Shown piece by piece: positions 1 through 32,883 of a DNA stretch of 32,883 nucleotides. The notes below the pieces were generated by a model, which saw only the letters and a program-made list of their open reading frames with translations, was not told the origin of the DNA and searched no databases. The first letter of the stretch is position 1. Each line of letters starts with the position of its first letter. The translations under genes and the position numbers were made by a program. Source of the stretch: Vallitaleaceae bacterium (GTDB lineage Bacteria > Bacillota > Clostridia > Lachnospirales > Vallitaleaceae); the NCBI GenBank assembly GCA_029935405.1, contig JAOZKH010000020.1, positions 1 to 32,883 on the forward strand, given 5' to 3'.

Positions 1-2
1 TT

Positions 3-233
3 TATCTTGGAGGAATTATAAGTTTAATCCTATATTCTATAATACCTATTGTAGGTACTTTTGTTGCAGGTTCAGTTGATATAATGGTCGGATATTATAG
101 TTTTGTTTTTGAAGTTTTGAAAAATTATAAATATATTTATTTAAAAAGACCGGATATAATTGATATTGGATTATATTATGGAATTTTATTAAGTGTTATT
201 TATAAATACAATAATAAAGAAGGTGTAAAATAA
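3..233 (+). CDS. comEC: C-terminal end of ComEC/Rec2 competence membrane domain (5' truncated by window edge)
   Basis: Open frame from base 3 to TAA at 231-233: YLGGIISLILYSIIPIVGTFVAGSVDIMVGYYSFVFEVLKNYKYIYLKRPDIIDIGLYYGILLSVIYKYNNKEGVK; hydrophobic with a ComEC-like '..LYYGILL..' end, directly followed by an MBL ORF and holA as in comEC-holA-rpsT loci. Confidence 0.65.
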   Translation, partial: YLGGIISLILYSIIPIVGTFVAGSVDIMVGYYSFVFEVLKNYKYIYLKRPDIIDIGLYYGILLSVIYKYNNKEGVK

Positions 234-235
234 AA

Positions 236-1210
236 TTGAAAAAAGTGCTAAAAAATAAATATCAATTATTAATATTTAGTATAATAATAATCGGTTTTAT
301 AAAGTATTCGTATGTTTATGACGATCATCAAGTTCATATATATTTTTTGGATGTAGGGCAAGGTGATAGTATCATTATATCGGATAATGATACTACATTT
401 ATTATAGACGGCGGAGGGGATAGATTTATGGATGACAACTATAATAAAGGAAAAGAGGTTTTAATACCTTTTATTAAAGAAAAAGGTATTGTTGATATAG
501 ATTGTGTATTTATAAGTCATATACATTATGATCATATAAAAGGAATACTAGAGCTTATTGGTATTATCCCAATAAAAATCATCGTTTTACCCGAACCTTA
601 TAAGGAATTATTAACGATGGAAAAAGAAAATAATTCTACATATGATAATTATTTTATGGTAGGTGATGAATATGAATTATTAGATCAGTTAATCGAAAAA
701 TGTAATATTGAAAAAATACCAATTAAATTTATGAATAATGAAGATATTATAAAAAGCGATAGAGTAACAATGACTTGTGTATATCCTATGGATAAAGCTG
801 TATATAAAGAGAATGAAAATCAAAATTCTATGGTATTAAAGGTAGATGTTTATGACTTTAGTTGTCTATTAACTGGTGATATTGAAGTTGAAGCCGAAAA
901 ATGGTTGGTCGAAAATAATAATTTAATCAAAGATATTAATATTTTAAAAGTTCCGCATCATGGTTCGAATTCATCTTCAACTGAAGAATTTATCAATCAT
1001 GTAAATCCAAATAAAGGGATTATTACAGTTGGTGAGAATTTTTTTGGTCATCCAAGTGATATCATTAAGTTGCGTTATAAAAACTTTCAAATACCACTTT
1101 ATACTACAAAAAATTGTGGTATGATAGAAGTGATTATAAATAGAGATGGATACATGATGAAATCTTTTAAAGGGGAATTAATAGATGAAACAATTAAAAG
1201 AACAAATTAA
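236..1210 (+). CDS. ComEC-type metallo-beta-lactamase domain protein (separate ORF, TTG start, N-terminal TM)
   Basis: FLDVGQGDSI, SHIHYDHIKG metal motif, LTGDIE, VPHHGSNSS; TTG start with GAAGGTG about 10 nt upstream. Confidence 0.85.
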   Translation: MKKVLKNKYQLLIFSIIIIGFIKYSYVYDDHQVHIYFLDVGQGDSIIISDNDTTFIIDGGGDRFMDDNYNKGKEVLIPFIKEKGIVDIDCVFISHIHYDHIKGILELIGIIPIKIIVLPEPYKELLTMEKENNSTYDNYFMVGDEYELLDQLIEKCNIEKIPIKFMNNEDIIKSDRVTMTCVYPMDKAVYKENENQNSMVLKVDVYDFSCLLTGDIEVEAEKWLVENNNLIKDINILKVPHHGSNSSSTEEFINHVNPNKGIITVGENFFGHPSDIIKLRYKNFQIPLYTTKNCGMIEVIINRDGYMMKSFKGELIDETIKRTN

Positions 1211-2177
1211 AAATAAAACTTTTTCTAATATATATTTATTTTCAGGTGAGGAAAAGTATTTAATAGAAATTTATCAAAAACGTATTGTTGATTCGATTTT
1301 CAAAGGACAAGATCAAATGATGAACTGCGACCAGTTTGATCAAAATAATAAAGATGTTGATAAAATTGAATTAAGTTTAGAAACGCTTCCTTTTTTTGCA
1401 GATAAAAGAGTTGTATTGCTTAAAAATTTAGATTTATTTAATGCTAAAAACAAACAAAGTAATGAAAGAATCACAGATAGTCTTAAGAAAGTAAGCGATA
1501 CAACAGTTTGCATCATTATTGAGGATAAAATTGATAAAAGAAACAAATTGTACAAATTTATTAAAAGTAAAGACGGATTTTATGAATTTGGATTTCAATC
1601 TGAAAAAGAATTAATACAATATGTGGCTAGAGAATTAAATAGAGTCAATATGAAGATAAGTACGGTAGATGTTAAGTACTTTATAGATACAGTTGGATAT
1701 GAACTTAGATCAATTATTAATGAAATAAGTAAACTTATTGATTATGTAGGTGAGAATACAATTGTAACAAAAACAGATATTAATGACGTGTGTACTAAAC
1801 ATTTAGAGTCGAAAATTTTTGAATTAGTTGATGCTGTCGGATTAAAGGAAAGAGAAAGAGCGCTATTATTATATCAAGATATGTTAGCTCTAAAGGAACC
1901 AGCTCTAAAAATTCTATTTATGATATCAAGACAATTCACATTAATTTTTCAAGGTAAATTATTACATAAAAAAAGAATATTAAATAATCAAATAGCCAAG
2001 GAACTTAAAATTCCTGAATTTGTTGTTAGAAAAGTGCTAAGTCAAGGAAATCAGTTTTCACTTGATGCAATTAAGGAAATGATAAAAGAATTGGTTGACC
2101 TTGAATATAGTTTTAAAAATGGGAGAATCAACCTAGAAACAGGCATTGAACTTATGATTCTTAAATTATCTAAGTAA
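1185..2177 (+). CDS. holA: DNA polymerase III subunit delta
   Basis: N-terminal NIYLFSGEEKYLIEIYQKRI typical of HolA; position between comEC and rpsT. Confidence 0.88.
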   Translation: MKQLKEQIKNKTFSNIYLFSGEEKYLIEIYQKRIVDSIFKGQDQMMNCDQFDQNNKDVDKIELSLETLPFFADKRVVLLKNLDLFNAKNKQSNERITDSLKKVSDTTVCIIIEDKIDKRNKLYKFIKSKDGFYEFGFQSEKELIQYVARELNRVNMKISTVDVKYFIDTVGYELRSIINEISKLIDYVGENTIVTKTDINDVCTKHLESKIFELVDAVGLKERERALLLYQDMLALKEPALKILFMISRQFTLIFQGKLLHKKRILNNQIAKELKIPEFVVRKVLSQGNQFSLDAIKEMIKELVDLEYSFKNGRINLETGIELMILKLSK

Positions 2178-2194
2178 TTGTTTTGTTGCAAAAA

Positions 2195-2216
2195 AAGAGA
2201 GTCCTTAGACTCTCTT
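2195..2216 (-). terminator. Rho-independent terminator of rpsT (may also serve holA)
   Basis: Perfect 9-bp stem AAGAGAGTC-CTTA-GACTCTCTT; A-run on the + strand gives a U-tail for minus-strand transcripts. Confidence 0.85.
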
Positions 2217-2226
2217 CGTAAGTTCA

Positions 2227-2487
2227 TTACATTTTATTAACTGCTTTAGATAATCTAGAAATCTTTCTAGAAGCAGTATTTTTGTGGAAAATACCTTTTG
2301 ACTGAGCAGCTGCGATTGCAATATTAGCGTTTGCTAATTCTGTGCTTGCAACTTCTTTCTCATTTGCTTCGATTGCTGCGATAACTTTCTTAACTGAAGT
2401 TTTAACGCCTGACTTGATGCTTTTATTTCTAGCAGCTTTAGTAGCGTTTACTTTGATTCTTTTCTTAGCTGATTTAATGTTTGCCAT
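2227..2487 (-). CDS. rpsT: 30S ribosomal protein S20
   Basis: MANIKSAKKRIKVNATKAARNKSIKS...; GGAGGTGA RBS. Confidence 0.96.
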   Translation of the reverse strand: MANIKSAKKRIKVNATKAARNKSIKSGVKTSVKKVIAAIEANEKEVASTELANANIAIAAAQSKGIFHKNTASRKISRLSKAVNKM

Positions 2488-2492
2488 TTAAT

Positions 2493-2604
2493 TCACCTCC
2501 ATAATCGAATTTGTTATATTACTACGCAAATAGAGGGTGAGCATAGTAAGTATAAACGTAAGTTCAAGTGGGGTTGTTCTTACGTTGAAATCGTTTCTAC
2601 ATAC
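2493..2604 (-). promoter_or_regulatory. Structured rpsT 5' leader (two hairpins; possible loop-SD interaction)
   Basis: Hairpin 1: 2579-2586/2555-2562 (AACGTAAG/CTTACGTT). Hairpin 2: 2541-2549/2519-2527 (TTACTATGC/GCGTAGTAA). Loop TCACCCTC complementary to SD GGTGA at 2493-2497. Confidence 0.5.
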
Positions 2605-2610
2605 CTAAGT

Positions 2611-2639
2611 AGTATAAGAGAATAATCTATATATGTCAA
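2611..2639 (-). promoter_or_regulatory. SigA-type promoter for rpsT
   Basis: On the minus strand TTGACA (2639-2634), 17-bp spacer, TATACT (2616-2611). Confidence 0.8.
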
Positions 2640-2677
2640 TGAAAATTTCCAAAAAAAATGATTTTTTATTAAGTTCA

Positions 2678-2706
2678 TTGATATGGCCTGTTCTATGTGG
2701 TAAAAT
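2678..2706 (+). promoter_or_regulatory. SigA-type promoter for the alarmone synthetase gene
   Basis: TTGATA, 17-bp spacer, TAAAAT. Confidence 0.6.
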
Positions 2707-2771
2707 ATAGTCAGAATTAAGGTAAAACTTAATATAAGATGATAAAATATCGTCAAATGAGGAGAATGGTA

Positions 2772-3578
2772 ATGCAAACACATATGTGGCGCGAAATATT
2801 AATTCCTTACGAACAAGCGGTTAAGGAATTAGTTATTAAATTTGAGAGTATTGCTAGGGAAAATAAACGTCTTGGTAAGTATTCTCCAATAGAGTATGTG
2901 ACAGGACGAGTTAAGAAAATTTCAAGTATACTTGAAAAAGCAAAGAAAAAAGAAATAGTTTTAAGTAAAATTGAAGATGAAATTGAAGATATTGCAGGGA
3001 TTCGTATAATATGCCAGTTTGTTGAAGATATAGATAGAGTAGTTGAATTGATAAGAGCTAGAGGCGATATGCAAATTAAATATGAGAAGGACTATATTCA
3101 AAACACTAAACAATCTGGATATAGAAGTTATCATTTAATAGTGTACTATTGTGTACATACAGCTCTTGGTGAGAAGAAGGTACAAGCGGAAATTCAAATT
3201 CGTACATTGGCTATGAACTTTTGGGCTACAATTGAACATTCTTTATTATATAAGTATGGTCATAATATTCCATCTTCGATTCGTAAAAGGCTTGTTAAGT
3301 CTGCAGAAGCAGCACATATGTTGGATCAAGAGATGAGTAAAATAAGAGGCGAAATAATGGATGCTCAAGATTCTTTTCAATATAAATCCAACATTATAGC
3401 TGACATATTAAATAATATTCAAAATATTAAAAACGCGTCTGAACATAGTCTTGAAGCTGAGCAAATTCAAGAAGAATTTTATAGGTTATGGGAAGATGGT
3501 AATATTGAAAAGTTAGTTGCTTTTAATAAACGTTTAGATATTATTGCGGAGAACCATAAGGCACAAAGCCTTCAATAA
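2772..3578 (+). CDS. Small alarmone synthetase (RelA/SpoT synthetase-domain, YjbM/RelQ-like GTP pyrophosphokinase)
   Basis: GIRIICQF, YRSYHLIVYY, AEIQIRTLAMNFWATIEHSLLYKY; no HD or TGS domain. Start moved from 2739 to the ATG at 2772 with GAGGAG upstream. Confidence 0.85.
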   Translation: MQTHMWREILIPYEQAVKELVIKFESIARENKRLGKYSPIEYVTGRVKKISSILEKAKKKEIVLSKIEDEIEDIAGIRIICQFVEDIDRVVELIRARGDMQIKYEKDYIQNTKQSGYRSYHLIVYYCVHTALGEKKVQAEIQIRTLAMNFWATIEHSLLYKYGHNIPSSIRKRLVKSAEAAHMLDQEMSKIRGEIMDAQDSFQYKSNIIADILNNIQNIKNASEHSLEAEQIQEEFYRLWEDGNIEKLVAFNKRLDIIAENHKAQSLQ

Positions 3579-3582
3579 AAAG

Positions 3583-3612
3583 AAAGACCAGTAGCATTGC
3601 TATTGGTCTTTT
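3583..3612 (+). terminator. Terminator-like hairpin after alarmone synthetase gene
   Basis: AAAGACCAGTAGC-ATTG-CTATTGGTCTTT, 13-bp stem with one G-T pair. Confidence 0.65.
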
Positions 3613-3634
3613 CAATAGTTATAGAAAGAGTGCT

Positions 3635-4387
3635 ATGATCAAAATAAGAATTGACAAATATTTAAGTAACCAAGGAATTGGTACTCGTACAGAAGTAAAA
3701 AAACTAATTAAGTTGGGAAAAGTAGCTAATAATGGAAATGTAGTCAAAGATCAAGGGATTAAAGTTGATATAGATACTGATTTGGTGACAGTTTCAGGAA
3801 AACAAGTTAGCTATGATAAATATATTTATATAATGTTAAATAAACCTAAAGGCGTAATTAGTGCAACGGAAGACAAAAAGGAACAAACAGTCATCGATAT
3901 TATCAATCATCCTTTAAAATTAAAGATATTTCCTGTGGGAAGATTAGATAAAGATACAACAGGGTTACTACTACTTACAAATGATGGTGCCCTTGCACAT
4001 AGCTTGTTATCTCCAAAAAAACATGTAGATAAAAATTATACGGCACTAATAGATGGAATTATATCTAATGAAACAATAGACTTCTTTGAAAAAGGAGTTA
4101 TACTTGAAGATGGATATAAAACCATGCCTGCTAAACTTATAATCCAAAAGGATAATAAATTTATTAATAGTATTAAAAGAAAAGAAACTATAAGTTATAC
4201 ACAAGCTTCAATTACTATTAAAGAAGGTAAGTTTCATCAAGTGAAACGTATGTTTGAAAGTGTTAATATGAAAGTGATTGAACTAAATAGAGATAGAATG
4301 GGGACATTAAAACTTGACAATCAACTAAAATTAGGTGATTATAGAGAACTGACAAAAGAAGAGATAAGAAAACTTAAATTAACATAG
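3635..4387 (+). CDS. RsuA/RluB-family pseudouridine synthase
   Basis: N-terminal S4 domain (RIDKYLSNQGIGTRTEVKKLI), GRLDKDTTGLLLLTNDG motif. Confidence 0.88.
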   Translation: MIKIRIDKYLSNQGIGTRTEVKKLIKLGKVANNGNVVKDQGIKVDIDTDLVTVSGKQVSYDKYIYIMLNKPKGVISATEDKKEQTVIDIINHPLKLKIFPVGRLDKDTTGLLLLTNDGALAHSLLSPKKHVDKNYTALIDGIISNETIDFFEKGVILEDGYKTMPAKLIIQKDNKFINSIKRKETISYTQASITIKEGKFHQVKRMFESVNMKVIELNRDRMGTLKLDNQLKLGDYRELTKEEIRKLKLT

Positions 4388-4480
4388 TGATTCACAAAGC
4401 AATACAGTGATTTACAAAATAACATAGTGATTCACAAAGTAACACAACAATCCATAATGTAACATAGTAATGAAAGAGGT
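4381..4480 (+). repeat. Five tandem degenerate 20-bp repeats
   Basis: AACATAGTGATTCACAAAGC / AATACAGTGATTTACAAAAT / AACATAGTGATTCACAAAGT / AACACAACAATCCATAATGT / AACATAGTAATGAAAGAGGT; exact 20-bp period. Confidence 0.85.
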
Positions 4481-4485
4481 AAGAT

Positions 4486-5154
4486 ATGTTTAAGAATATA
4501 AAAGCTGCAATTTTTGATATGGATGGTACATTAATTGATTCAATGTGGCTATGGAAAACTATTGATGTGGATTATTTAAGTAAACATAAGGTTGAATTAC
4601 CAGAGGATTTACAAAAATGTATTGAAGGAATGAGCTTTTCTGAAACAGCTACTTATTTTAAAAATAGATTTAATATTGATGATGATGTAGAATCAATAAA
4701 AACTGAATGGAATGAAATGGCCTATGATTATTATATTAATAAAGTACCTCTAAAAGATTATACAATGATATTATTAAATTCTTTAAAGACTAAGGGTATA
4801 AAAATAGGTATTGGTACAAGTAATTCTAGAGAACTAGTTAATATTATAATTAAAAAATTTTCCTTAGAAGGAATAGTAGATACTATTAGAACTTCGTGTG
4901 AAGTTGAAAAAGGCAAACCTCATCCTGGAATATTTTTAAAGGTTGCAGAAGATTTAGGTGTTCATCCTTCTGAATGTGTTGTTTTTGAAGATGTACCTAA
5001 TGGAATTCTAGCAGCTAATAGTGCAGGTATGAAATCAGTTGCAGTTTTTGATAAATTTTCTATTGATATGGATGATGAAAAAAGAAAGTTAGCAGATTAC
5101 TATATAGATTCGTTTGAAGAGGCAGTGATATATCTGTTGGAAGGAATAAAATAA
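4486..5154 (+). CDS. HAD superfamily hydrolase (beta-phosphoglucomutase-like phosphatase)
   Basis: AIFDMDGTLIDSMWLW, GTSNSR, VFEDVPNGILAANSAGM. Confidence 0.87.
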   Translation: MFKNIKAAIFDMDGTLIDSMWLWKTIDVDYLSKHKVELPEDLQKCIEGMSFSETATYFKNRFNIDDDVESIKTEWNEMAYDYYINKVPLKDYTMILLNSLKTKGIKIGIGTSNSRELVNIIIKKFSLEGIVDTIRTSCEVEKGKPHPGIFLKVAEDLGVHPSECVVFEDVPNGILAANSAGMKSVAVFDKFSIDMDDEKRKLADYYIDSFEEAVIYLLEGIK

Positions 5155-7070
5155 TGAAAGAATTTTTACCAATTAGTAAACAAGATATGATAAGTAGAGG
5201 ATGGGATGAACTTGACTTTATAATTGTTTCAGGTGATGCATATATAGATCACCCTTCCTTTGGCGTTGCAATCATCTCTAGATTATTAGAAGCGAATGGT
5301 TATAAAGTCGGTATTATTGCCCAACCTAATTGGAAAGATAAAAATTCCGTAACAATTTTTGGTAAACCAAGATTAGGATTCATGGTTACTGGAGGTAATA
5401 TTGATTCCATGGTTAATCATTATTCAGTTGCCAAAAAACGTCGTGATAAAGATGCATATTCACCAGGTGGCGAAATAGGTTTGCGTCCAGATAGAGCAAC
5501 AAGTGTTTATGGAAATCTTATAAGACAAACATATAAAGATTCGGTTATTATTCTTGGTGGAATAGAAGCTAGTTTAAGAAGACTTGCTCATTATGACTAT
5601 TGGGATAATAAAATAAAAAGAAGTTTACTTCTTGATTCGTCGGCAGATTTACTTGTATATGGTATGGCAGAAAAAGCTATTATTGCTGTTGCTGACAGCC
5701 TTAATAATGGCATACCCATTGAAGAGTTAACCTATATAAAAGGAACTGTATTTAAATCAAAAACAAATGATATTAATAAAGCGATTATATTGCCATCTTT
5801 TTCTGGAATCAAAAAAGAAAAAAACCTTTATGCAGAAAGCTTCCTGACTCAAACAAAAGAAACGCACTTTGCAAAAGGTAAAGTATTAATAGAAGAGTAT
5901 AGCAAAAATCAATTTATTGTTCAAAATCCACCAATGCCACCTATTACTCAAGATGAGTTTGATTATTATTACGGATTTGATTATATGCGAGAGGTTCATC
6001 CTGTTTACACAAAAAAAGTACCAGCAATTGAAGAGGTAAAGTTTAGTGTTATTAGCAATAGAGGCTGTTTTGGAAACTGTAATTTTTGTGCTTTGACATT
6101 TCATCAAGGAAGAATTATTCAATCAAGAAGTCATGAGTCTATAGTGTCTGAAGCAAAGAAAATCACGGAAGAAAAAGACTTTAAAGGATATATTCATGAT
6201 GTTGGTGGTCCGACAGCAAACTTTAGAAAACCCTCATGTAGTAAACAAATCAAACATGGGGTATGTAAGAATAAAGACTGTTTGGGAGTTAATCCTTGTA
6301 GTGAACTTGAAGTGGATCATAGTGACTATTTAGAATTATTAAAAAAGTTAAGATCATTACCAAATATCAAAAAAGTTTTTGTAAGATCAGGTATTAGATT
6401 TGACTACCTTATGTATGATAAAAATGATGAATTTTTCAAAGAATTAGTTAAAAATCATATAAGCGGTCAACTCAAAGTTGCGCCGGAACATGTAAGTAAT
6501 AGAGTTCTTGAATATATGGGGAAGCCATATAAAAATATATATAATAGTTTTGTTACAAAGTATAAAAGACTAAATCAAAAATACAATATGAATCAGTTTA
6601 TTGTTCCATATCTTATGTCATCGCACCCAGGATCATCTTTAGATGATGCCATTGAATTAGCTGAGTTTTTAAGAGATGAAAAAATAACTCCTCAACAGGT
6701 TCAGGACTTTTACCCGACACCGAGTACTATTTCAACAGTTATGTATTACACAGAGCTTGATCCAAAAACTATGAAGCCTCTATATGTTGCGAAAAATCCA
6801 CATGAAAAGGCAATGCAAAGAGGATTGATACAATATAAAAATCCTAGGAATTATAGACTTGTGCGAGAGGCACTAATTATTGCAGATCGTGAAGATCTTA
6901 TTGGGTTTGACAAAAAATGTTTGATTAGACCAGGGAGAGAAAGTTTTAATAATACTAATAAATCAGAAGGATTGAAAAGTTATAGTAATAAAAAAATTAA
7001 TAACGGTGCCAAAAAGAAAGGTGTCAAAAAGAAAAAAACAATTAGAAATGTTCATAAGAAGAAAAAATAG
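5154..7070 (+). CDS. YgiQ family radical SAM protein
   Basis: CFGNCNFCALTFHQGR radical SAM CxxxCxxC cluster, LKVAPEHVS, QVQDFYPTPST; lysine-rich C-terminus. Confidence 0.9.
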   Translation: MKEFLPISKQDMISRGWDELDFIIVSGDAYIDHPSFGVAIISRLLEANGYKVGIIAQPNWKDKNSVTIFGKPRLGFMVTGGNIDSMVNHYSVAKKRRDKDAYSPGGEIGLRPDRATSVYGNLIRQTYKDSVIILGGIEASLRRLAHYDYWDNKIKRSLLLDSSADLLVYGMAEKAIIAVADSLNNGIPIEELTYIKGTVFKSKTNDINKAIILPSFSGIKKEKNLYAESFLTQTKETHFAKGKVLIEEYSKNQFIVQNPPMPPITQDEFDYYYGFDYMREVHPVYTKKVPAIEEVKFSVISNRGCFGNCNFCALTFHQGRIIQSRSHESIVSEAKKITEEKDFKGYIHDVGGPTANFRKPSCSKQIKHGVCKNKDCLGVNPCSELEVDHSDYLELLKKLRSLPNIKKVFVRSGIRFDYLMYDKNDEFFKELVKNHISGQLKVAPEHVSNRVLEYMGKPYKNIYNSFVTKYKRLNQKYNMNQFIVPYLMSSHPGSSLDDAIELAEFLRDEKITPQQVQDFYPTPSTISTVMYYTELDPKTMKPLYVAKNPHEKAMQRGLIQYKNPRNYRLVREALIIADREDLIGFDKKCLIRPGRESFNNTNKSEGLKSYSNKKINNGAKKKGVKKKKTIRNVHKKKK

Positions 7071-7076
7071 TATTCA

Positions 7077-7105
7077 TTGACTAGGTAGGACTGCTCATGT
7101 ATAAT
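7077..7105 (+). promoter_or_regulatory. SigA-type promoter for yicC-gmk-rpoZ
   Basis: TTGACT, 17-bp spacer, TATAAT. Confidence 0.75.
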
Positions 7106-7136
7106 ACATTAAGAACTATAAGAAGAGAGGTTAGTT

Positions 7137-8015
7137 ATGATTAGAAGTATGACTGGATTTGGCCGTGGAGATTGTGTTATTAATGACCGTTCCATGACTA
7201 TCGAAATAAAATCAGTAAACCACAGATATTGTGACATTAATATTAGAATGCCTAGAAAACTTTTTTTTCTTGAAAATAAATTAAAAGGTATGATTAAGAA
7301 AGAACTTATTCGTGGTAAGATTGATGTATTTATAAATTATCAAGATAGTAGTGAAAAATCAAACAGTATTGTTTATAATGAAAATCTCGCAGCTCAATAT
7401 ATAGAACAGTTCAAAAACATGGCTAATACATTTGAAATAAGTAATGATATAAAGGTATCATCATTATCTAGATATCCGGAAGTTTTAAAGCTTGAAGAAC
7501 AAGATGATGATGAAGATGCTTTACAAAAACTAGTAATAAATACAATCAAAGAAGCAATTATTAATATTAGCGACACAAGATATAAAGAAGGACAAGCACT
7601 AAAAGTTGACCTTAAAAATAAATTAGACGAAATGCTTACATATGCAAATATCCTTAAAGAAATTTCCCCAGCAGTAATTGAAGAATATAGAGTTAAACTA
7701 GATCAAAGAATCGGTGAAATTATGGATAAAGCTTTAGTGGATAAAGATAGACTTGCTCTTGAGGTTGCTGTTTTTGCAGATAAAAGTTGTGTGGATGAAG
7801 AGATTGTTAGACTTGAAAGCCATATCATTCAAATGAAAGATACATTAGATTCTAATGATGCAGTCGGTAGAAAGCTTGATTTTATAGCACAAGAAATGAA
7901 TAGAGAAGCAAATACGATTTTGAGCAAGGCAAATAATTTAGATGTTTCTAATCAAGGAATAGAACTTAAAACATTAATTGAAAAAGTCAGAGAACAAATA
8001 CAAAACATCGAGTAA
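7137..8015 (+). CDS. yicC: YicC family endoribonuclease
   Basis: MIRSMTGFGRGD... and C-terminal GRKLDFIAQEMNREANTILSKANN. Confidence 0.93.
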   Translation: MIRSMTGFGRGDCVINDRSMTIEIKSVNHRYCDINIRMPRKLFFLENKLKGMIKKELIRGKIDVFINYQDSSEKSNSIVYNENLAAQYIEQFKNMANTFEISNDIKVSSLSRYPEVLKLEEQDDDEDALQKLVINTIKEAIINISDTRYKEGQALKVDLKNKLDEMLTYANILKEISPAVIEEYRVKLDQRIGEIMDKALVDKDRLALEVAVFADKSCVDEEIVRLESHIIQMKDTLDSNDAVGRKLDFIAQEMNREANTILSKANNLDVSNQGIELKTLIEKVREQIQNIE

Positions 8016-8031
8016 AGAAAGGTTTTAGGCG

Positions 8032-8655
8032 ATGAATAAAGGTTTGCTTTTTATAATATCTGGCTTTTCCGGGGCAGGTAAAGGTACAATTGTAGAAGCA
8101 TTTTTAGAACGTAATCTAGATGTTAAGCTATCAATATCTGCAACTACTAGAGAGTGTCGAGAATGTGAAATAGAGGGTGTTCACTATAATTATATTTCAA
8201 GGGAGTCTTTTGAAAATATGATTAAGAATGGTGATATGTTTGAGTATGCTACTTATGTTGGTAATTATTATGGAACTCCAAAAAGTTTTGTTATGAAAGA
8301 ACTTGAAAAAGGCAACGATGTAATCTTAGAAATAGAAATGCAAGGAGCACTTCAAGTTAAAGAAATGTATGATGATGCAATAATGATTTTTGTTGTACCA
8401 CCTCATGCTAAGGACTTAAAAGATAGATTGCTTAATCGTGGCACGGAAGGAATAGATATTATAAACAATAGGTTAAAACGATCATATGAAGAAACTGAAC
8501 TTATGCTTAATTATGATTATTTGCTTGTTAATGACCAATTAGATGATGCAATAAAATCTCTAGAGGGCATAAGATGTGCAGAAAAAATTAAATACAAAAG
8601 ATTTTTATATCTAAAAGATAAATTCAAGGAAGAACTTAAGGAAATTATTGACTAA
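8032..8655 (+). CDS. gmk: Guanylate kinase
   Basis: P-loop SGFSGAGKGTI, SATTRECRECEIEGVHYNYIS, EIEMQGALQVK. Confidence 0.93.
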   Translation: MNKGLLFIISGFSGAGKGTIVEAFLERNLDVKLSISATTRECRECEIEGVHYNYISRESFENMIKNGDMFEYATYVGNYYGTPKSFVMKELEKGNDVILEIEMQGALQVKEMYDDAIMIFVVPPHAKDLKDRLLNRGTEGIDIINNRLKRSYEETELMLNYDYLLVNDQLDDAIKSLEGIRCAEKIKYKRFLYLKDKFKEELKEIID

Positions 8656-8679
8656 ACAGTTTTTTGAAAGGAGTTTTAT

Positions 8680-8898
8680 ATGTTACATCCATCATATTCA
8701 GATTTAATGGGAATCATCAATGACAGAAGCGGGGAAAATACTGATAAAGTTGAAAGCCGTTATTCAGTTATAATTGCTACTTCAAAAAGAGCTAGACAAT
8801 TAATTGAAGGTGACGAGCCTTTGACTGAAACAACTACCCCTAAAGCATTATCAATTGCAGTAGAAGAATTATACGAAGGTAAAATTGATATTGAATAG
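8680..8898 (+). CDS. rpoZ: DNA-directed RNA polymerase subunit omega
   Basis: MLHPSYSDLMGII...SRYSVIIATSKRARQL...KALSIAVEELYEGKI; downstream of gmk. Confidence 0.92.
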   Translation: MLHPSYSDLMGIINDRSGENTDKVESRYSVIIATSKRARQLIEGDEPLTETTTPKALSIAVEELYEGKIDIE

Positions 8899-8934
8899 TA
8901 GGAGTCTTTATTCTAAAAAAATCAAAGATAAATA

Positions 8935-8972
8935 AAAAATAGCTGTCTCAGTTAATTGAGGCAGTTATTTTT
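8935..8972 (+). terminator. Rho-independent terminator after rpoZ
   Basis: AAAAATAGCTGTCTCA-GTTAAT-TGAGGCAGTTATTTTT. Confidence 0.85.
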
Positions 8973-9005
8973 ACGGAAAGAAAGTGTTACTTGTCTTTTA
9001 TATAC

Positions 9006-9034
9006 TTGTTAATCTTTAAGTAGTCTTGTATAAT
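9006..9034 (+). promoter_or_regulatory. SigA-type promoter for the diguanylate cyclase (and possibly priA-thiN)
   Basis: TTGTTA, 17-bp spacer, TATAAT. Confidence 0.7.
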
Positions 9035-9071
9035 GAAAGAAATTGTAAATAATAAGACGAAGGTGATTTAT

Positions 9072-10874
9072 ATGAAATTATTTGAAAAAAGTTCAATGTC
9101 TTTAATGAATAAAATAATAGTATATTTTGTTGGATACACGATAGTGGTCATGTTTTTGTTTTCACTAACGATTTATTTAGTTGATTATTCGAAGATGAAT
9201 TTAATCAATGCTAGTTATTCTAGAGATATTGCAGAGTTAGAAGCAGATATGGTAAATAATTGGTTAGATGATAGTATTCGAAAACTAAACGACATTAGTA
9301 TTATGGCAGGAAATTCACAAAATGGATTAATGACAAATATTGAAGGCCTAATAGATATACAACAACAGAATAAAGATAATTTTAGACATTTATATTTGGT
9401 GAATACAGAAGGTGAATATATAGATACTTTTGGTCAAGAAGCAAATATGAATGATGAGATAATAACGGAGATTATAAATGGAGAAAAGGAATTGGTTGTT
9501 ACTAGTCCTATGATTCATCCTATTTTATCAGAAGCACTTTTTAATGTAATAGTTCCAGTATATGATGGAACCAAAATAATTGGAGTGTTAGGAGCAACAG
9601 TTACGATGGATCAGCTTAGTAAGAGACTTAATGAATATGAAGTTTCTGATGCTGGATTTGGTTGGCTAGTTGATGAAAATCTAACAGTTATAGCACATCC
9701 TGAAGAAGATAATATTCTTAATATGTCATTGTATTCCACAGAGTTAATAAAAGAAAAATCTTTAGAAGACTTAAAAGTGAAATCCGCTAATACATTTGGT
9801 TACAGTGGATTAGATCTTGTTGCTATCGATTTAGTGGAAGATGGATATGCAACAGGTAAATACACTGATTTAGATGGATACAATAGAACAGTTTCCTTTG
9901 TAAAAGTGAATAATGCAGAAAATTGGTATGTGGGATTTACAACTTTTGACGATAAAATTCCATCATCTTCAAGAAGTTTGCTGATATATATGGTTATTGG
10001 AGTTGCGCTTATAGTAGCAATTACAATATTTGCAACATATTTATTGGCAAGTGAAGTCACAAAACCAATCAATCAACTGATACATGTAGTTAATTTATTC
10101 ATTGGAGGTAATAGTGGCGTTCGAGCAAAAGTGGATACGGATGATGAATTCGGAAAATTAGGAAAAGCTTTTAATGGAATGGCAGATACTATTATTGAAC
10201 ACACAGATAATGTAGAAGCATTAATTAAAGAACGTACATATATGCTTGCTGATCTTAATTATCAAATTGTAGTACGAAATAAAGAGCTTAACACCATGAA
10301 TGAAGAGCTTGAAACAACTAATGATAAGTTACACTCACTTGCAACTACAGATATGCTTACAGGGCTTTATAATCGCCATGAACTTGTTCGTTCAATGCAA
10401 ACCTTTATGGATGGTGTACTAAAAAGTGATGATGCAGGATTTTCAGTTCTGTTTATAGACTTAGATAATTTTAAATATTATAATGATACATTTAGTCATG
10501 AAATAGGAGACTTCCTATTGATTGAAGTTGCAAAAATACTTAAAGCAAATATTAGAGATAATGATATTGTAGCAAGATATGGCGGAGATGAATTTGTTGT
10601 TTTACTTAAACATGGTGACTTTGATGTCTCTAAAATGATATCTGAACGAATACATGCAAAAATTTTAGAACAAAAGGGCTTTAGAAAAGCTATTGAACGT
10701 AAAATTAAATCTGAAATTTTATTATTAGGTAAGAATATGTTGTCTTGTTCTATTGGTATTGTTAATTACAATAAGAATATAAATGCTAGAACCGTTGAAG
10801 AACTGTTAGCTTTAGCTGATGATACAATGTATAAAGCTAAGAAACAAGGTAAATCAAGAATTGTAGTTAGTTAA
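9072..10874 (+). CDS. Membrane sensor diguanylate cyclase (extracytoplasmic dCache-like sensor, TMs, HAMP, GGDEF)
   Basis: GGDEF motif RYGGDEF with RxxD (RDND) five residues upstream; N-terminal TM, long sensor, second TM, HAMP-like linker. Start moved from 9033 (which lies in the -10 box) to 9072 with GAAGGTG. Confidence 0.9.
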   Translation: MKLFEKSSMSLMNKIIVYFVGYTIVVMFLFSLTIYLVDYSKMNLINASYSRDIAELEADMVNNWLDDSIRKLNDISIMAGNSQNGLMTNIEGLIDIQQQNKDNFRHLYLVNTEGEYIDTFGQEANMNDEIITEIINGEKELVVTSPMIHPILSEALFNVIVPVYDGTKIIGVLGATVTMDQLSKRLNEYEVSDAGFGWLVDENLTVIAHPEEDNILNMSLYSTELIKEKSLEDLKVKSANTFGYSGLDLVAIDLVEDGYATGKYTDLDGYNRTVSFVKVNNAENWYVGFTTFDDKIPSSSRSLLIYMVIGVALIVAITIFATYLLASEVTKPINQLIHVVNLFIGGNSGVRAKVDTDDEFGKLGKAFNGMADTIIEHTDNVEALIKERTYMLADLNYQIVVRNKELNTMNEELETTNDKLHSLATTDMLTGLYNRHELVRSMQTFMDGVLKSDDAGFSVLFIDLDNFKYYNDTFSHEIGDFLLIEVAKILKANIRDNDIVARYGGDEFVVLLKHGDFDVSKMISERIHAKILEQKGFRKAIERKIKSEILLLGKNMLSCSIGIVNYNKNINARTVEELLALADDTMYKAKKQGKSRIVVS

Positions 10875-10883
10875 GAAGGTTAT

Positions 10884-13169
10884 ATGAGTATAAAAAACAG
10901 AGAAATGGTAGCCAAAGTTATCATTGGTATATCTACAAATGCATTAAATCGATTATTTACATATGTAATTCCGACAGACCTTAACGATCAAGTAGAAATA
11001 GGGTCTGTTGTTTTAGTGCCATTTGGTAAAGGGAATCACCTAAAAGAAGCATATGTTATTGATATTGAATTCAATGAAGGGACTTATGAATTTGAACTAA
11101 AAAAAATATATGAAGTTAAGGAAAATGTTTCTGTAATGAAAGAATTATTGCAAGTAGCTTCTTGGATGCATAATAGATATCAATGCACTATTACGTCAGC
11201 TTTAAAACTTATGCTACCTAGAGATATTAATGTAAAACTTAAAACTTTTAAAACAATTGTGATAAATAAGGTGCAATTAACAAAATTAAAAGAATATAAA
11301 TTAATGATTATCAAAGATAAACGCTTAGTAAAACGACTAGCTATTATTGAATTTTTGGAAAATGTATGTATTAACTCAGATACAGAGATTTACTATTTTG
11401 TTGAAAAAGATCTGTTGGCGTGGTTAAATACTAATAGTGCAATGATTAAAAACTTAGAAAAGCTTGATTTATTAGAACGTCGAGATGAAGTGTATGAACG
11501 TAAAATTGCCATATTAGATCAAAAAACATACGATGAAAAGTTTGAACTAACAAAGGAACAATTAGTTGTTTCTAATGAGATTACAAAAAGCTTAGATACT
11601 AATAAAATATTTCTTGTTCATGGAGTTACAGGAAGTGGTAAAACAGAAGTGTATATGAACCTTATTAAACGAGTAATAAGTAATGGACAAAAGGCTATTG
11701 TATTAATTCCTGAAATAGGGTTAACACCACAGATGATAATGCGGTTTACAGGTAGGTTTGGAAATATTATTGGAGTAATGCATTCGAAATTGAATTTAGG
11801 AGAACGTTACGAACAATGGCAAAAAGCTAGTAATAATGATGTGAAGATTATGATTGGTGCTAGGTCAGCTATTTTTACACCCTTTGATAATATTGGTATT
11901 ATAATTATTGATGAAGAACATGAACATACATATAAATCCGAACAAAATCCAAAGTATCATGCAAGAGAAGTTGCAATTAAACGAGGTATATATCATAATT
12001 GTCCAGTTGTTTTAGGTAGTGCAACACCGCTTGTTGATAATTATTATAAAGCAAGTTTAAATCAGTATAAATTATTAAATATGACAAAACGTGCTGTTGC
12101 AAACGCATATAAAGATATTCACTTAATTGATATGAGACAAGAATTAGAAGCGGGAAATACAGGTGTACTTAGTAGAGAATTATATAATGCAATATCAGAA
12201 GCTCTTTTAAAGGGTGAACAAATTATACTGTTTATAAACCGTAGAGGATATGCAAATAGTATTTCTTGTAGACAATGTGGGTTTGTATATAAATGTGATC
12301 ACTGTGATATTTCTATGACCTATCATAAGAGTAACAGGCGTTTGATTTGTCATATGTGTGGAGATTCAAAACCAATGAAAAAAGAATGTCCTATGTGTGG
12401 CTCTAAATATATTAAGGGCTTTGGAGCAGGTACTCAAAAAATAGAAGCGTTGATTAGCACAATTTTTAAAAATGCAAAGATTATAAGAATGGATCAAGAT
12501 ACAACTAGTAGAAAACACGGTCACGAAACTATACTTAAACAGTTTAGAAATCATGAAGCTGATATACTTATAGGTACCCAAATGGTAGCTAAGGGACATG
12601 ACTTTCATAATGTTACGGTTGTAGGTGTACTCGCAGCTGATATAAGCTTGAATGTGGAAGATTATAGAGGTGCTGAAAGAACTTTTCAGTTAATTACACA
12701 AGTTATTGGAAGAACAGGTCGTGGAGATAGACCGGGAAGGGCTTTTATTCAAACATATCAACCTGGTCATTATAGTATTGTCCATGCTATTAACGAGGAT
12801 TATATTAGTTTTTATAATGAAGAAATCATATTTAGACAAACGATGATTTATCCTCCGTTTTGTCATTTGTTATGTATTATTACAATGTCAGAAAATGATT
12901 ATTTAGGAAGAAATTTACTTGATCAATGTGTAAGTGTGATAAAAAATCTGTATTTAAATACAGAGGATACAAAATTTATTATATTAGGTCCTGCAAAAAC
13001 AAGTATTGGAAAAATTAAAGGTTTATATCGAAATCGTATTATTGTTAAAGGAAGTTCTTATAAAAAGTTGACTTTAGTCATGAAAGAACTTTATAATAGA
13101 AAAGATAAAGATAATAATTATACAAAAGTAAAATTATCAATGGAATTAAATCCAATGGGGTTTAACTAA
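10884..13169 (+). CDS. priA: Primosomal protein N' (replication restart helicase)
   Basis: GVTGSGKTEVY Walker A, DEEHEHTYKSEQ, CRQCGFVYKCDHCDISMTYHK zinc cysteines, QVIGRTGRGDRPG. Confidence 0.95.
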   Translation: MSIKNREMVAKVIIGISTNALNRLFTYVIPTDLNDQVEIGSVVLVPFGKGNHLKEAYVIDIEFNEGTYEFELKKIYEVKENVSVMKELLQVASWMHNRYQCTITSALKLMLPRDINVKLKTFKTIVINKVQLTKLKEYKLMIIKDKRLVKRLAIIEFLENVCINSDTEIYYFVEKDLLAWLNTNSAMIKNLEKLDLLERRDEVYERKIAILDQKTYDEKFELTKEQLVVSNEITKSLDTNKIFLVHGVTGSGKTEVYMNLIKRVISNGQKAIVLIPEIGLTPQMIMRFTGRFGNIIGVMHSKLNLGERYEQWQKASNNDVKIMIGARSAIFTPFDNIGIIIIDEEHEHTYKSEQNPKYHAREVAIKRGIYHNCPVVLGSATPLVDNYYKASLNQYKLLNMTKRAVANAYKDIHLIDMRQELEAGNTGVLSRELYNAISEALLKGEQIILFINRRGYANSISCRQCGFVYKCDHCDISMTYHKSNRRLICHMCGDSKPMKKECPMCGSKYIKGFGAGTQKIEALISTIFKNAKIIRMDQDTTSRKHGHETILKQFRNHEADILIGTQMVAKGHDFHNVTVVGVLAADISLNVEDYRGAERTFQLITQVIGRTGRGDRPGRAFIQTYQPGHYSIVHAINEDYISFYNEEIIFRQTMIYPPFCHLLCIITMSENDYLGRNLLDQCVSVIKNLYLNTEDTKFIILGPAKTSIGKIKGLYRNRIIVKGSSYKKLTLVMKELYNRKDKDNNYTKVKLSMELNPMGFN

Positions 13170-13196
13170 TCCTATTTATTATAAAGGAGATTAAAT

Positions 13197-13652
13197 ATGG
13201 CGCGTAGAAAAATTAGAATTGACGAAGATATAATTTTAAGAAAAGTTTCAAGGCCTATAGACGAAATAACGCCTAAGATTAAAGCATTAGTAGAAGATAT
13301 GATTGAAACAATGATTTATGCAAATGGTGTTGGGCTTGCAGCACCACAAGTGGGCGTTTTAAGAAGAGTTGTTGTTATTGATGTTGGTGAAGGGCCTGTT
13401 ATTATGATAAATCCCGAAATCATTGAAACTGAAGGTGAGCAAGAGGGAATTGAAGGTTGTTTAAGTGTACCTGGTAAGTCAGGAACAGTAACTAGGCCTT
13501 TTAGAGTTGTAGCAAAAGCTACAGATATAGAGGGTAAAGAGTTTATAATAGAGGGTGAAGAATTTATGGCAAGAGCAATTTGTCACGAACTTGATCATTT
13601 AGAGGGTAAACTATATACAGATATTGCAGTTGATATTATAACTGAAGAATAA
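13197..13652 (+). CDS. def: Peptide deformylase
   Basis: GVGLAAPQVG, EGCLSVPG, CHELDHLEG. Confidence 0.95.
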   Translation: MARRKIRIDEDIILRKVSRPIDEITPKIKALVEDMIETMIYANGVGLAAPQVGVLRRVVVIDVGEGPVIMINPEIIETEGEQEGIEGCLSVPGKSGTVTRPFRVVAKATDIEGKEFIIEGEEFMARAICHELDHLEGKLYTDIAVDIITEE

Positions 13653-13668
13653 ATATAGAGGTATTATT

Positions 13669-14604
13669 ATGAAAATTATTTTTATGGGAACGCCAGATTT
13701 TAGTGTTCCGACACTGAAGACATTAATCGAATCTAAACATGAAGTTGTTGCTTGCTATACACAACCTGACAAACCAAAAGGGCGGGGTAAAAAACTTCAA
13801 ATGACACCTGTTAAAGCGGCTTGTATAGAAGCAAAAATTCCTGTTTATCAACCAACTAAAATTAGAAATAAAGAGAATATAATTAAATTTCAAGAAATCA
13901 AAGCAGATATAGCGGTTGTTATAGCCTATGGTCAAATTTTACCAAAGGAGATTTTAGATACACCTAAGTATGGATGCATAAACATTCATGCCTCACTTCT
14001 TCCAAAGTATAGAGGTGCAGCGCCTTATCAATGGGCGGTTATCAACGGTGAAACAACAACGGGAATTACTACGATGCAGATGGATGTAGGTATGGATACA
14101 GGTGATATGCTGCTTAAAACTATTGTTAATATTGACAACTTTGAAACAGCTGGCTCACTTCATGATAAGTTAATGTATTCAGGTGGTAAATTACTTCTAG
14201 AAACCTTAAAACAAGTTGAAGAGGAGACCCTAAAACCTATTAAGCAAAATGATGAGTTGGCCACTTATGCACCTATGCTAGATAAGAATTATGGAAAGAT
14301 AAATTGGCATAAATCTGCAGTGGAAATTGAAAGTCTAATAAGAGGTTTAAATCCATGGCCAAGTGCTTATACATTTATGGATGATAAACTATTAAAAATT
14401 TGGAAGGCAACAATTATTGAAGAAGCTACAGAGAAGCATAAGCCCGGAACAATCTTAAGTATTTACGATAAAGAGGGAATTGTCGTTCAATGTGACACTG
14501 GTGCATTATTAGTTACTGAACTTCAGCTTCAAGGCAAAAAACGTATGGATACACCTTCGTTTATGAGAGGTTATAATATTACAGTGGGTGGTATTTTAGA
14601 ATAA
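13669..14604 (+). CDS. fmt: Methionyl-tRNA formyltransferase
   Basis: MKIIFMGTPDFSVPTL, CINIHASLLPKYRGAAPYQWAVINGE. Confidence 0.95.
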   Translation: MKIIFMGTPDFSVPTLKTLIESKHEVVACYTQPDKPKGRGKKLQMTPVKAACIEAKIPVYQPTKIRNKENIIKFQEIKADIAVVIAYGQILPKEILDTPKYGCINIHASLLPKYRGAAPYQWAVINGETTTGITTMQMDVGMDTGDMLLKTIVNIDNFETAGSLHDKLMYSGGKLLLETLKQVEEETLKPIKQNDELATYAPMLDKNYGKINWHKSAVEIESLIRGLNPWPSAYTFMDDKLLKIWKATIIEEATEKHKPGTILSIYDKEGIVVQCDTGALLVTELQLQGKKRMDTPSFMRGYNITVGGILE

Positions 14605-14666
14605 GCCACAGTATATAAAGACTAACTATATAAAAAAATCGTAGTATAACATTTGTGGAGGACGTA

Positions 14667-16034
14667 ATGACAAAAGGTTCTGAACGTAATTATATCTTAA
14701 AGATATTAGAAGACATAGACAAAAAGGGACTTTTTGTTAATCAAGTTCTTGATGACTACTTTTATGTATATGAATTTGATAAACAACAAAGAAGCTTTAT
14801 ATCAAAGATTGTATATGGAACTATTGAACAACGATATTACATTGATTTTGCAGTTAATAGTGTATCTAAAGTTAAAGTTCGAAAAATGAAACCAGTTATT
14901 AAATATATTATACGTATGACTGCTTACCAAATCTTATTTATGGATAAAGTTCCTGATCACGCTGCAATTAATGAAGGGGTAAAACTTACAAAGAAACGTA
15001 AGTTTTTTCAATTAACAGGTTTTGTTAATGGTGTTCTTAGAAGTGTTGTAAGAGAGAAAGATACTTTAGAAGAAAAAATAGACAAACTTAAACCGATAGA
15101 AAAGTTATCTATAAGGTATTCTTTTGACCAAGAAATGCTTAAATATTTAATGAAACAGTATGATTTTAAAGTGATCGAAAAGTATTTAATGGAAAGCTTG
15201 AAAACAAAAGCAACCGCCATTAGAGTTAATCAAACAAAAACAAATAGAGAGCAACTTATTAAAGAATTACAGCCAGTTGGATTAATTGAAAATGGCCATA
15301 TTCTAAAGGATAGTTTATATATAACAGAGTATGGTAAAATAACTGACTTAGAAGCTTTTAAAAAAGGGCTATTTCAAGTTCAAGATGAAAGCTCAACATT
15401 AGTTGGCATCATAAGTAATATTAAAGAAGGTGTAAAAGTTTTAGATGTTTGTGCTGCTCCAGGAGGTAAAGCCACGCATATTTCAGATTTACTTAATGGA
15501 AGTGGTGAAGTAGTAGCTTGTGATATTTCTGAACATAAGGTTTTAAAAATTAATGAAAATATACAAAGATTAGGCTTAAACAATATTAAGACTAAATTGC
15601 TTGATGCTAGTATATATAATAAAGAATATAATAATGCGTTTGATATTGTCATTACAGATGTTCCTTGTTCTGGTCTTGGAATAATTCGTAGCAAACCAGA
15701 CATTAAGTTTAATATGAATTATTCAAAGATAGAATCTTTAATTGAACTGCAACAAAAAATAATTCAAAATGTTTCAACCTATGTTAATTCAGGAGGTACT
15801 TTAGTATATAGTACCTGCACAATTAATAAAGAAGAAAATGAGTCTCAAGTTAAAAAATTTCTCGATAATAATAATGACTTTGAATTAATTGATATAAGTA
15901 AAGAAATAGATACATATCAAGATATTAAATATCCTGAAATATTAAAATCGTTTATTAACAATGGTATGCTCCAACTTATAACAGATGAGAAGCTTACAGA
16001 TGGGTTTTTCATCGCCAAACTTAGAAAGAAATAA
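14667..16034 (+). CDS. rsmB: 16S rRNA (cytosine(967)-C(5))-methyltransferase RsmB
   Basis: NusB-like N-terminus, DVCAAPGGKATHISDLL, DVPCSGLG, YSTCTINKEENE. Start moved from GTG 14655 to ATG 14667 with GGAGG. Confidence 0.92.
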   Translation: MTKGSERNYILKILEDIDKKGLFVNQVLDDYFYVYEFDKQQRSFISKIVYGTIEQRYYIDFAVNSVSKVKVRKMKPVIKYIIRMTAYQILFMDKVPDHAAINEGVKLTKKRKFFQLTGFVNGVLRSVVREKDTLEEKIDKLKPIEKLSIRYSFDQEMLKYLMKQYDFKVIEKYLMESLKTKATAIRVNQTKTNREQLIKELQPVGLIENGHILKDSLYITEYGKITDLEAFKKGLFQVQDESSTLVGIISNIKEGVKVLDVCAAPGGKATHISDLLNGSGEVVACDISEHKVLKINENIQRLGLNNIKTKLLDASIYNKEYNNAFDIVITDVPCSGLGIIRSKPDIKFNMNYSKIESLIELQQKIIQNVSTYVNSGGTLVYSTCTINKEENESQVKKFLDNNNDFELIDISKEIDTYQDIKYPEILKSFINNGMLQLITDEKLTDGFFIAKLRKK

Positions 16035-16036
16035 TA

Positions 16037-17077
16037 ATGAATAATGTAGATATAAAATCCTTAACAATTGAAGAAATTGAACAGATCATAATCAAGCTTA
16101 AGCAACCAAGATTTAGAGCTAAGCAACTTTTTAATTGGATTCACGTCAAAAAAATAAGTAATTATAGAGAAATGAAAAATATTCCTTATGCTTTAATAGA
16201 TATTTTGATGATAGACTATCCGTTAATTGCGCTTAATGAAGTTAGCAAGCATGAAGATAATAAAGATGGAACAGTTAAATATTTGTTTGAATTAAAAGAC
16301 AAACAATTGGTGGAAACTGTACTTATGAAGTATAAATATGGGTATTCGATTTGCATATCCTCACAAGTTGGATGTAAAATGGGTTGTACTTTTTGTGCAT
16401 CAACAATAGGTGGTTTAAAAAGACAATTGCTCCCGTCAGAAATGTTAGATCAAATATATGTTATAGAACGTAAGATGGATATTCAAATTCATTCAGTAGT
16501 TGTAATGGGAACAGGTGAACCACTTGACAATTATGATAATTTGATTCGATTTATTAAATTATTGAGCCATGAAAAAGGCAGACATTTATCAAGAAGGAAC
16601 ATTACTGTCTCTACATGTGGTATTATAGATAATATTAATCGCATAGCAATTGATGTTCCACAGATTAATTTAGCAATATCACTTCATTCTCCTTATAATG
16701 ACAAACGAAAAGAAATAATGCCTATTACAATCAAATATCCATTAAATAATCTTATACAAGCATGTAGTTATTATACTAAAAAAACAGGTAGAAGAATTAC
16801 CTTTGAATATAGTTTGATAAATGGCGTTAATGATGATATTGAACATGGTAAAGATTTAGCTAAGCTTTTAAAAGGTATGTTGTGCCATGTAAATTTAATA
16901 CCTATTAATTCAGTTGATGAAAGAGATTATCTGGCAGCAGATAAAGGACATATATTAAGATTTAAAGAAGTGTTAGATAAAGAAAAAATTCCAACAACTA
17001 TTAGACGTTCGTTGGGACAAAACATAGATGCAGCTTGTGGTCAATTGAGAAACAGACATTTGAAAGACCAAAAATAG
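16037..17077 (+). CDS. rlmN: 23S rRNA (adenine(2503)-C(2))-methyltransferase RlmN
   Basis: GCKMGCTFCAST radical SAM cluster, MGTGEPLDNYDN, SLHSPYNDKR. Confidence 0.95.
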   Translation: MNNVDIKSLTIEEIEQIIIKLKQPRFRAKQLFNWIHVKKISNYREMKNIPYALIDILMIDYPLIALNEVSKHEDNKDGTVKYLFELKDKQLVETVLMKYKYGYSICISSQVGCKMGCTFCASTIGGLKRQLLPSEMLDQIYVIERKMDIQIHSVVVMGTGEPLDNYDNLIRFIKLLSHEKGRHLSRRNITVSTCGIIDNINRIAIDVPQINLAISLHSPYNDKRKEIMPITIKYPLNNLIQACSYYTKKTGRRITFEYSLINGVNDDIEHGKDLAKLLKGMLCHVNLIPINSVDERDYLAADKGHILRFKEVLDKEKIPTTIRRSLGQNIDAACGQLRNRHLKDQK

Positions 17078-17086
17078 GGAGGTTAT

Positions 17087-17830
17087 ATGATTTCGTACGG
17101 TATTAGTCATAAAGGTAACGTAAGAAGTGAAAATCAAGATGCCTACATAAATATTGATAATTCAATTGGAGAACTAAATAATATTTATGTAGTTGCAGAT
17201 GGTATGGGTGGTCACTTAGGAGGAGCAATGGCTTCTAAGCTAGCTATTGATACAATTATTGATTCAATTAAGAATATGAGTGATGTACCATTAAATATAA
17301 TTACAGCTATTATCTTAAAAGCTAATGAAGTTGTTTATAACACTTCAGTAGAAGATAGTAGTCTTTTTGGCATGGGAACAACAGTGGAAGTTATAACAAT
17401 CAATAATAGTATTGCTAGTTTTGTCCATGTTGGTGATAGTAGAATTTATGCAGTATCTGATAATGAGATTACACAATTAAGTCATGACCACTCATATGTT
17501 CAAGAACTTCTGGATAATGGTGCAATTACTAAAGAAGAAGCATATAGTCATCCTAATAAAAACCGAATCACAAAAGCATTAGGAGTTGACAAAACATTAA
17601 ATGCAGATTGTTTTGAATTTCCACTAAATCTAGATTGGAACTATTTTATGTTATGTTCCGATGGATTAACAAATATGATTAAAGATGAGCAAATTCATAT
17701 TATTATTAAAAATAGTAAAAATATTAAAGAAAGTTGTGAAAGCCTAGTACAAGTAGCTTTAGATAACGGTGGAACTGATAATATTACCGTTGTTTTAGTC
17801 AAGCTAGAAGGAGGGCTAAATAATGATTAA
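17087..17830 (+). CDS. Stp1/PrpC-type PP2C protein phosphatase
   Basis: VRSENQDAY, VVADGMGGHLGG, DNGGTDNITVVLV; upstream of PASTA kinase. Confidence 0.93.
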   Translation: MISYGISHKGNVRSENQDAYINIDNSIGELNNIYVVADGMGGHLGGAMASKLAIDTIIDSIKNMSDVPLNIITAIILKANEVVYNTSVEDSSLFGMGTTVEVITINNSIASFVHVGDSRIYAVSDNEITQLSHDHSYVQELLDNGAITKEEAYSHPNKNRITKALGVDKTLNADCFEFPLNLDWNYFMLCSDGLTNMIKDEQIHIIIKNSKNIKESCESLVQVALDNGGTDNITVVLVKLEGGLNND

Positions 17831-19796
17831 AGTGGGATGTATGTTAGTAGAACGTTATGATATCATAGAAAGAATTGGTTCTGGTGGTATGAGTATCGTT
17901 TATAAAGCAAAAGACACAAAGTTAGGAAGATTTGTTGCAATAAAAGTATTAAGAGAAGAATATTGTCTTGATGATAGTTTTGTTAGTAAGTTTAAGGTTG
18001 AAGCTCAATCAGCTGCAAGTTTAAGTCATAATAATATTGTAAATATATATGATGTAGGTCAAGAGAGTAGGACACATTTTATAGTTATGGAATATCTTGA
18101 GGGTGAAACTCTTAAAGAGTATATTACTAACAATGGTCATTTGAGTGATCAGGAAATATTAAAGATGACAGTTTGTATTGCATCAGCTCTTGAACATGCT
18201 CATAATAATCATATTATTCATAGAGATATTAAACCACAAAACATTATGCTTGTTAATGATGGTAAGGTTAAGGTAATGGACTTTGGCATTGCTAGAATTG
18301 CAACAGGTAATACAATTGAAATGCCAGAGAACCCAACAGGGAGTGTGCATTATATTGCCCCTGAACAAGCAAAAGGTAGCTTTCAAGATAACAAAAGTGA
18401 TATATATTCATTAGGTATTATAATGTATGAGATGGCAACAGGTGTTGTTCCGTTTAATGGTGATACAGCAGTAAGTGTTGCGCTTAAGCAAATACACGAA
18501 GAAATACCTAATCCGCTAGACTTAAATGAGAATCTTTCTCAAAATATTAATACTATTATAATAAAAGCTACACAAAAAAAGATATTAGCTAGATATCAAT
18601 CAGCCTTAGAAGTGATTAATGACATAAAAAAATGTATGTCTAATCCTGATGATGTACTAGTATACACTAATAGTAATGTATCAGAAGAAACTATGATTAT
18701 GAGTCATGAAGAAATGAAGCATATATGGAGTAAAAGTGAAGTTCGTGAATACAGCGGTAAAAAAGATCCGTTTGATAAGGTGGTTGCAACATTGGGTGTT
18801 ATATTGGCAATATTGATTGTATCAATGATGGCGATATATACCTATAATAACATCACCCCTGACTATATACCTGTAACATATACTGTTCCTGGAATTATAG
18901 GCGAAACAGTAAAAAATGCTACGATAACGCTTAATGAATTAACGATGGACATTAATGTTAATGAAAGTGTTTATAGTCAAGACTATGAAGAAGGACAGAT
19001 TATAAGTCAAAATCCTGCTATAAACTCAGTAGTCGAAGAGAATACAATTATTAATGTTGTAATTAGTAAAGGTATTAAGATGGAAAATGTTATAGGGGTT
19101 TTAAATATGTTTTATGAGGATGCTGTTAATAATCTTGAAGCTAAAGGATTTATTGTTGAAATAATAACAGAGCATAATGCTGTTGCACCAATAGGAAACG
19201 TTATCAGTCAAAATCCACTAGCAAGAGAAAATGTACCTGTTAATTCAACGGTTACGATTTATGTTAGCAATGGACCAAAAAAAGAGTTGCTTGAAGTACC
19301 TAAAATATCTAGTGAATTAGATTTAAATGAAGCAAAAACAGCGCTTGAATTAATGGGATTTACTATAGGAATAATCACTCACACTTATGATGATAATATT
19401 ATCAAGGATTATATTATTAGCACATCAGTAGAGGCAGGCAGAGAGGTGGAAAAAGGTTACGTTATCGATTTAGTGGTCAGTAAAGGACCTAAAATAGTAT
19501 CAGTAACAAAACCATTTGCATTGTCAAATATTGCAGAAGCTGGACAAGATAGTTATAAATTAACAGTAACATTAGAACTAAAAAATAAAACAGAAATTAT
19601 TTATGAAAATACTGTAGATGCAAGTTTCTTTCCACTAAGCATTGAGGCAACGGGAACAGGAACAGGAATAATACATGTATTAAATAATGATGTGCAAATA
19701 TATCAAACATATATTTTCTTTACAGAAGAAGTTGAAGAAGAAGTAGTAGAAGAAGAAGTAGTAGAAGAAGTAGAAGAAGTAGTAGAAGGAGAATAG
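17823..19796 (+). CDS. prkC: PASTA-domain Ser/Thr protein kinase (PrkC-like)
   Basis: Kinase motifs (GSGGMSIVYKAKD, HRDIKPQNIM, DFGIAR), one TM, three PASTA repeats, E/V-only tail. Confidence 0.93.
   Translation: MIKVGCMLVERYDIIERIGSGGMSIVYKAKDTKLGRFVAIKVLREEYCLDDSFVSKFKVEAQSAASLSHNNIVNIYDVGQESRTHFIVMEYLEGETLKEYITNNGHLSDQEILKMTVCIASALEHAHNNHIIHRDIKPQNIMLVNDGKVKVMDFGIARIATGNTIEMPENPTGSVHYIAPEQAKGSFQDNKSDIYSLGIIMYEMATGVVPFNGDTAVSVALKQIHEEIPNPLDLNENLSQNINTIIIKATQKKILARYQSALEVINDIKKCMSNPDDVLVYTNSNVSEETMIMSHEEMKHIWSKSEVREYSGKKDPFDKVVATLGVILAILIVSMMAIYTYNNITPDYIPVTYTVPGIIGETVKNATITLNELTMDINVNESVYSQDYEEGQIISQNPAINSVVEENTIINVVISKGIKMENVIGVLNMFYEDAVNNLEAKGFIVEIITEHNAVAPIGNVISQNPLARENVPVNSTVTIYVSNGPKKELLEVPKISSELDLNEAKTALELMGFTIGIITHTYDDNIIKDYIISTSVEAGREVEKGYVIDLVVSKGPKIVSVTKPFALSNIAEAGQDSYKLTVTLELKNKTEIIYENTVDASFFPLSIEATGTGTGIIHVLNNDVQIYQTYIFFTEEVEEEVVEEEVVEEVEEVVEGE
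19725..19793 (+). repeat. GAA/GTA low-complexity tract encoding the acidic PrkC tail
   Basis: gaagaagttgaagaagaagtagtagaagaagaagtagtagaagaagtagaagaagtagtagaaggagaa, encoding EEVEEEVVEEEVVEEVEEVVEGE. Confidence 0.9.
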
Positions 19797-20675
19797 ATGA
19801 CGGGTAAAATTGTTAAAGGAATAGCAGGATTTTACTATGTTGATGTACCTAATGAAGGCATTTATCAGTGTAGGGCAAAAGGAATATTTAGAAATAATAA
19901 ACAAAAGCCATTAATTGGAGATAATGTTGAAATAGAAGTAACGCATGTTCAAGATATGGAGGGTAATGTTGTCAAATTACTACCACGAAAAAATCAACTA
20001 GTTAGACCTACTGTCTCCAATGTTGATCAAGCTTTTATCGTGTTTTCTGTAGCGCATCCTGATCCGAATATTAATTTGCTTGACCGTTTTTTAGTTGCTG
20101 TAACTATGAATGATATTGAAGCTGTAATTTGTTTTAATAAAACAGATTTATTATCAGATGATAAAATTGCAGATTTATGTAAAATTTATGAAATGGCAGG
20201 TTACAAAACATTGGCTATAAGTGCTTATGAAGATGATGGCTTTGATGAAATAAAGGAATTACTTAAGAACAAAACAACGGTATTTGCTGGTCCGTCTGGA
20301 GTAGGTAAATCCTCTATAATTAATCTACTTCAAGAGCATACACATATGGAGATTGGACAGGTTAGCAATAAAATAAAGAGAGGTAAACATACAACGAGAC
20401 ATGTAAATCTAATCCCAATTGATGCTAATTCATATGTAGTTGATACACCGGGATTTAGCTCTCTTCAATTAGAAAACCTTGAAAAAGAAGACCTAAAAAA
20501 ACATTTCATTGAATTTTCAAACTATGAACCAAATTGTAAATATGGTGGATGTAACCATATTTACGAACCAAAGTGTGGAGTTAAAGATGCTATAGAATTA
20601 GGTGAAATCAGCCCTTCAAGATATAAAAGTTATTTACATATTTATGAAGAATTAAAAGATATAAGGAGATATTAA
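19797..20675 (+). CDS. rsgA: Ribosome small subunit-dependent GTPase A
   Basis: [15 protein letters not shown], circularly permuted GTPase layout, [16 protein letters not shown] zinc motif. Confidence 0.94.
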
Positions 20676-20676
20676 A

Positions 20677-21330
20677 ATGTTTAAATTAGCACCTTCGATA
20701 CTTTCAGCAGATTTTTCAAAATTAGGCGATGAGGTAAAGCTTATTAGTGATGCAGGATGTGATTATATTCATATTGATGTTATGGATGGGCAATTTGTTC
20801 CAAATATTTCATTTGGTCCTGTAGTAATTAAGTCTATACGTAAAAAGACAGAAAAAGTTTTTGATGTTCATTTAATGATCGATCAACCAGAAAGATTTAT
20901 TAAAGAGTTTGTAGATGCAGGTGCAGATATTATTACTATTCACGAAGAAGCGTCACTGCATCTACATAGAACAATTCAATTAATTAAAAGCCATAATGTA
21001 AAAGTGGGTGTAGCATTAAATCCTGCAACACCACTTAATGTTCTCGATTATATTATTGAAGAACTTGACATGGTATTATTAATGACTGTAAATCCAGGAT
21101 TTGGCGGGCAATCATTTATCCCACAAATATTAGAGAAAGTTAAAGAATTAGTAATAATAAGGGAAAAGAAAGGTTTGAAATTTGAAATACAGGTTGATGG
21201 TGGAGTAAGTCTTGAAAATATTAAAGAAATTGTAGAAGCCGGAGTAGATATAGCGGTAGCAGGGTCGGCAGTTTTTGGTACAGATGATGTTGAAGCTACA
21301 GTAAAAGCATTTAAAGCGGTGAAGAAATGA
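20677..21330 (+). CDS. rpe: Ribulose-phosphate 3-epimerase
   Basis: [47 protein letters not shown]. Confidence 0.96.
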
Positions 21331-21992
21331 TAAAGAAAAATTCGGAAATTACCGGTAAGTCGGCTTTGATGATTACCGGTGGTTTTGTTTACACTAAGGA
21401 TTTGCGTTCGTTTTATGAACATGAATCCTTAGACTATATTATAGGTGTTGATGGTGGTTGTAAAATAGCTAAGGATAGCAATATCGTATTAGATATAATG
21501 TATGGAGATTTTGATACACTCGATTTTAATACAAAAACAGAACTTTTGAAAAATAATATTGATATTCATGAACTCTCACCAAATAAGGATATTACAGATA
21601 CACATGGTGCCTTTATTGAACTTATCGAGAAAGGAATAAATAGTGTTACGGTTTTTGGAAGCACAGGAAATAGAATGGATCATACATTAGCTAATATGAT
21701 GGTTCCTTTTAGTTTTATTGATCAGTTAAAAATAACTTATTATGACCGAAATAATTGTATTAACTTTTATAGTGGACCAACAGTTATTACAAAAAGTGTG
21801 GGTCGGTACAAATACTTATCGATTATTCCTATTGAGAAAACTCTAATCATAAAAACTAGGGGCCTTAAGTATGAAGTAGAAAATAGGATTTTTGATACTT
21901 ATGATAGTTTTGGTGTAAGTAATGAAGCTATTGGTGAATATGAAATAATTGTCGAATATGGTAAATTTATGATTATTGAAGCATCAGATTAA
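21327..21992 (+). CDS. thiN: Thiamine diphosphokinase
   Basis: [38 protein letters not shown]; follows rpe. Confidence 0.9.
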
Positions 21993-22026
21993 ATTTTAAT
22001 AATATGAAGTATTTTATATAACAAAA

Positions 22027-22078
22027 AACAGGCCCTACAATCATCACTAATTAATTAATGTTGATTGTAGGTCCTGTT
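22027..22078. terminator. Bidirectional terminator between convergent thiN and rpmB
   Basis: Long imperfect inverted repeat AACAGGCCCTACAATCA...TTGATTGTAGGTCCTGTT with an A-run on the left and T-rich sequence on the right. Confidence 0.8.
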
Positions 22079-22118
22079 ATTTATTGTGAAAACTTATTAA
22101 AGTACTTCTTATTCAAGA

Positions 22119-22304
22119 TTAAGCTCTTTCAACTTTACCAGAACGTAAACATTTAGCACAAACATTAACTCTTTGCACACTACCATTAACGATAGCTCTT
22201 ACTGTTCTAATATTAGGTTTCCATTGCTTATTGCTTCTTCTATGAGAATGGCTTACTTGAATACCGAAGTGTACTCCTTTATCGCAAACTGCACACTTTG
22301 CCAC
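22119..22304 (-). CDS. rpmB: 50S ribosomal protein L28 (zinc-binding, C+ form)
   Basis: MAKCAVCDKGVHFGIQVSHSHRRSNKQWKPNI...CAKCLRSGKV. Confidence 0.96.
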   Translation of the reverse strand: MAKCAVCDKGVHFGIQVSHSHRRSNKQWKPNIRTVRAIVNGSVQRVNVCAKCLRSGKVERA

Positions 22305-22350
22305 TACGATACACCTCCTTATAAATAACTTATGTCAATACAACAATCCA

Positions 22351-22379
22351 ATTTTAACAAAAAAACAATAAAAAAGCAA
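22351..22379 (-). promoter_or_regulatory. Putative promoter for rpmB
   Basis: On the minus strand TTGCTT, 17-bp spacer, TAAAAT. Confidence 0.5.
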
Positions 22380-22418
22380 GATAAATATTTAATGTTTTTT
22401 AAAAAAATAAAAATTGAT

Positions 22419-22446
22419 TTGAATTTCAAAGAAAAGATGATATAAT
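22419..22446 (+). promoter_or_regulatory. Putative promoter for yloU-yloV-recG operon
   Basis: TTGAAT, 16-bp spacer, TATAAT. Confidence 0.6.
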
Positions 22447-22480
22447 TAATAAGCAATAAATCCAAAAAGGAGGCTTAACC

Positions 22481-22837
22481 ATGGTTGGAAAAATTGGAAA
22501 TGAGCTAGGCGAAGTAATTATCGAAGACGAAGTATTAGCTAAAGTCGCTGGATTATCAGCTATTGAGTGTTATGGAATAGTAGGAATGGCAATGGTAAAT
22601 CTATCAACTGGACTTACAAAACTTCTAAGAGGTGATAGTCTTACAAGAGGAATTAATCTACAAGTTGTGGACAATATTGTTACAATTGATTTCCACATTA
22701 TAATCGAATATGGAGTTAATATTAAAGCTGTTACTGATAATTTGATAAGTACAGTGAAATATAAACTTGAAATATTTTCAGGAATGGAAGTACAACATAT
22801 TGATATTTTTGTAGAAGGCGTCCGCGTAGACGAATAA
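22481..22837 (+). CDS. Asp23/Gls24 (YloU) family envelope stress protein
   Basis: IIEDEVLAKVAGLSAIECYGIVGMA; DUF322 family pattern; upstream of YloV. Confidence 0.9.
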   Translation: MVGKIGNELGEVIIEDEVLAKVAGLSAIECYGIVGMAMVNLSTGLTKLLRGDSLTRGINLQVVDNIVTIDFHIIIEYGVNIKAVTDNLISTVKYKLEIFSGMEVQHIDIFVEGVRVDE

Positions 22838-22858
22838 GAAACTTAAGGAGGAAGACCA

Positions 22859-24514
22859 GTGGCTATAGAAACAATAAATTCGAATATTCTAAAGAATATG
22901 TTTATTGCTGGTGCAAAATATTTAGAATCTAAGAAAAGATATGTAGATGAAATGAACGTATTTCCAGTACCTGATGGAGATACAGGTACAAATATGACGT
23001 TAACAATTTTAGCTGCAGCTAGAGAAGTAGAAAAAATAAACGGATCTGATATGGCTAAAGTTGCAAAAGCAATCTCATCAGGTTCCCTTAGAGGAGCTAG
23101 AGGAAACTCAGGCGTTATTCTTTCCCAAATTTTCAGAGGATTTACTAAAGAAATAGCAGAACACGATGAGTTAGACACCAAGATTCTAGCAGCAGCATTT
23201 GTACGAGGTTCTGACACAGCCTATAAAGCTGTTATGAAACCTAAAGAAGGTACAATTTTAACTATTGCAAGAAGTATTGGTGAAAAGGCAACAGAAATAT
23301 GTGAAACTACAACAGATATTGTTGAAGCGTTAAGAGAAATTATTAAATATGCAAATGAAGTACTTGATGAAACACCTGAAATGCTTCCTGTTCTTAAAGA
23401 AGCTGGGGTTGTTGATGCAGGTGGACAGGGGCTGATTTATGTGTTAAAAGGAGCTTTGATAGCTCTTGAAAACGGAACAGATGTTACACTTGAAACTTAT
23501 GAATATGATGGTGGAACGGATGAAGAAGTTAGAGTAGCTGTTGTACACGCTGATGAAGATATTGAGTTTGGTTATTGTACTGAGTTTATTATTGATACAG
23601 GTGATAGAAATACATATGAAGAAAATATGGAACATTCTAATACACTAAAGAGATTCCTTGATACAATAGGAGATTCTATTGTAGCAGTAGCTGATGAAGA
23701 TCTTATAAAAATCCACGTTCACACTAATGATCCAGGACTTGCGATGCAACATGGATTAACAATAGGTCAATTAATGAACATAAAAGTTGATAACATGCGG
23801 ATTCAACATGCCAATAACAATGATTATTCTCAAGAAGTTAAAGAAATCCCTATGAAAGATAACGCATTTATTGCAGTATCTGTTGGTGAAGGTATGAACA
23901 GTATTTTTAAAAGTTTAGGTGTTGACCATGTGGTTACAGGTGGTCAAACAATGAATCCTAGTACTGATGATTTCTTGACAGCGGTTGAGAAGATTAATGC
24001 TAAAGATATTTATATTTTTCCTAATAATAAGAATATTATTCTTGCAGCATCACAAGTATGTGATCTTGTTGAAGATAAAAACGTTCATGTAATACCTTCA
24101 ACAACTGCACCACAAGGTGTAACGGCACTTATTACATTTGATGCCACGGTGACTCCGTTAGAAAATGTTGAAACTATGACAGAAGCGCTTGATGATGTTA
24201 AAACAGGCCAGGTTACATTTGCAGTGCGTGATACTAGTATTGATTCTAGAGAAATCAAAGAGGGTGATATATTAGGCATTGCTGATGATGGTATCAAGGC
24301 AGTCAATAAAGACTTAAATAGTGCAACTTATGAATTAATTGATTATATTATGGATGAAGATTCAGAACTTGTTACCATTTACTACGGTGAAGATATAACT
24401 GAAGATGGAGCAAAGAAGATTTCAGATTATATTGAAGATAAGTATGAAGATGTAGAAGTTGAAGTTCACTATGGTGGACAACCGTTATATTACTTTATTA
24501 TTTCGATTGAATAA
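22859..24514 (+). CDS. DAK2/YloV (FakA-like) fatty acid kinase
   Basis: MNVFPVPDGDTGTNMTLT, SLRGARGNSGVILSQIFRGF; GTG start with AGGAGG. Confidence 0.9.
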   Translation: MAIETINSNILKNMFIAGAKYLESKKRYVDEMNVFPVPDGDTGTNMTLTILAAAREVEKINGSDMAKVAKAISSGSLRGARGNSGVILSQIFRGFTKEIAEHDELDTKILAAAFVRGSDTAYKAVMKPKEGTILTIARSIGEKATEICETTTDIVEALREIIKYANEVLDETPEMLPVLKEAGVVDAGGQGLIYVLKGALIALENGTDVTLETYEYDGGTDEEVRVAVVHADEDIEFGYCTEFIIDTGDRNTYEENMEHSNTLKRFLDTIGDSIVAVADEDLIKIHVHTNDPGLAMQHGLTIGQLMNIKVDNMRIQHANNNDYSQEVKEIPMKDNAFIAVSVGEGMNSIFKSLGVDHVVTGGQTMNPSTDDFLTAVEKINAKDIYIFPNNKNIILAASQVCDLVEDKNVHVIPSTTAPQGVTALITFDATVTPLENVETMTEALDDVKTGQVTFAVRDTSIDSREIKEGDILGIADDGIKAVNKDLNSATYELIDYIMDEDSELVTIYYGEDITEDGAKKISDYIEDKYEDVEVEVHYGGQPLYYFIISIE

Positions 24515-24522
24515 TGGTTACA

Positions 24523-24556
24523 TTATTGAGGCTGCCAATATGGTGGCCTCTAATAA
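24523..24556 (+). other. Hairpin in the yloV-recG junction
   Basis: TTATTGAGGCTGCCA-ATA-TGGTGGCCTC(T)AATAA; 10-bp core (two G-T pairs) plus five A-T pairs after a 1-nt bulge; no poly-U tail. Confidence 0.55.
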
Positions 24557-24585
24557 TATCTATTTATTATATAGGAGCAAACTTT

Positions 24586-26622
24586 ATGAATCCATTGCTA
24601 AAAGATGTGTTAAAACTTAATAAGGTGGGACCAAAATCAAAAGAGGCATTAAATGCATTAGGGATACATAGGGTGTGTGATCTATTGCATTATTATCCGA
24701 GAACTTACGAAACAGTTGAAGCTATAACTGATATAGATAAGTTGAAGTTGAATGAACAAGCTTATATTAAGGGGATAATTGCCTCAAGTGTTAACGTTCT
24801 GCGTCTTAGTGGACGAGTTATGGTTCAATGTACTATTGAAGATGATACAGGACGAATAAAACTAATGTTTTTTAATCAACCTTATATTAAAAATGCCCTT
24901 CATCAAGGTGATAAGGTTATTATAAAAGGAAAATATATTATAAAAAATAACCGAAAGATGATTAGTGCTCCTAGTATCATAAAAGAAAAAGAATATGAAA
25001 AATTACAGAAAATTCAACTTAAACCTATATATCCTTTGTCTAAAAGTTTAAAACTTAAACAATTAACAGGATATGTTGAACAGAGTTTAGAAATAATGAA
25101 ATTTGATATAGATGATTATTTACCAAGTAATATTAGAAAGCAATTAAATCTTGCATCATTATCTTTTGCTTATGAAAAAATTCATTATCCTTTAACTAGA
25201 GAAAACTTAGAAATTGCAAGAAGACGATTGATTTTCGATGAATTTTTCTTGTTTCAGATTGCAATGAAGGGAATTAAAGAACAAATACGCCGTAGCGATA
25301 ATGAATTTTATATAAAAAAGCATATAAGAGTAAAAGGATTTATAAGTGAATTGCCTTTTAAATTAACTGATGCACAAAACAAAGCTATAGAAAATATTTT
25401 TGAAGATTTTCAAAGTAATTATACTATGACAAGACTAGTTCAAGGTGACGTTGGCTCAGGCAAGACGATTATTGCAACAATTGCACTGTTAAACACGGCC
25501 TTGTCAGGCTATCAAGGAGCTTTTATGGCTCCGACGGAGGTATTAGCCAAACAACATTTTCATGCTCTTAACAGTCAATTAGGAGCGTATGGTGTTAAGG
25601 TGGATATTCTTATAGGTGGCACAACTAAAAAGCAAAAAGAAATAATATATGAACAACTTAGACTTGGTGAAATAGATATTATTATCGGTACACATGCATT
25701 GATTCAAGAAAAAGTCTCCTTTGCTAATCTTGCTCTTGTAATAACTGACGAACAACATAGATTTGGAGTTATGCAACGGGAAGCTTTAGTTAACAAAGGT
25801 CGTTATCCACATACATTAGTAATGAGTGCAACGCCAATTCCAAGAACCTTAGCACTAATAGTATATGGGGATCTTGATATTAGTATAGTTGATGAACTTC
25901 CTATTGGGCGTAAAAAGATTGAAACATACTTAGTTGATTCAAGTTATCATGAAAGACTATATAAATTTATAATCAAAGAAGTAAAAGCAGGACATAATGT
26001 ATATGTTGTTTGTCCTATGGTAGAAGATGGTGAAGATGATAATGGATTATTGTCAGTCGAATCATATATAGATGTGCTTAGAGAAGTTTTGCCAAGTAAC
26101 ATTATTGTTGAAAAATTGCATGGTCGTATGAAGAGCAAAGAAAAAACTTTAGTAGTGGAAAAATTTTTAACGTATGAAACTCAGGTTCTTGTTTCTACAA
26201 CTGTCATTGAAGTTGGAGTTAATGTACCTAATGCAACGTTAATGATTATTGAAAATGCTGAGCGTTTTGGTCTTGCTCAATTACATCAATTAAGAGGACG
26301 TGTTGGTCGTTCGGATATACAATCCTTTTGCGTAATGGTATCTGATACTAAAAACAGCGATACTAGAAAAAAACTCAAATTCCTTAAAGAACATGAAGAT
26401 GGATTTGCTCTTGCAGAATATGATTTAAAAACAAGAGGACCAGGAGATGCTTTTGGCATACATCAACATGGAATGCCTTTCTTTAAATTAGCAGATTTAT
26501 ATGAAGATATAAACTTACTTGAAGAGGCAAGAAAACTGTCGATACATTATGAAATGAACGATAGCTTGCAAACGCAATTAGAATTATTATATTACCAATT
26601 AAATACTGATATTGGATTATAG
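24586..26622 (+). CDS. recG: ATP-dependent DNA helicase RecG
   Basis: GVGPKSK-like N-terminus, VQGDVGSGKTIIA, TDEQHRFGV, MSATPIPRTLAL, QLRGRVGRS. Start moved to 24586 (MNPLLKD) with TAGGAG upstream. Confidence 0.93.
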   Translation: MNPLLKDVLKLNKVGPKSKEALNALGIHRVCDLLHYYPRTYETVEAITDIDKLKLNEQAYIKGIIASSVNVLRLSGRVMVQCTIEDDTGRIKLMFFNQPYIKNALHQGDKVIIKGKYIIKNNRKMISAPSIIKEKEYEKLQKIQLKPIYPLSKSLKLKQLTGYVEQSLEIMKFDIDDYLPSNIRKQLNLASLSFAYEKIHYPLTRENLEIARRRLIFDEFFLFQIAMKGIKEQIRRSDNEFYIKKHIRVKGFISELPFKLTDAQNKAIENIFEDFQSNYTMTRLVQGDVGSGKTIIATIALLNTALSGYQGAFMAPTEVLAKQHFHALNSQLGAYGVKVDILIGGTTKKQKEIIYEQLRLGEIDIIIGTHALIQEKVSFANLALVITDEQHRFGVMQREALVNKGRYPHTLVMSATPIPRTLALIVYGDLDISIVDELPIGRKKIETYLVDSSYHERLYKFIIKEVKAGHNVYVVCPMVEDGEDDNGLLSVESYIDVLREVLPSNIIVEKLHGRMKSKEKTLVVEKFLTYETQVLVSTTVIEVGVNVPNATLMIIENAERFGLAQLHQLRGRVGRSDIQSFCVMVSDTKNSDTRKKLKFLKEHEDGFALAEYDLKTRGPGDAFGIHQHGMPFFKLADLYEDINLLEEARKLSIHYEMNDSLQTQLELLYYQLNTDIGL

Positions 26623-26729
26623 TGGTAGAATTAGAGAAACTTAGTTTTGACTCATTAACCGTACATAAAAAGAATAATAAACTATCAGAAAAGGAGAGTG
26701 TGACATTTTGTCATATAATAAATAGATGA
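26622..26729 (+). CDS. Candidate 35-aa small ORF between recG and rsmD (not in ORF track)
   Basis: GTG overlaps recG TAG by one base; TGA overlaps rsmD start as ATGA; MVELEKLSFDSLTVHKKNNKLSEKESVTFCHIINR. Confidence 0.4.
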   Translation: MVELEKLSFDSLTVHKKNNKLSEKESVTFCHIINR

Positions 26730-27283
26730 GAGTTATATCAGGTAGTGCACGAAGAATTAATTTAATCGTACCAGATAGTAATGTTAGGCCAACAACAGAT
26801 AGAACAAAAGAAACACTTTTTAATATGATTAATAGTGAGTTGCCAGGTGCTATAGTACTTGATTTATTTGCAGGATCAGGAGCTCTTGGAATTGAATCTT
26901 TAAGTCGTGGAGCTAAGTTTTGTTACTTTGGTGATAGTTATAAACAATCTAATGAATGTATTAAAACCAATTTGCAACATACGAAACTTGTTGATAAAGC
27001 AAAGGTTTTTAGGTATGATTATATAAAGACGCTTGAAACGTTAAGTAAAGAAGAGATAAAATGTCACGTTATATTTATAGATCCACCCTATAATATGGAA
27101 TTTGAAAATTCGGCACTTAAATTGATTGATGAATATAACTTGCTTAAAGATGATGGGATAATAATTATTGAAAGTGATATAAAAACTATTATTGACGATT
27201 CAACACTTATAGGTTTTAATATTTATAAAACGAAAAAATATAAAACGAATAAATTTACATTTATTCAAAAAGAGGTGGAGTAG
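26726..27283 (+). CDS. rsmD: 16S rRNA (guanine(966)-N(2))-methyltransferase RsmD
   Basis: MRVISGSARRINL, RPTTDRTKETLFNM, LDLFAGSGALGIESLSRGA, FIDPPY. Confidence 0.94.
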   Translation: MRVISGSARRINLIVPDSNVRPTTDRTKETLFNMINSELPGAIVLDLFAGSGALGIESLSRGAKFCYFGDSYKQSNECIKTNLQHTKLVDKAKVFRYDYIKTLETLSKEEIKCHVIFIDPPYNMEFENSALKLIDEYNLLKDDGIIIIESDIKTIIDDSTLIGFNIYKTKKYKTNKFTFIQKEVE

Positions 27284-27778
27284 ATGAAAATTGGAGTGTA
27301 TCCAGGGAGTTTTGATCCTACAACGAACGGACATATGGACATTATTGATAGAGCTTGCAAGCTAGTTGATATTTTGATTGTAGGTGTTTTAAATAATCCT
27401 GATAAAACACCGTATTTAAACTTAGATAAGCGGGTAAAACTACTTAAAGAATTGACTAAAGATTTAAATAATGTAATGATTGAACCTTTTTCAGGTTTAT
27501 TAGTAGATTTTGTAGCGAGTAAAAATGCTAATATTATTATTAGAGGTTTTAGAGCTATATCAGATTTTGAATATGAATTACAGTTAGCACAAACTAACTT
27601 TATGCTCAATGATACTATTGAAACTATTTTCTTGGTGTCACGTAATGAATATGTATATATTAGTTCTAGTATGGTAAAACAATTGGTTGAATTTGGTGGA
27701 GATATCTCTGGAATGGTTCCTAAAGTGACTATGGAACTTATGGATAGGGAAAATAAGATTAGAAAACAGGAGGGTTAG
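27284..27778 (+). CDS. coaD: Phosphopantetheine adenylyltransferase
   Basis: GVYPGSFDPTTNGHMDIIDRA, IIRGFRAISDFEYELQLAQ, YVYISSSMVKQL. Confidence 0.96.
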   Translation: MKIGVYPGSFDPTTNGHMDIIDRACKLVDILIVGVLNNPDKTPYLNLDKRVKLLKELTKDLNNVMIEPFSGLLVDFVASKNANIIIRGFRAISDFEYELQLAQTNFMLNDTIETIFLVSRNEYVYISSSMVKQLVEFGGDISGMVPKVTMELMDRENKIRKQEG

Positions 27779-27781
27779 AGT

Positions 27782-28285
27782 TTGGATTCAATAATGTTAT
27801 TATTAGATGAAATGGAAGGCTACTTACAAGAATGTAGTAATGTACCTTTTTCAAGCAAAGTAATTGTAAATATGGAAGTGTTATATGAATTTATGGCAGA
27901 TCTTCGTATGAAATTACCTGAAGAGGTGAAAAGGTCTAAAAGAATAATCGATGAAAGAGAAAAAACTATTGAAATTGCTAAACAAACTGCAGCTTCTATA
28001 GTTGCAGAAGCAGAGGCTCATGTAGCAAAATTATTAGACGAACATGCGATTAGACAACAGGCAATCAAGGAAGCAGAAGCGCTTATGAATAAAGCAAAGG
28101 CCACAGCGGAAGAGATTACCGGCGGCTCGTATGATTATGTTGATAAACTATTGCAGCAAAATCAACAAGTTCTTAAAGATTTGTCAAATAAAAGTAATGA
28201 AAATTTTACTCACTATGATAATTATTTAAATTCGCAAATCAAAGTGCTTGAGCAAAATCGCAATAATATTAAACGCAAAGATTAA
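27782..28285 (+). CDS. Conserved coiled-coil protein of unknown function
   Basis: TTG start with AGGAGGG; predicted long helix rich in A/E/K (TIEIAKQTAASIVAEAEAHVAKLLDEHAIRQQAIKEAEALMNKAKATAEEI); no enzymatic motif. Confidence 0.75.
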   Translation: MDSIMLLLDEMEGYLQECSNVPFSSKVIVNMEVLYEFMADLRMKLPEEVKRSKRIIDEREKTIEIAKQTAASIVAEAEAHVAKLLDEHAIRQQAIKEAEALMNKAKATAEEITGGSYDYVDKLLQQNQQVLKDLSNKSNENFTHYDNYLNSQIKVLEQNRNNIKRKD

Positions 28286-28290
28286 AGAAA

Positions 28291-29526
28291 TCAAACAACG
28301 ATTATTGCTTGACGGTAATCGTTGTTTTTATTTATATGATATTTATATACTACTAGTTGATTATAAATATTAGTATATTTTATTTCGGTTTCTAATAAAT
28401 ATTTTCCATATGGTGTGAGAAGTTTGTAATGATCTTTAACATTAGTTACAAGGGGTAATTCACATGTGTTTTTAAGTTTATGTAATACTTCTTTAGAAGA
28501 TTTTTTGAAACCTAAAATTCTCACATATTGATGACCGTGGGAATTTAAATAATTTAAATCGCTGGTTTTTATATTTAAAAACATATGCATAATACTTCTT
28601 TGGATAGTTGTTTTAGTATAATTTTTAGTAGTGACAATATTTAGAAAATCTTTATAATTAGATGCTTTGTCAAGGCTATTTTTGAGACGTTTAAATAATT
28701 GAATATTGAAATCGTAAATATCATTAATCTCATATTCGCATTTAATCTCTAACTGATATTTAATTATTTGAAATATATCATCCATGTATATAGGGGAATA
28801 ATCATGGCTTATTAAAGCTTCGACTACTTCTTTAGGCATGGCACTAGTAAGTTCTGATATAGGAGGGGTGGCAGATGATTTTTCGTAAAAGTGTTTTCGT
28901 ATTGCAGACGCACTTGGTAATACTTCATTAAAAGATTCGCTTAGATAGGATGCGCCGACTCTTTGTATTGTAGTTGGTGTAATGTGGGATTTAAGTGTAT
29001 ATAACGCTTTTAAGTATTCTATACCTAAAATATTATTGGAACCTTTTAACAAATCATCTAAAGGATTATGATGATAAGTTGCATTTAGAGCAAGACTTCT
29101 TGCTTTAGGATATGAAAATCCTTTTTTGAGTTCGCTTTTTAGTGCGTTTTTAAAATTTGCTGGTTCATTTGATAAAAATTTTGCAATATCTTTAATTTGA
29201 TTTATTTCGCCAGATTCACTACCAAAACATAAAATATCAATTATACCTAATTGATTTAATAAGGATACAGCTCCATAAGCAAAATTTTCAGCACTTGCTG
29301 TTGAATAAAATGTTGGTAATTGAATGACAACATCAGCACCGCCAATTAGAGCTAGTTTTGTTCTAGTAAATTGGTCAAATATGGCAGGCTCACCTCTTTG
29401 TACAAAGTTACCACTCATAACAACGATAATATAGTCGACTTCAAAACGTTTTTTTATTTCGTCTATTTGAAATTGATGTCCTAGATGAAAGGGATTATAC
29501 TCTGTGATAACACCACATATTTTCAT
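28291..29526 (-). CDS. tmcAL: tRNA(Met) cytidine acetate ligase / YlbM-family nucleotidyltransferase
   Basis: MKICGVITEYNPFHLGHQFQI, VVMSGNFVQRGEPAIFDQFTRTKLAL. Confidence 0.92.
   Translation of the reverse strand: MKICGVITEYNPFHLGHQFQIDEIKKRFEVDYIIVVMSGNFVQRGEPAIFDQFTRTKLALIGGADVVIQLPTFYSTASAENFAYGAVSLLNQLGIIDILCFGSESGEINQIKDIAKFLSNEPANFKNALKSELKKGFSYPKARSLALNATYHHNPLDDLLKGSNNILGIEYLKALYTLKSHITPTTIQRVGASYLSESFNEVLPSASAIRKHFYEKSSATPPISELTSAMPKEVVEALISHDYSPIYMDDIFQIIKYQLEIKCEYEINDIYDFNIQLFKRLKNSLDKASNYKDFLNIVTTKNYTKTTIQRSIMHMFLNIKTSDLNYLNSHGHQYVRILGFKKSSKEVLHKLKNTCELPLVTNVKDHYKLLTPYGKYLLETEIKYTNIYNQLVVYKYHINKNNDYRQAIIVV
28293..28327 (+). terminator. Terminator of the yloU-coaD operon, embedded in the 3' end of tmcAL
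   Basis: AAACAACGATTA-TTGCTTGACGG-TAATCGTTGTTT followed by TTATTTAT. Confidence 0.75.
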
Positions 29527-29564
29527 ATTTGCTCCTTTGAGAGTGGATAAATCAAGGAATGATT

Positions 29565-29594
29565 AGTTCTACTTTTAATACTTAAAGTGGAACT
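29565..29594 (-). other. Hairpin in the tmcAL 5' leader
   Basis: AGTTCTACTTT-TAATACTT-AAAGTGGAACT, 11-bp stem with one wobble position, downstream of the tmcAL promoter. Confidence 0.5.
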
Positions 29595-29611
29595 TTACTA
29601 TAACATAAAAA

Positions 29612-29640
29612 AGTATAACATTTTAGTGGGTTAGGTTCAA
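29612..29640 (-). promoter_or_regulatory. SigA-type promoter for tmcAL
   Basis: On the minus strand TTGAAC, 17-bp spacer, TATACT. Confidence 0.65.
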
Positions 29641-29675
29641 GAAATCGAATAAAAAAAGAAAATAAAAAAGAAAGC

Positions 29676-29705
29676 TTGTATACAATGTACGTTTTGGTTT
29701 ATAAT
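29676..29705 (+). promoter_or_regulatory. Promoter for pta-ackA with palindromic -35 region
   Basis: TTGTAT (29676-29681), 18-bp spacer, TATAAT (29700-29705); perfect palindrome TTGTATACAA at 29676-29685. Confidence 0.6.
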
Positions 29706-29749
29706 GGAATCGATGGGAATTAGATATAGTATGAAAGGAGTAATATAAA

Positions 29750-30748
29750 GTGAGTTTTATTGATAAGATTAAAGCAAAAGCAAAGTCAAATGTACAAACG
29801 ATTGTACTACCAGAATCTCTAGAAATAAGAACGTTAGTGGCTACTGAGCAAATTCTAGCAGAGGGAATTGCTAATGTTATCTTGATTGGTAATGAAAAAG
29901 AAATCAATGAGGTAGCAGGAGAAATCAATATTAAAGAAGCAACAATCATTGATCCAAATAATTTTACGCAAATGGATAATTACGTTGAAACATTAGTTAC
30001 ATTACGTTCAAAAAAAGGTATGACAGAGGAAAAGGCTCGTGAACTTTTAACGACAAACACTTTGTATTTGGGGGTTATGATGGTGAAGAAAGGCCTGGCT
30101 GGAGGGATGGTGGCTGGAGCTGTTAATTCTACAGGTAATGTACTAAGACCTTCCTTACAAATACTTAAAACAGCACCAGGTGCAGAACTTGTTTCATCCT
30201 TTTTTGTTATGGTAGTACCTAATTGTGAACTTGGAGCGAATGGAACCTTTGTATTCTCAGATTGTGGATTAGTTCAAAACCCTAATGCTGAACAACTTGC
30301 ATCTATCGCAGGTAGTAGTGCTGGTTCTTTTAAGGCACTAGTTGGGGAAGAACCTATTGTAGGAATGTTAAGTCATTCGACAAAGGGGAGTGCATCACAT
30401 CCTGATGTTGATAAAGTGATTGAAGCAACTAAAATTGCTAAAGATAAATATCCGAAATATAAAATTGATGGTGAATTTCAACTTGATGCTGCGATTGTAC
30501 CAAGTGTGGGTGCATCAAAAGCACCTGGTAGTGAAGTAGCAGGTAATGTTAATGTTCTAGTTTTCCCTGACCTTGATGCTGGAAATATTGGCTACAAATT
30601 AACTCAAAGACTTGCAAATGCAGAAGCATATGGACCAATTACTCAAGGAATTGCAATGCCTGTTAACGATTTATCAAGAGGCTGTTCAGCTAAAGATATC
30701 GTTGGAGTTGTTGCTGTAACAGCAGTACAAGCGATTAATCAAGAATAG
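29750..30748 (+). CDS. pta: Phosphate acetyltransferase
   Basis: TIVLPESLEIRTL, GLAGGMVAGAVNSTGNVLRPSLQILKTAPG; GTG start with AAGGAG. Confidence 0.95.
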   Translation: MSFIDKIKAKAKSNVQTIVLPESLEIRTLVATEQILAEGIANVILIGNEKEINEVAGEINIKEATIIDPNNFTQMDNYVETLVTLRSKKGMTEEKARELLTTNTLYLGVMMVKKGLAGGMVAGAVNSTGNVLRPSLQILKTAPGAELVSSFFVMVVPNCELGANGTFVFSDCGLVQNPNAEQLASIAGSSAGSFKALVGEEPIVGMLSHSTKGSASHPDVDKVIEATKIAKDKYPKYKIDGEFQLDAAIVPSVGASKAPGSEVAGNVNVLVFPDLDAGNIGYKLTQRLANAEAYGPITQGIAMPVNDLSRGCSAKDIVGVVAVTAVQAINQE

Positions 30749-30758
30749 GAGATTACAT

Positions 30759-31949
30759 ATGAATATATTAGTATTAAACTGTGGAAGTTCATCACTAAAA
30801 TATCAATTAATCAGTATGGTAACAGAAGAAGTTCTTGCAATCGGTATTTGCGAGAGAATTGGAATAGATGGTTCGCTAATTAAACATACTCCAATAAACG
30901 GGAAAAAAATTACTATTAAATGTGATATGCCTAATCATGAAATAGCAGTACAACTTGTACTAAAGGCCTTGACTGATAAAACATATGGAGCTATTAAATC
31001 CATGGATGAAATATCAGCTGTAGGGCACCGTATAGTTCATGGTGGAGAGTTTTTCACAGATTCAGTTATTATTGATGATACAGTAATAAAAGCAATTGAA
31101 TCATGTACAGAATTAGCGCCACTTCATAATCCTGCTAATCTTACTGGAATTGCTGCTTGTCAAGCAATCATACCAAATGTACAAAATGTAGCAGTTTTTG
31201 ATACAGCGTTCCATCAGACAATGCCAGAAAAAGCTTATCTATATGCTTTACCATATGATTATTATGAAAGACTTAAAATTCGTCGTTATGGATTCCACGG
31301 TACTTCACATAAGTATGTTGCACATAGAACAGCTAAGTTTTTAAATAAAAACATTGAAGATTTAAAAATAGTTGTATGTCATCTAGGTAACGGTGCATCA
31401 GTTTGTGCAATAGATGCTGGTAAATCGGTTGATACTTCAATGGGTCTTACTCCACTTGAAGGACTTGCAATGGGAACAAGATCAGGAGACCTTGATCCAA
31501 AAATTCCTGATTTTATTGCTGAGGCAGAAGGCCTTACACACAATGAAGTTATGGATGTTCTTAACAAAAAATCAGGAGTGCTTGGCTTGTCAGGTATTTC
31601 AAGTGATTTTAGAGACCTTGAAAATGCTGTAGCAAAAGGAAATAAAAGGGCAATGATGACTATGGATGTATTTGAATATAGAGTTGCTAAATATATTGGT
31701 GCTTATGCTGCATCTATGAATGGTCTTGATGCAGTTGTATTTACAGCGGGTCTTGGTGAGAATAATAAAGATGTACGTAAAGGTATTTGTAAATATCTTA
31801 CATACTTAGGCGTTAAAGTCGATGATAAACTTAATGACTGTAGAAGTATTGAAAGAGATTTTAGTGCTGAAGATGCCACAACACATTCAATGGTTATTCC
31901 TACAAATGAAGAATTGATGATTGCGAGAGAAACAAAAATGTTAGTTTGA
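30759..31949 (+). CDS. ackA: Acetate kinase
   Basis: MNILVLNCGSSSLKYQLI, GHRIVHGGE, FHGTSHKYVA, HLGNGASVCAI, GLGENN. Confidence 0.97.
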   Translation: MNILVLNCGSSSLKYQLISMVTEEVLAIGICERIGIDGSLIKHTPINGKKITIKCDMPNHEIAVQLVLKALTDKTYGAIKSMDEISAVGHRIVHGGEFFTDSVIIDDTVIKAIESCTELAPLHNPANLTGIAACQAIIPNVQNVAVFDTAFHQTMPEKAYLYALPYDYYERLKIRRYGFHGTSHKYVAHRTAKFLNKNIEDLKIVVCHLGNGASVCAIDAGKSVDTSMGLTPLEGLAMGTRSGDLDPKIPDFIAEAEGLTHNEVMDVLNKKSGVLGLSGISSDFRDLENAVAKGNKRAMMTMDVFEYRVAKYIGAYAASMNGLDAVVFTAGLGENNKDVRKGICKYLTYLGVKVDDKLNDCRSIERDFSAEDATTHSMVIPTNEELMIARETKMLV

Positions 31950-31955
31950 CCAGGT

Positions 31956-31999
31956 GTTATTGGTGCCTGTCACCTAGTTAGGTGACAGGCACCAATAAC
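31956..31999. repeat. Perfect 21-bp inverted repeat (2-nt spacer) downstream of ackA
   Basis: GTTATTGGTGCCTGTCACCTA-GT-TAGGTGACAGGCACCAATAAC. Confidence 0.95.
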
Positions 32000-32010
32000 C
32001 AAAAAAACAC

Positions 32011-32039
32011 TTGACAAATGTTTTGTATTTAGGTATAAT
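32011..32039 (+). promoter_or_regulatory. Consensus SigA promoter for yceD-rpmF
   Basis: Exact TTGACA, 17-bp spacer, exact TATAAT. Confidence 0.9.
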
Positions 32040-32085
32040 ATTTTTTGGTGAATTAAATTCAAACACCACCAAAGAAGGTGATATT

Positions 32086-32592
32086 ATGTTAATACATTTG
32101 GTAGAGGTTTTTACTAGGCAAAACCAGGTGATTATTGAAGAAACCTTTAATGATTTCATTTACAATGATGGTATATATAAATGGCCAGCTGCTAATGGTT
32201 TAAACTTTAAAGTGACTTTGAAGCATATAGCTAAAGATGAAATTATGATTGAAGGCATATCAAGTACCACATTGATAATACCTTGTGATCGATGTACTAA
32301 AGAGGTTCGAATGGACATAAACACTGAATTTTCAAGAAACATATACCTTCACAACGATGAAGAAGATAGCGCTTATATTGACGGTGCTAACCTTAATCTT
32401 AGAGAACTTATTAACCAAGAAATGATTGATAAGTATCCTAGGAAAGTATTGTGTTCTGATGAATGTAAGGGGTTGTGCCCAACATGTGGTGTGAATCTAA
32501 ACAACAAAAATTGTACATGTGATCGTGGTCAAATCGATATACGAATGGCCCAATTTAAAGATTTGCTAGAAAGCGAATTTAAGGAGGTGTAA
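32086..32592 (+). CDS. YceD/DUF177 family protein
   Basis: IPCDRCTKEV, CSDECKGLCPTCGVNLN; immediately upstream of rpmF. ORF-track start 32011 is the TTG of the -35 box; real start ATG 32086 with AAGGTG. Confidence 0.9.
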   Translation: MLIHLVEVFTRQNQVIIEETFNDFIYNDGIYKWPAANGLNFKVTLKHIAKDEIMIEGISSTTLIIPCDRCTKEVRMDINTEFSRNIYLHNDEEDSAYIDGANLNLRELINQEMIDKYPRKVLCSDECKGLCPTCGVNLNNKNCTCDRGQIDIRMAQFKDLLESEFKEV

Positions 32593-32596
32593 AGAA

Positions 32597-32776
32597 ATGG
32601 CAGTACCTAAGCGTAAACTATCCCAATCAAGAAGAAATAAGCGAAGAGCGCAAAGTTGGACATTATCTGCTCCAAACTTAGCTAAATGCCCTAAGTGTGG
32701 TGAGCCAGTAATGCCTCACAGAGTTTGTAAGGCTTGTGGAACATATAAGAATAAGGTTGTTATTGAAACTAAATAA
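32597..32776 (+). CDS. rpmF: 50S ribosomal protein L32 (59 aa, not in ORF track)
   Basis: MAVPKRKLSQSRRNKRRAQSWTLSAPNLAKCPKCGEPVMPHRVCKACGTYKNKVVIETK; AAGGAGGTG RBS. Confidence 0.96.
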   Translation: MAVPKRKLSQSRRNKRRAQSWTLSAPNLAKCPKCGEPVMPHRVCKACGTYKNKVVIETK

Positions 32777-32795
32777 TTTCCTTTAACAAGAATTT

Positions 32796-32821
32796 AACGG
32801 GAAGACTATGGTCTTTCCGTT
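32796..32821 (+). terminator. Rho-independent terminator after rpmF
   Basis: AACGGGAAGAC-TATG-GTCTTTCCGTT followed by TTTTTG. Confidence 0.85.
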
Positions 32822-32883
32822 TTTTGTATGCGGAAGGAAAGTTCTTCTTTTAAATTTTATAAGTAGAAAAATTTCACTAAATA

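Follow-up and report, generated by a model that had tools for sequence, protein, structure and literature searches.

The rpsT gene of this Vallitaleaceae bacterium, which encodes ribosomal protein bS20, is preceded by a leader RNA that, on comparative evidence, is real and undescribed and adds S20 to the ribosomal proteins (r-proteins) with mRNA leaders. We propose that it acts in cis to regulate the monocistronic rpsT mRNA that it heads, and that its loops may sense S20-free 16S rRNA by a pairing that competes with masking of the Shine-Dalgarno (SD) sequence. In our estimate, this reading has a probability of about 0.5. In the following, the window denotes the whole stretch of 32,883 nt that was analysed.

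The rpsT locus and its leader

The locus contains the following features, numbered by their position in the window:

2611-2639, minus strand: rpsT promoter read from the sequence, -35 box TTGACA (2639-2634), 17-nt spacer, -10 box TATACT (2616-2611)
2488-2604, minus strand: rpsT leader RNA of about 117 nt, read from the sequence and kept within the genus
2555-2586, minus strand: hairpin 1 (P1), AACGTAAG (2586-2579) with CTTACGTT (2562-2555), 16-nt loop
2567-2573, minus strand: CCCCACT, complement of 16S AGUGGGG (E. coli 356-362)
2519-2549, minus strand: hairpin 2 (P2), TTACTATGC (2549-2541) with GCGTAGTAA (2527-2519)
2540-2528, minus strand: loop of hairpin 2, 13 nt, TCACCCTCTATTT
2532-2540, minus strand: TCACCCTCT, 9 nt, fully complementary to AGAGGGUGA, the h12 loop of 16S (E. 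coli 298-306)
2493-2500, minus strand: SD GGAGGTGA of rpsT, read from the sequence
2227-2487, minus strand: rpsT, ribosomal protein bS20, 86 aa, ATG at 2487 (Pfam PF01649, 88.9 bits)
2189-2214, minus strand: intrinsic-terminator-like hairpin AGAGAGTC...GACTCTCT with a T-run, 3' of rpsT, read from the sequence

The original prediction had placed a TTGACA-17-TATACT promoter, a long leader of about 115 nt and two successive hairpins with loops of 16 and 13 nt on the minus strand upstream of rpsT. The promoter (2639-2611), both hairpins, the 13-nt loop and the SD were located as claimed, and the leader comes to about 117 nt with a transcription start site that, as deduced from the position of the promoter, would lie at about 2604. 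Most other rpsT leaders likewise begin with promoter-like hexamers. Within hairpin 1, an inner CAA/TTG pairing encloses the CCCCAC loop, and in the loop of hairpin 2, TCACCCTCT overlaps the leader segment that is able to pair with the SD. As predicted from its surroundings in the sequence, rpsT is a monocistronic unit, and it is the only S20 (PF01649) gene in its own genome. Divergently from rpsT, the window carries genes for a RelA/SpoT-like (p)ppGpp synthetase (2739-3578, plus strand) and an RsuA-like pseudouridine synthase (3635-4387, plus strand), which were named from their sequences and would both be concerned with ribosome control.

The fold of the single leader sequence is barely better than that of shuffled sequences (MFE -23.8 kcal/mol, z -1.55), and the MFE structure includes hairpin 2 and omits hairpin 1. 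Since this fold is unremarkable, comparative evidence was needed to decide on the hairpins. Two other readings of the region were discarded. Transcription attenuation by the leader was ruled out because neither hairpin is followed by a U-run. An RNA of the opposite strand that mimics 16S rRNA came into question since the leader, read in reverse complement, resembles a degenerate 16S; it was rejected because the promoter, the SD and the hairpins all sit on the rpsT strand.

Conservation of the window-type leader

For the comparison, regions upstream of rpsT were gathered from 172 loci, mostly from the Lachnospirales. Three further species of the genus, together with one other genus (L118), have the leader type of the window. 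They agree in the CCCCAC of loop 1 and the CTCACCCTCTATTTG of hairpin 2, and their stems have changed. The loop 15-mer CTCACCCTCTATTTG was found in 5 of 392 Lachnospirales genomes, in all five upstream of rpsT. Hairpin 2 retains 9 of 9 pairs in these three species despite seven differences in its arms, with three pairs changed on both sides; the same number of random changes preserves it in 170 of 200,000 trials. In hairpin 1, the core is retained in the genus and the inner CAA/TTG is replaced by CTA/TAG, a compensatory pair around the conserved CCCCAC loop. Judged by these comparisons, the hairpins of the window leader are real; the type is narrow (two genera) and comprises few independent sequences.

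The leader had also been suspected to belong to an undescribed class, and the searches agree with this. The window and 20 relatives gave no match above the gathering score in Rfam 15 and, at loose thresholds, nothing beyond chance level, and a literature search turned up no description of an rpsT leader. A 2024 review states that autocontrol by S20 has been neither confirmed nor refuted and knows no conserved bS20 operator (PMC10931766). Moreover, the 20 candidate r-protein leaders of Eckert and Weinberg 2020 include no S20 leader (PMC7247131). Table 1 of the latter study lists the L20 motif of Deltaproteobacteria as regulating 'rpsT', which is most likely a misprint for rplT.

Leader types across the Lachnospirales

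About 170 rpsT leaders reveal a set of leader types across the order. The largest type, the main one of the Lachnospiraceae, has a strongly covarying hairpin with the loop GUCCGUGUCCG. In 21 sequences picked by this loop alone, 7 of 7 stem pairs have changed on both sides, and 81% of the cells are paired as compared with 57% after shuffling and 24-40% after sliding. A covariance model built on this hairpin (R1), when run on a sample of the class, detected members of f6 only. Other families were not reached by R1, and the window gave no match up to E = 10, so that it is without the main-type hairpin. Sampled rpsT genes outside the order mostly have short leaders without these motifs. The window leader is a type of its own within this order-wide set, distinct from the main type. 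The host is a gut-type bacterium, and a folded and conserved S20 leader occurs in much of its order.

Several families show peculiarities. In a part of f18 (L139, L140, L240, L258 and L264), rpsT lies just downstream of an L20-like (rplT) gene, whose product has the C-terminus NRKMLADLAV.DAAGFTKLVDAAKAKLN resembling L20, and has neither a leader of its own nor a 16S-complementary motif, as if the element had been lost once rpsT joined the rplT operon. In L119, L123 and L126 (f1, genus g7), the leader hairpin covaries between GGTAA/TTACC and GATAA/TTATC around the loop ACTCTCTA, the CTCTAT of which could base-pair with the altered SD of these leaders, ATAGAGG. In L156 and L163 (f2, genus g64), the SD is itself paired by the stem CTCTATTC/GAATGGAG, in a register unlike that of the rest of f2, and the CCGTGTCT loop is retained. 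Outside the Lachnospirales, the rpsT leaders of L194 and L199 (f64) have a hairpin with the loop ATTCCCCGAA, and their SD GGGGG pairs locally with CCCTAT; they are possibly distant cousins of the CCCC-loop element.

Complementarity of the leader loops to 16S rRNA

A blind k-mer enrichment was run on the nonredundant leaders. It returned promoter words, the GTCC/TCCGG flanks of the main type and the words CCGTGTC, GTGTCTC, (T)ATTCCCC(A), CCCTCT(A) and CCCACT, and the latter five are antisense to one 16S stretch of about 80 nt. This stretch corresponds to E. coli 298-374 and covers h12-h13-h15 of the 5' domain, with numbering and helix names that we worked out from the known position of the 338-357 segment. 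The assembly of the window contains no 16S gene, and the 16S of another species of the genus was used instead. The targets are:

E. coli 298-306: h12 loop, AGAGGGUGA
E. coli 324-332: h13 loop, GAGACACGG
E. coli 354-374: GCAGUGGGGAAUAUUGCACAA

The families use different sub-segments of the antisense stretch, and most of the 16S-complementary segments of families other than that of the window are not SD-like:

Window type: TCACCCTCT and CCCCACT
L116: TGTGCGATATT and TCCCACTGC
f18: GCGATATTCCCCA and CCGTGTC
f2: TATTCCCCA and CCGTGTC
f24: GGTATTCCCCAT and GTGTCTCA
f22: TTGTGCAATA and CCGTGTCT
f9: TCGTGTCTCA or GTGTCTTAGTC

The original prediction had noted that the second loop is complementary to the SD, over a longer stretch if one C is bulged. 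This complementarity is real (10 bp, one bulge, -11.3 kcal/mol), and a loop-SD pseudoknot in the window leader is possible. What had been missed is a more stable partner for this loop than the SD, namely the h12 loop of 16S rRNA. The duplex of TCACCCTCT with the h12 loop has 9 of 9 bp and no bulge (-16.7 kcal/mol), and with this pairing the bulged C is no longer needed. Likewise, CCCCACT reaches -13.9 kcal/mol with 16S 356-362 versus -7.0 kcal/mol with its own SD. It is likely that the match between loop and SD tells only half of the story. Covariation between loop and SD gave no signal: the complementarity to the own SD is 13.58 versus 13.73 for the SDs of other families. The SD sequence hardly varies among the leaders, and C-rich loops match any G-rich SD.

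These comparisons bear on an explanation that we regard as improbable, namely that the leader is a purely cis-acting device, in which loop 2 and the CCCC loop serve as an anti-SD and tune initiation or mRNA stability with no ligand in trans. The h12 match would then arise because AGAGGGUGA resembles an SD. The strength of the loop-SD duplex, the likeness of the loop to the 16S 3' end (UCACC-CUC versus UCACCUCC) and the CUCUAU loop of f1 genus g7 opposite the altered SD AUAGAGG would all fit a cis-acting device. However, it leaves the bulged C unexplained, the own SD is matched no better than those of other families, and CCGUGUC, UUGUGCAAUA, UGUGCGAUAUU and GUGUCUUAGUC are not SD-like.

Specificity of the 16S match

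A simple count of leader k-mers against the whole 16S and a mean-score profile were both dropped as non-discriminating because any conserved motif finds some match. In their place, region scores were set against shuffled targets and against GC-matched genomic windows, and the scoring was repeated with a motif masked and on a hold-out. All leaders were scored against the 80-nt region with one vote per family, and it has to be considered that this region was picked after the matches had been seen. The family-weighted score was 2.93 as compared with 0.65 +/- 0.38 for shuffled regions, of which 5 of 5,859 reached 2.93, and no other window along the 16S scores as high. The sense, reversed and complement controls scored about 1.0 or lower. 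None of 5,965 GC-matched genomic windows reached 2.93 (maximum 2.43), a control that allows for shared descent because the same related leaders are scored. Moreover, the region ranked top in five rrn operons including the spacer and the start of the 23S, and it remained the top 16S window when CGTGTC was masked (p about 0.0005-0.002). Leaders of new genera, collected afterwards and used as a hold-out, scored 5.16 versus 1.05 +/- 0.52 (0 of 5,844), a result that is inflated by descent since these genera come mostly from the same families. Among upstream regions of the same families, rpsP scored 0.27 and random pieces 0.70 versus 3.37 for rpsT. For the window type alone, the chance of both matches in colinear order is about 0.0017. 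By comparison of sequences, conservation, stem covariation and a complementarity above the controls have been demonstrated.

The signal is strong in f1, f18, f9, f2, f22 and f24, and it is absent in about half of the families (f7, f8, f11, f16, f17, f19, f20 and f23). In the large family f6, the match is limited to the 7-nt CCGUGUC, and the conserved flanks (GU...CCGG) as well as the A of CCCUCUA are not complementary to 16S. In f18, the order of the elements is not colinear with 16S. Some substitutions among the hold-out leaders preserve the pairing (GCGATATT, CAATATT and GTGATATT, with A/G opposite U and C/T opposite G), and in f24/f4 an altered h12 loop goes along with an unused h12 element; neither is proof of covariation. 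In f6, the 16S has UUGGAC and the leaders are without UUGUGCAAUA. Clear covariation between leader and 16S could not be demonstrated because the 16S stretch is nearly invariant and most assemblies are without a 16S gene.

A model for the function of the leader

We infer from the complementarity that leader and 16S may pair in cells, and the direction of regulation and any role of S20 are likewise parts of a proposed model. The loops would form kissing or antisense pairs with 16S rRNA before it has folded or before S20 has bound to it. For the window leader, TCACCCTCT of loop 2 would pair with its own SD and switch translation off or, alternatively and more stably, with the 16S h12 loop; CCCCACT of loop 1 would likewise pair with 16S 356-362. 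A build-up of naked 16S 5' domain would capture the loops, so that the SD would be freed and more S20 would be made. As soon as S20 folds the 5' domain, the loops would go back to the SD, and S20 output would track the supply of S20-free 16S rRNA. That rpsT mRNAs throughout the Lachnospirales sense 16S directly, with loops hybridising to S20-free h12, h13 and 354-374 and thereby opening translation of S20, is a tentative proposition to which we assign somewhat less than even odds.

In the mature 30S, the targeted 16S segments are folded, which counts against the pairing model. The targeted segments are loops and linkers within the 5' domain. S20 reportedly stabilises the lower four-way junction and brings about a conformational switch of h15 and the helices next to it (PMC5591316). 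This action of S20 on the h15 region, together with the nature of the targets, favours a model in which S20-free 16S captures the loops. In f2, the loop on the SD-overlapping stem contains TTCCCC and CCGTGTC, both complementary to 16S, an arrangement reminiscent of a toehold switch. When the 16S-complementary segments were blocked in silico, the SD opened more than with random blocks in f1, f2, f15, f22 and f24; no opening of the SD was seen in f6, f9, f12 and f18.

A rather unlikely alternative is classical autogenous control, in which excess S20 would bind the hairpins and stabilise the SD-masking state, the antisense resemblance being accidental or a by-product. Most known r-protein leaders act in this way, the leader is structured, covaries and precedes rpsT only, and the invariant loop of the main type exceeds its 16S match in length. 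Furthermore, the S20 level influences an rpsT reporter in E. coli/Salmonella (PMC7069363). However, attempts to demonstrate binding of bS20 to its mRNA in E. coli failed (PMC10931766), and the loops do not mimic 16S in the sense direction: the sense score is 12 versus an antisense score of 35, and the cores are absent from the sense 16S. Classical control would also leave unexplained why the families hold different pieces of one antisense stretch.

It is even less probable, and far less so than classical control, that the pairing tethers the mRNA to nascent or S20-deficient 30S subunits for on-the-spot translation of S20, or that the leader acts as an RNA chaperone. The same complementarity data and the location of the targets in the 5' domain, where S20 acts, would agree with such a delivery, but it requires neither the SD-overlapping stems of f2 nor the loop-SD match of the window. 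We know of no precedent for mRNA tethering or delivery via leader-16S pairing.

Relation to known systems and significance

Autoregulation of rpsT in E. coli/Salmonella is said to go back to work by Parsons et al. 1988. The gene and the presumed feedback by S20 are the same as here; however, rpsT of these bacteria has a UUG start codon and no conserved structure (PMC10931766; PMC7069363), whereas rpsT of the window has an ATG start codon and covarying hairpins. Like the rpsT leader, the autogenous leaders for L10, L20, S4, S15 and S6:S18 and the 20 candidates of Eckert and Weinberg 2020 (PMC7247131) are structured, covary and lie directly upstream of one r-protein gene, and in both cases control is likely translational and exerted at the SD. 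Those autogenous leaders that resemble rRNA copy it, a sense mimicry that is frequent and not obligatory, whereas the resemblance of the rpsT leader is antisense. SD-sequestering switches such as those opened by sRNA activators and synthetic toehold switches likewise combine a loop or toehold complementary to an RNA acting in trans with an SD masked by a stem or pseudoknot. In contrast to these switches, the RNA proposed to act in trans would be the 16S rRNA itself, and opening is a proposal here.

With a conserved and covarying rpsT leader across much of the order, the question of S20 self-control can be put to the test. Should the 16S complementarity prove functional, it would represent a new principle, in which an r-protein mRNA gauges naked rRNA by base pairing. 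The supply of an r-protein would then be set by rRNA through RNA-RNA pairing and not by protein feedback or competition for the protein.
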